Shown in pieces: positions 1 through 64,000 of a DNA stretch of 64,000 nucleotides (position 1 is its first letter; the number at the start of each line of letters is the position of its first letter). The position numbers were made by a program, and so were the translations under genes. The notes below the pieces were generated by a model, which saw only the letters and a program-made list of their open reading frames with translations, ran no database searches and had not been told where the DNA came from. This DNA comes from Brachyspira hampsonii 30446 (lineage in GTDB: Bacteria; Spirochaetota; Brachyspiria; Brachyspirales; Brachyspiraceae), in contig NZ_JH994110.1 in assembly GCF_000316195.1 (NCBI RefSeq), positions 392,728 through 456,727 of the forward strand. The letters are read 5' to 3'.

Positions 1-15
1 ATTAGAATTTATTAG

Positions 16-140
16 CACCCACCCAAGTTTTTTTTAAAATTTAAAAAACGCATACCCACACGCAGAATAATATTTAAAATATATGCTAACCAAAAATCAT
101 AGTTTAAACTATAAATAAAATGCTGCTTACCGTGCGTTGA
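16..140. repeat. Modular intergenic repeat, copy 1
   Basis: This copy has three recognisable blocks: CACCCACCCAAG at 16-27, an ACACGCAGAATAA block near 59-71, and TTACCGTGCGTTGA at 127-140. The same blocks, in the same order, recur at about 32.5, 59.8 and 61.4 kb, and in reverse orientation elsewhere. The rest of the 1-201 gap is AT-rich with no gene. Confidence 0.75.
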
Positions 141-201
141 AAAAAGTATCATAATAAATTATCAGATGGCAGTATATTTTTTTGTAATAATATCAAATAA
201 A

Positions 202-2046
202 TTATTTATTTAATTTGAAAAACTGCATAGCATCTTCCAAGTCTCTAGCTTCATTTAACAAAGAAGCAGCCGCTGAAGCAGATTGTTCTACCAATCCGGC
301 ATTCTGCTGTGTTACGCTATCCATTTGAGAAACTGCTATATTTACCTGATCAACTCCTGACTGCTGTTCTATAGCCGTTTCACTAATATCTCTCATTATA
401 TTAGAAGTTTCTTCTATTTTTTTCTCCAAATCTTCAAATATTTTTTCTGATTCTTTTGCTTTCTCCACAGACTTACTAATCTTATCATATATAACATTAA
501 TCAAAGCAGTAATATCCTTAGCCGAAGACTGAGAATTCTGTGCTAAATTTCTAACTTCACTTGCTACAACAGCAAATCCCTTACCTTGCTCTCCGGCACG
601 GGCAGCTTCTACAGCAGCATTAAGTGCCAATATATTAGTTTGAAAAGCGATATCCTCTATGACCTTAGTTATATTTTTTATTTTTTCACTGTCCTCATTA
701 ACCTCTTCTATGCTTTTAGTTGTTTCTAAAATTATAGCTCCTGCATTTCTAATTGAATTCATAGATTCCTTCATCATATTATTGCCTTCTATAGAATGCG
801 AAGTAGAAGATTTAATTGTAGAAGCCATCTCCTCCATAGAAGAAGCAGTTTCTTCAAGACTTGCAGCTTGAGCTTCTGTTCTCCTTGATAGATCAGAATT
901 ACCATTTGCTAATTCCTGAGCCGCTGTAGTGATTTTGATAGAAGAATCATTAACTTGAGATATTATCTCTGTCAGTTTTTTACGCATTCCGCTGAAAGAT
1001 TCAAATAATATTCCAAGCTCATCTTTTCTTTTATGTTCATTTGAAACATAAGTCAAATTTCCTGCCTCTATCTCCTTAGCCTCTCTTATAATGCTGTATA
1101 TATGTCCCATTATTCTCTTTATGAAAAGATAAACAAATATAGATAATAATACAACAGCAATTAAACCTACTAACGAACTTATTAAAATCAATTCCCTATT
1201 TGTAGAATATATCTCACTATCGAACATAGTCATAGCTATTATCCAATTCATAGATTTCATTTTGCAATAAGAACCTGTTCTTTTTTGATCCATATAGATA
1301 TAGGATAAAGTACCCTGAGTTAAATTATTATCAAAAACTGTTTTGTAATCCTGAACGACACTAGAGCCTATTTGATCATATAGATTATCCATTATGTCAG
1401 TTAAATTAGAATCTATAGCAAGTATTCTGCCTGTTTGTCCTAAAGTTATATCAGCAAAGTAATTGTCATGTATAAGTTTCCAATCTATTACTACGAGTAT
1501 TACTCCTAATAAATTGCCGTCCAAACTTTTTATAGCACCGCCTAAAATCAATGATTTATTTCCAGTATCTGCTGAATCTATTATTTCCTCATCAAATGTA
1601 TATTCAAAATTATTTCTTTCTAGTATAGACCAGAAATTAGGTCTAGTATCAGAAATACTATTACCTATGGAGCTTCCTAAAGCATCAGCTATAATATCCC
1701 CATTTAAATCTGCTACTGCTATATTTATAGAATATTCATTAGCACCATTAAATAGTGCCAAAGCATTTAAAGCATCAGTTTCTGTCTGTTCATTTCTATT
1801 TAAAAGTGAATTCATAACAGCAGGTGCAACAGAATATGTTTTAGCTAATGAAATCTGATCTACCAATATGGCATCAAATAATTTAGCATAAGACTGTGCT
1901 GTGTTGGCAAAGCCTTCAAATCTGCTTTTGCTTATACCTTTATTAGCAAAAGTTACTGCTACACTTAATACAATAAATATTATTAATATAGATGTAACCG
2001 ATATTATAGCAGGAACCTTGAAAGATAAACTATGTATCTTTTTCAT
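202..2046 (-). CDS. Methyl-accepting chemotaxis protein, Cache type
   Basis: This is a membrane chemoreceptor that signals to CheA/CheW. An N-terminal membrane helix is followed by a periplasmic Cache-like sensor of about 240 residues, a second membrane helix, a HAMP linker and a methyl-accepting domain. The conserved signalling tip is visible ([20 protein letters not shown], then [15 protein letters not shown]). I chose the Met at 2046 over the one at 2064 because a GGAG ribosome-binding site lies 8 bases before it. The gene stands alone, facing away from the restriction island. The ligand cannot be told from the sequence. A related receptor gene at 22.8 kb is broken by a stop codon. Confidence 0.93.
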
Positions 2047-2267
2047 AGACAAACTCCAATTCATATAAAAATAGAAAATGCTTTATATTTAATCGTTATT
2101 TTTTAGTAATTTTATACTTTTTTTTCATATAAAATATTTTATTTTAAAAAAAATATATAAAAATCGTATTTTTTTTACACTTTTTTTAAAAGTTTTATAT
2201 ATTATTAATATAACAAAGTTGATTTGTATCTAATTTTATAAATTTTTTCTTCATAATTTACCTTAAT

Positions 2268-2291
2268 AGCGGATATAGTTTTATATCCGCT
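2268..2291. terminator. Perfect hairpin in the gap between the chemoreceptor and the restriction island
   Basis: AGCGGATATA at 2268-2277 pairs perfectly with TATATCCGCT at 2282-2291 around a GTTT loop. A weak T-rich stretch follows on the plus strand. It could be a terminator remnant or a structural element. Apart from this hairpin and the promoter at 2481, the gap 2047-2533 holds only AT-rich sequence. Confidence 0.45.
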
Positions 2292-2480
2292 TATTTATAT
2301 ATCAAAATAAAATATTACAATTAAACAATAATCTGTATTATCAAATAAATTTTATATAAAAATAACAGTATGTTTCTTGATAGGTAAAAAATATATATCA
2401 TTATATGAATAAAAAATACGGCACCTATATATTTTTAACAGCATATTTTTGATTAGAGCGTAATTTTTTAATAAAAAATA

Positions 2481-2525
2481 TTGACAATACCTAATTTATG
2501 TGCTAATATAAAAACATAAGGAGGA
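2481..2525 (+). promoter_or_regulatory. Promoter and ribosome-binding site of the restriction island
   Basis: TTGACA at 2481-2486 and TAATAT at 2504-2509 are 17 bases apart. AAGGAGGA follows at 2518-2525, 8 bases before the ATG at 2534. This is a near-consensus sigma-70 promoter with a short leader, and it probably drives the half-size HsdS gene and hsdM. Confidence 0.75.
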
Positions 2526-2533
2526 AATAAATT

Positions 2534-3130
2534 ATGAAAAAAATCATATTAAAAGAGCTTGCAAATATAAGAGTAGGGGCATCTGTTTCAAGGGCTTCAG
2601 CAAAGATATACGAAAAAGGGTATGAAGTCAATCTCATAAACTTAAAAGCATTCGATAATAAATCTATTAAGTATACTCAAAATGAAAAAAATATTGATAC
2701 AATACAAATCAAACAAAAAAATATCGAATTAATACAAGCAAATGATATTATCATAAGGCTTAGAGAACCATTCAATAGCCTAATAGTAGAAGATAATATT
2801 GATAATTGTATAATAAGTTCATTAATGGCATGTATCAGAATAAAAGAAGAATTTTATAATATATGCCTGCCTCATTTTCTTGCTATTTATCTAAATAATA
2901 AAAAAGTTCAGAAATTTTTAAAAAGAGAATCAAGAGGAACAGGGATAATATCAATAGGAACTTTTGATATAGCAAATATAGAAATAGAATTGCCTAGTAT
3001 AGATAAACAAAAAGAAATCATTGAAATAAATTCATTATTTGAAAGGGATATTTTTATTTATGGAAAACTTTTTGAATTAAAACAAGTATTTTATAAAGAA
3101 GCTATGAATAAAATATTAAAAAACTGTTAA
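2534..3130 (+). CDS. HsdS-like protein, half size (single target-recognition domain)
   Basis: The 198-residue protein looks like one half of a type I specificity subunit. An N-terminal recognition-domain-like region is followed by a sequence ending in LPSIDKQKEIIEI, which matches the usual LPxxxEQxxI border of an HsdS recognition domain and its helical spacer. Full HsdS proteins have two such halves, and the downstream copy at 6609 has both. The gene has its own strong promoter and RBS and lies 39 bases upstream of hsdM. It could act as a homodimeric half-subunit, as known for truncated HsdS in other systems, or be a silent donor of specificity. Function is inferred from weak family resemblance. 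Confidence 0.7.
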   Translation: MKKIILKELANIRVGASVSRASAKIYEKGYEVNLINLKAFDNKSIKYTQNEKNIDTIQIKQKNIELIQANDIIIRLREPFNSLIVEDNIDNCIISSLMACIRIKEEFYNICLPHFLAIYLNNKKVQKFLKRESRGTGIISIGTFDIANIEIELPSIDKQKEIIEINSLFERDIFIYGKLFELKQVFYKEAMNKILKNC

Positions 3131-3169
3131 TCATTTACTAAAATATATTTTTTAAAAGGAGAAATCAAG

Positions 3170-4666
3170 ATGAAAACAACAAAAGAAGTAGTTGAAAATA
3201 TAGTTTGGAAAGCATGCGATACTTTCAGAGGATCAATAGACTCATCTGTTTATAAAGATTATATATTGAGTATGCTGTTTGTGAAATATTTATCAGATTT
3301 CGTGAAAGAAAAAACTGAAGAATTAAGAAAAGAATATAAAGACAATGAAGGTATTTTATCAAGAATGATTGAAAGGCTGGATTATAAAATAAGCGAAACT
3401 GCTAACTTTGATTATTTATATTCTATAAGAGAGGAAAACAATATTGGAGAGAGGATCAATACTGCTTTAAGAGAAATAGAAAAACAGAATCAGAGTAAAT
3501 TTGAAGGCATTTTTAATAATATAGATTTTAATGATTCAAATAAATTCGGCAATACAAAAACAAGAAATTCTATATTAAAAAATCTGCTTGAAGACTTCAA
3601 TGATCCTGCATTAGATTTAAGTCCCAGTGCATTAGAAAACAATGATGTTATGGGTGATGCTTATGAGTATTTGATAAAAAACTTTGCAAGCTATGCCGGT
3701 AAAAAAGGAGGCGAATTCTTCACTCCTCCTGAAGTATCTATGCTTATAGCTAAAATAGTAACTTTGAATATAAAAGACGGAGTTAAAGTATATGACCCTA
3801 CTTGCGGAAGCGGTTCTTTGCTTGTTAAAGTGTATAAAGAATTAGGAGGCAAAAAATGTTCTGTATACGGACAGGAGAAAAACAACCAAACATATTCTTT
3901 ATGCCGAATGAACATGTATTTGCATGAAATAGGCGATAAAGGAATGATTGAATGGGGCGACACTATAAAAGAGCCTAAATTCTTGGATAAAAACGGCAAT
4001 TTAGAAAAATTTGACATAGTAGTTGCTAATCCTCCTTTCAGCTTGGATAAATGGGGAGATGAAACTGCAGTTAAAGACCAATACAATAGATTTGAGTACG
4101 GCATACCTCCAAAGAGCAAGGGAGACTATGCTTTTGTACTTCATATGATAAACAGTATGTCTGAAAATGGAATCACTGCTGTTGTAATGCCTCATGGGGT
4201 ATTATTCAGAGGAGCTAGCGAGGGAATAATACGAGAAAGAATAATAAATGAAAATTTGCTTGATGCTGTTATAGGGCTTCCAAACAATTTATTTTACGGC
4301 ACTTCAATACCAGCATGCATTTTAATATTAAAAAAGAACAGAAAAGAGAAAGACATTTTATTTATAGATGCAAGCGTAGAATATGAGAAAGGAAAAAATC
4401 AAAACCGCTTACGCGATGAGGATATAGAAAAAATAGTAAAAGCCTACAAAGACAGAAAAAACATAGAAAAATACTCTAAATCAGCAAGCCTAGAAGAAAT
4501 CAAAGAAAATGAATACAATCTCAATATACCTAGATATATAGACTCATTTGAAGATGAGGAGCATGTGGACTTGAAGAGCATAAACAAAGAAATAACAGCA
4601 TTAGAAAAAGAACGCGAAACTCTAAGCGGCAAATTAGAAGATTTTTTGAAAGATATAAAATTATAA
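3170..4666 (+). CDS. hsdM: Type I restriction-modification DNA methylase subunit (N6-adenine)
   Basis: HsdM uses S-adenosylmethionine to methylate adenine in the recognition sequence chosen by HsdS. The 498-residue protein has the HsdM helical N-terminus (about 1-140), then GGEFFTPPEVSMLIAKIV at 180-197, the SAM-binding motif DPTCGSG at 209-215, and the catalytic motif NPPF at 287-290. A coiled C-terminal end follows. The RBS AAAGGAG is well placed. Its length and motifs are those of an intact enzyme. The island order is half-S, M, accessory genes, S, R. Confidence 0.97.
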   Translation: MKTTKEVVENIVWKACDTFRGSIDSSVYKDYILSMLFVKYLSDFVKEKTEELRKEYKDNEGILSRMIERLDYKISETANFDYLYSIREENNIGERINTALREIEKQNQSKFEGIFNNIDFNDSNKFGNTKTRNSILKNLLEDFNDPALDLSPSALENNDVMGDAYEYLIKNFASYAGKKGGEFFTPPEVSMLIAKIVTLNIKDGVKVYDPTCGSGSLLVKVYKELGGKKCSVYGQEKNNQTYSLCRMNMYLHEIGDKGMIEWGDTIKEPKFLDKNGNLEKFDIVVANPPFSLDKWGDETAVKDQYNRFEYGIPPKSKGDYAFVLHMINSMSENGITAVVMPHGVLFRGASEGIIRERIINENLLDAVIGLPNNLFYGTSIPACILILKKNRKEKDILFIDASVEYEKGKNQNRLRDEDIEKIVKAYKDRKNIEKYSKSASLEEIKENEYNLNIPRYIDSFEDEEHVDLKSINKEITALEKERETLSGKLEDFLKDIKL

Positions 4667-4671
4667 TATAA

Positions 4672-4699
4672 TTGAAAAACTTAGCAAATTAGTTATAAT
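4672..4699 (+). promoter_or_regulatory. Separate promoter for the PIN-GNAT-PUA gene
   Basis: TTGAAA at 4672-4677 and TATAAT at 4694-4699 are 16 bases apart and start immediately after the hsdM stop codon. The transcript would have a leader of only about 14 bases. This suggests that the accessory gene is expressed independently of hsdM. Confidence 0.65.
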
Positions 4700-4719
4700 T
4701 TTAGTTTGTGGAGAATTTT

Positions 4720-6246
4720 ATGAAAGCACTTTTAGATACAAATATTATTATTCATAGAGAAAGTAATAATAAAATAATCAATAGAGAAATAGGTAGTCTA
4801 TTTAAATGGCTAGAAAAGACTAAATATGAAAAATGTATACATAAAATTAATCTTGAAGAATTAAATAAAAACTCAAATTCTGATACTGTAGATGTTATGA
4901 ATGTAAAATCTAAAAATTATACTTTATTAATGACTCAAGCTCCATTAAATAAAAAACTACTTGAAATATATGAAAAATTTGACAAAACAGAAAATGATAA
5001 AAATGATACTTTATTATTAAATGAACTTGTAAATGACAGAGTTGATATATTTATTACAGAAGATAAAAAAATACATCAAAAAGCTAAATTAGTAAATATA
5101 GATAATAAAGTATTTACCATAGACTCTTTTCTAGAAAAAGTTATTGCAGAAAATCCTGAACTCATTGATTATAAAGTTTTATCAGTAGAAAAAGAATATT
5201 TTGGTAATATAGATTTAAAAGATAAATTCTTTGATTCTTTAAAAGAAGATTATGTTGGGTTTGATAAATGGTTTAATAAAAAATCTAATGAAATAGCTTA
5301 TGTTACTTACAAAGATAAAAAATTATTATCTTTTTTATATTTAAAAGTTGAAGACAAAGATGAAAACTATGCTGATATAATTCCAGCATTTTCTCCTAAA
5401 AAAAGATTAAAAATAGGTACTTTTAAAGTAGAATATAACGGAGTCAAATTAGGTGAGAGATTTATAAAAATAATATTTGATAATGCTATAGCTAATAAAG
5501 TTGATGAAATATATGTTACAATTTTTGATAAAAGAGAAGAACAAAATAGACTAATTAATTTATTTGAAGAATATGGTTTTATTAAATGGGGAAAAAAAGG
5601 AGAGAATGGAGAATTAGTATATATTAGAGATTTTTCAAAAAGGTTTAATATAGAAGAACCAAAACATACTTATCCATTTTTTTCAATAAATACAAATATC
5701 TTTTTAGTACCAATATATCCAGATTATCATACAGATTTATTACCTGATTCTTATTTAAAAACAGAATCTGCAAAAGATTTTAAAGATAATTTACCACATA
5801 GAAATGCAATAAGTAAAGTTTATGTATCTCGTTCATTAAACAAAAATATAAAAAAGGGAGATATTATAATATTTTATAGAACCAAAGAAGAAGGTAAGCC
5901 AGCAAAATATTCATCTGTAATAACTACTATAGGAATAGTTGAAGAAAAAATTGATAAGATAAAAAATGAAAAAGAATTTATAATAAATTCTAGGAAAAGA
6001 AGTATTTTTACAGATAAAGAATTATCTAATTTTTGGAACGGGAAAGGTGCTAAACCATTTTTAATTAATTTTTTATATGTATATTCATTTAAAATTGGGA
6101 ATAGAATGAATAGAGGTAGATTACTACAACTAGGAATTATAAGTGATGCTGATAATGGAATTAGAGGTCTAACAAAAATAACAAAAGAACAATTCTTATT
6201 AATATTAAGAGAGTGTAAAGTAAATGAAAGTTTTATTGTCTATTAA
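4720..6246 (+). CDS. PIN-GNAT-PUA-like fusion protein embedded in the restriction island
   Basis: The 508-residue protein seems to combine three domains. Residues 1-140 resemble a PIN ribonuclease, with candidate acidic residues D6 (LLDTNIII), E46/E47, D96 (NDTLLL) and D115 (FITED). Residues 190-305 resemble a GNAT acetyltransferase (KIGTFKVEYNGVKLGERF, then a FEEYGFIKW end). Residues 325-500 contain a PUA/EVE-like segment (IKKGDIIIFYRTKEE, then RGLTKITKEQF). The ATG at 4720 is preferred because a GTGGAG RBS (4708-4713) precedes it and an in-frame GTG at 4708 is part of that RBS. Its 3' end overlaps the ASCH gene by 23 bases, so the two look co-translated. A role in RNA cleavage or base recognition is inference from the domain folds. 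Confidence 0.75.
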   Translation: MKALLDTNIIIHRESNNKIINREIGSLFKWLEKTKYEKCIHKINLEELNKNSNSDTVDVMNVKSKNYTLLMTQAPLNKKLLEIYEKFDKTENDKNDTLLLNELVNDRVDIFITEDKKIHQKAKLVNIDNKVFTIDSFLEKVIAENPELIDYKVLSVEKEYFGNIDLKDKFFDSLKEDYVGFDKWFNKKSNEIAYVTYKDKKLLSFLYLKVEDKDENYADIIPAFSPKKRLKIGTFKVEYNGVKLGERFIKIIFDNAIANKVDEIYVTIFDKREEQNRLINLFEEYGFIKWGKKGENGELVYIRDFSKRFNIEEPKHTYPFFSINTNIFLVPIYPDYHTDLLPDSYLKTESAKDFKDNLPHRNAISKVYVSRSLNKNIKKGDIIIFYRTKEEGKPAKYSSVITTIGIVEEKIDKIKNEKEFIINSRKRSIFTDKELSNFWNGKGAKPFLINFLYVYSFKIGNRMNRGRLLQLGIISDADNGIRGLTKITKEQFLLILRECKVNESFIVY

Positions 6247-6593
6247 ACCTGAATATGTTGAAAAAATATTCAATGGTAGTAAAAAATATGAAATTAGAAA
6301 ATCTATTTTTAAAAGAAAAAATATAAAAAAAATTATAATATATTCTTCATCTCCTATTTCTAAGGTAGTAGGTGAATTTGAAATAGAAGATATAATATCT
6401 GATGATTTAGATAATGTATGGAACATAATAAAATATGAGTCCGGTATTTCTGTAGATTTTTTTTATAAATATCTTGAAAATAAAGAAATAGCATATGCTA
6501 TAAAAAATAGGTAAAATAAAAAAATATCGTAAACCTAAAAAATTGGAAGATTTTAATATCTATTATGCACCGCAATCATTTGTATATTTATAA
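6224..6593 (+). pseudogene. ASCH-domain protein, frameshifted in an A6 run
   Basis: The first frame begins MKVLLSIKPEYVEKIFNGSK and contains YEIRKSIFK, typical of small ASCH (PUA-like) RNA- or nucleotide-binding proteins, but stops at 6514. The missing family C-terminus is present at once in another frame: GKIKKYRKPKKLEDF followed by YYAPQSFVYL and a stop at 6591-6593. Removing one A from the run at 6502-6507 joins the two into about 122 residues. The change is either a recent frameshift, a phase-variable tract or a sequencing error. The gene overlaps the PIN-GNAT-PUA gene, and the hsdS RBS lies just after its stop. Confidence 0.75.
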
Positions 6594-6608
6594 AAAGGAG
6601 CCCCAACA

Positions 6609-7757
6609 ATGAACCAACCGCTCCCAGCAGGATGGCAGGAAGTAAAATTGCAGGAATGTCTATTAGAACAACCAAAATATGGAATGAATGCCCCTGCTGT
6701 AAAATATGATAATTCATTACCTACATATATAAGGATAACTGATATAGATGAGTATGGAAATTTTATAAATGATAATAAAGTATCTGTTAACAATGCTAAT
6801 TATGAAGAGTATATTTTACATGATAATGACTTTCTGTTTGCAAGAACAGGAGCTTCGGTAGGAAAAACATATTTATATAATAGAAAAGACGGCATTTTAG
6901 TTTTTGCGGGTTATTTAATAAAAGTAAAACCGAATCAAAATATATTAAATAGCCTATTTTTAAAATATTATACTCAAAGTAAGAGATATTGGCATTTTGT
7001 AAAAATAACATCTGCAAGAACAGGACAGCCTGGAATAAATGGAAAAGAATATGCTAATATGAATATAGTACTGCCGCCCATAGATGAACAGAAGCGTATA
7101 TCTGAAATTTTGTCATTATGCGATGATGTTATAGAGAATCTTACGCAATTAATAGAGAAGAAAGAGCTTTATAAGAAAGGCGTAATGCAGAGAGTGTTAA
7201 GCGGTGAAGTTCGTTTCAATGGTTTTGGAGATGAGTGGAAAATAAAAAAATTATCTGAAATTAGCAGAAGTATAAAAACAGGAAAATTAGATGCTAATGC
7301 TATGGAAGAAAACGGGCAATATAGGTTTTATACTTGTGCTAGAGAATATTATAGAATAAATGAGTATGCCTTTGATGGGGAGGCTTTATTAATATCCGGC
7401 AATGGTGCTTATGTTGGATATGTTCATTATTATAAAGGTAAGTTTAATGCTTATCAAAGAACTTATGTTTTAATGGATTTTGAAGAAGATATAAAATATA
7501 TAAAATATTATCTTGACATATATTTAAAGGATAGAATAAGAAAAGAAAAAAATGAGGGAAATACACCATATATAGTTCTAAGCACATTAACAGATATGGA
7601 AATAAAAGTACCAAGCCTAGAGGAGCAGAAAAAAATTGCGGGGCTTATTTCGGTTATAGACGAAGAGATTGACAATCTTAAAAAGCAGTTGGAGCTTCGT
7701 AAACAGCAGAAGAAAGGACTTATGCAGAGGCTTTTAAGCGGTGAGGTGAGGATTTAA
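6609..7757 (+). CDS. hsdS: Type I restriction-modification specificity subunit
   Basis: HsdS reads the bipartite DNA target for both methylation and cleavage. The 382-residue protein has two recognition domains, about 1-155 and 205-330. Each is followed by a helical spacer with the conserved ends LPPIDEQKRISEI and VPSLEEQKKIAGL. The direct internal repeat YKKGVMQRVLSGEVRF and QKKGLMQRLLSGEVRI marks the two half-subunits. The ATG at 6609 follows an AAAGGAG. The gene is separated from hsdM by the accessory pair and from hsdR by a 400-base gap with GC-rich repeats. Confidence 0.95.
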   Translation: MNQPLPAGWQEVKLQECLLEQPKYGMNAPAVKYDNSLPTYIRITDIDEYGNFINDNKVSVNNANYEEYILHDNDFLFARTGASVGKTYLYNRKDGILVFAGYLIKVKPNQNILNSLFLKYYTQSKRYWHFVKITSARTGQPGINGKEYANMNIVLPPIDEQKRISEILSLCDDVIENLTQLIEKKELYKKGVMQRVLSGEVRFNGFGDEWKIKKLSEISRSIKTGKLDANAMEENGQYRFYTCAREYYRINEYAFDGEALLISGNGAYVGYVHYYKGKFNAYQRTYVLMDFEEDIKYIKYYLDIYLKDRIRKEKNEGNTPYIVLSTLTDMEIKVPSLEEQKKIAGLISVIDEEIDNLKKQLELRKQQKKGLMQRLLSGEVRI

Positions 7758-7770
7758 AGTTTTGAATATA

Positions 7771-8143
7771 ATTGTATAATAAAATGTACGATGCCGCACA
7801 TACATTGTACTATCTTAAAAGTTAAGCGATACCGTGCGGATCGCCGCTACGGCAAGTAGTTTTTGTAAAAAAGAAGACAAAAAACAATTTTATTATTGTT
7901 ATGTTAGCCGAAACCTATAAATGTATTCCAGCTAAAGCTGTAATACGGTTTCGACTCACTATTATATTATTTAGGGATTACTTTTTATTTCTGTGATTGC
8001 ATTATAATATTTTTTAGCTTTTTATTATTATAATTCATTGTATAATGAAAGGTACGATGCCGTATTTACATAGGGCATTTGATAAGAATAAGCAATACCG
8101 TGCAGCTTGCCCGTCGCGAAGCATACCTGCGGTAATGGCGAAT
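7771..8143 (+). repeat. Two direct copies of a GC-rich repeat between hsdS and hsdR
   Basis: Copy 1 starts at 7771 and copy 2 at 8037. Both begin ATTGTATAAT, continue with GTACGATGCCG, and about 40 bases later carry an AAGC(G/A)ATACCGTGC block and a GC-rich end (GCCGCTACGG, or CCGTCGCGAAGC). The end near 7853 has been replaced in copy 2. TACCGTGC is also part of the modular intergenic family. The 7758-8156 gap contains these copies and the palindrome at 7909 but no gene. Confidence 0.7.
7909..7953. repeat. Nested palindrome in the hsdS-hsdR gap
   Basis: CGAAACC (7909-7915) pairs with GGTTTCG (7947-7953), GTATT (7923-7927) with AATAC (7942-7946), and CAGCT (7929-7933) with AGCTG (7936-7940). 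The 7-base left-hand bulge TATAAAT is unpaired. It may act as a terminator-like or REP-like structure. There is no T tract directly after it. Confidence 0.6.
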
Positions 8144-8156
8144 ACAGGAGTTTTTT

Positions 8157-11100
8157 ATGAATGAACAATACAGCGAAAGAATATTACAAAATAAAGTTAT
8201 AGAACTTTTTAAAAATATGGGCTACCAATATTTAAGCCCGGAAGAAGCTCTTAAAGAAAGAGATAATGATACTAATAATGTGCTATTTAAAAATATTCTC
8301 GAAGAACAGCTTAAAAAAATTAATTACTTTATGTATGATGATAAGAAAAACAGCTTTTCAATAGATAATATCAAAAAGGCAATAAGTGATTTGGATATGC
8401 CGCTTATAAAAGGATATTTAATCACAAATGAAGAGATTACAGAAAGAATTTTAAAAGGCGAATCATACAAAGAAAAAATCGGAAATAAATATGAAAGTTT
8501 TAATATCAAATATATAGATTTTGATAATATAGAAAATAATACATTTCATATCACTGAAGAATTTACAGTAACTAGAAACAGTACAGAAGAAAAAGAAAAA
8601 ACAAGAAGACCAGATTTAGTAATATTTATAAACGGCATACCTATAGCAGTAATAGAATTAAAAAAAGGAAGCGTAAACTCAAAGAATGCTATAGAGCAGA
8701 TGGTGAGAAATCAGGAAGAAAAAGAAATAAGACAATTATTTAAATTCAGCCAATTACTAATATGTGCTAATGATGATATGGTTAAATACGGCACAGCAGG
8801 AACTCCGGTAAAATTATATAATGTTTGGAAAGATAAAGAAAATAATGATAATAAAAAAGATAAAACAGGCAGAAAAGAAGAAAGCAAAGTAATGAAAGCA
8901 TTAAAAAAAATAGTGAAAGACAGAGTAATAAATGAAATAGACATAACATTATATTCATTATTTGAAAAAGAGAGATTATTTGATATATTAGAATATTTCA
9001 TCATATTTGACGGAACGGTAAAAAAAGTTACAAGATACAATCAATACTTCGCTATCAAAAAAACTATGGATAGAATACAAAATATAAGTCAAGGGAAAAG
9101 ACAAGGCGGAGTAATATGGCATACTCAGGGAAGCGGTAAAAGTCTTACAATGTCTATGCTTACAAAAATAATATCAAGAAAAATAAAAAACTCTAAAATA
9201 GTGGTGGTAACCGACAGAGTAGATTTAGACGAGCAAATTCACGGCACTTTCAAAAATACGGATATAGAGGTTGAAAGAGCAACAACAGGTGCGAATTTAA
9301 TCAAATTAATAGAAAGCGGTAAAAGCGTCATAACAACAGTAATCAATAAATTTGAAAAAGTATTCGACAAAAAAGTGGTAATGGATTCTGCAGATATTTT
9401 TATACTAGTAGATGAAAGCCATAGAACGCAGTACGGGGATTTTGCTATGAAGATGAGAAAAGTCTTTCCTAATGCATGTTATTTAGGCTTTACAGGAACA
9501 CCTTTATACAAATCCGAAAAAAGTACAGCAGAGAAATTCGGAGGCTTTATAGATTCATACACTATAAGAGATGCTTTAGAAGATAAAGTAATAGTACCTC
9601 TATACTATGAAAGCAGATTGATAAATCAGAAAATATACGATAAAAAAGGCTTAGATTACAGATTCGATTTAATTACAAAAGATTTAACAGATAAAGAAAA
9701 AGAAGATTTACAAAAGAAAAATCTAAGCGAAAATGTGATACTTGAAAGCGAACAGCGATTAATAGTATTAGCCGATGATATAGCAAAACATTATAAAACT
9801 AATTTAGCAAATACAGAGTTTAATGCCATGCTTGCAGTAGAAAGCAAATATGAGGCTATGAAGATGAAGGAAATATTCGATACTTATCATAGTCTTGAAA
9901 CAGCAGTGGTCATATCTTCGCAAAATGATGAAGGGGCAGACAGTGATGAATACAAAAAAAATAACGGCTCAGAAAAAAAACAGTATGTAGCAGAAAAATG
10001 GAAAGCTCTATACAGCAAATATTCAAATGATGAAAATAAATACACAGAAGAAATAATAAAAAGTTTTAAAAAAGGCACTATAGATATAATAATAGTAGTA
10101 GATAAACTTCTTACAGGTTTTGATGCCCCAAAGGCTCAGGTTTTATATATAGATAAAAAATTAAAAGATCATGGACTTCTTCAGGCTATAGCAAGAGTAA
10201 ACAGAGCATATTCAGGAAAAGATAATGGAATATTAATAGACTATAGAGGACTTCTTTCCAACTTGGATAATGCTTTAAATGCTTATGATAAATTAGCCAA
10301 TTATGATCCTAAAGATATTGAAGATGTTGTATTCGATATAAAGGAAAAAATTGAAGAGTTTAAAAATTCCTATGAAGATTTAGTACAGTTCTTGCCTGAA
10401 CTTACTTTAGAAAAGGCTTATGAGATATGTCCTCCTCTTTTAAGCGATGAAGATAAAAGAAAAAAATTTTATGGGTTATTTTTAAACTATTCAAAACTTT
10501 TAAATATATGTCAGTTCAGCGATCATTTTATAGAAAGTTTTGAATATAAAGAAATTGAAAAATATAAAAAATTATTTAAAACTTGTATTGAGATTAGAAA
10601 TCGTTTAAGAATTACCCATCATGAAGCTGTAGATTTTAAAGAATATGAATCTAAAATGCAGAAATTATATGATGAGTTTGTAGGTACTGATAATAATGTG
10701 AAAGTATTAAATGAAATACCCAGCATATTTGATGCCGACTTTGAAAAAGAAATAGATTATTTAAATGAATCAAAAGCAGATGCCATAATAAATGCAGCAA
10801 ACAGTGTTATAAAAGAAAAAATGGATGAAAACCCTGAAATGTATAGGAAACTTTCAGAGAAAATATTTGATATAATAGAAAAATACAAGAATAACAGGAT
10901 AAATGAGCAGGAAAAACTTTTAGAGGTAATGGAAGTAGCATCTACAATAAGAGGCGAAAATGAAAAAGAAAATCTTAAATATGATGAGCGTATAAGAGAT
11001 AATAAATGTGCAAGATCCATATACGATAACTCTAAAAAATATATAGATAATGATAATACATTAATAGACTTTTCTTTATTTGTTGATAAATTATTTAAAT

Positions 11101-11297
11101 CTAGCAGCGGTATGCCTAATTGGCAGAATATACAATCTATAAGAAATAATATAGAAGGTGATATAGATATAAAATTATATGAACTTGGTAAAGAAAGCAA
11201 GGATAAAAAAATATTAAGTATAAGCAATGAAGAGATGAAAGAATTTTTAAAAATGCTGGTGAAGATAGGTTTAAATATATATGCAAACTACAAGTGA
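8157..11297 (+). CDS. hsdR: Type I restriction enzyme motor/nuclease subunit
   Basis: HsdR translocates DNA with ATP and cuts it when the target is unmethylated. The 1046-residue protein has a PD-(D/E)xK nuclease near the N-terminus (D153 in RRPDLVIF, E167 and K169 in VIELKKG). The SF2 helicase follows, with Walker A TQGSGKS around 323-329 and the DEAH-box variant DESH at 419-422. TGTPL and a later LLTGFDAPKAQVLY segment are typical of the type I motor. It appears intact. The start at 8157 has an AGGAG 5 to 9 bases upstream. Its 3' end overlaps the next gene by 17 bases. Confidence 0.97.
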   Translation: MNEQYSERILQNKVIELFKNMGYQYLSPEEALKERDNDTNNVLFKNILEEQLKKINYFMYDDKKNSFSIDNIKKAISDLDMPLIKGYLITNEEITERILKGESYKEKIGNKYESFNIKYIDFDNIENNTFHITEEFTVTRNSTEEKEKTRRPDLVIFINGIPIAVIELKKGSVNSKNAIEQMVRNQEEKEIRQLFKFSQLLICANDDMVKYGTAGTPVKLYNVWKDKENNDNKKDKTGRKEESKVMKALKKIVKDRVINEIDITLYSLFEKERLFDILEYFIIFDGTVKKVTRYNQYFAIKKTMDRIQNISQGKRQGGVIWHTQGSGKSLTMSMLTKIISRKIKNSKIVVVTDRVDLDEQIHGTFKNTDIEVERATTGANLIKLIESGKSVITTVINKFEKVFDKKVVMDSADIFILVDESHRTQYGDFAMKMRKVFPNACYLGFTGTPLYKSEKSTAEKFGGFIDSYTIRDALEDKVIVPLYYESRLINQKIYDKKGLDYRFDLITKDLTDKEKEDLQKKNLSENVILESEQRLIVLADDIAKHYKTNLANTEFNAMLAVESKYEAMKMKEIFDTYHSLETAVVISSQNDEGADSDEYKKNNGSEKKQYVAEKWKALYSKYSNDENKYTEEIIKSFKKGTIDIIIVVDKLLTGFDAPKAQVLYIDKKLKDHGLLQAIARVNRAYSGKDNGILIDYRGLLSNLDNALNAYDKLANYDPKDIEDVVFDIKEKIEEFKNSYEDLVQFLPELTLEKAYEICPPLLSDEDKRKKFYGLFLNYSKLLNICQFSDHFIESFEYKEIEKYKKLFKTCIEIRNRLRITHHEAVDFKEYESKMQKLYDEFVGTDNNVKVLNEIPSIFDADFEKEIDYLNESKADAIINAANSVIKEKMDENPEMYRKLSEKIFDIIEKYKNNRINEQEKLLEVMEVASTIRGENEKENLKYDERIRDNKCARSIYDNSKKYIDNDNTLIDFSLFVDKLFKSSSGMPNWQNIQSIRNNIEGDIDIKLYELGKESKDKKILSISNEEMKEFLKMLVKIGLNIYANYK

Positions 11298-11988
11298 AAT
11301 AATAATAGAATATAAAAAAATAAAAAATATTTATATAAGAGTAAAGCCCGATTTAAATATATATGTTACAGCCCCAAAAAGAGCTTCTAAAAAGTACATA
11401 TACGAACTTATAGAAAAAAGAAGAGAATGGATAGAAGAGAGAAAGGAAGCTATAAAAAAGAAAAACAGCTTTGATATAAGCAAAAAGGAACTTGCAAGCG
11501 GCAATGAAGTATATTATCTTGGTAAAAGCTATATGCTTAAAGTATTAAAATGCAATAAAGAAAATATAATTCTTGCCGGCAGAATGATGTATATGTATGT
11601 AAATATAAAAGATAAAGAGGAATACAAAAACAGTGATATAAGAAAAAAACATATTCTTCTTGATACATGGTACAAAAAAGAAGCATTAAAGCTATTTGAT
11701 TCACTTATAAAAAAATACTCTGCTATGATGAACTTAGAAATTAATACATTCACAGTAAAAAAATTAAAAAGCAAATGGGGTTCATGCGATATAAATAAAA
11801 AACATCTTACATTTAATTTGGAACTTATGAAATATCCGATTTCTGCTGTAGAATATATTGTTCTTCATGAATTAGCACATCTTCTTCAGGCTAATCATAG
11901 TAAAAAATTTTATAATATAGTAAGTTTGTATATGCCGGAATGGAAAAAGGAAAAGAAGATTTTGGATACATTTTTTACTAATTTATAA
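11281..11988 (+). CDS. YgjP-type zinc metallopeptidase (DUF45)
   Basis: The 235-residue protein carries the gluzincin motif HELAH at 196-200, with a third likely zinc ligand at H206 (LLQANHSKKF), and the family signature KSKWGSCD at 163-170. These are the marks of YgjP/DUF45 peptidases, which are often found beside hsdR. The start overlaps the end of hsdR by 17 bases, indicating translational coupling. The substrate is unknown in this family. A role in controlling or processing the restriction complex is only suggested by position. Confidence 0.9.
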   Translation: MQTTSEIIIEYKKIKNIYIRVKPDLNIYVTAPKRASKKYIYELIEKRREWIEERKEAIKKKNSFDISKKELASGNEVYYLGKSYMLKVLKCNKENIILAGRMMYMYVNIKDKEEYKNSDIRKKHILLDTWYKKEALKLFDSLIKKYSAMMNLEINTFTVKKLKSKWGSCDINKKHLTFNLELMKYPISAVEYIVLHELAHLLQANHSKKFYNIVSLYMPEWKKEKKILDTFFTNL

Positions 11989-12077
11989 TTTAAAGAAGTT
12001 GAAAAAAATATAAATTACTCTATACTAAAAAAGCTTTTTAATTTCATAATACAAAATTAATAATAGAGGTAAAAATA

Positions 12078-13625
12078 ATGGATTATAATGAAAAGTTATA
12101 TAATGTATTTTCTAGCGGAGAGCAGAGATTAGAATCATGGATGGCGGCTGTATTTACTAAAGAATATGATCATAATATGACAGTTGAAGAGTTCAGAGAT
12201 ATATTATCAGAATCTGATGAATATATGGTATTAGAGTTCAATAAAATAGAAAAATCCAATTTTATAAGAGATAAATCCAAGTGGGAAGTATCGGTTAAGC
12301 TGCAGTATTTGCCTATGGTTATAGATGAGATGGATGAAATGGAAGAAGATGGCTGCGGATGCGGGCATAATCATGATGAAGAAGGACACTCCTGCGGATG
12401 CGGACATGACGATGAAGAACACTCCTGCGGATGCGGACATAATCATGACGATGAAGAACATTCCTGCGGATGCGGACATAATCATGATGATGAAGAACAT
12501 TCCTGCGGATGCGGACACAATCATGAAGAAGAAGAAAATAATGATGAGCTTAGTTTTTATGCGGCATTAGTAGATGCTTCAAGCGTTACTGAAAATGTAC
12601 CTGAAATATTTTCTGTAAATACAGTAAGAGAAGATGATTATAATGAAGCATGTCAATGTAAATATGCAGTACATATATCAACAACATTTGATAATCATCC
12701 GCTTACCGACTATCAAAGACAATTAAAATTATTAGACAGTTTAGTTCCGGAATGTTCTATATTTTTAGATATGTCATGCTACACAGCACATTCAGGAGAT
12801 TGGCTTTCTTATACATCAACTTTTGCATTACCTCCTTCTTTAGATTATCTATATACCATACATGCAGTTTATGATGATGATAAAGACCCTAATAAAGTAG
12901 AATATTGGTTTCATACGCATGGACTTTACAGAGTAGGTTCTATAGAATTGGAAATAGTAGGAGTTGAAGATTCAAATGCCTCTTATGGTGCATTGCTTAA
13001 TACTTGTGCAAAAATGTTTATAGAAAGGGGAGTTCCAGAAGCTGGATTTAAATTTAATCCTGCATATAACACTTATGTATGCTGGTTTCCTTGGCAGGAG
13101 GCTTTGAAGAAATTAAATATTACTGATGATATTACAGGAAGTGCTAAAGACAGAAATGACGGAGTGCATAATACGCCTTCAGGTATTTTGCTTGCTGTAG
13201 ATGCTGAAGGCAATTATCATTCTCTTGATTATTATAAAAATGAGCTTACAGATAATCCTATGTTTATGATGAGTTATTTTGAAACTTCGCTAATGAGAGA
13301 GGCTGCTTTTGAAAAATTAGAGTATTTCCTAGAATTATTGAATAAGAATAAAGGTGATGATAAAACTTCTTTCTTAGTGAAATTAGGATACGGAGAAACA
13401 GAAGAAAACCCTAATGACTTAGAGCATTTATGGTTTGATGTGCATGACTTCACCAATGAAGGATATTTCGATGCTACTTTAATAAATGAACCTTATAAAG
13501 ATTTGGGTATGCATGAAGGCGATAGAGGAATGCATAGCATAGAGAGACTTACCGATTGGGAAATATATACAGAAGAAAATAACTACAATTCAAGAAATAT
13601 ATATCTATTATTTCAAGAAGAATAA
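12078..13625 (+). CDS. DUF4026-like protein with an internal Cys/His metal-binding repeat
   Basis: The 515-residue cytoplasmic protein resembles the DUF4026 family; I do not know its function. Two conserved-looking parts (about 1-90 and 155-515) are separated by five Cys/His-rich repeats at residues 92-149. Each unit is close to SCGCGHNHDDEEH and the second unit lacks NH. Such Cys-Gly-Cys-Gly-His-x-His runs are expected to bind transition metals such as Zn, Ni or Cu. No signal peptide is present. An AGAGG RBS precedes the ATG. The gene is monocistronic with a hairpin terminator at 13633. Confidence 0.75.
   Translation: MDYNEKLYNVFSSGEQRLESWMAAVFTKEYDHNMTVEEFRDILSESDEYMVLEFNKIEKSNFIRDKSKWEVSVKLQYLPMVIDEMDEMEEDGCGCGHNHDEEGHSCGCGHDDEEHSCGCGHNHDDEEHSCGCGHNHDDEEHSCGCGHNHEEEENNDELSFYAALVDASSVTENVPEIFSVNTVREDDYNEACQCKYAVHISTTFDNHPLTDYQRQLKLLDSLVPECSIFLDMSCYTAHSGDWLSYTSTFALPPSLDYLYTIHAVYDDDKDPNKVEYWFHTHGLYRVGSIELEIVGVEDSNASYGALLNTCAKMFIERGVPEAGFKFNPAYNTYVCWFPWQEALKKLNITDDITGSAKDRNDGVHNTPSGILLAVDAEGNYHSLDYYKNELTDNPMFMMSYFETSLMREAAFEKLEYFLELLNKNKGDDKTSFLVKLGYGETEENPNDLEHLWFDVHDFTNEGYFDATLINEPYKDLGMHEGDRGMHSIERLTDWEIYTEENNYNSRNIYLLFQEE
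12351..12524 (+). repeat. In-frame 39-bp tandem repeat coding the Cys/His tract
   Basis: Five units of 33-39 bases run head to tail inside the DUF4026-like gene. The unit reads roughly TCCTGCGGATGCGGACATAA followed by TCATGATGATGAAGAACA. The central units are almost identical at the DNA level, so unit number could change by slippage or recombination without breaking the frame. Confidence 0.9.
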
Positions 13626-13632
13626 TATTATT

Positions 13633-13685
13633 AAAAATTGCGGGCATATAATAAATTTATTATATATAATTAGCCTGCAATTTTT
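13633..13685 (+). terminator. Terminator after the DUF4026-like gene
   Basis: AAAAATTGCGGGC (13633-13645) pairs with GCCTGCAATTTTT (13673-13685) with one mismatch, ending in a T run. The remainder of the 13626-13952 gap is AT-rich with no gene. A GGAG RBS for fabH lies at 13942-13945. Confidence 0.7.
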
Positions 13686-13952
13686 GTTAGTAAATAAATT
13701 AAAATAATCTATATTTATAAAACCTATATTAATAAATCTAATTATCAAACAATTTTTATATATTATTTTTTATTAAGCACTGTAACAGCTTATCTTTGAT
13801 AATTTAACATTAAAATATCATAAAATAATATCAATACTGCAGTTAAATTTACAAAAATAGTTATTATTAGCTATAGATTTTTTTATTTTTTTAATTAAAC
13901 TTTTACAATAAGAGTTCTATCTTAAGTACATTACATTAAAACGGAGAAAAGT

Positions 13953-14921
13953 ATGGAAAGAGCATATATAAAAAACATAGCTTACTATGTACCTGAAAGA
14001 ATATTAGATAATAAATATTTTGAAAGTATATTGGACACTAACAATGAATGGATAATAACTCGTACAGGAATAGAAACAAGACATATGGCAAGAGCAGATG
14101 AAACTATTTTTGAAATGGGTTTGAATGCTGTTAGAAACTTAGAAAAAAAAGGTGTTGATTTGCAGGAGGTTGATGCAATATTGGTACCTACTGTAACAAA
14201 AGATTATATATTCCCTTCTATGGCAGGACAATTGCAAAAAACATTGGGATTAAAACACTGCTTTGCTACCGATATATCTGCAGCTTGCTCTGGATATATA
14301 TATGCATTAAACACAGCTGTTGCTTTAATAGAAAGCGGACAATGTAAAAATGTACTTATAGTTTCAAGCGAAAAACTTACTAAAGATATTAATTGGAAAG
14401 ACAGAGGAACTGCTATTTTATTCGGAGATGCTGCTACTGCTTCATTAATAACAGCAAGAAATGACGGTAAAGGTATAATAGGAATGCATATGCAAAGTGA
14501 GCCGGATATGAGTATTGTACTTAATGGAGGAAGCGTTTGTCCTATAAGAGCCGATGATATAGAGGCACCTGAATTCAAGATATATATGGAAGGATCTGAA
14601 ACTTTTAAAAGAGCTGTTACTGAGTTTTCTAATAGCATAGATAAAGTTTTGGCAGATTCAGGAAAACAATTAAGCGATGTTAAATATTTTGTACCTCATC
14701 AGGCTAATTTAAGAATTATGCAGGCTGTTGCCAAAAGAATAGGGCTTCCTATGGAAAAAGTAAGTGTTGTATTAAACAAATTTGGAAACTGTTCTTCTGC
14801 AAGTATAGGATTAGCTCTAACTGATGCTTTAGATAATAATAAAATTAATGATGGAGATTTGGTTCTTCTTACAGGATTCGGCGGCGGATTTACTTGGGGG
14901 TCTACTTTAATGATTTGGTAA
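13953..14921 (+). CDS. fabH: 3-oxoacyl-ACP synthase III (KAS III)
   Basis: FabH condenses acetyl-CoA (or another short acyl-CoA) with malonyl-ACP to start fatty acid synthesis. The 322-residue protein has the complete Cys-His-Asn triad: C112 in ISAACSGYIYAL, H249 in VPHQANLRI, and N279 in NKFGNCSSAS. A final GFGGGFTWG loop matches the family. The length is normal. It stands alone rather than in a fab cluster, followed by a bidirectional hairpin shared with the convergent gene. Confidence 0.97.
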   Translation: MERAYIKNIAYYVPERILDNKYFESILDTNNEWIITRTGIETRHMARADETIFEMGLNAVRNLEKKGVDLQEVDAILVPTVTKDYIFPSMAGQLQKTLGLKHCFATDISAACSGYIYALNTAVALIESGQCKNVLIVSSEKLTKDINWKDRGTAILFGDAATASLITARNDGKGIIGMHMQSEPDMSIVLNGGSVCPIRADDIEAPEFKIYMEGSETFKRAVTEFSNSIDKVLADSGKQLSDVKYFVPHQANLRIMQAVAKRIGLPMEKVSVVLNKFGNCSSASIGLALTDALDNNKINDGDLVLLTGFGGGFTWGSTLMIW

Positions 14922-15012
14922 TAAATTTTTAAATCATTGACAGTTGATAATTTACATAATATTCATTTTTTATTACTGCTAAATTTTTTATATATAAAGG
15001 TAAAACTTATAA

Positions 15013-15051
15013 AAACAGCTAATGATGAAATAAATCAATCATTAGCTGTTT
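15013..15051. terminator. Bidirectional terminator between fabH and the M14-like gene
   Basis: AAACAGCTAATGAT (15013-15026) pairs perfectly with ATCATTAGCTGTTT (15038-15051). A/T runs lie on both sides, so it can end both convergent transcripts. Confidence 0.85.
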
Positions 15052-15079
15052 AATTTTTATTTTGATAAAAATTATATTT

Positions 15080-16330
15080 CTATTCAAGTCCGTATATTTT
15101 CAAAAACTCACTTAATATAGTATGCATAATTATTCTTTTTTTGTCATAATCTAAATTTCTAGTAAGCTCTATTCCAAAAGATTCTATATTCTTTTTAGCC
15201 GCATAATAAGTAATAGTTGTAGGCATAGGATAATACATTTGTTTAAATTTAAACTTCATAGGCTCTATCCTTGAGTTTATATTATCAAGTACTTTTACAA
15301 CTTTATCATCTAATTTTCTGCTGTCATATATTATAGAATCTCCAAAAAATTCTTTGAATCCGTTTCCCTCATGAAGAGTAAGTACAACATCTATATCATA
15401 TTCATCAAGCATATTCATATACTCTTTGGCTAATTTATCAGTATCGGTTCTGCTTATACTTTTATCAAAGAATCTATTATTAATATCCTGTCCTTCTATT
15501 GCTCTAGTATTTTTTCTATATGCTTCAGGTACAGCAATAGGTACTATAGTAAGACTTCCTTTTTTTATAGGCATATTGATTCTTTCCATAGCAACATCAG
15601 TACCGACTCTCTCGCTTCCATGAGGCACTATTAAAAATATATTAGGTCCTTTTTCCGGGTGAACCACTCTGTATATAGTATTTTCGTTCTTAGTACCTTC
15701 CATTATTTTGAAATTGTATCTGTCTATATCTTCATTTAAATGGCTTGCTACTTCGCTTTCTAATTGTCTTGATACATTTTCAATTAGGGCTTTTTCATTT
15801 TCTGTAGTTCTGTAGGGGCCGTTAAGCATTGGTATTATAGATGTTTTATGATTAGGTTCTAAAAAATAGCTTACTCCTAAAGATGCCTCAGGAGTAATTT
15901 TTACAGCATTATTATATGTTATAACGGATACTTCATCATCATAAGAAACTATAGCAAAAGATTTTCCTTTGAAATTATATCCTTTGCCTTCTTTTGTTAA
16001 AGTCATTTGAATATCATCATTATGTTTGCTTTTTACATAAATATATCCTGAATCCAAAGTGAATTTATTATCCTCATAAGTGAGCTTTGAACTAGGCATA
16101 AGTATAATTGATTTCTCTCCGTTATCTATTACTAAATAAGATTCCTCTTTTGTAGATATAGAGAAATAATTAGTGGGAAAACTTTTTTTTATATCCATAT
16201 CAGCATGCTCTTCATTAACTATTACAGATGCCTCGCCTTGTCTGGATATAATTTTAAAATTATTCGCCGATAATAAAGAACTAAGTATTATTGTTAATAT
16301 TATTATATATTTGCTCATCATTAAAACCAT
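15080..16330 (-). CDS. Secreted FecR-like protein with M14/AstE-type carboxypeptidase domain
   Basis: The 416-residue protein starts with a signal peptide (about 1-22, MSKYIIILTIILSSLLSA if the third possible Met is used). Residues 25-165 resemble a FecR-type beta domain (GEASVIV, SYLVIDNGEKSIILM, and LDSGYIYVK). Residues 220-405 look like a zinc M14/succinylglutamate desuccinylase fold, with likely ligands H237 and E240 (VPHGSE) and H320 (LTLHEGNGF), DINNRFF at 282-288, and a candidate catalytic E388 (FGIELTR). It is probably periplasmic and may trim peptidoglycan peptides, by analogy with helical-cell-shape carboxypeptidases; that role is inference. No clear RBS decides the start. Confidence 0.72.
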   Translation of the reverse strand: MVLMMSKYIIILTIILSSLLSANNFKIISRQGEASVIVNEEHADMDIKKSFPTNYFSISTKEESYLVIDNGEKSIILMPSSKLTYEDNKFTLDSGYIYVKSKHNDDIQMTLTKEGKGYNFKGKSFAIVSYDDEVSVITYNNAVKITPEASLGVSYFLEPNHKTSIIPMLNGPYRTTENEKALIENVSRQLESEVASHLNEDIDRYNFKIMEGTKNENTIYRVVHPEKGPNIFLIVPHGSERVGTDVAMERINMPIKKGSLTIVPIAVPEAYRKNTRAIEGQDINNRFFDKSISRTDTDKLAKEYMNMLDEYDIDVVLTLHEGNGFKEFFGDSIIYDSRKLDDKVVKVLDNINSRIEPMKFKFKQMYYPMPTTITYYAAKKNIESFGIELTRNLDYDKKRIIMHTILSEFLKIYGLE

Positions 16331-16371
16331 TAAATAAAAGATATCGTTTTAATTGTCGCAAAAAAATAAAA

Positions 16372-16401
16372 ATGCTTTAAATAAAATTTTATTTAAAGCA
16401 T
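16372..16401. terminator. 30-base perfect palindrome between two minus-strand genes
   Basis: ATGCTTTAAATAAAA is followed directly by its reverse complement, with T-rich sequence on both sides. It fits a terminator for the lipoprotein gene at 16433, read on the minus strand. Confidence 0.7.
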
Positions 16402-16432
16402 CTTATATAAATTTATGGTAGTGAGAATAGAA

Positions 16433-17290
16433 TTAATCTGCTTTTGAATATAGAATATCCTCCGGAGATATTACTGTTACTATTTTATTATATTTTGCTG
16501 AAATAGGGACTCCGTCATCTCTTAATGTGATATCAAGTATGTAATTATAGTCAATATATTCAAAATATATACTTGGTAATATACTCGCATCCTGGGAATT
16601 ATATGTATTTATGGATATGCCTGAATATAAAAGTCCGAGTATTATAGTATATCCGTAAAATCCGGATCCTTTAGATAAATCAAAGAATTTTGAAGGTATT
16701 TTAAGTTTTTGAATATCATTTTCATAATATGTTACAAAATCTCCTTCTACATCTACAGTTCTTTTTAAACCATTATCTGTTCTGCTTCTTTTTCCCCAAT
16801 ATCCTTTATCTATTCCTTCTTTATCAGAAGGAGCCTTATCAATAATGCCGGCTATTATATCTGAATTTTTTTTATTTCTTATATATACATATCCTACAGT
16901 TTCATATTCATCTGTAGGAAATTGAATCTCTCCAACCCAATCTGAAGAACTTACTATATATCCGAAATATCTGTCATAATATTTATTTTTATTTTCATCT
17001 GCAATGCTGTAAATATCATCTTTAGTGAAATTTACTTTTGTTGTTTTATTTGATACAATTAAACCGTTTATTCCTCCATTTTCTATGACAACATCAACTG
17101 CATTATTTCCTGTTTCATCGGCATTAAAAAATTTCCAAACAGTATTGTATTTAGCATCTAAACCTTTAACTGTATACTCGCTGTTTTCTTTAGTAATAGG
17201 TGATGTTGAATTACTTGCATTTTTACCGCAACTTATAATTAGTAAAAATAATAGAATTGTAAAAGTTAAATAGATTGTTTTTTTTATCAT
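16433..17290 (-). CDS. Lipoprotein of unknown function
   Basis: The 285-residue protein begins with a lipoprotein signal peptide (MIKKTIYLTFTILLFLLIIS then C21). It is followed by a low-complexity Asn/Ser linker and a largely beta-rich body with no family I recognise. It should be anchored to a membrane through Cys21. It sits upstream of the M14-like gene on the same strand, but a 30-base palindrome separates them, so they are probably not one transcript. Confidence 0.8.
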   Translation of the reverse strand: MIKKTIYLTFTILLFLLIISCGKNASNSTSPITKENSEYTVKGLDAKYNTVWKFFNADETGNNAVDVVIENGGINGLIVSNKTTKVNFTKDDIYSIADENKNKYYDRYFGYIVSSSDWVGEIQFPTDEYETVGYVYIRNKKNSDIIAGIIDKAPSDKEGIDKGYWGKRSRTDNGLKRTVDVEGDFVTYYENDIQKLKIPSKFFDLSKGSGFYGYTIILGLLYSGISINTYNSQDASILPSIYFEYIDYNYILDITLRDDGVPISAKYNKIVTVISPEDILYSKAD

Positions 17291-17666
17291 GATATATCCT
17301 TTATAAAAAATTTACTATTATGTAATATGTTTTTACATAAGAATAATTACTAAATAGTAATTCAACAATAAATATAATAAAAATTATCAATTTATTTATA
17401 ACTTTTTTAGAAAAAGTATGAAAAAATTATGTATTATAATTCTAATATAAAAAACTTCCTAATATAATTAATACATATAATTGACAATTAATAAAAATGA
17501 ATATATTATAAAAAATATGAAACTTGTTATTGAATAAAGCTCCGGAAATATTTTATCATTATTGTTGGGGCATACTAAAAAACAGTATGCTATAGTTCTT
17601 TATAGTTATTAAAGGTTATAAAATTTTTAATATGTTTTTTATTTAATTTATTCAAAGGAAAGTTTC
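17291..17666. other. AT-rich gap, no gene seen
   Basis: This gap between the divergent lipoprotein gene and the MATE pseudogene is about 85% A+T. I see no repeat block, tRNA or ORF in it. AAAGGAAAG at 17655-17663 is the RBS of the decayed MATE gene. Confidence 0.5.
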
Positions 17667-18933
17667 ATGTATTTAATAAAATTTTCATTTATTTTATTCA
17701 TTTCAAATATATTAAATACCTATACAGCATTACAGATATAATATTTATTTCTCATTTGCTTGGCAGTAATTGAGTTATAGCATTAGGAAATTGTGCTTCT
17801 ATAATGTTTATAATAACTTCTATATCTTTAGGCTTATCAATAGGCGGATCTGTTATAATATCAAAATATAAAGGTGCTGATGATAATACAAGATATAAGC
17901 AGGCAATAGGAAGTTTATTATTTTTATCTTCAGCAGCAGCTTTAATAATTTCAATAATAGGATTAATATTTTCAAATAAGATATTATTATTTATGAATAT
18001 TCCAAAAGAATCATTTAAGTATGCTGATGATTATATAAAAATAATTTTTTCAGGGATATTTTTTATATTTCTATATTCTTATCTATCAGCTGTAATAAAA
18101 TCAAGCGGAAAAGAAAAAGTATCATTATATTTTATGATAATTGCTGCATTACTAAATTTTATACTAAATTTTTTATTTTGTTATATTTTGAAATTATCTG
18201 TAAAAGGTGCAGCATTAGCTACTGTAACATCTCAGGCTGTTTCATTTTTACTGTCTTTATATTATATAAGAAAATTATTAACTTTTAATTTTGATATAAA
18301 AATAATAAAGGAGCTAATATTTATTTCTTTGCCTTGCATATTTCAAATTCTTATAATAAATATATCATATTTTTTTGTTAATATAATGATGAATAAATAT
18401 GACACTATTACAGGATTTACAATAGGATTAAAAATAAATACTTTTATAGGTATGATTTCTTGGTCTATAGGAGAGGCTTTAAGTATAATTGTTTCAAATA
18501 GTATAGGAAAAAAAGATTACATAAAAATAAAAAGCATGGTTAATTTTGCCGTATTATTTAATATATCTGCTACAGTAATAGCAATAATATTTATACATCT
18601 ATTTCTTAAAAATATAATAGCTATATTCTACAGCGGAGATGATAAAGTTATTAATGATATTATTTTCTATATAAAAATAATGGTATTACTTATGCTTTAA
18701 TGTATGTATTAGATAGTTTTTTAATAGGCATTCAAAAATCATATTTGGCTTTTATTAATTCATTTATAGATTCTATAATATTTAAAATAATAATATCAAA
18801 AATATTAGAAATATACATAGGATATTTAGGAATATATATTGCGATGGCATTGTCAAGTATAGTTCCCGCTTTTATAGGGTTAATATACTTTTATATATTT
18901 GTAAGAAAAATTACTTACAATAAACTTTATTAA
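17667..18933 (+). pseudogene. MATE-family multidrug/sodium exporter, decayed
   Basis: MATE proteins export drugs using Na+ or H+ gradients. The frames still read as one: MYLIKFSFILFISNIL from the ATG at 17667, a frameshift near 17720, then LYSITDIIFISHLLGSN, an in-frame TGA at 17771-17773, and VIALGNCASIMFIITSISLG. A long open stretch (17804-18700) follows, and a second frameshift at the TAATG of 18698-18702 leads to MYVLDSFLIGIQKSYLAF through 18933. Three independent lesions make a functional pump very unlikely. The length is also short at the C-terminus (about 420 codons). Confidence 0.88.
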
Positions 18934-19010
18934 AATAATACGCATGTTAAATTAGCTGTAAATATAATAAAAATAAACAATTATTAATGCACATTATATT
19001 TAATATAGTT

Positions 19011-19355
19011 TTGACATGCGGTATATAGATTAACAAATTTAAAAAACCTTGGGTGGGGGCTCAATAACAAGAAAATTTAAAGTTTATATTGCAGATTCAA
19101 ACTATAAATATAAGGGGTGGGGTGTGTAATTAAATTTAAAAACCTAATTACATACCCCGCCCTTTAGATTTTAGAATTCTTTTTACAACTGATAAATATA
19201 TTTTAATTTAAAGTTTAAATCATAAAAGCATACCCGCCCTAGCTGTGTTTAAATTTAAAAATTTTTTTAACGCACGATGAACGCATTTATATATATTATT
19301 AAAATTGTAATTTAAACGTTTTTATATTTGAAATTTTATTCACCGTGCGTAAATA
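19011..19355. repeat. Modular intergenic repeat, copy 2 (full length)
   Basis: Blocks in order: ACCTTGGGTGGGGGCTC near 19045, AAGGGGTGGGGTGTGTAATT near 19110, its partner TAATTACATACCCCGCCCTT ending at 19163, GCATACCCGCCCTAGC near 19230, TTAACGCACGATGAACGC near 19268, and CACCGTGCGT near 19341. The two central blocks form a 20-bp arm hairpin. Together with the duplications that follow, it fills the 18934-19621 gap. Confidence 0.75.
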
Positions 19356-19377
19356 TAAAAATAAGAAATATGTTTTA

Positions 19378-19658
19378 ATTAACTATTTAAATCTGAAATA
19401 TATTTATACTAAAGATAAATATGCTGCGCAATTTTTATAAAGAGCATTAAACATTAAATAATGAGATAAAAATATATTAATTAACTATAGCCTCTTTAAA
19501 TCTGAAATCTATTTATCATAAATAAAAATTGCTGCGCTAAGAATATATTTATACTAAAGTATAAATATGCTGCGCAATTTTTATAAAGAGTATTAAACAT
19601 TAAATAAAGAGATAAAAATTATTAATTAACTATAGCCTCTTTAAATCTGAAATCTATT
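19378..19658. repeat. Tandem duplications of the 3' end of ftsQ
   Basis: The 38 bases at 19621-19658, which contain the ftsQ stop and last codons, are repeated exactly at 19476-19513. A diverged third copy starts near 19378 (AATTAACTATTTAAATCTGA). The sequences between them (GCTGCGCAATTTTTATAAAG, ATTAAACATTAAATAA) are also repeated. The copies are non-coding remnants downstream of the gene. Confidence 0.9.
19524..19582. repeat. Small palindromic element with AAAAATTG ends
   Basis: AAAAATTGCTGCGCTAAGAA starts at 19524, and the element ends TGCGCAATTTTT at 19582, with an inner ATTTATACTaaaGTATAAAT stem. A relative with the same ends lies at 40079-40139. Confidence 0.6.
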
Positions 19659-20386
19659 CTGTGAGTTTGATTATCCTGATTCTGCAATGTCTTTAATATG
19701 GCAGCCAAATCTACAAATTTATCAGTTTTCACATACTTTTCTAATATCACCTGCACCTGATATCCCCTAGGATAAAGTATTAAATCATCTCCATAGGCAT
19801 TAATCTCGGATATAAGATTGTATATTTCATTATGATTAGTTTTTAAATCATATATAACAGATGAAAGATATTTAGAATAATCATTTTCTACCATTTTATT
19901 TGTAGGATTAATGCTTAGCCCTGTTATATATGGAACATCATAATTGTGAATAATATTATCTTTGAGAATATATCCGTCATCTGTAATTTCATATATTCCG
20001 CTGCTGGATTCTAATAAAAATAATGTTCCTCTTTCTATTACATTTATAATAAGTAAATCAGGAAAAGAAGTTTTTATGCTTTCTACCTGAAGTCTGGGAT
20101 TATTTTCTATATCAGACTTTATTTCTTTTTTAGGTACATTAAAAATACTTACATTATTGTACTTTGATAATCCAGCTTCTTCCATTATATCTATAGCATT
20201 TAAAACTTCTAATCCCCGTATTTCCACTCTTAATATTCTAGCCTTATTTATAATCACAACAAGAAATAATATTATAACAGCTGAAACAAAAAAGATAATT
20301 ATTTTTTTTATTATATTTTTCTGTTTATCGCTAAGTTTATTTTTTTTAAGCTTTTTTCTAAGTTTATTATCTTTAAAATCTTTCAT
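19622..20386 (-). CDS. ftsQ: Cell division protein FtsQ/DivIB
   Basis: FtsQ is a bitopic inner membrane protein of the divisome that recruits FtsL/FtsB. The 254-residue protein has a basic cytoplasmic tail (1-25), one membrane helix (about 26-46), a POTRA domain (ILRVEIRGLEVLNAIDIMEE and following), and a FtsQ-type beta domain ending in the conserved HRIDFRFKEA. It lies 35 bases downstream of metG on the same strand and is probably co-transcribed. Its 3' end has been duplicated in the intergenic region. Confidence 0.85.
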   Translation of the reverse strand: MKDFKDNKLRKKLKKNKLSDKQKNIIKKIIIFFVSAVIILFLVVIINKARILRVEIRGLEVLNAIDIMEEAGLSKYNNVSIFNVPKKEIKSDIENNPRLQVESIKTSFPDLLIINVIERGTLFLLESSSGIYEITDDGYILKDNIIHNYDVPYITGLSINPTNKMVENDYSKYLSSVIYDLKTNHNEIYNLISEINAYGDDLILYPRGYQVQVILEKYVKTDKFVDLAAILKTLQNQDNQTHRIDFRFKEAIVN

Positions 20387-20421
20387 TATAATATCATCTT
20401 TTATTGTTTAATTATAAATTA

Positions 20422-22377
20422 TTAATTAACAGAACATCCTGCATCGAAACCTTTTTCTGTAGTCATAAGCGAAAGGGTTTCTCCATTATCAGCTAAAAGA
20501 AGCATACCATGAGATGTAACACCTCTGAATTTTTTAGGCTTTAAATTTGCCAAATAAAGAACTGTTTTACCAACCATATCCTCAGGCTTGTAATATTCTG
20601 CTATAGAAGAAACAACTACTCTCTGCTCGCCGCATCCAATATCGAGTACAAATTTTAAAAGCTTATCAGCATTTTCTACTTTTTCAGCAAATAGTATTTT
20701 AGCAGTTAATAATTCTAATTTTTCAAAATCTTCTTTTTCTATATTAGGTTTATGCTTATCTTCTTTAGGAGGATTAATTTGTTTTTTATTATCTTCCATA
20801 CTTGCACCTATTTCTTTTTCTATGTCGTATCTATTAAATAAAGGCTCACCTTTTTCAATTTTTATTCCGGATTTTAAAGAACCCCATTGCTTAGCACTTT
20901 CCAAAGAAACACTGTCTCCAAGTCCTAATCTATTAAATACTTTTTTAGGTGTTTCTATAAAGAATATTTGTAAATATGCAGTTACTATATAATAAACTTG
21001 GAAAGAAATATACATTACATTGGCAAGATGCTCTCTTTTACTTTCGTCTTTGGCCAAATTCCAAGGTGCACTCTCTTCAACATATTTATTAGTAGTTCTA
21101 ATTACTTCCCAAATATAAGCTAAAGCCTCATGAAATTTAAAACTATCTAAAGCAGATTCTACATTAGCATCAAGAGTAAGAACCATTTTTTTAAGTTCTT
21201 TTTCTCTATCACCGTAAACACTCTCTGATTCATTAGGAAGAACACCGTCAAAATATTTTCCAAGCATAGTAGTGATTCTATGCCATAAGTTGCCGTAATC
21301 ATTAGCTAAGTCGCTGTTTATTCTCTTTAAGAAAAGCTCCTGAGAATAATATCCGTCAGAACCGAAATTAATCTCTCTCATAAGGAAATATCTTAAAGAA
21401 TCAACTCCATATTTATCAATTAAAGTATTGGGATCAACTACATTTCCTCTGCTTTTGCTCATCTTCTTTCCATCATCAAAAAGCACCCAGCCATGACCGA
21501 ATACTTTTTTAGGAAGCGGTATATCAAGCATTTTAAGCATTATAGGCCATATAATAGCATGAAAACGCACTATCTCCTTACCTACAAAATGTACATCTGC
21601 AGGCCAATATTTTTTATATAATTCATCTTGTCCCTCTTCAGGATATCCTAAAGCTGTTATGTAATTAGCCAAAGCATCAATCCATACATATATACTATGC
21701 TCGCTGTCAACAGGACAAGGTATGCCCCATTGCAATCCCTTACGGCTTACTGCTAAATCCTCTAACCCCGGAAGCAAAAAGTTTTTAAGCATTTCATTTT
21801 GTCTTTCTTTAGGCTCTAAAAACTCAGGGTGTTCTTTATAATAATCTATTAACCATTGTCCGTACTGTGAAAGTTTGAGATAATAGCATTCTTCTTCTTT
21901 ATATTCTAATTCTTTTTCACAATCTGGGCAGTAAAACTTTCCGTCATCTTTTTTCACTACCTGACTTTCAGTAAAAAATGCTTCATCGCTTACACAATAA
22001 AGTCCTTTATAAGCACCTTTATAAATATATCCTTTATCATAAAGAATTTTAAATATTTTCTGAACTCTTCTCTCATGATAGTCATCAGTAGTTCTTATAT
22101 AATGACTATAATCAATATGAAGTCTTTTCCATAACTCTTTAGTGGCATTAACGATATTATCAACATAAGCCTTAGGAGTAGTTCCTGCTACTTCTGCTTT
22201 TCTTGCGATTTTCTCACCATGCTCATCAGTACCTGTTAGAAAATAAACATCGTATCCCATTATCTTCTTATATCTAGCCATAGTATCTGTAGCTATAGTG
22301 CAGTAGCAATGCCCTATATGAAGATAATCTGAAGGATAATATATCGGAGTTGTAATATAAAACTTTTTATCTGTCAT
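20422..22377 (-). CDS. metG: Methionyl-tRNA synthetase with C-terminal tRNA-binding domain
   Basis: MetG charges tRNA-Met. The 651-residue protein has the class I signature HIGH at 20-23 and KMSKS at 304-308. The zinc-knuckle region holds C128, C150 and C153, with Asp (YCVSD) where a second Cys is often found. The end (about 550-651) is an EMAPII/Arc1p-like tRNA-binding domain (LLKFVLDIGCGEQRVVVSSI, FRGVTSHGMLLLA). It is the first gene of a likely metG-ftsQ operon. The upstream gap to 22811 is 433 bases. Confidence 0.97.
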   Translation of the reverse strand: MTDKKFYITTPIYYPSDYLHIGHCYCTIATDTMARYKKIMGYDVYFLTGTDEHGEKIARKAEVAGTTPKAYVDNIVNATKELWKRLHIDYSHYIRTTDDYHERRVQKIFKILYDKGYIYKGAYKGLYCVSDEAFFTESQVVKKDDGKFYCPDCEKELEYKEEECYYLKLSQYGQWLIDYYKEHPEFLEPKERQNEMLKNFLLPGLEDLAVSRKGLQWGIPCPVDSEHSIYVWIDALANYITALGYPEEGQDELYKKYWPADVHFVGKEIVRFHAIIWPIMLKMLDIPLPKKVFGHGWVLFDDGKKMSKSRGNVVDPNTLIDKYGVDSLRYFLMREINFGSDGYYSQELFLKRINSDLANDYGNLWHRITTMLGKYFDGVLPNESESVYGDREKELKKMVLTLDANVESALDSFKFHEALAYIWEVIRTTNKYVEESAPWNLAKDESKREHLANVMYISFQVYYIVTAYLQIFFIETPKKVFNRLGLGDSVSLESAKQWGSLKSGIKIEKGEPLFNRYDIEKEIGASMEDNKKQINPPKEDKHKPNIEKEDFEKLELLTAKILFAEKVENADKLLKFVLDIGCGEQRVVVSSIAEYYKPEDMVGKTVLYLANLKPKKFRGVTSHGMLLLADNGETLSLMTTEKGFDAGCSVN

Positions 22378-22810
22378 CTGTATGCCTCCATGTCAAGTTA
22401 TGTATCTTTAATATTTTAAAAACAAATCAATTATACTAAAATTAATGTTTTTTGTAAAGCTAAAAAATTAATATAGTATTTTATTTTGCTGTTAATATAA
22501 TAATCAATGCTTGGCATATAGTTTTATGAAAGTACTATGTAATTTAAACAATATTGTATATGATTTTATCAATAAGTATAAAAAGTAAGTTTGATTTATT
22601 AAAAATAAATAATATAATTGATATGAATTTATTAAGGTTTAAGTATTATATCAAGCATCAATTTTTAAATATTATTGTATTCATATTGTTATTGCATAAA
22701 AATCTATTTTTTTAATGATAATTATAATAAAAAAATATACGCGTCATTTTTTGACACATAACTAATTTATACTTGAGAAAAAATATATTTATTTTAGGTA
22801 AAATAATTTT
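22378..22810. other. AT-rich divergent intergenic region, no gene
   Basis: This lies between divergent metG and the second chemoreceptor gene. It has long A/T runs. TTGACA at 22751-22756 has no well-spaced -10 partner, so I do not claim a promoter. No repeat family member or RNA gene was seen. Confidence 0.5.
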
Positions 22811-24655
22811 ATGAAAAAAAGATATTCAATAAGATTTAAGATGCCTTTAATTATAAGTATAATAACTACAATACTTCTAATCATTACAATAACTATATTA
22901 TCTTACAGGTCATTTATTGGTGTTAGTAAAACAACTTTTTCAGGATTTTCAAGTACAATAGAGGGATATAAGTCTATGATGGATTCATGGCTTTTTGACA
23001 ATAAAACACTTATAAAAACTTATTCTATAACTCCAGCAGTAATTAATTATCTATTAAACAGCTACAGTACGAATGCAAATACACAATTAAATGAAACATT
23101 GCAGAAATTTGAATCTATAAATAAATTTTCTCTAGATATAGGCGTAACAGATATAAACGGCATTGTACTTGATAATGCAAAACATAATGAAATAGGGCAG
23201 AATATACAGGATTTAAGACCGGGTATATGGGATAGTTTTAAACAAAACAATTATGATACCGCTTACGGAAGCAAAATATTAAAATACGGAGATGATAATA
23301 AATGGTCGCTTACATTAATATCCGGAGTGAGAGATGCTAATAATAATTTAATAGGCTCTATATATATGACAATAAATTGGCAGGAACTCATAAATAAATT
23401 AAAGCAATTAAAACTAGATGAAACAGGAAGATTATTTGCATTAGACAATGAAGGAATTATAGTTGCAGACACCTATGATTATATAAATGAAAACGGAGGG
23501 GCTTATTTTAATCTAATAAAAAAAGATAATAAGCAAAACGGAATAATTAAATATAAAAATACAAGCAGCACTTCAAGAACAGCAGTATACACAAAATTGG
23601 AAGAAATGCCTTGGACATTAACTATGTCTATGAATGATAATATCATATATAAAGAAAATATAACCATGATTAAAATAGCTATAATAGTATGTATATTATC
23701 CGTTTTATTTATTAATAGCTTTACTTTATCATATATTAAAAAAACAATGTCTCCATTAGAAAGCTTAATGAAACAGGCACAAAATATATCAGAAGGACAT
23801 ATTGAAGTAAAAGAAATAAAAAAAGAAAGAAAAGATGAGTTTGGAATATTAGAAAAAACATTTAATATAATGAGCGAAAAATTATCAGAAGTTATTAATG
23901 AAGTAAATGAAACATCTAAAGAAATATTAGAATCAGCTCAGAACATGATGGAAAGCAGCAGCGAATTATCATCAAGAACATAATCTCAAGCCTCTAGTTT
24001 GGAAGAAACTGCAGCAAGCGTAGAAGAGATAGTGTCTACAATACAGTCATCAACTGAAAATGCAGTAAATGGAAAAGATATGATGAATGAATCTATCAAT
24101 CATATAGGAGAGGCAGCATCAATCATTGCAGAAACTTCGTCAAACATAGAGGAGGTTTATAAATCAAGTGAAAAAATAAAAGACATAACAAAAATAATAG
24201 AAGATATAGCTTTTCAAACCAATATATTAGCTTTAAATGCCTCTGTAGAGGCGGCAAGAGCAGGAGAGCAGGGTAAAGGTTTTGCGGTAGTAGCAAGCGA
24301 AGTAAGAAATCTGGCACAAACTACTCAGGCTTCAGTAAAAGATATTACTCATTTAGTAGACAATACAGCAGAGCAAATTGATAATGCCACACAAACTGCT
24401 AGAAAATCTCAGGAATTATTTGAAGAACTTCAAAGTAAAGTTAAAGAAACTTCTAATTTAATGGAAAGCATATCAAATACGGCATTAGAACAGCAGTCTG
24501 GAGTTAATCAAATAAGTACCGCAATAAATAATATGGAAAGTGCCACAACTCAAAATGCTTCTTTAGCTGTTGATTCTAATAATTTATCTAAAAATCTTCT
24601 AAGCAGAGCAGAAAAACTTCAGCAAAGTATTTCATTTTTTCAATTATACAAATAA
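22811..24655 (+). pseudogene. Methyl-accepting chemotaxis protein interrupted by one in-frame TAA
   Basis: The reading frame is intact over 615 codons except for TAA at 23981-23983. Before it are a membrane helix, a Cache-like sensor, a second membrane helix, HAMP, and SSELSSRT. After it, in the same frame, [15 protein letters not shown] and the complete signalling domain ([20 protein letters not shown]) follow. The receptor at 202-2046 has Glu at this position ([13 protein letters not shown]), so a single G-to-T change in GAA explains the stop. Translation would give a receptor lacking its CheA-coupling domain. The second half could restart at 23999 but would be soluble. Confidence 0.88.
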
Positions 24656-24745
24656 TATAAAAAAGCATAAGATATTTATGTATTAATTATTTTTGAGAGT
24701 TTGATTTATTATTTTAGAGAAATAAGAATATAATTTTTTATATAT

Positions 24746-24780
24746 AAAAAGAGAAGCTGTAAATGCAGCCTCTCTTTTTA
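24746..24780. terminator. Bidirectional terminator between the chemoreceptor and fumarase
   Basis: AAAAAGAGAAGCTG pairs with CAGCCTCTCTTTTT (one bulge) between convergent genes, with A and T runs on the two sides. Confidence 0.85.
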
Positions 24781-24811
24781 TTAAATATTAAAAAATAAAA
24801 TATTTTATATC

Positions 24812-25342
24812 TCAAACAGTTAAAGCATTATTGCCATGTGAGTCTATTGTAACTATTAAAGGCATATCCTCAACAAACATTTCTCTAATTGCCTCTGTTC
24901 CTAAATCTTCAAAAGCTATAATTTTAGATTCTTTAACGCAATTAGACATATATGCAGCAGCACCTCCTATAGCTGTAAAATAACATCCTCCATATTTTAC
25001 TATAGCATCTATAACTTCTTTCCCCCTTTTTCCCTTACCTATCATAGATAAAAGTCCTAATTCTATAAGTTTAGGAGAATAAGCATCCATTCTATAACTA
25101 GTAGTAGGTCCGACGCTTCCTATAACTTCATTAGGTTTATTAGGAGAAGGTCCTGCATAAAATACTGTCTGATTTTGTAAATCAAAAGGCAGTTTTTCAT
25201 TTTTATCTATCATTTCTATCAATCTCTTATGTGCTGCATCTCTGGCGGTATATATAGTTCCTGTTAAACTTACCATATCTCCTGCTTTTAATACTGATAA
25301 AACTTCTTTAGTTAAAGGGGATTTAAGTTTTTTTACTTCCAT
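24812..25342 (-). CDS. Class I fumarate hydratase, beta subunit
   Basis: This is the C-terminal-type subunit of a two-subunit iron-sulfur hydro-lyase, which converts fumarate and malate (or L-tartrate to oxaloacetate in the sister enzyme). The 176-residue protein has the family motifs LTGTIYTARDAAH, FYAGPSP and VGPTTSYRMD, and the swivelling-domain end. It follows the alpha subunit by 24 bases. With the malic enzyme at 57.9 kb it can link pyruvate, malate and fumarate in an anaerobe. Fumarase and tartrate dehydratase cannot be separated by eye. Confidence 0.93.
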   Translation of the reverse strand: MEVKKLKSPLTKEVLSVLKAGDMVSLTGTIYTARDAAHKRLIEMIDKNEKLPFDLQNQTVFYAGPSPNKPNEVIGSVGPTTSYRMDAYSPKLIELGLLSMIGKGKRGKEVIDAIVKYGGCYFTAIGGAAAYMSNCVKESKIIAFEDLGTEAIREMFVEDMPLIVTIDSHGNNALTV

Positions 25343-25366
25343 AAAGTCATTCTCCTTTTTTATTTC

Positions 25367-26209
25367 TTATAATACCGCTTCACAATGTCTGGTAACATGA
25401 CATCCTGTACAAACACAAACAGGAAGTGCCGCTATATGAGTGGCATACATGTTAATATTAACGCATAGAGCTGTTGTTTTTCCGCCGAATCCTGAAGGAC
25501 CTATATTCATTTTGTTTATATTTTCAAGCAATTCTTTTTCAAGCTGAGCCAAACGAGGATCTTCATTAACAGAGCCTATCTCTCTAAGTAAAGCCCTTTT
25601 AGCTATATCAGCACATTTTTCCATAGTGCCTCCAAGTCCTATACCTATAATCATTGGAGGACAGGCATTGGCACCTGCCATTTTTACAGTTTCATATACA
25701 AATTCTTTAACGCCTTCTATACCAGCCGAAGGAGGAAACATTTTTAATCTGCTCATATTTTCGCTTCCAAATCCCTTTGGAGCTACTACTATTTTTACTT
25801 TATCTCCTTCAACTATATTATAATGAATTATAGCAGGCGTATTATCATTAGTATTCTTTCTTTCAATAGGATCATTTACTACAGATTTTCTTAAATATCC
25901 GCTAGTATATCCTAATGCCACACCTTTGTTTATAGCATCTGTAAGATTCCCTCCTGTAAAATGAACATCCATTCCTATATCCATATAAACTATTGCCATT
26001 CCTGTATCCTGACATATTGGTTTGGCATTTTTTGAAGCTATTTCTGAATTTTCTATTAAAATGTTTAAAATATTCTTTGCAAGAAGATTTTCCTCTTTTT
26101 TTTCGTTTTCGATAAAGGCATTTTTAATATCTTGGTTTAAATTAATATTCGCCTCTATACATAATTTTGATATAATATCTGTTATAGTATCAACATGTAA
26201 ATCACGCAT
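25367..26209 (-). CDS. Class I fumarate hydratase, alpha subunit
   Basis: The 280-residue catalytic subunit binds a 4Fe-4S cluster through conserved cysteines, seen in AKPICQDTG, GANACPPMIIG and VCTGCHVTRHC. GSENMSRLKMFPPSAGIEG is the substrate-binding signature. It is encoded just upstream of the beta subunit, forming a two-gene operon. A TATCCTGCC/GGCAGGAT sequence lies directly before the start and probably provides the RBS. Confidence 0.95.
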   Translation of the reverse strand: MRDLHVDTITDIISKLCIEANINLNQDIKNAFIENEKKEENLLAKNILNILIENSEIASKNAKPICQDTGMAIVYMDIGMDVHFTGGNLTDAINKGVALGYTSGYLRKSVVNDPIERKNTNDNTPAIIHYNIVEGDKVKIVVAPKGFGSENMSRLKMFPPSAGIEGVKEFVYETVKMAGANACPPMIIGIGLGGTMEKCADIAKRALLREIGSVNEDPRLAQLEKELLENINKMNIGPSGFGGKTTALCVNINMYATHIAALPVCVCTGCHVTRHCEAVL

Positions 26210-26444
26210 AAAATATCCTGCCTTTTTAATTTATGTAAAATATTAATTTTTTTATACAATTCAAATGAAGTATAATATATAGTATATTGATAAATTATAT
26301 ATTTTCAATTTTTAAGAAAGATAATTGATATTTTGTATAGTGAAATATATACACTTTATAATAAAAAATAAATAAGTTTTTTAAATCCAAATAGAAAACA
26401 TTTCGTTATATTAAATTATATCGGTGAAGAAGTTAATAAAATAT

Positions 26445-27329
26445 TTATATATTAATATAAGAGCCTTCTTTTGCAAAAGCAAGATGCAGGTCAATTTCTT
26501 CTTTTTTGAGGAAAGCCATCAATTTACTGTATATTAAATCTATTTGAGCATCTGTTCTTTCCTGATTATGATGATGAAGTATAACATAAGGCACATCAGC
26601 ATCTAGTCCTACCTGAATAGCATCATTCAAAGTAGAATGTCCCCAGCCTACATGTCCATTATAATATTCACTTTTTGTATATTCGCCTTCTATTATAAGG
26701 ACATTAGCACCTCGTACAAAGTCTATTAGTCTTGCATGAAGCAAATCAGCATTATGATTGTAATGAGAAAGTGAAGGATGCTGTGCATGCAGACGCTTTT
26801 TATAAGGCTCATGATCTGTAAGATATACAACAGTTTTATTTCCTGAGGTTATTTTATATGAAAGTGTATGGCAAGGATGATTAACCCATAAACCTTCTAT
26901 AGTCATATTTCCGAATGTTATTTTCTTTCCCTCATAAAATGCTTCAAATTTAAGGTTAGCTGCAAACTGCTCCAAATTAACAGGGAAATAATCTTTAGCT
27001 AGTATATTATTTATAGTATCATACATTTCTGTATAAGAATCTTTAGGTCCGTATATTGTAAAGCTGTATTTATCGGAGAAAAATGGGGCAAAGAAAGGTA
27101 TGCCTATTATATGATCCCAATGGAAATGAGTTAATAATATTATGCTTTCAGTCTTTTCGGATTTTAAAGCATAATAACTTGCATTTTTAAGTCCGCTTCC
27201 GGCATCTAGTATTATATAAGTACCGTCATCATCTACAACTTGAATGCAAGATGTATTTCCGCCATATACGCTAAAACTGCTACCGGGGGTTGGTATAGAT
27301 CCTCTGCTTCCAAGAAATCTTACTTTCAC
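26445..27329 (-). CDS. Metallo-beta-lactamase-fold hydrolase
   Basis: The 294-residue protein starts MKVRFLGSRGSIPTPG and has the zinc motif HFHWDH at 68-73 (H68, H70, D72, H73), followed by later His and Asp ligands (NHPCHTLSY, YLTDHEP, EYTKSEYYNGHVGWGHST). The sequence resembles cyclic-phosphodiesterase or RNase Z-like MBL proteins often found in signalling contexts. It is cytoplasmic and has a single-gene transcript. The substrate is not evident. Confidence 0.88.
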   Translation of the reverse strand: MKVRFLGSRGSIPTPGSSFSVYGGNTSCIQVVDDDGTYIILDAGSGLKNASYYALKSEKTESIILLTHFHWDHIIGIPFFAPFFSDKYSFTIYGPKDSYTEMYDTINNILAKDYFPVNLEQFAANLKFEAFYEGKKITFGNMTIEGLWVNHPCHTLSYKITSGNKTVVYLTDHEPYKKRLHAQHPSLSHYNHNADLLHARLIDFVRGANVLIIEGEYTKSEYYNGHVGWGHSTLNDAIQVGLDADVPYVILHHHNQERTDAQIDLIYSKLMAFLKKEEIDLHLAFAKEGSYINI

Positions 27330-27431
27330 AAATAAACCTTAAATTATTATTTTATATTATATATCATAATACAATAATAAAAAAAAATCAATCTAATTTC
27401 AATTTTAAAAAACTATACAATTTTTATATAG

Positions 27432-27460
27432 TTGTATTATTACGGCATAAAGTTTATAAT
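27432..27460 (+). promoter_or_regulatory. Promoter of the exonuclease III gene
   Basis: TTGTAT at 27432-27437 and TATAAT at 27455-27460 are 17 bases apart, 33 bases before the ATG. Confidence 0.6.
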
Positions 27461-27493
27461 AAATATACATTATATAAAAGGTAATTAAAATAT

Positions 27494-28279
27494 ATGAGTG
27501 TATTAAAAATAATATCTTGGAATGTAAACGGAATAAGAGCAGCATACAAAAAAGGTCTGGTAGATTTTATAAAAAAAGAAAATCCGGATATAATATGTCT
27601 TCAGGAAACTAAGGCATTTGAAGAGCAGCTGCCTGAAGATTTAAGAAATATAGAAGGTTATGAACTTTTTATTAATCCTGCTGATCCTGAAATAAAAAAA
27701 GGATACAGCGGAGTTGCTATATATACTAAATTAAAACCAAATAAAGAAATAAAAAACAAATTAGGAAGTAAATTCTCAGACAGAGAAGGAAGAATATTAT
27801 CATTAGAGTTTGATGATTTTACTATATTTAATGTATATTTCCCAAACGGCGGTAAATCTGAAGAGCATTTTCAATATAAACTTTCTTTCTATGATGAAAT
27901 CACAAAACATTTAAGTAAGCTCAAAAAAAATACAAATGTAATATTATGCGGAGATATGAATATAGCTCATGAGGCTATAGATTTGGCAAGACCAAAAGAA
28001 AATGAAAAGAGTATAGGTTTCTTACCAGAGGAACGCGAAAAAATAACAGAATTTTTAAATAAGGGTTTTACTGATACATTTAGAATGTTTGTAAAAGAAG
28101 GCGGTCATTACAGCTGGTGGGATATGAAAACTAGATCCAGAGAAAAAAATGTGGGCTGGAGAATAGATTATTTCTTTGTTAACAATGAAATAGCTCCTAA
28201 TATAAAAAGAGCTGATATATTAACTGATGTTATGGGAAGCGATCATTGTCCTATACTTATTGAATGGGATAAACAATAA
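27494..28279 (+). CDS. xth: Exodeoxyribonuclease III / AP endonuclease
   Basis: ExoIII cuts DNA 5' of abasic sites in base excision repair. The 261-residue protein shows the whole family pattern: ISWNVNGIRA at the start, the metal-binding E in CLQETKAF, GYSGVAIYTK, CGDMNIAHEAIDLARP, WWDMKTRSREKNVGWRIDYF, and the final catalytic GSDHCPI. It is intact. An AAAGG lies upstream of the ATG. Confidence 0.97.
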   Translation: MSVLKIISWNVNGIRAAYKKGLVDFIKKENPDIICLQETKAFEEQLPEDLRNIEGYELFINPADPEIKKGYSGVAIYTKLKPNKEIKNKLGSKFSDREGRILSLEFDDFTIFNVYFPNGGKSEEHFQYKLSFYDEITKHLSKLKKNTNVILCGDMNIAHEAIDLARPKENEKSIGFLPEEREKITEFLNKGFTDTFRMFVKEGGHYSWWDMKTRSREKNVGWRIDYFFVNNEIAPNIKRADILTDVMGSDHCPILIEWDKQ

Positions 28280-28377
28280 AAACTGTAAATTAAAAAATTA
28301 CTTGATTTTTTAAGGTTTTATAATATATTAAAAATTATTAAATATGATTCTATTTTTATATTATTAAAGGAGTTTGC

Positions 28378-28710
28378 ATGGTTCGTACAATTATTGAGGA
28401 TAAAACGGCAATAATAAATATAGAAAAAAATATAATATCTGAGAATGTAGATATACTAGAAGAAAAATTGAATTATATAAAAAATGCAGATATTTCTAAT
28501 TTGATATTTGATTTCCATAATATAGAGTATATGTGTTCCTCTGCATTAGGATTGATTGCATTAGCTTTAAGGGTATCTTCAGAAAATGGAGGGGTTGTTT
28601 ATTTTTGTTCTCTAAGCAAACAGTTAAAATCATTATTTGAAGCTACTAAATTTTTAACCATTGTAAAAACTGCTGATAATATAGATGAAGCCTTAAAAAA
28701 TATTAAATAA
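28378..28710 (+). CDS. STAS-domain anti-sigma factor antagonist
   Basis: The 110-residue protein is a single STAS domain, as in SpoIIAA/RsbV. These act in partner-switching by binding an anti-sigma kinase, controlled by phosphorylation of a Ser. The phosphosite loop is visible at YMCSSALG (S54/S55). AAAGGAG precedes the ATG. It is followed 16 bases later by the YggT gene, so it begins a STAS-YggT-TPR operon. No kinase or phosphatase partner lies in the window. Confidence 0.9.
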   Translation: MVRTIIEDKTAIINIEKNIISENVDILEEKLNYIKNADISNLIFDFHNIEYMCSSALGLIALALRVSSENGGVVYFCSLSKQLKSLFEATKFLTIVKTADNIDEALKNIK

Positions 28711-28726
28711 TATAAACAGGATATAT

Positions 28727-29047
28727 ATGTTAATAGAAACTATTAGATTCATATACTATTTATTAATGCAAACTCTAAGACTTTATTCTTTTATATGGTT
28801 TGTATGGATTATATTAAGCTGGCTTCAGGCTTTCGGAGCTATGCATTTGGACTATTATAATCCTATAGTAAACTTTTTTTATAAAATCACTGATGGAGTT
28901 ATAGATAAAATATTCGGAGGAAGAAGACTTATTGTAGGTATTCTTGATTTATCTCCATTAGTATTTCTTTTGGTACTTCAATTAGTTGCTCCTATTATAC
29001 TCAGAGTAGTATTCCAGTTTTTACTAAATCTAGCAGTTAGGATATAG
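28727..29047 (+). CDS. YggT-family membrane protein
   Basis: The 106-residue protein has two hydrophobic blocks (FIYYLLMQTLRLYSFIWFVW and LDLSPLVFLLVLQLVAPIIL). Between them are the YggT features NPIVNFFYKITD and DKIFGGRR. YggT proteins are small inner membrane proteins linked to division, membrane organisation or osmotic stress, with uncertain biochemistry. It is flanked closely by the STAS and TPR genes. Confidence 0.85.
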   Translation: MLIETIRFIYYLLMQTLRLYSFIWFVWIILSWLQAFGAMHLDYYNPIVNFFYKITDGVIDKIFGGRRLIVGILDLSPLVFLLVLQLVAPIILRVVFQFLLNLAVRI

Positions 29048-29055
29048 AGCATATT

Positions 29056-31194
29056 ATGAGTTCTTTAGATGATATAAGTAAATATATTGATGATGGTGAT
29101 TATAGAAAAGCCATAGAAGAATTGGATATTATTATATCTAGAGAACCGGACAATGCCAGAGCTTTTTATATGAGGGGAAAATCAGCATTCATAGAGCTTC
29201 AGAACGAAGAGTTTGATAGAAATAAATATGATGCTAGAAGGGCTTTGATATATTCTACTATAGAATACGACCTTAATAAATCAATAGATATAGATCCTAA
29301 TATAACAGATGCATATAGAGGGTTAATGTATCTTAATAGAGATTTGAAAAATGTTGATAAAGAAAGAGAATATGCTCAGATACTTCTTGAAAAAGATAAT
29401 ACTGCTTATGATGCTTTGTTAATACTTGCAAGCAGCTATTTAAATAATGGAGAAAATGAAGCAGATTTCTATCAGGCTATAGGATATTATGATGATTTTA
29501 TCAGCAAGGTAAAGCCTGAAAAAACTAAAGCGGCAAGATTTGAAAGAGGTCTTTGCTATTATAATCTTAATATCCTTACAAAAGCTGATATAGAGGCTAA
29601 TAAACTTATTTATGATTTTCCTTTTTATGATGATGCTTACTTTCTTAAAGGTATAATACTTGCCAAAAATGGTATAAAATCTGAGTTTTATGATGATGCT
29701 ATATTCTTTTTGGATAGGGCTATAGAATTAAATGCTTCCAATTTTAATGCTATATATGAAAGAGCAGAATGGTATTTTAATAAAGAAAATTATAGAAAAG
29801 CTATAGAAAATTATAATGAGCTTTTAAAACATAATAATAAATATAGATTAGATGCTTTACTTGGTAAAATTCAGGCACTTCATGATTTAATTATAGAAAA
29901 TGATGATAAAAATTATCCGGATAGTCAGGAAGAAGGAAAAGATTTAGCAGAAGTTTTTTATTTATTAGATAAAGTTATAGATGTAATAGGCATAAATACT
30001 CTTCAGTACAGATACTATAGAGGAAATTTATATGCTTATCAGGGTGAAATAAAAAAAGCAATAGCAGAATTCAAAAAAATACTCAATGAAAATAAAGAAG
30101 CATGGATTTATGAAAAAATTGCAGAATTATATCATAATTATGCTAAAAGTGATAATGATTATAGAGAGGCATTAAAATATTTATCTCATATAGATAAAAT
30201 AGAATATAAATATTCTACATATTATCTATCTATATTTTCAAATTATGAAATAAAAAATTATGAGTCAGCAGCTCAATTATGCAAAGAATTTTTTGAATAT
30301 GTAAATGATTATGATGATGAGATATATTATATAAGATTTATATATGCTCATTCTTTGCAGATGATAGGCTCTAATGATTATAAATTAATACTAGATAATT
30401 TTAAGATATGTTTAAATGGCAATCTCGATAAAGCTCCTATATACAGAGCTATAGCAAAGATAATGATTTATAATATGCCTAATGAATATACTAATGAAGG
30501 CATATATATGTTAAAAAAAGCTTTGGAATTAAATGATGCCATATCATATCATATATATGCTAAAGAATTATTTTACGGCGATATTATTACTCCGTATCCT
30601 GAACTAGCTATTTCTATGGCAAATATAGCATTTGATATAGATAATACTTTGGAATGTGCTTTAACTATTGTAGGAAGAGCTTATGAATTAGGAAGGGGAG
30701 TAGAGCAAAATGATTCTAAGGCTTTTGAAATGTATAATAAAGCTATGACAATATGCAAAAATAGTAATTCCAGATGTTCCTGTTCTAATGGGATTATAGC
30801 TCATTGTTATTATAAGGGAATAGGAGTAGAAAAAAATGAACAAATGGCTTATGATATAATAAAAAAAACCGTTGATGTTTTAGGTAATAATTCCCATGAT
30901 TATGCGGCATTATTATATTCATATTTTGCTTTAAATAATATAGAAGGATTTGATTTAGTTACTTCTTTAACATTATTTGAAAATATAGATAATTATTCTC
31001 ATAATATATATATTATAATGATGCTTAAAAGAATATATAAAAGATTGGGAAAGAAGAATGATGTTAAGAGAATGTCTAAAATGGAGAAAAAGGCATTAGA
31101 AACTACAGGGGAATTAAATTTAAATTACATAAGAAAATACATTAAAAATTTCAATAATTTCTATCCTATTTTAAATAGGGATTTTACACTTTGA
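29056..31194 (+). CDS. TPR and Sel1 repeat protein
   Basis: The 712-residue cytoplasmic protein has no signal peptide. At least ten TPR-like helix pairs run through it (ARAFYMRGKSAFIEL, FNAIYERAEWYFNKENYRKA and others). Two Sel1-type repeats sit near 545-610 (YELGRGVEQNDSKAFEMYNK and YYKGIGVEKNEQMAYDIIKK). Such scaffolds mediate protein-protein contacts; the partner is unknown. It starts 8 bases after YggT. Its stop codon TGA lies within the -35 box of the next gene. Confidence 0.88.
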   Translation: MSSLDDISKYIDDGDYRKAIEELDIIISREPDNARAFYMRGKSAFIELQNEEFDRNKYDARRALIYSTIEYDLNKSIDIDPNITDAYRGLMYLNRDLKNVDKEREYAQILLEKDNTAYDALLILASSYLNNGENEADFYQAIGYYDDFISKVKPEKTKAARFERGLCYYNLNILTKADIEANKLIYDFPFYDDAYFLKGIILAKNGIKSEFYDDAIFFLDRAIELNASNFNAIYERAEWYFNKENYRKAIENYNELLKHNNKYRLDALLGKIQALHDLIIENDDKNYPDSQEEGKDLAEVFYLLDKVIDVIGINTLQYRYYRGNLYAYQGEIKKAIAEFKKILNENKEAWIYEKIAELYHNYAKSDNDYREALKYLSHIDKIEYKYSTYYLSIFSNYEIKNYESAAQLCKEFFEYVNDYDDEIYYIRFIYAHSLQMIGSNDYKLILDNFKICLNGNLDKAPIYRAIAKIMIYNMPNEYTNEGIYMLKKALELNDAISYHIYAKELFYGDIITPYPELAISMANIAFDIDNTLECALTIVGRAYELGRGVEQNDSKAFEMYNKAMTICKNSNSRCSCSNGIIAHCYYKGIGVEKNEQMAYDIIKKTVDVLGNNSHDYAALLYSYFALNNIEGFDLVTSLTLFENIDNYSHNIYIIMMLKRIYKRLGKKNDVKRMSKMEKKALETTGELNLNYIRKYIKNFNNFYPILNRDFTL

Positions 31195-31219
31195 CAAAAA
31201 AATATATTAATAGTATTAT
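31191..31219 (+). promoter_or_regulatory. Promoter of the DUF1858 gene overlapping the TPR stop codon
   Basis: TTGACA at 31191-31196 includes the TGA stop (31192-31194) of the TPR gene. TATTAT at 31214-31219 is 17 bases away. AAGAGGT before 31256 supplies the RBS. Confidence 0.7.
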
Positions 31220-31255
31220 AAACATATAAATAAAAATAAAAAAGAGGTAATAAAT

Positions 31256-31465
31256 ATGATAAACAAAACTATGAGTATAGGTGAGATTATACAGATATTT
31301 CCTGATTCTGTAGAAATAATGATGGGAAGAGGTCTTCATTGCGTAGGCTGTCATGTTGCAAGCTGGGAAAGTTTAGAAGAAGGATGCAGAGGACATGGCA
31401 TGAGTGATGAAGTTATAGACAGTATAGTTAAAGAAATAAATGATAAATTAGAAGCCAGAAAATAA
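31256..31465 (+). CDS. DUF1858 domain protein (hybrid-cluster-associated type)
   Basis: The 69-residue protein has the DUF1858 pattern, with MSIGEIIQIFPDSVEIMMGR leading to HCVGCHVASWESLEE. C29 and C32 form a CxxC pair that in this family is thought to serve redox or disulfide chemistry in anaerobes. C44 is an extra Cys. A strong promoter and a terminator flank it, so it is a single-gene unit. Confidence 0.9.
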   Translation: MINKTMSIGEIIQIFPDSVEIMMGRGLHCVGCHVASWESLEEGCRGHGMSDEVIDSIVKEINDKLEARK

Positions 31466-31487
31466 TTGGTTTTTATATCAAAAAATA

Positions 31488-31517
31488 AGAGATAGTAAAA
31501 ATACTATCTCTTTTTTT
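31488..31517. terminator. Terminator between the convergent DUF1858 and DUF3108 genes
   Basis: AGAGATAGTA (31488-31497) pairs perfectly with TACTATCTCT (31502-31511), followed by seven more Ts. Confidence 0.88.
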
Positions 31518-31543
31518 ATGATTTTGATAATTCTATAAGTGTA

Positions 31544-32290
31544 TTATTTTCCGTCTTTATATTCTCTAATTATTCCTCTGACTCTTATTGTAAGTCCATA
31601 AACTTTCTGTTCTGCTATAATAACATCTAAAGGAACTTGATTATATTTGTCTTTGGAAATTAAAGCATCTGTACCATATTTATCCTTTTCATAAACTCTT
31701 ATAGTGGATAATTTATCCCGCTCCAATTTTGTTTTTAAATCTTCTCCATTTTCTATAGTAAATCTTATATCTGTTTTGACATTTTTTCCTTCAAGCCAAT
31801 TAACTTTAAATGTGCCAATATTTTTGTCTACGAAACGCATAAAGAATACTAACGATAAAGCATCAAATGCCATGCCTTCAAATTCTACTTTTTCATCAAC
31901 AGTTCTTTTGTCATTGAATAAATAATAGTTATCATAAAAAGTTAAAGATTCTTTATTAGTCCAATCTCCTTCAGAAGTATCTTTTTTCAAAACTATAGGT
32001 TTAAAATCATTGGTGCTTACCCATGCTTCAAATATATCGCTTACTTTATAAATCCAATTAGCTGCTCCTGTAGTATAAACATGGGCATATAAATGGTATG
32101 CTGGTACTCCGTTTACATTGCTTATAGCAAGGACTTTAGCTTCGAGTGTACCAACTTTTCCGCTTATATTAAATTCCGGTACCTGTGCTAAAACATCATA
32201 CTTTATATATTCACCTACTTTAAATGTCTGATTGTATCCGAAAACCATATTAGAAATCAATACCATTATGATAAAAATATACTTCTTCAT
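31544..32290 (-). CDS. DUF3108 secreted protein
   Basis: The 248-residue protein has a cleavable signal peptide (MKKYIFIIMVLISNMVFG), then the DUF3108 pattern FKVGEYIKYDV, an IYKVSDIFEAWVSTNDFKP segment and FDALSLVFFMR. DUF3108 proteins are periplasmic beta-sheet proteins of unknown function. An AAAGGAG RBS lies before the ATG at 32290. It is a single-gene unit. Confidence 0.88.
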   Translation of the reverse strand: MKKYIFIIMVLISNMVFGYNQTFKVGEYIKYDVLAQVPEFNISGKVGTLEAKVLAISNVNGVPAYHLYAHVYTTGAANWIYKVSDIFEAWVSTNDFKPIVLKKDTSEGDWTNKESLTFYDNYYLFNDKRTVDEKVEFEGMAFDALSLVFFMRFVDKNIGTFKVNWLEGKNVKTDIRFTIENGEDLKTKLERDKLSTIRVYEKDKYGTDALISKDKYNQVPLDVIIAEQKVYGLTIRVRGIIREYKDGK

Positions 32291-32434
32291 AAGACAAAAT
32301 AATCTCCTTTACTGAAATATTAAATTCTTACATATTATATATACTGAAAAATTGAACTTTTGTCAAAGAGTTTTTACAATTTTTTATTGAATTTACAAAA
32401 CAAAATTATTAAAAAAGAAAATTTTATCTTCATC

Positions 32435-32751
32435 TGCCCGCCCTCTATGCTTTTTGTTTTATTTTGAAATTTTTAATTTATGCTTTTTTATTGTCTAATT
32501 AGAAATCGAGGCACCCACCCAAGTTTATTTTAAATTTATTGCTTTCTAAACCGCACGCAGAATAAAATTTTTAATATATGATTATTTTGAAATTATAATT
32601 AAAACAATAAATAAAAGCTCATTTACCGTGCGTTAAATAATTTGTTAAATCTAATCAATACTAGGGCGGGCATGCTTTTTTAAAATTAGGCAAAATATAT
32701 AAATGATGCCGTCATTTGAAATTAACGCATAAAAACCTAAAGGGCGGGGTT
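32435..32751. repeat. Modular intergenic repeat, copy 3
   Basis: Blocks in order: TGCCCGCCCTCTATGC (32435), GGCACCCACCCAAGTTT (near 32510), CCGCACGCAGAATAAAATTT (near 32551), TTTACCGTGCGTTAAATAA (near 32625), GGGCGGGCATGCTTTTT (near 32664), and AAAGGGCGGGGTTT ending at 32751. It fills most of the 32291-32849 gap, which has no gene. Confidence 0.8.
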
Positions 32752-32849
32752 TAGAGAAAAATGTTTAAATTTAATAGTTTGAAGGTATTTATCTTGCAAT
32801 AGTATTTTTTTAATATATTATATTGTAATTAATTTAAGGTTAAATTTTT

Positions 32850-33719
32850 ATGGCTTTATTCTTACTTATAGGAGTTATGGCATTATCAGCTTCTGCAATA
32901 TTTGTTAAGCTTGCTAATGCTCCTTCATCTATAATAGCATTTTATAGAATATTTATATCATTTTGTTTTATATCTGTGATAACAATATCAAAAAAATCTT
33001 CAAGAGAAGAACTTTTATCTGTTAGTAAGAAAGAAATAATACTTTCTGTGATATCAGGATTTTCACTAGCACTTCATTACTTTTTATGGTTTCAATCATT
33101 AAGCCTTACATCTGTTGCAAGCTCTACAGTTATAGTAACATTGCAGCCTTTATTTGCATTCATAGCAGGACATTTCTTTTTTAAAGAGGAGTACACTAAA
33201 TTAGCCATTTTGGGTTTTATTATAGCAGTTATGGGTTCTGTCATAATAGGCTGGGGTGATTTTCAGATAAGCTCAAAAGCATTGCTTGGAGATTTTATAG
33301 CTTTTATATCGGCAGGACTTATAAGTACATACTTTATTATAGGACAATATACAAGAAAAAGATTATCAGCTTTAACTTGGATTAGTTTAACATATTTCAG
33401 TGCATTTATCTTTTTAGGGATTTTATCTTATATAATGCATACACCTTTTACAGGTTATTCATTAAATACTTGGATTAATATATTAGGAATTACATTCATA
33501 TCAACTATGCTAGGACAGGTAATATTTACTTGGCTTTTAAAATATTTCTCAGCTACTATTATTTCTATGACTATATTAGGCGAAGCTGTGGGAACTTGTA
33601 TACTAGGATACTTTATATTGCATGAAAGCATAAGTTTTAAGCAGTTTATAGGAATAACTGTTATATTAGCAGGAATAGCTTTATTTTTATGGGAAAAGAG
33701 AAAAACTATTTCTAAATAA
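32850..33719 (+). CDS. EamA/DMT-family transporter
   Basis: The 289-residue inner membrane protein has about ten membrane helices in two EamA repeats (about 1-140 and 145-285). The conserved glycine/proline-rich ends are LQPLFAFIAGHFFFKEEYT and LGEAVGTCILGYFILHES. DMT carriers export small metabolites; the substrate cannot be predicted. It lies 17 bases upstream of the MoxR-like gene on the same strand. Confidence 0.9.
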   Translation: MALFLLIGVMALSASAIFVKLANAPSSIIAFYRIFISFCFISVITISKKSSREELLSVSKKEIILSVISGFSLALHYFLWFQSLSLTSVASSTVIVTLQPLFAFIAGHFFFKEEYTKLAILGFIIAVMGSVIIGWGDFQISSKALLGDFIAFISAGLISTYFIIGQYTRKRLSALTWISLTYFSAFIFLGILSYIMHTPFTGYSLNTWINILGITFISTMLGQVIFTWLLKYFSATIISMTILGEAVGTCILGYFILHESISFKQFIGITVILAGIALFLWEKRKTISK

Positions 33720-33736
33720 AGGAGTTTTTTATAACA

Positions 33737-34852
33737 ATGAAAAAAAAAGATAATAATAATGAAGAAAAAATACATCAGAAACCTTTAATGGAAGAACTTT
33801 ATAAAGATGAACTTGAAGCTTTGAAAAAAGAAGATAAAAATAGTAAGCCGAAAAATTGGAATTTATCTCCTCAGGCTGTCAGAGATTTCATATTAGGTAA
33901 AAAATTAAAGAGCGGTGCAGAGATAAAAAGAAAATTCTACGGAGATGATGCCTTAGTAGAAAGGTCAATAATAACATTAGCAGGCAACAGAGGATTAATG
34001 CTTGTAGGCGAACCCGGTACTGCCAAAACTATGCTAAGCGAATTATTATCAGCGGCTATAAGCGGAAACAGTACAATAACAATACAGGGAACTGCCGGAA
34101 CTAATGAAGATAATATAAAATATTCTTGGAATTATGCCATGCTATTTGCTAAGGGACCTGTAGAAGAGGCATTGATACCTTCTCCTGTTTATATAGGAAT
34201 GAATGAAGGAATAATAACAAGATTTGAAGAGATTACAAGATGCCCGCTTGAAATACAGGATTCACTTATAAGTATATTAAGCGATAAAATCATGAATATT
34301 CCAGAGCAGAATAGAGTTTTATTTGCCAATTCCGGCTTTAATATTATAGCTACTGCCAATACCAGAGATAAAGGCATCAATGAAATGAGCAGTGCATTAA
34401 AAAGAAGATTCAATTTTGAAACAGTTGAACCTATAAAAAATCCTAAACTTGAAGGCGAAATCATTACTAATCAATGCCAAACATTATTAGAGCTTGCTGA
34501 TATAGATGTTGATATAGAATATGATGTTGTTGATATACTTGCCACTACATTTAATGAACTTAGAAGCGGAAAGAGTTTTGAAAATGCCAAAATACAGGAA
34601 TTAAATTCGGTTATGAGCACTGCTGAAGCTGTATCGGTTTATTATCAGTCAGCACTTCATTCTTATTATTACGGTGATAAAAGTATAAAAATGGATACTG
34701 TAGTTGGAAACTTAATAGGAAGTGTTGCTAAAGAAAATAAAGATGATTTGCCTAAGTTAAAGAACTATTTCAATAATTCTGTAAAAATAAAAGCTGAGAA
34801 ATTCGGCAAGAAATGGAAAGAGTATTATGAAAGCAGAAATCTTATTAAATAG
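33737..34852 (+). CDS. MoxR-type AAA+ ATPase
   Basis: The 371-residue protein has Walker A GEPGTAKT at 91-98, an acidic Walker-B-like EEITRCP, and the sensor segment TANTRDKGINEMSSALKRRF. MoxR ATPases act as chaperones that insert cofactors or remodel complexes, usually with a VWA partner. The N-terminal 40 residues are charged and low-complexity. It follows the DMT gene at 17 bases with an AAAGGAG RBS. No VWA partner gene is adjacent in the window. Confidence 0.9.
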   Translation: MKKKDNNNEEKIHQKPLMEELYKDELEALKKEDKNSKPKNWNLSPQAVRDFILGKKLKSGAEIKRKFYGDDALVERSIITLAGNRGLMLVGEPGTAKTMLSELLSAAISGNSTITIQGTAGTNEDNIKYSWNYAMLFAKGPVEEALIPSPVYIGMNEGIITRFEEITRCPLEIQDSLISILSDKIMNIPEQNRVLFANSGFNIIATANTRDKGINEMSSALKRRFNFETVEPIKNPKLEGEIITNQCQTLLELADIDVDIEYDVVDILATTFNELRSGKSFENAKIQELNSVMSTAEAVSVYYQSALHSYYYGDKSIKMDTVVGNLIGSVAKENKDDLPKLKNYFNNSVKIKAEKFGKKWKEYYESRNLIK

Positions 34853-35175
34853 TATTATGTGTTAATATATTATATTAAAAATAATATTGTTAATAATTAT
34901 CTATATAACAAAATAAAATCAGATATGTTTAATTAAACTTTCAAATATATTTTTATTTTAATGTTTTTATATATAATGCTGAATTATGTATTTTATAACC
35001 ATATAAACTTTATATATTTATAATATTATAGTACATATTAAAGTAAAAAATGAGTATTATTATAAAAAGCAATTATATAATTATCAAAATATAAAAAATT
35101 TTGTATTTTTCATAGAATTTTCAAAAAAAATTTATATAATAGTATTTATATATAAAAATTTAGGAGAAAATAAAA
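34853..35175. other. AT-rich gap upstream of the first vsp gene
   Basis: TATAAT at 35135-35140 is a possible -10 box, but no well-spaced -35 is seen. The RBS is TTAGGAG at 35160-35166. I see no hairpin array, repeat block or gene here, unlike the leaders of the second and fourth vsp genes. Confidence 0.45.
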
Positions 35176-36318
35176 ATGAAAAAGTTTTTATTAACTGTAA
35201 TGGCTATTTTAACAGTAGCAAGCGGATCAGTGTTTGGTATGTATGGTGCGGATAATACTTGGTTATTTTTCCTTATACATGGCAACCAATTCAGAGCTAG
35301 AATGAACCAAGTAGGTTTCACTCTAGGCAACGGCACTATCAAAGGTACTTTCGGTTTTAAAGCTAATACACTTATTAACGGAAGCATCTTAAATACAAGC
35401 GGTAAAAATGACAAAAATCCATTAGAAGCTACTGTATCCGGCGGTATAGGATATACTAGCGATGCTTTTGGAATAGGTGTTGGTTATAACTATACTTATT
35501 CTGCTACTGGTACAGGAATAAACACCCATACTCCTGTAGTAACTATGAATTTCCTAAATAATAATTTGAGAATAGCAATACCTGTAAGTATAGCAATAGA
35601 AAAGAGCATAGGAGGTTCTGGGGCATTAACAGATAGAAAAGATTATTTAGGCTTAAGCATACCTGCTCAGATAAGATATTATACAGGAATAGATGCATTT
35701 AATTATATAAGATTTGAATTTAACTACGGATTAAATAAATATGATGGAGTAACAGGCAATCAAACAGCAAAATATGAAGCACAAACTATAGGTTTCCAAT
35801 TAAGACTTCATTTCTTGAATACAGTTATTGGAAATAATGTTACTGTAAATCCATTCTTAAGAATTGACTTTGCTTCTACTATAGGAGCCAAAGGAAAAGC
35901 CAATGTAGTATTCCCAGCAAATACATCTTTTGATGGAAGACTTACAGCTTGGGCTGCAAATGCTTGGAGAGAAGCTACAGCTGGTGAAGAAGCTTATGAT
36001 AGAGAAGCTTATGATTTGAAAATCATACCTAGCATATCTTTAAGTGTTAATACAGACTATGTTAATTTGATATTTGAACCTGGTTTAGGATACAGAATAC
36101 AAGACGACGGAATTAAGGGAAGCAAACTTACTCATTCATTATATTGGCAGGCTTACGGAGAAATTTATATAAGACCTACTCAAGACTTAGAATGGTATTT
36201 TGAAATGGATGTTAATAACGGCGTACCTAAACTTCAAGGAAACCCTGCGGGTAACGGAGTACCTGTTGTATTCGGAGCTAATACAGGTATAACTTGGTAT
36301 TTACCTGCTCTTAATTAA
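35176..36318 (+). CDS. vsp: Variable surface protein (Vsp) family, first gene of the cluster
   Basis: The 380-residue outer membrane protein has a signal peptide (MKKFLLTVMAILTVASGSVF) and then the Vsp core NQFRARMNQVGFTLGNGTIK. The middle is variable (residues 195-330 differ most from its neighbours). The common end is YIRPTQDLEWYFEMDVNN, then ITWYLPALN. Alternating hydrophobic residues suggest a beta-barrel. It is the most divergent of the four copies (IPVSIAIEKSIG insert, a Trp/Ala-rich stretch near 255-265). The RBS TTAGGAG matches that of the other copies. Vsp proteins are abundant Brachyspira surface antigens; their function is not known. Confidence 0.93.
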   Translation: MKKFLLTVMAILTVASGSVFGMYGADNTWLFFLIHGNQFRARMNQVGFTLGNGTIKGTFGFKANTLINGSILNTSGKNDKNPLEATVSGGIGYTSDAFGIGVGYNYTYSATGTGINTHTPVVTMNFLNNNLRIAIPVSIAIEKSIGGSGALTDRKDYLGLSIPAQIRYYTGIDAFNYIRFEFNYGLNKYDGVTGNQTAKYEAQTIGFQLRLHFLNTVIGNNVTVNPFLRIDFASTIGAKGKANVVFPANTSFDGRLTAWAANAWREATAGEEAYDREAYDLKIIPSISLSVNTDYVNLIFEPGLGYRIQDDGIKGSKLTHSLYWQAYGEIYIRPTQDLEWYFEMDVNNGVPKLQGNPAGNGVPVVFGANTGITWYLPALN

Positions 36319-36340
36319 TTAGAAATTAAGTATAGAAAAT

Positions 36341-36368
36341 AAAGGGGGCTTTAAGCCTCCTTTTTTAT
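36341..36368 (+). terminator. Terminator of the first vsp gene
   Basis: AAAGGGGGCTTTAAGCCTCC followed by six Ts. The same hairpin with small changes ends all four vsp genes, so it is part of the duplicated unit. Confidence 0.9.
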
Positions 36369-36450
36369 TGTTTTTTTATAATTTTTTCAATAAACTTATA
36401 AAAAATTTTTGCTTTTAGGCTTATTTGATTAAAAATGTTTGTTTAATTAA

Positions 36451-36469
36451 GGGTTGGTTGGCGGGCGGG
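36451..36469 (+). repeat. G-quadruplex-like motif in the vsp downstream repeat, copy 1
   Basis: GGGTTGGTTGGCGGGCGGG has five G tracts, three of them GGG. It is preceded by TTTAGGCTTATTTGATTAAA and AAATGTTTGTTTAATTAA, which recur before the motifs at 39799 and 42040. This copy is slightly degenerate for a three-layer quadruplex but can form a two-layer one. The whole 36319-36951 gap contains the terminator, this motif, the promoter at 36829 and the leader hairpin, but no gene. Confidence 0.75.
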
Positions 36470-36828
36470 TTAAACTATAAAAAAATTTAGTTTTATTTTT
36501 ATATTAATCAGTATTCCTGTATACATTAAAACTATACCAATGTAACTTAATATTTACCTTCTTCATAAAGTGTAATTAAATCATAAATAACTGATTTTTA
36601 AAAGCTTACTTTTTTATTGTAAAAACAATTATTAATAACTATAACACAATTAATACAGATCATTAATTTAATTAAATATTATCAAAATATATATAATAAA
36701 ATTCAAAAATTCATAAAAATAAAAATCATAATTATGTGGTTTTTAGAAAAAATTATAATTTTTTATTAAAAACTATGTAAATATGAATTAATACTATGAT
36801 TTTTTTATACAAATTCTGTTTATATGTA

Positions 36829-36856
36829 TTGACATTTTATAGCTTTTTTCTATAAT
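36829..36856 (+). promoter_or_regulatory. Consensus promoter of the second vsp gene
   Basis: TTGACA at 36829-36834 and TATAAT at 36851-36856 match the sigma-70 consensus exactly with a 16-base spacer. The start site would be near 36863, giving a leader of about 90 nt. Confidence 0.88.
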
Positions 36857-36862
36857 AGTTTA

Positions 36863-36915
36863 TAGAGGATCTTTATGGTGTCTATTGAGTTTTTAAGCAA
36901 TCTCTCAATAGACAC
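36863..36915 (+). promoter_or_regulatory. Leader of the second vsp gene: anti-loop sequence and 12-bp hairpin
   Basis: TAGAGGATCTTTAT at 36863-36876 is the exact reverse complement of ATAAAGATCCTCTA, which occurs three times in the leader of the fourth vsp gene. A perfect hairpin follows: GTGTCTATTGAG (36878-36889) with CTCAATAGACAC (36904-36915), loop of 14 bases. There is no T tract, so it is more likely a stabilising or regulatory structure than a terminator. Confidence 0.8.
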
Positions 36916-36951
36916 TGTCAAAAGACTATAAAAAATTTAGGAGAAAAAACA

Positions 36952-38070
36952 ATGAAAAAAGTTTTATTGACAGCTATGGCTTTATTAACTATAGCTAGTG
37001 CATCTGCTTTCGGTATGTACGGTGACAGAGATTCTTGGATTGACTTCTTAGTACATGGCAACCAATTCAGAGCTAGAATGGATCAGTTAGGATTCGTTTT
37101 GGGTAACGGTACTATTAAAGGTACTTTTGGTTTTAGATCTCAGGCAGCATCAACTGCATTAGGAAACATACTTGCAACAGGTGCTGCAGATAATGTAGAT
37201 TTGACAACAACTATTTCTGGTGGTATAGGCTATACTTCTGAGCCTTTCGGTATCGGTGTTGGATACAGCTATACTTATGTAAATCAAAGATTAGGTGTTC
37301 ATACTCCTGTACTTATGATTAATGCTTTAAACAATAATTTGAGAATAGCTATACCTGTACAAGTTGCTGTTTCTGATAATGCTGATAATCAGATGAATGG
37401 AGGTACTCCAGATCCTTATAGAAAAAAAGATTATTTAGGTGTAAGTACTGATATTCAGATAAGATACTATACAGGCATAGATGCTTTCAATGCTATAAGA
37501 GTATACTTTAGATATGGACAAAATGGATATAAAAAAATGGATGTTTTTAATGGACCTAATGTTGACTATCTTGCTCAGTCACTTGGTTTTGAAACTAGAT
37601 TCTATTTCTTAAATACTCCTGTTGGAAATGTAACTGTTAATCCTTATTTGAAAGTTGCATTTGACACTGCTTTAGTTGGTAATAATTTTAAAGTAAGAGC
37701 TGGAGATTCTGTTGCAGGTTGGGCTAGAGGTAATAATCAGAAAGAATGGGATCAAGTTCCTTATGAGGTAACAGTTGCTGCCGTATTAGGTATCACTGCT
37801 AACAGCGATATAGTATCTCTTTATGTTGAGCCTTCTTTAGGTTATACAGCTGGTGGAAGCGGAAAAGAAAAAGGTGCTAATTATGATCCTACTGTAAGTC
37901 ATAAATTATACTGGGGAGCTTATACAGAGCTTTATATCAGACCTACTCAAGACTTAGAATGGTATTTCGAGATGGATGTTAATAACAGCGGAACAAAACA
38001 AGCTTCTAATATTCCTGTATACTTTGAAACTACTACAGGTATAACTTGGTATTTACCTGCTTTCAATTAA
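36952..38070 (+). CDS. vsp: Variable surface protein (Vsp) family, second gene
   Basis: The 372-residue outer membrane protein has the signal peptide MKKVLLTAMALLTIASASAF, then the Vsp core (NQFRARMDQLGFVLGNGTIK). A middle section carries the variable segments around 130-150 and 235-300, and the end is YIRPTQDLEWYFEMDVNN with final ITWYLPAFN. Its first 71 coding bases and the preceding RBS block are identical to those of the fourth vsp gene, pointing to recent duplication or gene conversion. It is driven by a consensus promoter with a structured leader. The third vsp gene follows after a shared terminator. Confidence 0.94.
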   Translation: MKKVLLTAMALLTIASASAFGMYGDRDSWIDFLVHGNQFRARMDQLGFVLGNGTIKGTFGFRSQAASTALGNILATGAADNVDLTTTISGGIGYTSEPFGIGVGYSYTYVNQRLGVHTPVLMINALNNNLRIAIPVQVAVSDNADNQMNGGTPDPYRKKDYLGVSTDIQIRYYTGIDAFNAIRVYFRYGQNGYKKMDVFNGPNVDYLAQSLGFETRFYFLNTPVGNVTVNPYLKVAFDTALVGNNFKVRAGDSVAGWARGNNQKEWDQVPYEVTVAAVLGITANSDIVSLYVEPSLGYTAGGSGKEKGANYDPTVSHKLYWGAYTELYIRPTQDLEWYFEMDVNNSGTKQASNIPVYFETTTGITWYLPAFN

Positions 38071-38090
38071 TTAGAAATTACTAGAGAAAA

Positions 38091-38118
38091 TAAGGGGGCT
38101 TTAAGCCTCCTTTTTTTA
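38091..38118 (+). terminator. Terminator of the second vsp gene
   Basis: TAAGGGGGCTTTAAGCCTCC followed by seven Ts, almost the same as after the first vsp gene. Confidence 0.9.
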
Positions 38119-38239
38119 TTTGAATTTTTTATAAATATTATAGTAAATTAAATGAAATCAGAGTTATATATTTACATTTAAAAAATATTATTATATAATA
38201 ATAGAAGAAAAAATTTTTAATATTTATGGAGAAAAAACA

Positions 38240-39334
38240 ATGAAAAAATTTTTATTAACAGCTATTGCTCTATTAACCATGTTAAGTGCATCAGCATCCG
38301 CTATGTATGGAGATAGGGATGATTGGATTGATTTTCTTACAGACGGAAATCAATTCAGAGCCAGAATGGATCAGTTAGGATTCGTTTTAGGCAACAATAC
38401 TATTAAAGGTACTTTCGGAGTTAGATCACAAGCTTTAAAAACTTCATGGGGAAGCATAATGTCAGGAGAAACTGATAATATAGGACTTGATGCAACTATT
38501 TCAGCTGGTATAGCTTATACTTCTGAGTCTTTCAGCATAGGTCTTGGTTATAATTTTACTTATTATAATAGTACTTTAGGTACACATACTCCTGTACTTA
38601 CTATTAATGCTTTGAATAATAATTTGAGAATAGCTATTCCTATACAGATCGGTGCATCAAAGGATCCTTTCAAAAAAAGTACTGCAAACCAATATAAAGA
38701 TTATTTAGGAGTAAGTACAGATACACAGATAAGATATTACACAGGCATAGATGCTTTTAATCAGGTAAGATTATATGTTAAATACGGACAGTCAGGATAT
38801 AAAAATATTGTAAACAATTCAGATATGTTTCTTCAGTCAGTTGGATTTGAAGCAAGATTTTATTTCCTAAATACTGTTATTGGAAATGTAACTGTTAATC
38901 CTTATGTTAAAGTAGCATATAACACTGCTTTAATTGGAGACAATACAATGATTAGAGCAGTAGAGCCTATTGCAGACACAGCTTATGTACAAAAAGATAG
39001 TAAATGGGATAAAAACCCTTATAATGTAACTGCTGCTGCTGTATTAGGTATTACTGCTAATAGCGATATAGTATCTCTTTATGTAGAGCCTTCTTTAGGA
39101 TATAAAGCTAAATATGTCGGAAAAGCAAAAAATGCTGCTGATCAAAAAGTACAGCATGGATTAGCTTGGGGAGCTTATGCAGAACTTTATATAAGACCTG
39201 TTCAAGATCTTGAATGGTACTTTGAAATGGATGTTAATAATAACGGATTCGGTAATACTTCACAAGCTTCTAGTGTTCCTGTATACTTTGAAGCTACTAC
39301 AGGTATCACTTGGTATTTACCAGAATTTAATTAA
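38240..39334 (+). CDS. vsp: Variable surface protein (Vsp) family, third gene
   Basis: The 364-residue protein has signal peptide MKKFLLTAIALLTMLSASAS, the Vsp core (NQFRARMDQLGFVLGNNTIK) and the usual end (YIRPVQDLEWYFEMDVNN, ITWYLPEFN). Small unusual changes for the group are LTDGNQ for LVHGNQ near residue 33 and VQDLEW for TQDLEW. It is only 169 bases from the second vsp gene and has no G-quadruplex between. A short leader with ATTATATAATAATAG upstream gives a possible -10 near 38192. RBS TGGAG. Confidence 0.93.
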   Translation: MKKFLLTAIALLTMLSASASAMYGDRDDWIDFLTDGNQFRARMDQLGFVLGNNTIKGTFGVRSQALKTSWGSIMSGETDNIGLDATISAGIAYTSESFSIGLGYNFTYYNSTLGTHTPVLTINALNNNLRIAIPIQIGASKDPFKKSTANQYKDYLGVSTDTQIRYYTGIDAFNQVRLYVKYGQSGYKNIVNNSDMFLQSVGFEARFYFLNTVIGNVTVNPYVKVAYNTALIGDNTMIRAVEPIADTAYVQKDSKWDKNPYNVTAAAVLGITANSDIVSLYVEPSLGYKAKYVGKAKNAADQKVQHGLAWGAYAELYIRPVQDLEWYFEMDVNNNGFGNTSQASSVPVYFEATTGITWYLPEFN

Positions 39335-39356
39335 TTAGAAATTAGCTATAGAAAAT

Positions 39357-39381
39357 AAGGGGGCTTTAAGCCCTCTTTTTT
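39357..39381 (+). terminator. Terminator of the third vsp gene
   Basis: AAGGGGGCTTTAAGCCCTC followed by Ts, with a compensating change in the arm relative to the other copies. Confidence 0.88.
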
Positions 39382-39410
39382 ATTGGCATTTTATAATTTT
39401 TTTCAATATA

Positions 39411-39733
39411 CTTGTTTCAAAACTACTTGACAAGATAGTATATAAAAATTTCATAATTCACAAAGTAATGTTTTATATGTTTTATAAATTGTTATTGTAG
39501 TATATAAACACACAGTTCTTTACCTGCCGACACCTGCCGACACCTGCCGACACCAAAGGTGGACTTCGTCGGCACGCTTCGCGAGGTGGACTTCGTATGG
39601 TCACCACCGAGTAGGTGCCTTGCCTATGGTACGCAGAGTAGGCGGCAAAATAAGTTGGTACAGAGCGGTGCATGACTGTGTACTTCGTAGGGCTAGTCCA
39701 CACAAAATTATGAAAAATTAGTTTTGAAACAAG
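39411..39733. mobile_element. GC-rich 323-base element with 15-bp terminal inverted repeats
   Basis: CTTGTTTCAAAACTA (39411-39425) and TAGTTTTGAAACAAG (39719-39733) are perfect inverted repeats. Inside them TTTCATAATT and AATTATGAAA are a second pair. The centre is much richer in G+C than its surroundings and has three tandem ACCTGCCGAC units (39522-39551) plus repeated GGTGGACTTCGT. Compared with the equivalent downstream regions of the first and fourth vsp genes (TTCAATAAACTTATAAAAA and TTCAATAGGCTTATAAAAA), the element interrupts a shared sequence, with AATA on both sides as a possible target duplication. It codes for no convincing protein, so it behaves like a MITE. Confidence 0.75.
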
Positions 39734-39798
39734 CCTAATAAATTTATAAAAAATTCTTACCTTTAGGCTCATTTCGTTAAAAATATTTGTTTAATTAA

Positions 39799-39813
39799 GG
39801 GTGGGCGGGCGGG
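39799..39813 (+). repeat. G-quadruplex motif in the vsp downstream repeat, copy 2
   Basis: GGGTGGGCGGGCGGG has four GGG tracts with one-base loops, the strictest form of a three-layer quadruplex. It is preceded by TTTAGGCTCATTTCGTTAAA and ATATTTGTTTAATTAA, shared with the other copies. The gap 39335-40676 contains this motif, the inverted-repeat element, a palindrome, and the promoter and leader of the fourth vsp gene; I see no gene there. Confidence 0.9.
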
Positions 39814-40078
39814 CTAATTTAAACTGTAAAAAAAATTTTAGTTTTATTTTTATAGTATGTTTTATTTCTGTATACTTTAAACTACTGCATGTATAACTTT
39901 GCATTTAATGTAATTTGAATGAACATTAATTGATTGTAATATCTATTTTGTTTCCGTATGCAATCGAAATATTTCAATAATTTTTTAATATAATAATTTT
40001 TATGCTTAATATTTTAAGTATTTTTAAACAACTTTAATATTAACTATTAAAAACTTATTATTATTTATTATTGCTAAT

Positions 40079-40139
40079 AAAAATTGCTCGCTAAGAATGC
40101 ATAGCAAATGACTTTGCTATACGCTCACAATTTTTATAT
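40079..40139. repeat. Small palindromic element with AAAAATTG ends, second copy
   Basis: It starts AAAAATTGCTCGCTAAGAAT at 40079 and ends CAATTTTTATA at 40139, with an inner ATAGCAAAtgacTTTGCTAT stem. It resembles the element at 19524-19582. Confidence 0.6.
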
Positions 40140-40301
40140 TTGGCTTTCTAGTATTTAAAAATTATTATTTTTTATTAAATAAATCAGCATTATTTTTTAT
40201 AAAAAAATTCACTTAATTATTTACATAATTAAATAATTAACTGTTTTTTATATATTTTAATTATATTTTTAAAAAAAATTATAAATTTAGGATTATTACT
40301 G

Positions 40302-40330
40302 TTGACTTTTTTATGTAAATTTATTAGAAT
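40302..40330 (+). promoter_or_regulatory. Promoter of the fourth vsp gene
   Basis: TTGACT at 40302-40307 and TAGAAT at 40325-40330 are 17 bases apart. The predicted start near 40337 lies 340 bases before the ATG, leaving a long leader. Confidence 0.8.
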
Positions 40331-40335
40331 GAAAG

Positions 40336-40606
40336 TGTTGGTATGATATAGACATTAGAAAAAAGATTGCTTATAATGTCTATAACCAATGTTTGGAACA
40401 ATAAAGATCCTCTAAATCTTATTATTCCCAACTCAACACACTAGTAAAAGCAGCATAATTTTTCTGTTAGTTAACTGTTTTTACTGAGAATAAAGATCCT
40501 CTAAATCTTATTATTCTCACTGATTTTTTATAGTCCGTTAGAATTAAGCTTAAAGGTTCTAACGCATTCGGAAACAATAAAGATCCTCTAAATCTTTGTT
40601 GTTTCC
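40336..40606 (+). ncRNA. Structured leader of the fourth vsp gene: hairpin array with constant loops
   Basis: Three hairpins lie at 40393-40431, 40485-40518 and 40570-40606, spaced about 88 bases apart. All present the core ATAAAGATCCTCTAAATCTT (third copy ends TCTTTG), but the outer stems differ and still pair: TTGG/CCAA, TGAGAA/TTCTCA and GGAAACAA/TTGTTTCC. Other stems fill the spaces: GACATTA/TAATGTC near 40351-40380, AGTAAAA/TTTTACT at about 40443-40485, and CGTTAGAA/TTCTAACG (40536-40543 with 40557-40564). GTGTTG near 40336 can pair with CAACAC near 40433 to enclose the first group. The element is cis-acting leader RNA, not a separate gene as far as I can see. Confidence 0.8.
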
Positions 40607-40676
40607 TAAATTATTTTTGGAGTTACTGCTCATAAAGAGTATTAACTATATATAAAAAAATTTAGGAGAAAAAACA

Positions 40677-41894
40677 ATGAAAAAAGTTTTATTGACAGCT
40701 ATGGCTTTATTAACTATAGCTAGTGCATCTGCTTTCGGTATGTACGGAGACCAAGATTCTTGGATCGACTTTTTAGTACATGGAAATCAATTCAGAGCTA
40801 GAATGGATCAGTTAGGATTTGTTTTGGGTAACGGTACTATTAAAGGTACTTTCGGTTTTAGATCTCAAGCTTTAACAACTGCATTAGGCAACATACTTAC
40901 AACAGGTGCTACAGGTAATGTGGATTTAACAACAACTATTTCTGCTGGTATAGGCTACACTTCTGAGCCTTTCGGTATAGGTTTAGGCTACAACTATACT
41001 CATGTACATGACAGATTAGGTGTTCATACTCCTGTACTTATGATTAATGCTTTAAATAACAATTTAAGAATAGCTATTCCTTTACAAATAGCTACTTCTC
41101 AAAATCCTTATGATGAAGTATATAATGGTGCTCCATATAACACTGCAAAAGATTATTTAGGAATAAGCACTGATGTTCAAATAAGATATTACACAGGCAT
41201 AGATGCTTTCAATCAGATAAGAGTATATTTCAAATACGGACAAGCTTCATACAAAGATGAATTTTATGGTGTAAATTCTGATAATATGGCTCAGTCAGTT
41301 GGTTTTGAAACTAGATTCTATTTCTTAAATACTCCTGTTGGAAATGTAACAGTTAACCCTTATTTGAAAGTTGCTTTCAATACTTCTTTAAAAGGAAAAG
41401 CAAATAATAATCAAGTTAGAGCCGGCGGTGCTGGAGATGGTTCAATTGATAGAACTTACCCATATCCTGGATATAATGGCGGCTTCTTTAAAAGTGCAAG
41501 TGCTGACGGTAATTCTTATAAAGAAGAATGGGAAAAAAGCCCTTATGATGTAACTGTTGCTGCTGTATTAGGAATCACTGCTAACAGCGATATAGTTTCT
41601 CTTTATGTAGAGCCTGCTTTAGGTTATAAAGCTACTTACGGCGGAAAATCTAAAACTACTACTACTACTGCTGGTACTACAGACACTATTTCAGGTACTG
41701 ATCCTAAAGTAATACATAACTTATATTGGGGTGCTTACACAGAGCTTTATATCAGACCTACTCAAGACTTAGAATGGTACTTCGAGATGGATGTTAATAA
41801 TAATTCTGACACTACTACTACTGCTTATAATGGTGTTCCTGTTAAATTCGCAGCTACTACAGGTATAACTTGGTATTTACCTGCTTTCAATTAA
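40677..41894 (+). CDS. vsp: Variable surface protein (Vsp) family, fourth gene
   Basis: The 405-residue outer membrane protein is the longest of the set. Signal peptide and first coding bases are identical to those of the second vsp gene. The middle region has extra segments, a Gly/Tyr-rich stretch near 255-280 (RTYPYPGYNGGFFKSASADG) and a Thr-rich one (KSKTTTTTAGTTDTISGTD), both expected to be exposed loops. The end is the common YIRPTQDLEWYFEMDVNN and ITWYLPAFN. It has a long structured leader and the same TTAGGAG RBS. It is followed by the same terminator and a G-quadruplex motif. Confidence 0.94.
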   Translation: MKKVLLTAMALLTIASASAFGMYGDQDSWIDFLVHGNQFRARMDQLGFVLGNGTIKGTFGFRSQALTTALGNILTTGATGNVDLTTTISAGIGYTSEPFGIGLGYNYTHVHDRLGVHTPVLMINALNNNLRIAIPLQIATSQNPYDEVYNGAPYNTAKDYLGISTDVQIRYYTGIDAFNQIRVYFKYGQASYKDEFYGVNSDNMAQSVGFETRFYFLNTPVGNVTVNPYLKVAFNTSLKGKANNNQVRAGGAGDGSIDRTYPYPGYNGGFFKSASADGNSYKEEWEKSPYDVTVAAVLGITANSDIVSLYVEPALGYKATYGGKSKTTTTTAGTTDTISGTDPKVIHNLYWGAYTELYIRPTQDLEWYFEMDVNNNSDTTTTAYNGVPVKFAATTGITWYLPAFN

Positions 41895-41928
41895 TTAGAA
41901 ATTAACTAGAGAATATATATAACTTACA

Positions 41929-41957
41929 AGGGGGGCTTTAATGCCCTCCTTTTTTAT
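41929..41957 (+). terminator. Terminator of the fourth vsp gene
   Basis: AAGGGGGGCTTTAATGCCCTCC followed by six Ts. A-to-T changes widen the loop, but the hairpin is the vsp type. Confidence 0.88.
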
Positions 41958-42039
41958 TAGCGTTTATAATTTTTTTCAATAGGCTTATAAAAAAATTCCT
42001 GCCTTTAGGCTCATTTCATTAAAAATGTTTGTTTAACTA

Positions 42040-42054
42040 GGGTGGGTGGGCGGG
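42040..42054 (+). repeat. G-quadruplex motif in the vsp downstream repeat, copy 3
   Basis: GGGTGGGTGGGCGGG has four GGG tracts and one-base loops. The upstream flank (TTTAGGCTCATTTCATTAAA, AATGTTTGTTTAACTA) matches the copies at 36451 and 39799. It ends 51 bases before the next coding region (42106). Confidence 0.9.
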
Positions 42055-42105
42055 CTAGTTTAACTATACGCTTTACTTTTATGTTTTTTTTAATATAATA
42101 TAATT

Positions 42106-43179
42106 ATGGACGGTTTCAAAAAATTAGAACAATTATTCAAAGAACCTATTACCATTGATAATATTAATAGGATTAATGACTGCTTTATACGATACTTATT
42201 TTCTGCCGATGGTTCTGAAAGTATAGTGCTGAGCTTTATAAACTCTGTTATGAAAGATTTAGACTTTGAAACTTTCGTAAAAGTAGAAATATTAAACCCT
42301 TTCAGCCTCTCAAAGTATTTAAAATCAAAAGAATCTATAATGGACATAAGATGCGTTACTGAAAGCGGACAGGTTGTAATTATAGAGATACAGCTTCAAG
42401 GAAATAATGAGTTTATTTACAGAAGTTTATTTTATTGGGCTAAAGGCTATAGTGTAATGCTTGATAAGGGTGAAGATTATAATAAACTTCAGGCTTTAAT
42501 CATCATTAATATTTTAGATTTTAAATTAATAGAAAATATTGATGATATACATACATGCTATGTGCTTAAAGAAATAAAGCATAATAATATTTTAACTGAT
42601 CATTGTCAGATACATTTCCTAGAACTTCCAAAATTCAATAATAATGCAAATATAAAAGATATAAAAAAAGAATTTCTGTCTTGGATAAAATTTTTTAAGG
42701 GGGAAGATATGAAAACATTATTAAAAGAAGATACAGTTTTTGAATTAGTAAAAGAGAAATCAGAATCTTTTCTTTGCGATAATCCATTAATCGATACCTA
42801 CAAACGAAAAGAGATAGATGAATATTTTAACAAAAGAATGATTGACTATGAAATAAAAAATGCTATGAATAAAGGAATTCAGCAAGGTATAGAGCAGGGT
42901 ATAGAAAAAGGTATAAAGCAAGGCATAGAACAGGGTATAGAAAAATGCATAGAGCAAGGCATCGAAAAAGGCATAGAAAGAGGTATAGAGCAAGGCATAG
43001 AACAGGGTATAGAAAAAGGTATAAAGCAAGGCATAGAGCAAGGTATAGAAAAAGGCATAGAGCAAGGTATAGAAAAGAGTAAAATTGAAATAGCAAGTAA
43101 TCTCAAAAAATCAGGAATAGATATTAAAATAATAAGTGAGAATACAGGATTAAGCATAGAGCAAATAGAAAAGCTATAA
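42106..43179 (+). CDS. Rpn-family PD-(D/E)xK nuclease with GIEQ-repeat tail
   Basis: The 357-residue protein belongs to the Rpn/'PD-(D/E)XK transposase' family of recombination-promoting nucleases. The nuclease core is D80, E94 and Q96 (MDIRCVTESGQVVIIEIQLQ), with FRALINV-like contexts replaced by LLFYWAKGYSVML. Residues 262-332 are short repeats of GIEQ/GIEK/GIKQ, likely one extended helix. The last 25 residues (ASNLKKSGIDIKIISENTGL and SIEQIEKL) form the usual DNA-binding-like end. The RBS is weak. It lies just beyond the vsp cluster. Confidence 0.85.
   Translation: MDGFKKLEQLFKEPITIDNINRINDCFIRYLFSADGSESIVLSFINSVMKDLDFETFVKVEILNPFSLSKYLKSKESIMDIRCVTESGQVVIIEIQLQGNNEFIYRSLFYWAKGYSVMLDKGEDYNKLQALIIINILDFKLIENIDDIHTCYVLKEIKHNNILTDHCQIHFLELPKFNNNANIKDIKKEFLSWIKFFKGEDMKTLLKEDTVFELVKEKSESFLCDNPLIDTYKRKEIDEYFNKRMIDYEIKNAMNKGIQQGIEQGIEKGIKQGIEQGIEKCIEQGIEKGIERGIEQGIEQGIEKGIKQGIEQGIEKGIEQGIEKSKIEIASNLKKSGIDIKIISENTGLSIEQIEKL
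42874..43078 (+). repeat. In-frame 12-bp repeat array in the Rpn-type gene
   Basis: Sixteen or so units of 12 bases of the type GGCATAGAGCAA / GGTATAGAAAAA code for GIEQ and GIEK. The unit length preserves the frame, so the tail length can change by slippage. Confidence 0.9.
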
Positions 43180-43184
43180 TACTA

Positions 43185-45344
43185 TTAAAATATTTTATAG
43201 CTCTCTACATATATTCTGGCATCCTCGCTTCCATTAAAACGATTAACTTTCAATTTATAAATAATATCTATATAATCAGAGGATAATAATTTGTCAGCTT
43301 CCTCATCGCTTTTATCCCACATAATAGCATTAACTTTTTTATTATCCTGTAATAATTCAAGCCTTAAATGTGTTTTATTGTTTTTTTTCATTTTATTTAT
43401 GCCATTAACTTTAACTTTTTTAGACATAAATAAAGGCTCCTCATTTCCGCATCCGTAAGGCTCAAACAATTCCAACAATCTTGCAAATTTTATATCTATC
43501 TCTTTAAAACTAAGCTCCATATCAAATACATCATCATTTTTTTCGGTTTGGAAATTCTGATTTGATGCATACTTTATTATCTTACTTTGAAACTTCTCAA
43601 AATTATCAGTATTCAAAGTAAATCCGGCAGCATTCTTATGACCTCCGAATTTAGTTAAATAAATATTAGCATACTCAAGCATATCCCTAGCATTATCCTC
43701 ACCACGGCTTCTTATGCTTCCTATACAAATACCATCATCATTCTCATGCATAATCACAGCGGTTTTGCCGTATTCGCTTAATACCTTTCCAGCAATGAGT
43801 CCTGTAAGTCCCTGCTCTATCTTTTTACTCTTAACCACTATAATAGGCAAATCTAAACAGCTATTAGCCTTTATATATTCATTTACAATATTAAAATTGG
43901 ATTCAGTCAAAGATTTTCTAGTCTCATTCATATTGTAAACTTCATTTGATAAAGTCATAGCCTCCTCTTTTATTTCGCAAGTAAGGAGTTTCAAGGCAGT
44001 TTCAGGGCTTCCCATTCTTCCAGCCGCATTTATAAAAGGAGCCAGCCTCCAGCTTATAATCTGAGTATCTATCTTTGTATTTAATAAATTAATTCGCTCA
44101 AGTATAATATTATATCTAATATGACTAGGCTTTTCCAATTCCTTTAAAGCACATTTCACATAAGCCCTATTTTCTTCTATGAGAGGCACAACATCAGCAA
44201 CACTGCCGAATAATACAAGTATAGACTTCTTCTTTATATAATTCTGAAGCTGTTTCTGACTTATATAAAACAGCCTTCTGAATATTTCCATTTTTATAAT
44301 TAAATCTCTATACTCTATATTATCATATCTGTAAATATTAACATTAAGAGCCAAAGCAAAATCATTTAAAGTCTTTGTAGTTTTTATATTGACATTACCA
44401 TATTTAGCACCTAATTGAAGAAGATCATATACATTATCATATTCAGGCAAATATATTTCATATTTCTCATAAAAATGAATAAGCCTTTTTAATCGCTCTT
44501 CTCCGCCTGTAAGCACCAATACGCATCCGTCGCCTTCAAACATATAACTAGCAAGCTCTTCCAAGACCTCATCTTCGCTCATAAGCTCATCATAATAGTC
44601 AGCATACATCGACTTATAGCGATTATCATTATTAATAAGCTCAAATCCGAATACCTCATCGCTTATAACAAAGTTAGTAGATTTCAAAGCCCTTATTCTT
44701 TTTAATACATTTTTAGACCTATCAATCTCATAATCTAATACTATTATATCCTTATTATATAACTTGGTATAAGAAAACACGAAAGCCTGCATAAGTTTAA
44801 AAGCAACAGCACAGCCTGAAAAATTCTTTGATACAAAACCTGTATTTGAAATTTTAGGATTAAATACCGCATAAGCATTCGGAAGTATCTCCGGTATATC
44901 ATGATGGTCTGTTACTATAATATCTATTGATAAATCCCTTGCAAACTCCACTTCTTCAGCATTAGATATACCGCAGTCGACTGTTATAATAAGGCTTATA
45001 CCTGAATTGGCATATTCTTCTATAACCGATTTAGAAAGTCCGTATCCTGTTGTATGATTAGGTACGAATGCTTCAACATTTTTTGTAACCATTTTTAAGG
45101 TATTATATATAATAGATGCTGCTGTTATACCGTCTGCATCTTTATCACCATATACTAATATCTTCTCATCATTTTCTATAGCTTCTTTTACTCTGTCCAC
45201 AAATACATTAACATCCATTATATTAAAAGGATTAGACAGTGAATATATATCCTGAAAAAAGAAATCATAAATATCTTCTTTTGAAGTTATTCCTCTTAAT
45301 TTTAAAAGTTCTAATATTGCTGTATTTAAGTTATTTATATCCAT
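43185..45344 (-). CDS. recJ: Single-strand DNA exonuclease RecJ
   Basis: RecJ degrades single-stranded DNA 5' to 3' in RecF-pathway recombination and repair. The 719-residue protein has the DHH phosphoesterase motifs: GDKDADGITA around 66-75 (D67, D69, D71), DCGISN at 123-128, and TDHHDIPE at 145-152. The DHHA1 domain has RMGSPETALKLL and GGHKNAAGF. It is longer than the E. coli enzyme (577), mainly because of a Lys/Glu-rich insertion between motifs (about 200-370). Its stop overlaps closely with the convergent Rpn gene (5 bases apart). Confidence 0.94.
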   Translation of the reverse strand: MDINNLNTAILELLKLRGITSKEDIYDFFFQDIYSLSNPFNIMDVNVFVDRVKEAIENDEKILVYGDKDADGITAASIIYNTLKMVTKNVEAFVPNHTTGYGLSKSVIEEYANSGISLIITVDCGISNAEEVEFARDLSIDIIVTDHHDIPEILPNAYAVFNPKISNTGFVSKNFSGCAVAFKLMQAFVFSYTKLYNKDIIVLDYEIDRSKNVLKRIRALKSTNFVISDEVFGFELINNDNRYKSMYADYYDELMSEDEVLEELASYMFEGDGCVLVLTGGEERLKRLIHFYEKYEIYLPEYDNVYDLLQLGAKYGNVNIKTTKTLNDFALALNVNIYRYDNIEYRDLIIKMEIFRRLFYISQKQLQNYIKKKSILVLFGSVADVVPLIEENRAYVKCALKELEKPSHIRYNIILERINLLNTKIDTQIISWRLAPFINAAGRMGSPETALKLLTCEIKEEAMTLSNEVYNMNETRKSLTESNFNIVNEYIKANSCLDLPIIVVKSKKIEQGLTGLIAGKVLSEYGKTAVIMHENDDGICIGSIRSRGEDNARDMLEYANIYLTKFGGHKNAAGFTLNTDNFEKFQSKIIKYASNQNFQTEKNDDVFDMELSFKEIDIKFARLLELFEPYGCGNEEPLFMSKKVKVNGINKMKKNNKTHLRLELLQDNKKVNAIMWDKSDEEADKLLSSDYIDIIYKLKVNRFNGSEDARIYVESYKIF

Positions 45345-45485
45345 AATTTATCTTTATCACTTATATAATAATTCTGAAATAGTATATTTTATTTATGATA
45401 TTCTTTCAAGTGCTATATATTTTAATTGAGTTTTTTCGATATTATTATAATATAAAAAAATAATATAAATATAAGGTTTTAATTT

Positions 45486-46664
45486 ATGGCTGAAAAGGAT
45501 ATTAACAATTTTTTTAATAAGGCTTATGATGCTTTTAAAAATAAAAATTATAACTTAGCAATAGAATATTTTTCTGAGGTTATAAAATTAGATTCAACCA
45601 TCTACGAAGCATACTATAACAGAGCAAATGCAAAAGCAAATATAGACAATGAAAATTCATATAAAAGTGCCATAGAAGATTATACTTGGGCTTTAAAATT
45701 AAATGATAAATTTGCAGCAGCATATTATAACAGAGGAATTATGAACAGAAGTTTAGGAAACACTGAAGATGCTTTGAAGGATTTTGACAAGGCAATAGAG
45801 CTTAATTATAATCTTGAAGAGGCTTATTATGTAAGGGCAAATACAAAAGCTAGCTTGAAAGATTATAAAGGTTCTATAGAAGATTATAACAAGGCTATTG
45901 AAGTTTATCCTCATTTTGCTGATGCTTATTATAACAGAGCTTTATCCAAAAATGCACTTGGAGAATATAAAGAGGCTATAAAAGATTATGACAAAGCAAT
46001 AGAATATAATTCTCATTTTACTGATGCATACAATAACAGAGGAAATGTAAAAGAAAAACTCGGCAATTATAATGAAGCTATAGATGATTATACAAATGCT
46101 ATTCATATAAACAGAGAATTTGCTGACGGATATTTCAATAGGGCAAATGCCAAATTTCATATAAAAGATTACAAAGGTGCTGTAGAAGACTTTGATGAAT
46201 TAATAAAGATTGATCCAAATTATTCAAAAGCATATTTAAACAGAGGAATAATTGCTATAACCATGGAAGCATATCAAGAGGCTATTAAAGATTTTGATAA
46301 AGTGATAGAATTAGATCCGAATATTGCTGATGCTTATTATAACAAAGCAGTAGCACTTAATCATTTAGGTATATATGATGAATCTATACTTTATTATGAT
46401 CAAGCGATAAAACTAAATCCGGATTATTCTGAAAGCTATTTCAACAGAGGAATTTCAAAATCTAAAAATGCATATACAAAAAAAGATAAAATAAGCAAAG
46501 ATGAATATAATAAACTAATAAAAGAAGCTGAAGATGATTTTGATAAAGCATACGATTTAGCTAATGAACATATAAAGAATATCATTTCTGAAGGTCTTAA
46601 AAAATTAGCTTTTCTTAATATGGAAGCTGCTGAAAATTTCTGTAAAAAGCATAATATTAATTGA
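45486..46664 (+). CDS. TPR-repeat protein
   Basis: The 392-residue protein contains about ten consecutive 34-residue TPRs with the consensus A(D/E)AYYNRA-x-K-x-x-x-x-x-Y-x-x-AI-x-DYxKAIE (for example AYYNRGIMNRSLGNTEDALK, ADAYYNRALSKNALGEYKEA). No signal peptide or other domain is present. It should be a superhelical protein-binding scaffold of unknown partner. It is divergent to recJ with 141 bases between. Confidence 0.92.
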   Translation: MAEKDINNFFNKAYDAFKNKNYNLAIEYFSEVIKLDSTIYEAYYNRANAKANIDNENSYKSAIEDYTWALKLNDKFAAAYYNRGIMNRSLGNTEDALKDFDKAIELNYNLEEAYYVRANTKASLKDYKGSIEDYNKAIEVYPHFADAYYNRALSKNALGEYKEAIKDYDKAIEYNSHFTDAYNNRGNVKEKLGNYNEAIDDYTNAIHINREFADGYFNRANAKFHIKDYKGAVEDFDELIKIDPNYSKAYLNRGIIAITMEAYQEAIKDFDKVIELDPNIADAYYNKAVALNHLGIYDESILYYDQAIKLNPDYSESYFNRGISKSKNAYTKKDKISKDEYNKLIKEAEDDFDKAYDLANEHIKNIISEGLKKLAFLNMEAAENFCKKHNIN

Positions 46665-46689
46665 AAATTGATTATGATGCTTTAAACTT

Positions 46690-46916
46690 AAAAAAATCTT
46701 GGGTGGGTGCTAATAAGTTCTAATTTAACAATAAAAAAAAGAATAATTTTAATTGCAGATTGAAATTATAAATCTATAGGGTGGGCAAATGTAATTAAAC
46801 TTTAAAACTTAATTACATACCCCACCCTTTATATTTAAAAGCTATATTTACAATTAAGAGATTTATTAATATTTAAAATTTCAATTATAAAAGCATGCCA
46901 GCCCAAGTTTTATTTA
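46690..46916. repeat. Modular intergenic repeat, copy 4
   Basis: Blocks: AATCTTGGGTGGGTGCTAA near 46695, GGGTGGGCAAATGTAATTAA near 46780, its partner TTAATTACATACCCCACCCT near 46808 (forming a hairpin), and GCATGCCAGCCCAAGTTTT near 46893. It fills the gap before the RNA-repair gene. Confidence 0.75.
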
Positions 46917-46928
46917 AGTAAATAAACT

Positions 46929-49214
46929 TTATTTATTATTTAATTCACTTAAAACCTCATTATAAGTTTCTAAAACTTCTGATACTTGTAAACTTCTCCA
47001 CTCCTTTAATTTATTTTCTCTTTTATATTTTAAAAATATTTTATTTCCTGTAAAAATAACATATTGATTAGGATAATGAATATTTAATGAATAACTTAAT
47101 CTATTTAAACGCATAGACTCTGACCTTAATGCCTTTTTGATAATATAAAAAGGACATTTAACTTTTACCATAAAGCCCTTACTGTCTTCAAATACCACTC
47201 CCTCATAGTCTATAGAAAAATCATCAGTATATTTATTAATCATTTCTTCTATATATTTATTATCTTTTGGTGCTTCAAGTATTTCTATTTTCTCTTTAAT
47301 TTTGAATTGCTCTGTTATTTCTTTGCCTGATAGTTCTTCATAAGAAAGTTTTCTGAAATTCTCTTCATTATATATAATATCAAGCAAAACCAAAAATGAT
47401 TCATCATAAACAATAGGGTGAGAAGAATCTTTTAAGTGTATGCATTCAAATACAAATGTAGTATTATTTTTCTTGCAGTATTCTTTAATAAAATTTTTAT
47501 TTTCTTCGGTAAGTAAACTTTCTGCCCAAGAAGTCATTTTAGTATCAATAGAGCTTTTAGTAGCAAATATAAGCTCATCTCTGGTTTTATCTAAAAATAC
47601 TAAAAATAAGTATCCGTTATATTTTTTGTATACGCTTACAGGAAACTCTATATTTTTCTCTAAACTTTTTAATTTAGTTTCATTAACTTCATCATAATTA
47701 AAAAATTTATCATAGCTTCTTCCTGCAATTTCATTTGTTTCATTGTATCGGTATAATCCTCTAGCCTTAATAGTCTGTTCATTCCATAATCTTTTGTAAA
47801 ATACTCTATCTGAAAAATTAGTAGAATAAACTGTATCATAATATTTATAGCGTACAAGATTATCATCTGTTTTTTCTTTATCAAGTATATTTTCTATTTC
47901 TCTGTCATTTTTATAACTCTCAATATATAAATCTTTTAAATTAAGAATAATTAAATCATTACCATATTCCACAGAGTTTTCTATACAATATGCATTATCA
48001 TTTATTTTGCATAACTTATCTTCTAATTCTTCCTGAAGCACATTTCTATGACCGAATATCTGAATAATATCATTGTGATTTTCTTTAAATCTGTTTCCTA
48101 CTTCTATATAAGATTTATAACTGTTATCATCTTCTTTATATCCGTAAGTTATAATACCATTCAATAGCGAAGCTGGTATATGATCATACATTTTATCTAT
48201 ACCAGAATGATTAATAAAAAATTTCTTTCCCTTAAAAGTGAAAAAATAATAAAGTCTGAACTTCTTATAAAAATTTCTTATTTTCTTTTTATAATTATTT
48301 AATTCGCTTTCATTTAATATTTTTTCTTCTATAATATTATTGCTGTCATCTTTTATTTGTTTAGTTATGGTAAATGATTTTTTTATTTCCTTATATGTTG
48401 TTTTATAAAAATCCTGACTTGTAACTTTTATATCATTAGCAAAGAAATTCAAATTTATATCATGATTGCCTTCAGTAAAATAAACATTATCTGATATATC
48501 ATTATTGAGAAAATAATCAAGTAATTCTTTTGATTTAGAACCCCTGTCTATTAAATCTCCTACGAATATATAAGCTATTTTTTTATCCTGAAAGTAATTC
48601 TCTTTTTCTATAAATTTTTTAAATACATCATATTCACCATGCAAATCGGGTATCACTTTTATATTATCATACTTTTCAAATTCAGTTTTATTCAAATAAA
48701 AGCTATCCCATTTTGAAGCTTCAATCAAAGCAGTTTCAGCACTTCCATAATCCGAAGCCTTAAAAATATTAGCCCCCGACAATTTAAAACTTTTCATACG
48801 CATAAAAAAGTTCTCAATAACTTCTTTTGGTATATTAGAACCTATTTCTCTTTTTCTTACATTATCAATGCATTCTTTAAGAGATACATTATCAAATAAA
48901 ACGGCCGCTATTCTGTATCCGTATTTTTTGGCAAGATCTGTAATGCTTTTCAAATTAAAAAGTCCTGTACTATCCAATATAGTAAACTGTCCTAATCTGA
49001 ATCTATTTTCTAATATGCTTAATATTAAATTATTCCAAATATAAGAATTATCATTTTCAGAAATACCAATACCATTATATCCATCTGGAAAAATACCTGA
49101 ATATAATATTCTCATATTATCAGAACTTACACTGTAATTGTCAAGTTTAGCTTTTTTTATAGTGTAGCTTTTACCGCTTCCCTGAGCTCCTACTGTTATT
49201 ATTAATACTTTCAA
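46929..49214 (-). CDS. Pnkp-like RNA repair protein: kinase, phosphatase and ligase in one chain
   Basis: The 761-residue protein has three enzyme parts. Residues 1-170 are a polynucleotide kinase with P-loop GAQGSGKS (9-16) and catalytic D81 (TILDSTG). Residues 185-400 are a calcineurin-type phosphatase (PDLHGE at 189-194, GDLIDRG at 219-225, GNHD at 249-252, NHSGID, FGHRN). Residues 470-690 are an RNA ligase with candidate nucleotidyl Lys K531 in KYNG, E590 in FVFECI, E671 in EGVVF, and K684/K686 in VKVKC. It would heal 2',3'-cyclic phosphate and 5'-OH RNA ends and reseal them. The Nudix gene lies 18 bases upstream on the same strand, so the two are probably co-transcribed. No Hen1 methyltransferase is adjacent. 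Confidence 0.88.
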   Translation of the reverse strand: MKVLIITVGAQGSGKSYTIKKAKLDNYSVSSDNMRILYSGIFPDGYNGIGISENDNSYIWNNLILSILENRFRLGQFTILDSTGLFNLKSITDLAKKYGYRIAAVLFDNVSLKECIDNVRKREIGSNIPKEVIENFFMRMKSFKLSGANIFKASDYGSAETALIEASKWDSFYLNKTEFEKYDNIKVIPDLHGEYDVFKKFIEKENYFQDKKIAYIFVGDLIDRGSKSKELLDYFLNNDISDNVYFTEGNHDINLNFFANDIKVTSQDFYKTTYKEIKKSFTITKQIKDDSNNIIEEKILNESELNNYKKKIRNFYKKFRLYYFFTFKGKKFFINHSGIDKMYDHIPASLLNGIITYGYKEDDNSYKSYIEVGNRFKENHNDIIQIFGHRNVLQEELEDKLCKINDNAYCIENSVEYGNDLIILNLKDLYIESYKNDREIENILDKEKTDDNLVRYKYYDTVYSTNFSDRVFYKRLWNEQTIKARGLYRYNETNEIAGRSYDKFFNYDEVNETKLKSLEKNIEFPVSVYKKYNGYLFLVFLDKTRDELIFATKSSIDTKMTSWAESLLTEENKNFIKEYCKKNNTTFVFECIHLKDSSHPIVYDESFLVLLDIIYNEENFRKLSYEELSGKEITEQFKIKEKIEILEAPKDNKYIEEMINKYTDDFSIDYEGVVFEDSKGFMVKVKCPFYIIKKALRSESMRLNRLSYSLNIHYPNQYVIFTGNKIFLKYKRENKLKEWRSLQVSEVLETYNEVLSELNNK

Positions 49215-49232
49215 TTTAACCCTCTTTTACTA

Positions 49233-49736
49233 TTAATTATTTAGTTTATCATAAATATCATAAAAATATCTTATAGAAGAGATAATCTCTCCGCTTTCAC
49301 ACATCTCTAAATATTTTTCTCTATTTACTATCATAGCATCGCTTACTTCATTGTCCTGCAAAATTAATTCTTCCAATTTTACATCTCTTCTAAACATAAA
49401 TGAATCTACTATAGTATTTGAAAACTCTAATACAAAAGAAGTTAAAAATACAGCTTCATCTTTTTTAAATGACAATCCTATTTCTTCTTTAAGCTCTCTT
49501 AAAGCTCCGTTAATACTATCTTCTCCGGATAATATAGAACCTTCAGTACATTCCCACATATTAGGGCATATTTTTTTACTGCTATGCCTTTTTGTCATTA
49601 TAACTTCATCATTACTATTTACCACCCAAGCATGTATAACTATATGATAATCATTTTTATTTAAATGAATTCCTCTTTGATGAATGCGTCCTGTTTTATT
49701 TTTATTTCTATCGTATATATCCCAAATCTCTTTCAT
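49233..49736 (-). CDS. Nudix hydrolase (IPP isomerase-like type)
   Basis: The protein has the Nudix box pattern G-x5-E-x7-RE-x-x-EE-x-G in GSILSGEDSINGALRELKEE followed by IGL. It starts with WDIYDRNKNKTGRIHQRG, typical of Nudix proteins related to YfcD. The start at 49736 follows a GGA; the upstream Met codons at 49742 and 49754 have no clear RBS. These enzymes hydrolyse nucleoside diphosphates linked to another group; the substrate is unknown. It is transcribed before the Pnkp-like gene with 18 bases between. Confidence 0.85.
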   Translation of the reverse strand: MKEIWDIYDRNKNKTGRIHQRGIHLNKNDYHIVIHAWVVNSNDEVIMTKRHSSKKICPNMWECTEGSILSGEDSINGALRELKEEIGLSFKKDEAVFLTSFVLEFSNTIVDSFMFRRDVKLEELILQDNEVSDAMIVNREKYLEMCESGEIISSIRYFYDIYDKLNN

Positions 49737-49765
49737 GAACATTCCAAAAAACATATTTGATAATA

Positions 49766-49807
49766 AAAAAGCCGCCTTAAAAGAATACTGCTTTTTAAGG
49801 GGGCTTT
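49766..49807 (-). terminator. Terminator of the D-aminopeptidase gene
   Basis: AAAAAGCCGCCTTAAAA pairs with TTTTTAAGGGGGCTTT. On the minus strand the T run follows the hairpin, as needed for the gene that ends at 49840. Confidence 0.8.
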
Positions 49808-49839
49808 CATAAGTTATCGGATTTTTATATTATAGAGTT

Positions 49840-50646
49840 TTATAATATAAATTTCAAGGCTCTTAGCACCTCGTAATAGTCATTATTTTCAAAAATTACA
49901 GTAGTATCATTAATTTTTTTTGCTCCCGGATAGAATGATACTTTATGAGCATAACCATGTTCTTTATAGCAAACTTCAAGTTTAAAATGATTAGGAAGTT
50001 TTAATAATTTGCCCTTAAAGTCCTGACTTAATGCCTCTTTAGTTTTCTCTTTAATCATCTTTACCATTAAATTAGGTGAGTAATTAATAGTAGAATAGCC
50101 TATACCTTCTTTTACAGGAAGCGTGATTAAATTAGGGTGATTAGGATTCATCTTAACAGCCTCTTCGCATAATCCCTTATCCCCAGACAAAAATACTGTA
50201 GGTACTTTCCTATAAGCTGCAGCATAACTAAAAAACATAAACTCGCTTGCAAGAACTTCATTAAGTTTCACATATACATTTCTAGTATTCATAGTATGCG
50301 AAAGCGGATTATTGCCGATAGAAGCTGCATTATGATATCCTATAAATATAGCCGCATCAAAGCTCTCATCAATACCTTCTACCATAGAATAAGGATCTCC
50401 GCTCCATCTTCTATGTATCTTTACGCATTCCGGCAAAGCTGTTTGATCTATATTCATAGCAGAGTCATGTGCATCTTTTACAAATATTTCTTTAGCTCCT
50501 GCCGCTATAGCTCCCTCGCATGCCGCATTAACTTCTTTAGTCATTTGCAGAGTATGCTCTTTATAAGTTAAACTTCCTGCATCAGTATCAGGCCATTGTG
50601 TAGTTGTAGTAATTCCTTCAATATCCGCACTAATAAAAACTTTCAT
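49840..50646 (-). CDS. dppA: D-aminopeptidase, DppA/M55 family
   Basis: M55 peptidases are zinc enzymes that release D-amino acids from short peptides, often from peptidoglycan breakdown. The 268-residue protein has the expected ligands D8 and E10 (SADIEGI), H60 (DAHDS) and H105 (IGYHNAA). Length and ends match the family. No signal peptide is present, so it acts in the cytoplasm. It is a single-gene unit with its own terminator. Confidence 0.93.
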   Translation of the reverse strand: MKVFISADIEGITTTTQWPDTDAGSLTYKEHTLQMTKEVNAACEGAIAAGAKEIFVKDAHDSAMNIDQTALPECVKIHRRWSGDPYSMVEGIDESFDAAIFIGYHNAASIGNNPLSHTMNTRNVYVKLNEVLASEFMFFSYAAAYRKVPTVFLSGDKGLCEEAVKMNPNHPNLITLPVKEGIGYSTINYSPNLMVKMIKEKTKEALSQDFKGKLLKLPNHFKLEVCYKEHGYAHKVSFYPGAKKINDTTVIFENNDYYEVLRALKFIL

Positions 50647-50931
50647 ATAATTCCTCTAAGATTTAAAAATTTATTTTATTGATTAAAAACTATATTATAT
50701 TTCTGATTTTATTCAATATGTTAATTATTGATTTTTATTTTTTTGTAGTATTTTTCAATAAACATATACTAACTATAAAATGTTTAATTTTTATTTTGAT
50801 GTAATAAAATATTTGGAAATTGTTTAATAAATTAATTATAATTTTTATCAACTTTTTTACGTTAAAAAAGTTGCAAAAAAAACAAATTATTTTTACTATA
50901 AAATATATTCATTAATGTTTAGGATTTTATT

Positions 50932-52629
50932 ATGCATAATAAAGAAAATATTGTTAAAGAAATAGAAAGTTCAATTAATCAAAAAAAATATAAAAAAGCT
51001 TTAAAACATTGTAATGAATATTTATTAAACTATAATGATGATGTCCCATATATATTTTTTCATAAAGCAAAATGTTATTATAATTTAGCTTTATTGGAAA
51101 ATAATTATCAATATTATTTTGAAGCCATTAAAAATTATAATATTGTCATAGATTTAATACCATATAATAGTAAGGCTAAAGAAGCATACTTTAATATTGG
51201 ACTTATATACCGTAATTTAGCTATTAAAAATAATTATTCTAAAAACTATTTGGAATTAGCTGTATATTATTTCAATAGAAATTTAGAGTTACTAAAGAAA
51301 AATGAAGAAAAAACAATAAAAGATTCTGACATAGAAACATTGAATAAGAAATACAAATCAGTTCATTCAGAACTTGGAGTTTCATATGCAATATTAGGAA
51401 ATTATGCAGAATCTATAGATAATTTAAATAAAGTCATATATATAGATCCATATAATAAAAATGCATACTATAATAGGTTTTTATCTTATTATTATTTAGC
51501 AAAATATGAGAATTATAATTATTATACTAATGCATTAAATGATATTAGTAAATTAATAGAATTAGATTCTAATAATTGTGGCTATTTTTATTATAAAGGG
51601 CTTATATTATTTAATTTAAAAAATTATAAAGAGTCTATTGACTATTACAAAAAAGCTATAAAATTAACAGATAATTATAATAATAAAATAACAATATATA
51701 CAGAAATAATTGAATCTTTATATTTAAATAAAGAAATATTTGAAATTGAAAAATTGTATAATAAGTTATCAAGAATATATAAAAAGTTTCTTTACAGTTA
51801 TGATATATATACAAATAAATTATTGTCATTATATGTTTCTTTTATATCAAAACTTAAAATGAAAGCAGACTTTAATTTTATAGATGAACTAATACTAAAA
51901 GATTTTAATTCAAATTTAAATGATGAAATAAAAAATAATACTTTATATAATTACACAATACTTGATAAAGATAGATTAAAGAGTGTTTTGAATGGTCAAT
52001 TATGGGTTGGAAATACAAATAAATTTAATGATCCTATTGATCCTCTCATTAAAAAAAATAGAGATAATGAAGCATATAATTACTTATTAGAAAAAATAAA
52101 AGTATCTTGTTTGACTACGCATAATGATAATACTTTAATGTGGAGTCATTATTCTGATAAACATCAAGGTATATGTATTGAATATGATATTAGTAATATA
52201 TCTAAAAGGAAAGAAATTATTTTTAAAAAAATTAAGTATCATACTAAAATGAATAGATATAATTCATTTACAAGTAATGATAATTTAACAATTAGAAATT
52301 TTGTTTTAGATGAATATACAGAAATAAATTATATCATAGAATCATTTGCTATAAAATCTAAAGAATGGGAATATGAAGACGAGTACCGTATACTTTTTTA
52401 TGATGAAGAAAATAGAAATCCAAATGGAATACTTATCAATTTACCAATAAAAAGTATTTGTTTTGGTGTAAAAACTTCAGATGATGATAAAGAGCTTGTA
52501 TACAATATAGTGAACTCAATAAATGAAAAAAGACTTGATTATAATAATGATATAATTAAACTGTATCGGGCTGAACTAGATGATAATGAGCTTTTTAAGA
52601 TTAATATCAAGCCTTATAAACATAAATAA
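50932..52629 (+). CDS. TPR-DUF2971 fusion protein
   Basis: The 565-residue protein has TPR-like repeats over about 1-310 (ALKHCNEYLLNYND, VHSELGVSYAILGNYAESID, FYYKGLILFNLKNYKESIDY). DUF2971 follows over 340-545 (LYNYTILDKDRLKSVLNGQL WVGN, then SCLTTHNDNTLMWSHY and CIEYDI, EWEYEDEYRIL). DUF2971 is found in many accessory and defence-type genes, but its activity is not established. A separate short promoter is not clear. The last 43 coding bases are repeated 958 bases downstream, flanking the hicBA module. Confidence 0.88.
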   Translation: MHNKENIVKEIESSINQKKYKKALKHCNEYLLNYNDDVPYIFFHKAKCYYNLALLENNYQYYFEAIKNYNIVIDLIPYNSKAKEAYFNIGLIYRNLAIKNNYSKNYLELAVYYFNRNLELLKKNEEKTIKDSDIETLNKKYKSVHSELGVSYAILGNYAESIDNLNKVIYIDPYNKNAYYNRFLSYYYLAKYENYNYYTNALNDISKLIELDSNNCGYFYYKGLILFNLKNYKESIDYYKKAIKLTDNYNNKITIYTEIIESLYLNKEIFEIEKLYNKLSRIYKKFLYSYDIYTNKLLSLYVSFISKLKMKADFNFIDELILKDFNSNLNDEIKNNTLYNYTILDKDRLKSVLNGQLWVGNTNKFNDPIDPLIKKNRDNEAYNYLLEKIKVSCLTTHNDNTLMWSHYSDKHQGICIEYDISNISKRKEIIFKKIKYHTKMNRYNSFTSNDNLTIRNFVLDEYTEINYIIESFAIKSKEWEYEDEYRILFYDEENRNPNGILINLPIKSICFGVKTSDDDKELVYNIVNSINEKRLDYNNDIIKLYRAELDDNELFKINIKPYKHK

Positions 52630-52635
52630 AAAATA

Positions 52636-52663
52636 TTGATAAATAAAGAATAGAATATATAAT
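52636..52663 (+). promoter_or_regulatory. Promoter of hicBA
   Basis: TTGATA at 52636-52641 and TATAAT at 52658-52663 are 16 bases apart, just downstream of the first 43-bp repeat. AAAGGA precedes the hicB ATG. Confidence 0.65.
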
Positions 52664-52698
52664 AAAAATATTATTATAATTTATTAAAAGGATTTTGA

Positions 52699-52920
52699 AT
52701 GATAATAAATGCTATTATAGAAAAAGACGAAAATGGTTATTTTGCTTATGTTCCAGAATTAAAAGGATGTGTTAGTCAAGGAAATACTTTTGAAGAAATA
52801 AAATCGAATATTAAAGAAGCTATAGAAATATATATTGAAAGTATGGAAGAAGATGAGCTAAATGCTTTGATTTCTAAAGATTATACAATTTCCCCAATAG
52901 AGGTATCTATTGAAAGATAA
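52699..52920 (+). CDS. hicB: HicB-family antitoxin
   Basis: The 73-residue protein has the partial RNase H fold of HicB (IEKDENGYFAYVPELKGCVS, then GNTFEEIKSNIKEAIEIY). HicB binds and blocks the toxin HicA. It is encoded first and overlaps hicA by 11 bases. It lacks the long DNA-binding C-terminus found in some HicB proteins. Confidence 0.92.
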   Translation: MIINAIIEKDENGYFAYVPELKGCVSQGNTFEEIKSNIKEAIEIYIESMEEDELNALISKDYTISPIEVSIER

Positions 52921-53110
52921 GTTTCCAAAATTGAATGCCAAAGAAGCTGAAAAAATTCTATATGATAATGGATTTATATTAGATAGACAGAAAGGCAGCC
53001 ACAGAATATACAAAAAAAATAATAAAAGAATGGTTATACCATATCATGGAAATAAAATACTGCATCCTAAAATTATTAAAGAACTTTTTGAAATTATAGA
53101 AGAAGAATAA
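52910..53110 (+). CDS. hicA: HicA-family mRNA interferase toxin
   Basis: HicA is a small double-stranded-RNA-binding-fold toxin that cleaves mRNA. The 66-residue protein has the catalytic His in KGSHRIYKK (H31) and the usual VIPYHGNKILHPKII end. Translation starts with TTG at 52910, six bases after AGAGG at 52899-52903; no in-frame ATG lies nearby. The 11-base overlap with hicB ties their translation. Confidence 0.93.
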   Translation: MKDKFPKLNAKEAEKILYDNGFILDRQKGSHRIYKKNNKRMVIPYHGNKILHPKIIKELFEIIEEE

Positions 53111-53183
53111 TTAAAAATTTTGATTGTACAATAAAAATTAATAATTTGATTTGTTAGTACAGATAAACAAAAATAATTAATGA

Positions 53184-53540
53184 CTGATAGAGTGTAAAGA
53201 AGCCTGCAATCCTGATAAAAAATCCTTAAAAGAAGATTGTACAGATAAGGTATTACATTCTTCTGCTTTAATAAAAACTGCATTATATTCTAAAAATAAT
53301 TACATATTTGAAGTATTAAATAAATTAAATAAAAATTATTCTGGTGATGAAGAATTAAAAATATATGTTATATTTAAATTAGACAGCAAATCAAAAGTAA
53401 ATTTTCAAAGCGTTTCACAAAAAATAGAAAATAGTATAAAAAAATTTTTAATATGTCCGCTCGGTAGAATGTGGAATATTAAAGAAGTTCAAGTTTTAGA
53501 TTATGAAACAGACAAAAATAAGCTTCAATATATAAAATAA
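53184..53540 (+). pseudogene. Open frame without a start codon, probably a 3' gene fragment
   Basis: A 118-codon stretch is open from 53184 to the TAA at 53538-53540, with protein-like composition (ELKIYVIFKLDSKSKVNFQS, then FLICPLGRMWNIKEVQVLDY). No ATG, and no convincing GTG or TTG with an RBS, starts it, and a TGA closes it upstream. I do not recognise the family. It lies between hicA and the second 43-bp repeat, so it may be the tail of a gene carried in with the module. The 53111-53611 gap holds nothing else. Confidence 0.45.
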
Positions 53541-53611
53541 TTAATGAGCTTTTTAAGATTAATATCAAGCCTTATAAACATAAAAATAACAGTTTATAAA
53601 ATTTATATGTA

Positions 53612-54817
53612 TTAAATATTTTTATCTATATATTTGTTATCTATATCATTTATTATTTTATTAAATTTTTCTTTAAGCAAAGCAGTTCTTTTCTTTTGCC
53701 ACATAGTGTATATAGCTATAATGTAGCATATTAAAGATACTCCCATCATAAATAAAAATCCAACTAAATATGAGAAATGAGAAGCTAAATAACCCATTAC
53801 AAAAGGTATAAGCAAAGCAGCAACACCTGTTAAAGCCTCATTAACAGCAACATTTCTAGGAGCATTGTCCTGATCCGCCAAAGCATAATAAAGCCCGAAG
53901 AAATATCCAAAACCGCTTACAAAACCTAAAAACATAAATGCTATCAAAAATAACCAGAAATTTCTAGTGAATGTTATTAAAAGCAAAGCAGCAGGAGTAA
54001 GAAGACCTACTATAGTAAACACTCTTTTTTTCTCTAAAAATCTCAAATAAAAAGCAGATGATAAAGAACCTACAGCCATAAAAGCAGATAAACTTCCAAC
54101 TAGTAATGATGAATCAGCCTCAGAAAAACCAATTACATTTATTCCATAATCAAGAAACATAAACCTTAAAGTATGTAAAACCATAGCACCTACAAATATT
54201 ACAAGCCAGCCTATATGTACTTTGTATCTAGGAGCACGCATGAAAGGTATATTCCAATTTATTTTTTTGTTGTTAGCCTTAAATCTCAAATGCCTTGAAA
54301 GATAAAATAGTATAAACATTATTACGCTTACTGCTATAACAAAATAAAACCCCAATTTATAATCAAACTTATATATAAAACCTGTAATAGTTGGACCTAC
54401 AGCAAACCCCAAAGACCAAGAAAATATAAATAAAGCTCCGCTTAATGTAACAGGAAGATCCTTTGATACTACATCTAGTGAAGATTGAAAGCATACAAAA
54501 AATATAGTAGCACAGCATCCGTATAAAAATGAATAAAATAAAGACATCTCAGGAGGAAGAAATATTAAACATGCTGCTGCAATAATAAGCTGAAGAAGTG
54601 CTTCAACATATATTAAATTGGTATAATATTTCTTTTGTATTTTGATTCGAGAGAAAGTACCAGCAGTGAGCATCATACCCATACCATAAGAAACACCAAG
54701 TAACGATACAAAAAAAGGGCTGGCTCCTGATATAGAAGCATTTATAACTAAAACCGTGCTGAATATACTTGAACATAAGTAAAGCAGAAACGGCATAGAA
54801 TATACCAATATAGTCAT
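53612..54817 (-). CDS. MFS transporter
   Basis: The 401-residue inner membrane protein has about twelve hydrophobic helices in two halves, with a charged centre (RHLRFKANNKKINW, about 192-205) between helices 6 and 7. The N-half has MLTAGTFSRIKIQKKY. The family is a drug- or metabolite-efflux-like member of the major facilitator superfamily; the substrate is not predictable. Its RBS is AGGAAT. It is a single-gene unit. Confidence 0.88.
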   Translation of the reverse strand: MTILVYSMPFLLYLCSSIFSTVLVINASISGASPFFVSLLGVSYGMGMMLTAGTFSRIKIQKKYYTNLIYVEALLQLIIAAACLIFLPPEMSLFYSFLYGCCATIFFVCFQSSLDVVSKDLPVTLSGALFIFSWSLGFAVGPTITGFIYKFDYKLGFYFVIAVSVIMFILFYLSRHLRFKANNKKINWNIPFMRAPRYKVHIGWLVIFVGAMVLHTLRFMFLDYGINVIGFSEADSSLLVGSLSAFMAVGSLSSAFYLRFLEKKRVFTIVGLLTPAALLLITFTRNFWLFLIAFMFLGFVSGFGYFFGLYYALADQDNAPRNVAVNEALTGVAALLIPFVMGYLASHFSYLVGFLFMMGVSLICYIIAIYTMWQKKRTALLKEKFNKIINDIDNKYIDKNI

Positions 54818-55389
54818 TATTATTTATTCCTAACAATTATTATTTAAATGATGAAGTATTATATATATTATTTATAAAAAATGTATAATATTTTGTAATT
54901 TTTTATAATTTTTTATTGTTTTTAAATATGTAAGGTAAGTTTGTAGTATACAAACTATTTTTTTATTATTATTCTGTTATTTGTATAGTAATAAATAATA
55001 CGGATTTTAGACTATTTAACATGTTTCAAAGTTAGTAAAACCCCATAATAAAATTATAACTATATAATAATTAAAACAAGTATAATATTTTTTAATGAAT
55101 TATTGTATACATCACTTTAATAATATTTCTAGTTACTAATATTTGTAATGTAATGTTATAATACATTTGTATCATAAGATTTCATATTTTGATTATCAAT
55201 TTCAAACTAAGTATTTATATATAGCTGTATTTTTTTCATAAAAATCAATACTATTTCATAAAATAAAATTACATAATGTATTGATTTATATTGATTAATT
55301 TTATAAAATAATCTCAATTAAATTTGATTATTCAATAAATAAAATAGTTTGACCGATAATAAATTAAATTAATTGTTAGGCTTTTAATT
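54818..55389. other. Long AT-rich gap, no gene or repeat family member
   Basis: This 572-base divergent gap has only simple AT-rich sequence. None of the modular repeat blocks, G tracts or hairpins of note are present. TAGGCTT before 55390 is a poor RBS. Confidence 0.5.
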
Positions 55390-55821
55390 ATGTATAAAAT
55401 TTATTCTGCATCTATAATAATAATCTTGTTTATTATATCTTGTAATAATAAAAAGTTGGAAAGTAAACAATATAGGCTTAATATTGCAGAAACAAATGAA
55501 GTAGTAGATATAAAGAGCAGAAGTTTTGACGGAATAAGTTTAATAAAAAACAGTTCATTTACAGCATATCCTAATATCACAATAAATGAACTTATATCCC
55601 CTTTTACTTCTGTAGAATGGCAGGATTTCATATCAGAAGATGATTATAATCGTTATATAGATATAGTAGCAAGATATGATACAAATGAATATATAATACA
55701 GTTTCAGATAACAGATCAATACAGATGGGAATTGTATGCATTTGAAATAAATAAAACTCCATACACTATAGATATAGCAGCAAGCGAGTTATATAAATTG
55801 TATACAAATAAAATGAAATAA
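55390..55821 (+). CDS. Small lipoprotein of unknown function
   Basis: The 143-residue protein has a lipoprotein signal peptide (MYKIYSASIIIILFIISC with C18). The mature part is about 125 residues with no known family, ending in an IDIAASELYKLY helix. It should be membrane anchored. A hairpin terminator lies just after. Confidence 0.78.
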   Translation: MYKIYSASIIIILFIISCNNKKLESKQYRLNIAETNEVVDIKSRSFDGISLIKNSSFTAYPNITINELISPFTSVEWQDFISEDDYNRYIDIVARYDTNEYIIQFQITDQYRWELYAFEINKTPYTIDIAASELYKLYTNKMK

Positions 55822-55833
55822 TTTTATAATTAT

Positions 55834-55866
55834 AAAAAAAGCTGATTTTTAATCAGCTTTTTTAAT
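55834..55866. terminator. Bidirectional terminator between two lipoprotein genes
   Basis: AAAAAAGCTGATT pairs with AATCAGCTTTTTT around a short T loop, between convergent genes. Confidence 0.88.
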
Positions 55867-55883
55867 TTAGTATAATTCAATTA

Positions 55884-56420
55884 TTAATTAAATGCTAAAG
55901 ATATACTTCCTCTTTTTATATCTATAGGACCTGCTATATTTCTGGATAATTTTATTTGAATAGATAAACTTCTATCTATATCATTACCTGTAGTCCAATC
56001 ATTTTTCTGAGGCTCAAATATTCCTACAATGGTTCCTGTTCCTGTTCTTTTACCCAAGAATACTTTTACATCATAATATGTAACGACTATGCCTTTGGTA
56101 CCATTAATTGTTTCTTCTGTAACTTTTAAAGGTGCTACCAATGATGATTTTTTTATATCGGCTTCTGTCATATTCTCAACATCTTTTCCGCCTATTACAT
56201 AATAGACTTTTTCATTTATTTCTACAGCTTGAATTTCTTTATCTGCTCCATAAACTGTAACTTTCATTTTTGGAGTATCTTCTCTAGTTATAGTATCTTC
56301 TTTTTTATCTTCATTAGTTGTATTATCTTTAGTAAGAGTATTATTATCTTTAGACTGCATAGTTGCACATCCGAGAAGTATAGTTACCAACCCAGCAACA
56401 ATAAAAAATTTTTTTAACAT
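55884..56420 (-). CDS. Lipoprotein of unknown function
   Basis: The 178-residue protein has a signal peptide with lipobox LLGC (C18; MLKKFFIVAGLVTILLGCAT). A Lys/Asp/Thr-rich linker (about 20-50) leads to a folded domain of about 125 residues with VVTYYDVKVFLGKRTGTGTI. I do not recognise the family. It is a single gene; GGAGGTACC precedes the ATG. Confidence 0.78.
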   Translation of the reverse strand: MLKKFFIVAGLVTILLGCATMQSKDNNTLTKDNTTNEDKKEDTITREDTPKMKVTVYGADKEIQAVEINEKVYYVIGGKDVENMTEADIKKSSLVAPLKVTEETINGTKGIVVTYYDVKVFLGKRTGTGTIVGIFEPQKNDWTTGNDIDRSLSIQIKLSRNIAGPIDIKRGSISLAFN

Positions 56421-56581
56421 GGTACCTCCGCAAGTATTTTATTTAAACTCAATACCGTTAAAACTATCGGAAACTATTTTCGTAATATTAAATATTTTTT
56501 TTACATTTTATACTTGAATAATATAATAATAAATCTATAATTATTAATATATAGTTATTTTTCTTAAAGAGGACTATAAAA

Positions 56582-57568
56582 ATGCAAATTTCTGAAAATA
56601 GATATGATAATATTATATATAATAGATGCGGTAAAAGCGGATTAAAACTTCCTATAGTTTCTTTAGGTCTTTGGCATAATTTCGGTGAAAACTGCGATTA
56701 TAATAATATGAAAGATATGATAAAAACGGCTTTTGATAATGGAATAACACATTTTGATTTAGCTAATAATTACGGTCCGCCTTATGGCTCTGCTGAAATC
56801 AGTATGGGAAAAATATTAAATGACGGATTAAATAAATACAGAGATGAGCTTATAATAAGCACTAAAGCCGGTTATGATATGTGGAAAGGGCCTTATGGAG
56901 ATTGGGGCAGCAAGAAATATTTAATAGCAAGCATCAATCAAAGTTTGAAAAGATTAGGGCTTGAATATGTTGATATATTTTACCATCATAGAATGGATCC
57001 TGAGACTCCTTTAGAAGAAACTATTGAGGCATTAACTAGAATAGTAAAGAGCGGTAAAGCTTTATATGCTGGGCTTTCAAATTATGATGGCCCTACAATG
57101 GAAAAAGCATCTAAATTGCTTTATATGGCAAATGTACCATTCATTATAAATCAAAACAGATATTCTATATTTGACAGAACTATAGAAAATAACGGGTTAA
57201 AATTAAAAGCTAAAAAGTTGGGAAAAGGTATAATAGCATACAGTCCATTAGCTCAGGGATTATTAACAGATAAATATTTAAATGGTATTCCTAAAGACAG
57301 CAGAATAGCAGCTGACGGCAGATATTTAAAGCAAGATTCTATAACAAGAAAAAGATTGGAGCAAATTAAAAACCTTAATGATTTAGCAAAGGAAAGAGGT
57401 GAAAGTCTGGCACAAATGGCTTTGAGATGGGTGTTAAAAGATGAAGAGGTTACAAGTGTTTTGATAGGTGCTTCAAAGCCTAGCCAAATAATAGAAAACC
57501 TAAAAATCATAAATAAAATGCCTATTACCGATGATGAATTAAGAAAGATTGATGATTTCAGTTTATGA
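56582..57568 (+). CDS. Aldo/keto reductase (YghZ-type)
   Basis: The 328-residue NADPH-dependent oxidoreductase belongs to the group of L-glyceraldehyde-3-phosphate/methylglyoxal reductases. The expected residues are visible: FDLANNYGPPYGSAE (Asp, Tyr), ISTKAGYDMWKGPYGDWGSK (Lys), and VDIFYHHRMDP (His). AYSPLAQGLLTDKYL and VLIGASKPSQIIENL match the C-terminal cofactor site. AAAGAGG precedes the ATG at 56582. It could detoxify reactive aldehydes. Confidence 0.93.
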   Translation: MQISENRYDNIIYNRCGKSGLKLPIVSLGLWHNFGENCDYNNMKDMIKTAFDNGITHFDLANNYGPPYGSAEISMGKILNDGLNKYRDELIISTKAGYDMWKGPYGDWGSKKYLIASINQSLKRLGLEYVDIFYHHRMDPETPLEETIEALTRIVKSGKALYAGLSNYDGPTMEKASKLLYMANVPFIINQNRYSIFDRTIENNGLKLKAKKLGKGIIAYSPLAQGLLTDKYLNGIPKDSRIAADGRYLKQDSITRKRLEQIKNLNDLAKERGESLAQMALRWVLKDEEVTSVLIGASKPSQIIENLKIINKMPITDDELRKIDDFSL

Positions 57569-57591
57569 TACTAATTATATATATTAATTTT

Positions 57592-57793
57592 TTTAACGCA
57601 CGGTAAATTACTTTATTAATATAATAGAAATAAATTTTTATTATATGCATCTATGCTAAGAAATCATTCCCCGTGCGGTATATAATTTATAATTTAAAAA
57701 AATCTTGGGTGGGCATGCTTTTATAATTTAAATTATAAAAAATGATTGGTAAAGAATTCCTAATTAAAGCAGCAAATATAAAGGGCGGGTTTT
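57592..57793. repeat. Modular intergenic repeat, copy 5
   Basis: Blocks: TTAACGCACGGTAAATTACT (57592), CCCCGTGCGGTATATAA (near 57669), AATCTTGGGTGGGCATGCTT (near 57701), and AAGGGCGGGTTTTC (57780-57793). It ends directly before the malic enzyme promoter and explains the 57569-57884 gap. Confidence 0.78.
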
Positions 57794-57818
57794 CAAGATA
57801 ATTTAAAAAATAAAAAAA

Positions 57819-57845
57819 TTGACAAAATCATATTGTTTATATAAT
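57819..57845 (+). promoter_or_regulatory. Promoter of the malic enzyme gene
   Basis: TTGACA at 57819-57824 and TATAAT at 57840-57845 are 15 bases apart, slightly short. The TTG of the -35 box could be misread as a start codon of the downstream reading frame. Confidence 0.65.
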
Positions 57846-57884
57846 ATTACTTATAAATCATACAAAATATATAAGGAAATATTT

Positions 57885-59171
57885 ATGTCAGATGAATTAA
57901 AAATTAAAGCATTGGAATATCATTCTAAAGGAAAAGCTGGAAAGATAGAAGTTATAGCCACAAAGCCATGTAAAACGGCTGATGATTTATCTTTAGCATA
58001 TACTCCTGGAGTAGCTAAACCTGTACTTGAAATAGCTGAAAATCCTAATGAAGCATACAAATACACTTCAAAAGGAAATTTAGTAGCAGTTATTTCAAAT
58101 GGAACTGCAATACTTGGTTTAGGAGATAGGGGAGCTTTGGCTTCAAAACCTGTTATGGAAGGAAAGGGAATATTATTCAAACGCTTTGCTGATATTGATG
58201 TATTTGATATAGAGATAAATGAAAAAGATCCGGATAAAATTATAGATATAGTAAAATCGTTAGAGCCTACTTTCGGAGGAATTAATCTTGAGGATATAAA
58301 AGCTCCTGAATGCTTCAAAATAGAAAAAACTTTAATAGAAAAATGCAGTATTCCTGTTTTTCATGATGATCAGCATGGTACTGCTATAATATGTTCTGCT
58401 GCTTTGATTAATGCTTTGGAAATTGCAGATATAGATAGAAAAAATGCTAAGATAGTATTTAATGGTGCGGGAGCTGCTGGCATATCTTGTGCTAAAATGT
58501 TTAAGGCATTAGGAGTACCTAAAGAAAATATTATTATGTGCGATAGTAAAGGTGTTATTACTAAGGATAGAATAGAATCAGTTACCGAAGAGAAAAGAGA
58601 GTTTGCAACTGACTTAAAAGTAAAAACTCTTGAAGAGGCATTAAAAGGAGCTAATGTTTTTGCAGGACTTTCTGTTGCAGACTGTTTAAGTGAAGATATG
58701 GTGAAATCTATGGCTAAGAACCCTATAATATTTGCAATGGCTAATCCCAACCCTGAAATACAATATGAAAAAGCCATAGCAATAAGAGATGATTTGATTA
58801 TGGCTACGGGAAGAAGTGATTATCCTAATCAGATTAATAATGTTTTAGGTTTTCCTTTCATATTCAGAGGTGCTTTGGATGTAAAAGCAAAAGCCATATC
58901 AGAAAAAATGAAAATGGCTGCTTCATTAGCTTTAGCTGCTCTTGCTAAAGAAAAAGTTCCTGAAGAAGTTTTCAAAGCTTATGGTAATACTAATTTTGAA
59001 TATGGTAAAAATTATATAGTACCTAAACCTTTTGACCCTAGAGTTATTGAATGGGTATCGCCTGCCGTTGCTAAGGCTGCCTGCGATGAAGGACTTGCAA
59101 GAGAGCCTATTGATAATTTTGAAAAATATAAATCTTCTTTAAAAGAAAGAATGAAAAAGTATTGGGAATAA
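57885..59171 (+). CDS. NAD(P)-dependent malic enzyme
   Basis: The 428-residue enzyme decarboxylates malate to pyruvate with reduction of NAD(P). Family motifs are [32 protein letters not shown], the metal-site sequence [14 protein letters not shown], the nucleotide-binding [14 protein letters not shown], and [10 protein letters not shown]. The ATG at 57885 has AAGGAA 7 bases upstream, whereas an upstream in-frame TTG at 57819 lies inside the promoter. It matches the short bacterial malic enzymes. With fumarase it can connect malate to pyruvate. Confidence 0.95.
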
Positions 59172-59195
59172 TTTTTTAATAATAGAATTTCATTT

Positions 59196-59240
59196 GGGCT
59201 TTGCTTTTTTATTTATTAAATTAAGTAAAGCCTATTTTTT
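59196..59240 (+). terminator. Terminator after the malic enzyme gene
   Basis: GGGCTTTGCTT pairs with AAGTAAAGCC around an AT-rich loop, followed by a T run. Confidence 0.7.
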
Positions 59241-59442
59241 TAATGCACGGTAGAAATATTAATATTTACAGTATAAACTTTTTTATTAATTAAGTTATAT
59301 TTTTAATTAATTAAATTGTGCGTTAATTTTATTATAAATTTAAATAACACTTGGGAGGGTGCTAACAGATGTTATTTAAATGATAAAACAATACATAATT
59401 TAAATTCAGAGCAATTTAATAAAGTATAAAGGGTGGAAAGTG
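59241..59442. repeat. Modular intergenic repeat, copy 6 (reverse type)
   Basis: Blocks: TAATGCACGGTAGAAATATT (59241), TTGTGCGTTAATTTTATTAT near 59317, CACTTGGGAGGGTGCTAAC near 59347, and AAAGGGTGGAAAGTG ending at 59442. The middle of the 59172-60006 gap holds this copy and another at 59701. Confidence 0.7.
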
Positions 59443-59700
59443 AGAATAAATTTTTTTGCTTTGTTTTAATACCAACCATATAAGTTTATTAATTTATATG
59501 AATTACATTTTATTCTAATTTATTATCTACAATACAATTTCTTATTAAATTAAATACTTTTATAACGCATGATAAAAATTATTTATAGTTTTTATTACAA
59601 TTCAAAACTTTTATATATAAAAAAATTATTATGTATTCAATATATAGTTTATTTTTATAGTTTTATTGTATCATACATAGTTTGAAACTTTACTTACACT

Positions 59701-59907
59701 TTCCCGCCCTCTAGGCTTTTTAATTTATATTTAAATGTTAAATTTTTATTTTTTATAGTTTTATTCTAATTTATTAGAAGCCCACCCAAGCTTTATTTTA
59801 ACTTATTGATTTGATCAACGCACGCAGAACAAAATTTATAATGAAGTATATTTTATAAATTATAATTTAAATTATTTATGAAATTTCATTTACCGTGCGT
59901 TAAATAA
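59701..59907. repeat. Modular intergenic repeat, copy 7
   Basis: Blocks: TTCCCGCCCTCTAGGCTTTT (59701), GCCCACCCAAGCTTTATTTT (near 59779), ACGCACGCAGAACAAAATTT (near 59819), and TTTACCGTGCGTTAAATAA (ends 59907). Confidence 0.8.
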
Positions 59908-59938
59908 ATTCAAAACCTAATTACATCATTTATGCAAT

Positions 59939-59976
59939 AAAAAAGTGCCAACCTTAATTCAGATCTGCACTTTATT
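59939..59976 (-). terminator. Terminator of serS
   Basis: AAAAAAGTGC (59939-59948) pairs with GCAC plus TTTATT (59967-59976) in the right place for the minus-strand serS gene. Confidence 0.65.
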
Positions 59977-60006
59977 ATTTTTTAATTAGTTTTTCTTAAC
60001 AAAACA

Positions 60007-61287
60007 TTAATTAGGCTTCTCTATCTTATCAAAACCAGTAAACGGTCTTAAAGCATCTGGAATTATAACGCTTCCGTCTGCCTGCTGATAATTTTCAAGT
60101 ATGGCAATCCAAGTCCTTCCAACAGCGATACCAGAACCATTTAAAGTATGTACTAATTCAGTTTTACCATTTCTTCTAGTTCTCATCTGCATTCTTCTTG
60201 CCTGATAATCCCAGCAGTTACTAACACTAGAAATCTCTCTGTATGTATTTTGTGAAGGAAGCCACACTTCTATGTCAAAAGTTTTGTAAGCAGCATTTCC
60301 TATATCCCCAGAAGAAAGCACTACAACTCTGTATGGAAGTTCTAAAGCCTGTAAAATACTCTCAGCATCTTTAAGCATCTTTTCATGCTCTTCTTTTGAT
60401 TTGTCGGCAGCACATACTTTTACAAGCTCTACTTTATCAAACTGATGCTGTCTTATAAGTCCTCTCATATCGCGTCCGTAAGATCCTGCCTCAGAACGAA
60501 AACATGGCGTATAGGCAGTAGCATAGATAGGAAGCATATTTTCTGGTATAATCTCTTCTCTGTAAATATTAGTAAGAGGAACTTCTGCTGTAGGTATAAG
60601 ATATAAAGCAGGATCATCAGTAGTTTTAAATAAATCCTCTTCAAACTTAGGAAGCTGACCAGTACCAGTCATAGTTCTTGAATTAACAAGCATAGGAGGA
60701 ACATATTCAGTATATCCATGTTCAGAAGTGTGTTTTTTAAGCATAAAGTTAATCAATGCTCTCTCTAAAGCAGCCCCCTTGCCTTTCATAAGTGAAAAAC
60801 GAGTTCTAGACATTCTTACAGCTCTTTCAATATCAAGTATATCAAGACCTAAAGCTACATCGACATGATCTTTAACTTCAAAATCAAATTTACGAGGCTC
60901 TCCCCATCTGATTATTTCTTTATTAGCATTCTCATCATCACCTTCTGGTACATCCTCTGAAAGCATATTAGGTAAATAAAGTATTTCATTATTAACCGAT
61001 TCTTCTAGTTCTGCTAATTTTTCTTCTTTCTTATTTAAGGATTCTGTAAAAGTTTTCATCTCTTCTTTTATTTTTTCAGCCTCTTGTTTATTTCCTGATT
61101 TCATGAATTCGCCGATTTTTTTAGAAGCCTCATTCTTTTTTGCTCTGTCCTGCTCAACTTCTTTTAATAAATTAAGTCTTTCATGTTCTAATTCTTTTAG
61201 TTTGTCTAAAGATACTTTGCTTCTTCTCTTTTTCAAGTTCTCTTCTACCAATTCAATATTTTCTCTTATTAATTTTACATCTATCAT
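60007..61287 (-). CDS. serS: Seryl-tRNA synthetase
   Basis: SerS is a class II enzyme that charges tRNA-Ser and tRNA-Sec. The 426-residue protein begins with the coiled-coil arm (about 1-110, VEENLKKRRSKVSLDKLKEL), then motif 2 in CFRSEAGSYGRDMRGLIRQH and motif 3 in GSGIAVGRTWIAILENYQ. It is complete. AAGGA precedes the ATG. It is a single-gene unit flanked by two modular intergenic repeats. Confidence 0.97.
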   Translation of the reverse strand: MIDVKLIRENIELVEENLKKRRSKVSLDKLKELEHERLNLLKEVEQDRAKKNEASKKIGEFMKSGNKQEAEKIKEEMKTFTESLNKKEEKLAELEESVNNEILYLPNMLSEDVPEGDDENANKEIIRWGEPRKFDFEVKDHVDVALGLDILDIERAVRMSRTRFSLMKGKGAALERALINFMLKKHTSEHGYTEYVPPMLVNSRTMTGTGQLPKFEEDLFKTTDDPALYLIPTAEVPLTNIYREEIIPENMLPIYATAYTPCFRSEAGSYGRDMRGLIRQHQFDKVELVKVCAADKSKEEHEKMLKDAESILQALELPYRVVVLSSGDIGNAAYKTFDIEVWLPSQNTYREISSVSNCWDYQARRMQMRTRRNGKTELVHTLNGSGIAVGRTWIAILENYQQADGSVIIPDALRPFTGFDKIEKPN

Positions 61288-61371
61288 AATAAAATCCTTA
61301 AATAAAATTTGTATAAATTATACAGCTTTTTTAAAAATAGTAAATTGTATTTTATTAAATTTTATTCTCTC

Positions 61372-61692
61372 CTACCCACCCTCTAGGCTTAATAACTTGT
61401 ATTATTATATTTTATTTTTACTATATAATTAACATCATAAGAAATTTCAGCCCCTACCCAAGTTGATTTTAAATTTGCAGCTATATACCCGCACGCAGAA
61501 TAAAATCATGAATATAAATTAAATTATCAATCGAAATTAAGTTATATATCAAATTTCGCTCACCGTGCGATTAATAGACTTTAAATACAGAATATGCTTG
61601 GGTGGGCATGCTTTTTCTGAATTTGCTTTAAATAAAAATAAGCTTGTTAATTGTAAATAAAGCTAACAAAAATAAATGGCGGGGTATGTAAT
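61372..61692. repeat. Modular intergenic repeat, copy 8
   Basis: Blocks in the order seen at 32.4 kb: TACCCACCCTCTAGGCTTAA (61372), GCCCCTACCCAAGTTGATTT (near 61450), CCCGCACGCAGAATAAAATC (near 61489), TCACCGTGCGATTAATAG (near 61560), CTTGGGTGGGCATGCTTTTT (near 61599), and GGCGGGGTATGTAAT (ends 61692). It occupies the whole gap between serS and the alcohol dehydrogenase promoter. Confidence 0.82.
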
Positions 61693-61720
61693 AAAAATGC
61701 AAAAATATGTATATAGCCTA

Positions 61721-61751
61721 TTGACATTGGAGTGCACTTCAATGTTATAAT
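61721..61751 (+). promoter_or_regulatory. MerR-type promoter and operator of the alcohol dehydrogenase gene
   Basis: TTGACA at 61721-61726 and TATAAT at 61746-61751 are 19 bases apart, an over-long spacer typical of promoters untwisted by MerR-family activators. The spacer contains the near-palindrome TTGGAGTGCACTTCAA (61727-61742), of the kind bound by such regulators. The regulator gene itself is not in the window. Confidence 0.8.
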
Positions 61752-61779
61752 AATGATATATTATAAAAAGGAGTTATTT

Positions 61780-62865
61780 ATGCTGCTTGATAAAAACTTA
61801 GAAGAAGCTAATTCAGGTAAAAGAATAAATGCTAAGGGCTATGCGGTTCATAGCAAAACAGATACTTTTAAACCATTTGAATTTTCAAGACATTCAATGG
61901 GAGATAATGATATACTTATAGAAATAATGTATGCCGGAATATGCCATAGCGATATACACTCAGCAAGAAGTGAATGGCATGAGGGTATATATCCTATGGT
62001 ACCAGGTCATGAAATTGCAGGTAAAGTTGTGGCGGTAGGTAAGAATGTTACTAAGTTTAAAATAGGCGATTATGCAGGAGTAGGCTGTATGGTAAACTCA
62101 TGCGGAGAATGTGAAGCATGTAAGAGAAGCCATGAGCAATTTTGCGAAAGAGGTCAGACAGTTCTGACTTATGACTGTAAAGATCATTTTCACAATGATG
62201 AGCCTACTTACGGCGGATATTCTAATAATATAGTAGTAAGCGAAAAATTTGCTATTACTGTACCAAAAGATGCCCCAATGGAAAAAGTTGCTCCATTACT
62301 ATGTGCAGGTATTACAACTTATTCCCCTTTAAAATTTTCTGGTGTTAAAAAAGGTGATATAGTTGGAGTTGCTGGTTTCGGAGGACTTGGTTCTATGGCG
62401 GTAAAATACGCTGTTAATATGGGGGCTGAAGTTTATGTATTTGCCCGTAATGATAAAAAGAAAAAAGAAGCTTTGGAAATGGGGGTAAAAGATTTATTTA
62501 CTTCTACAAAAGATGTCCCTATCCGTTTTGATTTAATTATATCAACTATACCTACAGGATATAATGTTAATGATTATGTTGATTTACTTAAATACGGCGG
62601 AGAAATGGCTATTGTAGGACTTCCTCCTGCTGAATTAAAACAAAGCATAGATTTAGCTAGATTAATATTTTCAGGCGGAAAAAAAGTTTACGGCTCTATG
62701 ATAGGAGGTATTAAAGAAACTCAGGAGATGCTTGATTTCTCTTTAAAACATAAAATATATCCGGAAACAGAAATCATATCAGCAAATCAAATTGATGAGG
62801 CATACAATAAACTTACAACAGGTAAGGCAAAATTCAGATATGTAATTGATATGAAAACTCTCTAA
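61780..62865 (+). CDS. Zinc-dependent alcohol dehydrogenase, YahK/CAD type
   Basis: The 361-residue medium-chain dehydrogenase has the catalytic-zinc ligands in YAGICHSDIHSAR and MVPGHEIAGKVV, structural-zinc cysteines in CMVNSCGECEACKRSHEQFC, and the cofactor site GFGGLGSMAVKYA. It resembles NADPH-linked cinnamyl alcohol dehydrogenases that reduce aldehydes. I start at 61780 because AAAGGAG precedes it; the longer frame from 61732 begins inside the promoter. Control by a MerR-type regulator, probably induced by aldehydes or related stress, is inferred from its promoter. Confidence 0.95.
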   Translation: MLLDKNLEEANSGKRINAKGYAVHSKTDTFKPFEFSRHSMGDNDILIEIMYAGICHSDIHSARSEWHEGIYPMVPGHEIAGKVVAVGKNVTKFKIGDYAGVGCMVNSCGECEACKRSHEQFCERGQTVLTYDCKDHFHNDEPTYGGYSNNIVVSEKFAITVPKDAPMEKVAPLLCAGITTYSPLKFSGVKKGDIVGVAGFGGLGSMAVKYAVNMGAEVYVFARNDKKKKEALEMGVKDLFTSTKDVPIRFDLIISTIPTGYNVNDYVDLLKYGGEMAIVGLPPAELKQSIDLARLIFSGGKKVYGSMIGGIKETQEMLDFSLKHKIYPETEIISANQIDEAYNKLTTGKAKFRYVIDMKTL

Positions 62866-62906
62866 TAAATAATAAAAATATTTCGTTTATTATTTTTATA
62901 AAATTT

Positions 62907-62939
62907 GAGGCAGCATTAAAAATATGCTGTCTCTTTTTG
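62907..62939 (+). terminator. Terminator after the alcohol dehydrogenase gene
   Basis: GAGGCAGCAT pairs with ATGCTGTCTC (one G-T pair), followed by five Ts. Confidence 0.85.
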
Positions 62940-63011
62940 TATAATGAAAAATTATCATATTTTATTATAATAAGCTCATATCTTTTTATATACATCTCAA
63001 TATCCTAAATA

Positions 63012-63039
63012 TTGACAGACAAAAAATATAAGTTATAAT
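63012..63039 (+). promoter_or_regulatory. Promoter of the hypothetical protein gene
   Basis: TTGACA at 63012-63017 and TATAAT at 63034-63039 are 16 bases apart, 21 bases before the ATG. ATGGAGG is the RBS. Confidence 0.78.
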
Positions 63040-63060
63040 GTCCAAATCTATGGAGGTTGT

Positions 63061-63444
63061 ATGATATTAGACGAAGTAAAAAAATACTTTGACATGGTAA
63101 AGTATGCTGAATTAAAAGCTCTTTATGAAGATGATTTTCAATTTGAAGTTTTAAAAAATAGAGAAGAATTGGAAAATCATATATATGATTTAGATAATTA
63201 TGAAAAAGATAGAATCAGAAATGCTGTGTCAAATGAATTAAAAAATAATAATGAAATAGTTTTTTATACTTCCGAAAGTGTGGGAGAAGTATATTCAAGT
63301 GTTGAAGATTTTTTGGTTTATCTTCTTAATGAAATCTTATATCAAAAATTATTAGTAAAAAGCGAAAGAAAAACATTATCTAATAATTTTATGGAATTAG
63401 AAATCAGCATAAAAAAACTGCTTATATTAATTTGGACTAGATAA
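63061..63444 (+). CDS. Hypothetical protein
   Basis: The 127-residue protein is soluble, charged and apparently helical, with no motif that I recognise. It has no signal peptide or Cys pair. A consensus promoter and a GGAGG RBS show that it is a real gene. The lipoprotein gene starts 21 bases downstream, so the two may be co-transcribed. Confidence 0.75.
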   Translation: MILDEVKKYFDMVKYAELKALYEDDFQFEVLKNREELENHIYDLDNYEKDRIRNAVSNELKNNNEIVFYTSESVGEVYSSVEDFLVYLLNEILYQKLLVKSERKTLSNNFMELEISIKKLLILIWTR

Positions 63445-63465
63445 AAAATACAGAGGCTTATGATT

Positions 63466-64000
63466 ATGAAAAAAGTTTATATTTTATTGTTTTTAAGTTT
63501 TATATTTATTTCCTGCTATTCACCTGCAAAATCATATTTTAATATATTATCAGCAAATAAAGAAAATGATAGTATAAAAGTGATAGTAGAAGCTAAAAAA
63601 TCAGGCAGACAATCAGAAAATATATTTTTAGTTTCTCAATTTTTAAATGATAATGATGTTATAGTTAATACTTCTATGTCTCAAATAGGTCCTATGATGT
63701 TTGATGCCGGAAAATATGAGTTTAATGTGCCATTTCCTACAAATAGTTTTACTAAATATACAAACTTTATCGAAGAAATTCAGCCTGAAAAAGCTCAAAG
63801 AATTGCAAACAGCGGTGGATTTGGAAGCAGTTTCTTTACATATATGATGCTTATGAGCATGATGGATAATAGAAGACCTGTATATTATGATGATTATGGT
63901 CAAAGAAGAACTATTAATAGAGATTACTATGATGACCGATATACTAGAACTGCAACAAGAAGAAGCATATTTAATAATTCAAGTACTTCAGCGAAAAAAA
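63466..64000 (+). CDS. Lipoprotein, partial (runs off the window)
   Basis: The reading frame is open from the ATG at 63466 to the last base, so the C-terminus is missing. It begins with a lipoprotein signal peptide (MKKVYILLFLSFIFISC, C17). A folded part follows with no known family, then an Arg/Asp/Tyr-rich stretch (DNRRPVYYDDYGQRR). An alternative Met two codons upstream exists; AGAGG at 63452 fits the chosen start. Function unknown. Confidence 0.75.
   Translation, partial: MKKVYILLFLSFIFISCYSPAKSYFNILSANKENDSIKVIVEAKKSGRQSENIFLVSQFLNDNDVIVNTSMSQIGPMMFDAGKYEFNVPFPTNSFTKYTNFIEEIQPEKAQRIANSGGFGSSFFTYMMLMSMMDNRRPVYYDDYGQRRTINRDYYDDRYTRTATRRSIFNNSSTSAKK

Follow-up and report, generated by a model that had tools for sequence, protein, structure and literature searches.

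The gap between hsdM and hsdS of a type I restriction operon in Brachyspira hampsonii 30446 is an exchangeable slot, which is a new observation. In the window (the whole stretch of 64,000 nucleotides analysed here) this slot carries a gene for a PIN-GNAT-EVE protein followed by an overlapping ASCH gene. In sister genomes the same slot carries HEPN/MNT modules or other genes. On balance, we read the pair as a toxin-antitoxin-type, probably abortive, defence cassette. Bell et al. 2020 (PMC7641849) had already described this architecture and linked it to type I restriction. What is new in this genome is that the ASCH frame is broken near position 6505.

Organisation of the restriction locus

The locus comprises the following features (window coordinates, all on the + strand):

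2534-3130, +, half-length HsdS-like gene (198 aa) 5' of hsdM (Pfam Methylase_S, E 6e-8)
3170-4666, +, hsdM, type I methyltransferase, left wall of the cargo slot (N6_Mtase, E 2e-112; TIGR00497 hsdM)
4672-4699, +, promoter-like TTGAAA-16-TATAAT site, at chance level for the region
4720-6246, +, PIN-GNAT-EVE gene (508 aa), PDC-M11A, predicted toxin (PADLOC PDLC04422, E 1.6e-203; AlphaFold pLDDT 85)
4720-5154, +, PIN domain, residues 1-145 (PIN_3 in relatives; acidic quartet)
5170-5643, +, GNAT acetyltransferase domain, residues 151-308 (Naa60/RimI-type folds, Z 14.5)
5686-6228, +, EVE/PUA-like domain, residues 323-503 (ZmASCH structures, Z 13.3-13.7; Pfam EVE in relatives)
6224-6246, +, 23-base overlap of the PIN-GNAT-EVE and ASCH genes, kept as far as a phage and an archaeal virus
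6224-6514, +, ASCH gene (PDC-M11B), frame-broken, predicted antitoxin or regulator (PDLC04425, E 2.8e-36)
6515-6593, +, out-of-frame remainder of ASCH with the conserved PQSFxYL end (DNA alignment with four relatives)
6609-7757, +, hsdS, right wall of the cargo slot (Methylase_S, E 6e-34)
8157-11297, +, hsdR (HSDR_N, E 3.7e-39; SWI2_SNF2, E 4e-79)

The half-length HsdS-like gene is also present in sister genomes G004, G005, G022, G023, G024 and G017. Next to the restriction locus, a 515-aa protein (12078-13625) with a repeated CGCGHNHDDEEHS metal-binding-like stretch is likewise kept in sister genomes.

The original prediction placed a 508-residue fusion of a nuclease, an acetyltransferase and a PUA-like reader between hsdM and hsdS and credited it with a promoter of its own. 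The reading frame (ATG at 4720, stop at 6246) stands, its start being shared by the relatives, and so does its position. The promoter fared less well. The TTGAAA-16-TATAAT site is present and is kept in G022 and G002, but the region contains 43 sites of this type against 43.0 expected by chance. The motif might still be a promoter of the gene's own, and it was dropped as evidence because the site count is at chance level.

Domains of the PIN-GNAT-EVE protein

The PADLOC model PDC-M11A matches the protein over its full length. Profiles and predicted structure together place PIN, GNAT and EVE-like domains in this one protein, the make-up that defines PDC-M11 and that had been proposed from the sequence. 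Pfam detects PIN_3 in 23 of the 34 relatives (best E 6.5e-6), and the PIN acidic quartet D6, E47, D96 and D115 is conserved to at least 90% at each position among relatives. The choice of D6 and D115 as active-site positions is therefore borne out, and E47 and D96 join them.

Hardly visible to Pfam (1 of 34 relatives), the GNAT domain emerges from the AlphaFold model, in which residues 151-308 adopt a GNAT acetyltransferase fold (Z 14.5 to Naa60, 150 residues aligned, rmsd 2.7); acetyl-CoA binding and transfer are predicted from it. Structure prediction had been suggested as a check on both the PIN and the GNAT fold. It recovers the GNAT fold, while the structure search is dominated by this domain and the PIN call is based on Pfam and the acidic residues. 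Residues 323-503 of the model form a PUA-superfamily domain, for which ZmASCH is the top match among solved structures (Z 13.7). The Pfam EVE profile scores 14.5 bits on the window protein, below its cut-off of 23; at E <= 0.05 it detects 15 of the 34 relatives, the best of them at 1.3e-4. A PDB sequence search with the long protein gave no useful match.

An exchangeable slot between hsdM and hsdS

The complete sister genome G004, which is without the pair, aligns at 92-94% to window positions 151-4673 and 6589-7839. Between these blocks it carries an XRE gene, a gene that joins an ImmA/IrrE-like peptidase to an MNT nucleotidyltransferase, and a HepT-like gene whose product bears the motif RNFLIHQY (domains from a Pfam run on the near-identical G005 copies). 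The same HEPN/MNT module occupies the slot in G005, G018 and G020, and PIN-GNAT-EVE with ASCH occupies it in G022 and G002. Other cargo consists of a DUF4062/PDC-S60-like gene in G024, a DUF2971/PDC-S31-like gene in G017 and a PDC-M36A-like gene in G023, inside which the contig ends. As the PDC models were picked for embedding in defence systems, these slot matches are not independent of that choice.

In this cargo, at 1414647-1416460 in G004 (L071/L072) and L076:4708-6521 in G005, the ImmA-like peptidase gives a weak CapP match (E 5.7e-8). The XRE regulator/ImmA-like peptidase pair of this cargo resembles the CapH/CapP damage-sensing regulators of CBASS.

The restriction genes themselves are less stable than the cargo at some of these loci. 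Both hsdS and hsdR are gone and the cargo is kept in G002, which carries the PIN-GNAT-EVE pair, and in G020, which carries the HEPN/MNT module. A short hsdS is present in G005, whose examined stretch contains no hsdR; in G004 hsdR is split into two ORFs. In two other Brachyspira genomes (G025, and G003 at locus L005) the pair adjoins type IIG restriction genes. Moreover the window cassette is mosaic: the upstream DNA and the beginning of the cassette are close to G022/G002, the later part to G025. The mosaic and the variety of loci therefore indicate a cassette that travels and recombines among restriction loci. Over window positions 4720-6223, DNA identity is 97.1% to the G025 copy beside the type IIG enzyme (L050) and 93.9-94.0% to the same-slot copies of G022 (L051) and G002 (L052).

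These arrangements may be taken further. The gap could be a dedicated exchange site which receives unrelated toxin-antitoxin or abortive modules as fail-safes, the toxin outlasting the restriction genes; this is a tentative reading, which we hold to be quite possible. If true, sister strains would combine one restriction system with differing toxins as a second layer.

The position of the pair between the methylase and specificity genes also suits a modification-and-reading device, in which GNAT would acetylate a DNA base and EVE and ASCH would read modified bases, widening restriction to modified phage DNA. Base acetylation by GNAT was proposed earlier by Iyer et al., as cited in Bell et al., EVE and ASCH domains are known modified-base readers, and Bell et al. 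report ASCH fused to HsdS in Methanohalophilus. However, the PIN domain points towards RNA, the cargo outlives hsdS and hsdR in G002, the slot also accepts unrelated HEPN/MNT and other genes, and a PIN-less form exists in temperate phages with no adjoining restriction genes. Such a device is thus unlikely.

Pairing, overlap and phage carriers

The pairing of the two genes is obligate: ASCH is present at all loci whose contig extends past PIN-GNAT-EVE, and the same 5 of 26 Brachyspira genomes hold both. They are therefore linked in the way expected of toxin-antitoxin systems. The 23-base overlap with an ASCH start at 6224, noticed in the original prediction, is common to 15 loci (window and phage PhiR47_2 counted in) and recurs in the archaeal virus psiM100 according to its annotated coordinates.

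Some loci include an extra gene between PIN-GNAT-EVE and ASCH, or an AAA_17 kinase-like gene upstream. A gene family of about 315-375 aa lies between the two genes at L031:11524-12645 and 8 other loci, and one of the same size range lies upstream of the pair at L006:8937-10001 and 4 others. Two representatives of these families gave no Pfam or PADLOC match. They are possible third components.

Among phage records, the toxin gene occurs in 16, ASCH accompanying it in 16 of 16, and ASCH occurs alone in 12. The latter include records from Oenococcus, Streptococcus, Funu1, Aphanizomenon and psiM2. These solitary ASCH genes could act as antidotes against a host PIN-GNAT-EVE. psiM2 has kept the ASCH gene of psiM100 (95.7% identity) and shows no match to its toxin gene, most of which falls, in psiM100, within an annotated inserted fragment. 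The phage form is found in 274 of 5,426 complete E. coli genomes. Three unusual carriers of the 274 were checked: one has a frameshifted toxin and an intact ASCH, one a frameshifted toxin and no annotated ASCH, and one is intact. The direction of loss in phages and in this small E. coli sample fits a role of ASCH as antitoxin. In the Lactobacillus prophage Lj965 (L088:1786-3881), GNAT-EVE and ASCH are immediately preceded by four tRNA genes, which may hint at tRNA as the target.

The distribution of the two forms, with PIN in hosts near defence genes and PIN-less in phages, would also agree with the counter-counter-defence proposed by Bell et al., in which the host PIN-GNAT-EVE degrades acetylated tRNAs produced by a phage GNAT-EVE. 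However, the PIN protein retains a full GNAT domain and an ASCH partner of its own, and the archaeal virus psiM100 has the PIN form too, which makes this explanation quite unlikely.

The ASCH partner and its broken frame

The original prediction ended at position 6593, but the ASCH gene is not intact. The frame from 6224 runs for 96 codons, to 6514, and matches the relatives over the first 94 of them; 6593 can be reached only across a break within an A run near 6505. Four Brachyspira relatives (L046-L049) have an intact gene of 122 codons whose end corresponds to window position 6593, and the DNA 3' of the break still aligns with theirs up to that point. Compared with these four, the break is confined to the window. 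The part lost takes with it the tail of one strand, the whole of the last one and the PQSFxYL motif, which is almost invariant in the ASCH family. The partner gene expected of PDC-M11 is thus present with its overlap, broken here and intact in the four relatives; no second ASCH copy was found in the genome of the window.

Among 43 genes compared with G004, a single one besides ASCH is split in the window, so general sequencing error was rejected as the cause. That gene, at 17804-18909, is open over 196 codons in G004 and falls into two frames near 18679 in the window. Since neither the 508-codon gene nor the DNA past the ASCH break shows other damage, this break would be either recent or a sequencing error at that site. 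Alternatively, it might mark the onset of cassette loss, the pair being a decaying remnant without function in strain 30446. The confinement of the break to the window and the ongoing loss of restriction genes at sister loci go in this direction, but the good state of the long gene and of the DNA past the break, together with the near absence of other split genes, renders it very unlikely.

The toxin is never found without an intact ASCH in the phages and relatives, but this is precisely the arrangement of the window. An addictive pair would predict the reverse of a broken ASCH beside an intact presumed toxin, and this constitutes the strongest argument against the toxin-antitoxin reading. If ASCH is the antitoxin, there are three ways to account for the break: a sequence error at that base, a shortened ASCH that still functions, or a silent toxin.

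The closest solved structure to the ASCH partner is ZmASCH (E 3e-19). Another ASCH protein, YqfB, hydrolyses N4-acetylcytidine with a catalytic set of Lys21, Thr24 and Glu74, raising the idea of an acetyl-RNA editing pair: GNAT-EVE would make acetylated RNA or aminoacyl-tRNA and a YqfB-like ASCH would remove the acetyl group as an enzymatic antitoxin. The equivalents of the YqfB Lys and Arg (K20 and R25) are invariant in the window family; however, the position of Thr24 is a Glu in 35 of 35 aligned members, so that the set is incomplete and the mechanism unavailable. A YqfB-like deacetylase role for ASCH was rejected on this ground, and the editing pair is the least probable of the alternatives.

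Association with restriction genes

An N6-methylase gene lies within 10 kb of the long gene in 6 of 43 genomes with relatives, against 1.0 under random placement (P 4e-4). Without Brachyspira the count is 3, against 0.83 expected (P 0.05). A locus from Desulfobacterales (L008) has the order hsdM, DUF1016 nuclease, PIN-GNAT-EVE, ASCH, hsdS. In a survey of Spirochaetota, 13 of 392 genomes gave a match. Many Bacteroidota copies are away from restriction loci and some adjoin STAND-type ATPase genes. Co-occurrence with hsd genes, put forward originally as a test, is therefore only partly confirmed: it is enriched, but most sampled relatives are located elsewhere. The association with restriction is real, yet a minority location in the sample.

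Proposed function

We favour the predicted role of the pair as an accessory toxin or second layer of defence, also raised in the original prediction. The strongest argument for such a fail-safe comes from the sister genomes in which a recognised HEPN/MNT module fills the exchangeable slot. The toxin would be PIN-GNAT-EVE. Its C-terminal EVE/PUA-like domain would find a nucleic acid, possibly modified and most likely RNA, the GNAT domain would acetylate it or a molecule attached to it, and the PIN domain would cut RNA. ASCH, its translation presumably coupled via the overlap, would bind either the toxin or its ligand and so hold the toxin silent. When a phage evades or blocks restriction, this balance would be broken and the cell would halt translation. 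Toxicity, RNA target, antitoxin role and trigger are all deduced here from sequence and genomic context.

The family is widespread, in bacteria, archaea and temperate phages. The Brachyspira slot represents a natural experiment in which operon, site and flanks are constant and the cargo varies, so that a backup role of embedded genes in restriction can be tested directly. The broken ASCH beside an intact presumed toxin bears on whether the antitoxin is needed.

Comparison with known systems

Bell et al. describe PIN-GNAT-EVE proteins that have ASCH partners and often lie near type I restriction genes, as well as GNAT-EVE forms from prophages. Toxin-antitoxin roles were proposed there and, according to its authors, none of the modules was characterised experimentally. 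The PDC names of PADLOC, in which PDC-M11A/M11B is a defence candidate, come from a 'guilt-by-embedding' screen and are mostly candidates (PMC12988326). Literature searches found no experimental paper on PDC-M11 or GevA/GevAT. The window pair shares with these operons the domain order, the ASCH partner, the proximity of hsdM/hsdS and a full-length profile match; unlike them, its ASCH frame is broken. The passages of Bell et al. consulted do not describe other toxin and defence genes replacing the cassette at one orthologous slot.

The lambdoid phage PhiR47_2 (PV340567) has a PIN-less pair, named GevT toxin and GevA antitoxin in the depositor's annotation; searches found no paper behind this label. 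GevT is 40% identical to residues 155-508 and is followed by ASCH with the same overlap, but it lacks the PIN domain and lies in a prophage beside cI, with no restriction operon.

ZmASCH (ZMO0922; PDB 5guq, 5gus), the nearest solved relative of the ASCH partner, also shares the fold of the EVE-like domain. It is reported to bind nucleic acids and to act as a single-strand RNase (PMC5615036). The YqfB amidohydrolase has the common ASCH fold and the conserved Lys and Arg of its octapeptide, and differs at its catalytic Thr24.

The HEPN/MNT (HepT/MntA-type) modules of G004, G005, G018 and G020 occupy the identical hsdM-hsdS slot. Their proteins are unrelated to PIN-GNAT-EVE and ASCH, and consist of a nucleotidyltransferase antitoxin and a HepT-like RNase toxin.

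Follow-up and report, generated by a model that had tools for sequence, protein, structure and literature searches.

A conserved, structured vsp mRNA leader in Brachyspira and its likely pairing in trans with the leader of a paralogous vsp gene

The window analysed here, a 64,000-nucleotide stretch of the Brachyspira hampsonii 30446 genome, contains the gene vsp4 and, upstream of it, three further genes, all four encoding variable surface proteins (PF05540). The product of vsp4 (40677–41894, plus strand) is 405 aa long (PF05540, 1e-113), and that of vsp2 (36952–38070, plus strand; PF05540, 1e-114) is 70% identical to it by blastp. Our subject is the leaders of these two genes – the long leader of vsp4, of about 340 nt, which we call L, and the short leader of vsp2, of about 90 nt, which we call S – and every leader feature described below lies on the plus strand.

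The surroundings of vsp4 have features of their own. The interval between vsp3 and vsp4 includes a G+C-rich stretch (39520–39690), unlike its A+T-rich surroundings, in which CCTGCCGACA occurs three times in tandem together with related pieces. Perfect four-run G-quadruplex motifs, GGGTGGGCGGGCGGG and GGGTGGGTGGGCGGG, are found downstream of vsp3 and vsp4 (39799–39813 and 42040–42054) within a repeated element, with eight exact copies in the genome and none in shuffles of the window; they are reminiscent of the guanine quartet known at pilE in Neisseria. Directly downstream of vsp4 (42106–43179) lies a gene for a PD-(D/E)XK nuclease family transposase protein (PF12784), in which a 12-base unit is repeated in tandem at about 42821–43108.

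L is preceded by a promoter (40302–40330) consisting of TTGACT (40302–40307) and TAGAAT (40325–40330) separated by 17 nt, which agrees with the consensus at 10 of 12 positions and is kept in all 13 homologues. The transcript would start at about 40336–40338, a position inferred from sequence alone, without 5'-end mapping. A second promoter-like match (TAGACA-17-TATAAT, 11/12) is present at 40349–40377, within the first hairpin, P0, and its -35 element is not conserved; the start near 40336 is favoured because the covarying P0 stem sits upstream of that match. The 359-nt L region as a whole folds at -93.3 kcal/mol, against -55.5 +/- 4.8 for shuffled versions (z = -8.0; 0/100 shuffles as low).

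P0 itself (40337–40390) combines an outer stem, GUUGGU/ACCAAU – with double compensatory changes across species in five of its six pairs – and an inner stem, UAGACAUUA/UAAUGUCUA, and its apical loop displays the invariant motif AAAGAUUGC (40362–40370). Beyond it come three copies of the core ATAAAGATCCTCTAAATCTT, at 40401, 40490 and 40577 and thus 89 and 87 nt apart; the 3.04 Mb genome holds no other with fewer than two mismatches, its closest further match having two. Each copy belongs to a hairpin. Hairpin 1 (40395–40428; loop CCUCUAA) carries the core AUAAAGAUCCUCUA at 40401–40414 and is connected to hairpin 2 by an interval containing a spacer helix, GUAAAAGCAG/CUGUUUUUAC (40444–40484), with double compensatory changes in 6 of 10 pairs. 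Hairpin 2 (40486–40518; again with loop CCUCUAA, and the core at 40490–40503) is invariant throughout in the 11 full-length leaders aligned, and its 3' arm together with the following linker makes up a segment, UUCUCACUGAUUUUUUAUAGUC (40514–40535), which we call anti-RBS for reasons given below. A conserved spacer hairpin, CGUUAGAA/UUCUAACG (40536–40564), leads to hairpin 3, GGAAACAAUAAAGAU/AUCUUUGUUGUUUCC (40570–40606; core at 40577–40590), whose stem is kept though the core is degenerate in several species, the motif being lost in genomes G007, G020 and G002. The 3' end of hairpin 3 and the next bases form UUCCUAAAU (40603–40611), one part of an inverted repeat (I2) that is predicted to bury the vsp4 Shine–Dalgarno sequence once hairpin 3 opens. 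A last, covarying hairpin, AGUUACUGCUC/GAGUAUUAACU (40621–40647), also found in a third type of vsp leader in other species, precedes that Shine–Dalgarno sequence, recognised by its sequence as UUUAGGAG (40661–40668).

L is present in 13 of 26 Brachyspira genomes – among them B. innocens, B. alvinipulli, Brachyspira sp. G79 and two uncultured genomes – once per genome and always directly upstream of a vsp gene. Across four helices (39 pairs, ten genomes), standard pairs occupy 97.7% of cells, against 42–60% in slid controls. As the helix arms were picked by hand from per-genome folds, this figure is biased toward structure, and the count of two-sided changes is fairer: in the same helices and genomes, such changes occur at 14 pairs, in 44 cells as against 14.1 in shuffles. 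Covariation across species is strong in P0, the spacer helix between hairpins 1 and 2, the hairpin before the Shine–Dalgarno sequence and the inner part of hairpin 3. Loop sequences are retained even where, as in P0 and the spacer helix, almost the whole stem has changed. Stems are thus kept through compensatory change across species, as would be required of a structured mRNA leader, and L is very likely a conserved structured RNA leader. Structure alone does not account for the invariance of hairpin 2 and the near invariance of the linker that follows it.

Much of this had been anticipated in a sequence-only reading, which described a structured leader of the fourth vsp gene, about 340 nt long and expressed from a near-consensus promoter at 40302, with a core repeated at intervals of 89 and 87 bases and outer stems that differ in sequence yet pair in each of the three copies. 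The intervals, the promoter and the leader length held (the start being inferred), as did the pairing of the differing outer stems within this leader. The claim that the pattern reflects selection on structure also held, but the strong covariation across species is sited elsewhere than proposed: hairpin 2 is invariant across species, and the outer stems of hairpins 1 and 3 covary little. One finding that would have refuted the reading, homologues without conserved pairing, was looked for and not encountered; fold, compensatory change and the proximity of a vsp gene in 13/13 homologues all support a structured leader. Its remark that no riboswitch or leader family could be recognised held too, Rfam 15 giving no match at the gathering threshold in the window and none in either leader at E values up to 1.

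Some variants of L deserve mention. The leaders L155 (G009) and L152 (G024) have been shortened through deletion between the hairpin repeats, and in G008 a further vsp gene is preceded by an incomplete extra copy of L, L151; apart from this partial copy, the other vsp genes examined have neither L nor S.

The sequence-only reading assigned no function to the leader, and overlooked that its constant loops are complementary to the vsp2 leader, 3.5 kb upstream within the window. S has a promoter matching the consensus at 12 of 12 positions (TTGACA-16-TATAAT, 36829–36856), followed by a 5' tail, UAGAGGAUCUUUAU (36863–36876), a hairpin, GUGUCUAUUGAG/CUCAAUAGACAC (36878–36915), whose loop contains AAGCAAUCU (36895–36903), and a ribosome-binding region, GACUAUAAAAAAUUUAGGAGAA (36924–36945), just before the ATG. 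The hairpin loop is invariant in 13 genomes and unpaired in the predicted fold. S, too, is found in 13 Brachyspira genomes, one per genome and always just upstream of a vsp ATG, and the pattern used to recognise it, AGAGGATCTTT..AGCAATC, had no occurrences in a reversed-pattern control.

Both leaders are present in 11 genomes. L occurs without detectable S in G018 and G020, and S without L in G014 and G022, all four being drafts or MAGs; searches at up to two mismatches yielded no convincing S in G018 or G020 and no convincing L in the genomes without L, an L-like match in G022 (L028) having been rejected as not an L leader. The two leaders may be adjacent (G025), share a cluster (as in this window) or be separated by hundreds of kilobases (G009, G015), and since they lie apart in some genomes, any contact between them must be in trans.

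A leader peptide in S (MVSIEFLSNLSIDTVKRL) was considered and rejected, as its frame is shifted in G007, G009 and G015 and its ATG is lost in G002, G006 and G025. In G005 (L148, minus strand, about 2788), the vsp gene behind S is truncated after some 23 codons, the leader remaining intact. The third type of vsp leader, found in L138, L139, L140 and L141 (G016, G011, G013 and G010, respectively), has its own promoter and a GGAGTTAATGCCC/GGGTATAACT hairpin before the Shine–Dalgarno sequence, without the L hairpins and without the S element.

Three constant elements of L – the hairpin core, the P0 loop and the anti-RBS segment – are complementary to S; like the structures of the two leaders, this complementarity and its conservation are shown by computation. 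The core forms 14 perfect pairs with the S 5' tail in most genomes (G006 has one mismatch in the tail), and the longest complementary run between them reaches 13–15 nt in 10 of 11 genomes, against a null mean of about 8.3. The P0 loop, AGAUUGCUU, is complementary to the S loop, both are mostly unpaired in the predicted folds, and their interaction retains a net energy of about -8 kcal/mol after opening costs in all five genomes tested. The most extensive match is that of the anti-RBS segment with the S ribosome-binding site, Shine–Dalgarno sequence included: 20–22 pairs and -18.8 to -21.9 kcal/mol in 10/10 genomes (those with S and an intact segment), matched by 0/300 shuffles in each. S is also the best target of the segment in all ten, ahead of the vsp1 site (about -16 kcal/mol) and the site of L itself (-11.8 to -14.0), and pairing with the vsp3 ribosome-binding site is not above chance. 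The segment is single-copy in the genome at up to three mismatches. It has to be borne in mind that A- or U-rich complementarity comes cheap in so A+T-rich a genome; a random 95-nt leader would be expected to contain the tail motif 1e-5 times, the loop motif 5e-4 times and GACTATAAAAAA 8e-5 times.

The two loci also appear to change together. In G006 and G025, AUAGUC in L has become AUAAUC and GACUAU in S has become GAUUAU, switching one pair from G–C to A–U, and the change restores no pairing inside S. In G002, the U-run of L is a base shorter than elsewhere, and so is the A-linker of S. The S tail of G025 has CAGAGG where hairpin 3 of L has CCUCUG, the same site being a U–G pair in G006. Such covariation in trans is support rather than proof, as the independent events are few – one or two – and fall partly in apparently related lineages. 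The double duty of hairpin 2 and its linker, which serve two pairings, would explain why they cannot vary.

In 10 of 11 genomes, folding S and L together is favourable by 14.4 to 18.8 kcal/mol; in G024, which has lost the anti-RBS segment, the figure is 8.5. For G000, the predicted energy change on dimer formation is -15.5 kcal/mol, whereas shuffled S gives -6.3 +/- 2.1 and the leaders of vsp1 and vsp3 give about -5. In seven genomes, the model predicts a single antiparallel order, with the S tail on hairpin 3 and the S ribosome-binding region on the anti-RBS segment, and in the predicted dimers of 8 of 11 genomes, UUCCUAA released from hairpin 3 buries the Shine–Dalgarno sequence of L itself. 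The predicted dimer varies among species: in G007 and G015, the S Shine–Dalgarno sequence would be covered by another stretch of L, UCCUAAGU after hairpin 1, the best joint fold in G002 contains the tail pairing only, and hairpin 3, used in several dimers, is without its core motif in G007, G020 and G002. The P0 loop contact, being a pseudoknot, lies beyond what joint folding can model, so that the pairing is understated.

In the mechanism that we propose, first contact would be made between exposed loops – AGAUUGCUU in P0 with AAGCAAUCU in S, and a CCUCUAA loop of L with the S tail – and pairing would then extend to 14 bp at the tail and about 21 bp between UUCUCACUGAUUUUUUAUAGUC and the S ribosome-binding site. 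With L bound to it, S would be unable to load ribosomes, and the duplexes would probably be substrates for RNase III, both leading to repression of the vsp gene behind S. The S tail, in turn, would open hairpin 3, and the freed UUCCUAA would pair with the Shine–Dalgarno sequence of L, so that expression of the vsp gene behind L would fall too. Two outer-membrane Vsp proteins would in this way restrain each other or be kept at a balanced dosage.

These steps do not deserve equal confidence. It is likely that the vsp4 leader, as well as being a structured 5' UTR, works in trans on the vsp2 mRNA leader, and S and L likely do pair, although transcription, pairing in cells and the direction of control are inferred, without RNA data. 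Repression of S by L, its direction inferred without expression data, is a reading towards which we lean only slightly; mutual repression, likewise without RNA data, we regard as possible but fall just short of favouring. As the prediction common to the dimers is that S, and in most genomes L too, loses ribosome access, mutual restraint or balancing is nonetheless the likeliest role.

The rival that survives best, though still unlikely, is that L acts purely in cis: UUCUCACUGAUUUUUU, or UUCCUAAAU after hairpin 3, would bury the vsp4 Shine–Dalgarno sequence, the loops would bind a protein or small-molecule switch, and the match to the vsp2 leader would be a by-product of similar ribosome-binding sites. 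In its favour, the UUCUCACUGAUUUUUU segment also pairs with AAAAAAAUUUAGGAGAA of L itself (-11.8 to -14 kcal/mol), and inverted repeat I2 connects hairpin 3 with the Shine–Dalgarno sequence. Against it, the AUAGUC half matches S alone and changes along with S, and no account in cis is available for the 14-nt and 9-nt loop complementarities to S.

It is very unlikely that a third RNA or an RNA-binding protein reads the L loops, S being merely a decoy or second target. Redundancy among identical loops is a common mark of sites that a protein binds or that are recognised in multiple copies, and L is retained in G018 and G020 without detectable S; however, a search of the window's genome for the tail motif TAGAGGATCTTT returns, L aside, just S and one coding-like stretch. 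No separate small RNA complementary to the L loops was found, the exact tail-motif copies examined outside the leaders (in G000 and G018) not lying upstream of vsp genes.

Still less probable is that the shared motifs, AAAGATCCTCT and AAAGATTGC, are DNA operators of one regulator, placed on opposite strands in the two genes. A double-stranded site without orientation could be inverted in one gene, and the S tail lies at +1; yet the L motifs sit in apical loops of RNA-covarying hairpins, some 25–250 nt downstream of the start, and the anti-RBS segment and the covariation in trans would be left unexplained. Finally, that hairpin 2 or 3 is a conditional transcription terminator for vsp4 is all but excluded: hairpin 3 scores as terminator-like and a UUUUUU run follows hairpin 2, but the stems are A+U-rich rather than the G+C-rich stem with an immediate T run of an intrinsic terminator or attenuator, hairpin 3 is a weak match whose tail is interrupted by A residues, and the U-run begins 5 nt beyond hairpin 2 and is accounted for by S pairing.

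The preferred reading, pairing of the two leaders in trans, has partial precedents. Conserved complementarity to the target's ribosome-binding site, expected of a trans base-pairing regulator with RNAIII-like action, is present. In Staphylococcus aureus, RNAIII acts on coa through a duplex that masks the Shine–Dalgarno sequence, a distant loop–loop contact and RNase III cleavage (PMC2837412), much as is predicted for S and L. RNAIII is a multi-hairpin RNA with C-rich loops that is also an mRNA, features comparable with those of L. However, RNAIII operates as a free regulatory RNA on many targets (the coa and rot mRNAs among them), whereas L belongs to a surface-protein mRNA as its 5' UTR and has one evident target, the paralogue, and the two have no sequence relation (no Rfam match). 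In Listeria, the hly and prsA2 mRNAs also pair in trans outside their coding regions, but there the 3' UTR of one shields the other from RNase J1 (PMC8079631), while S and L would pair 5' UTR with 5' UTR over a ribosome-binding site, between paralogues and with repression as the predicted outcome. The plasmid kissing pairs CopA/CopT and RNAI/RNAII begin with loop–loop contact and proceed to an extended duplex, as in our model. Both members of such a pair are encoded in cis, by the two strands of a single locus, whereas S and L are both mRNA leaders from separate loci (for example, at 1.44 and 1.85 Mb in G009), and a cis-encoded antisense RNA of the CopA/CopT type is thus ruled out. A note of caution comes from Streptococcus pneumoniae, where the predicted mRNA–mRNA pairing of pspA with clpL was unconfirmed in vitro (PMC13173289).

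Among the outer-membrane proteins and antigens of Brachyspira, the Vsp proteins are the principal ones, and the set made varies by strain for unclear reasons (PMC5415613; PMC4955376). If the four genes are vspE–H in order, an inference from gene number and divergence alone, S would be the leader of vspF and L that of vspH. By proteomics, VspF is abundant and VspH undetected in strain WA1, and VspH is found and VspF undetected in B-78; as vspH is absent from WA1 and vspF from some strains (PMC5415613), these data are only compatible with our model and not evidence for it. VspH and VspF are the best represented Vsps in the B. hyodysenteriae exoproteome (PMC4955376), which argues against complete silencing across strains.

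In the open-access literature searched, we found no paper joining Brachyspira, vsp and promoter and nothing relevant on RNA regulation in Brachyspira; to our knowledge, neither regulation from 5' UTR to 5' UTR between paralogous surface-protein mRNAs nor such an RNA regulator in Brachyspira has been described there. A bolder reading, for and against which we see the case as evenly poised, is that two paralogous outer-membrane protein mRNAs directly cross-regulate via complementary, co-evolving 5' leaders, allowing a protein-free choice or balance of antigens without DNA rearrangement. If true, leader-to-leader pairing of vsp mRNAs would offer a concrete and testable cause of the differences between strains in the Vsps that they make.
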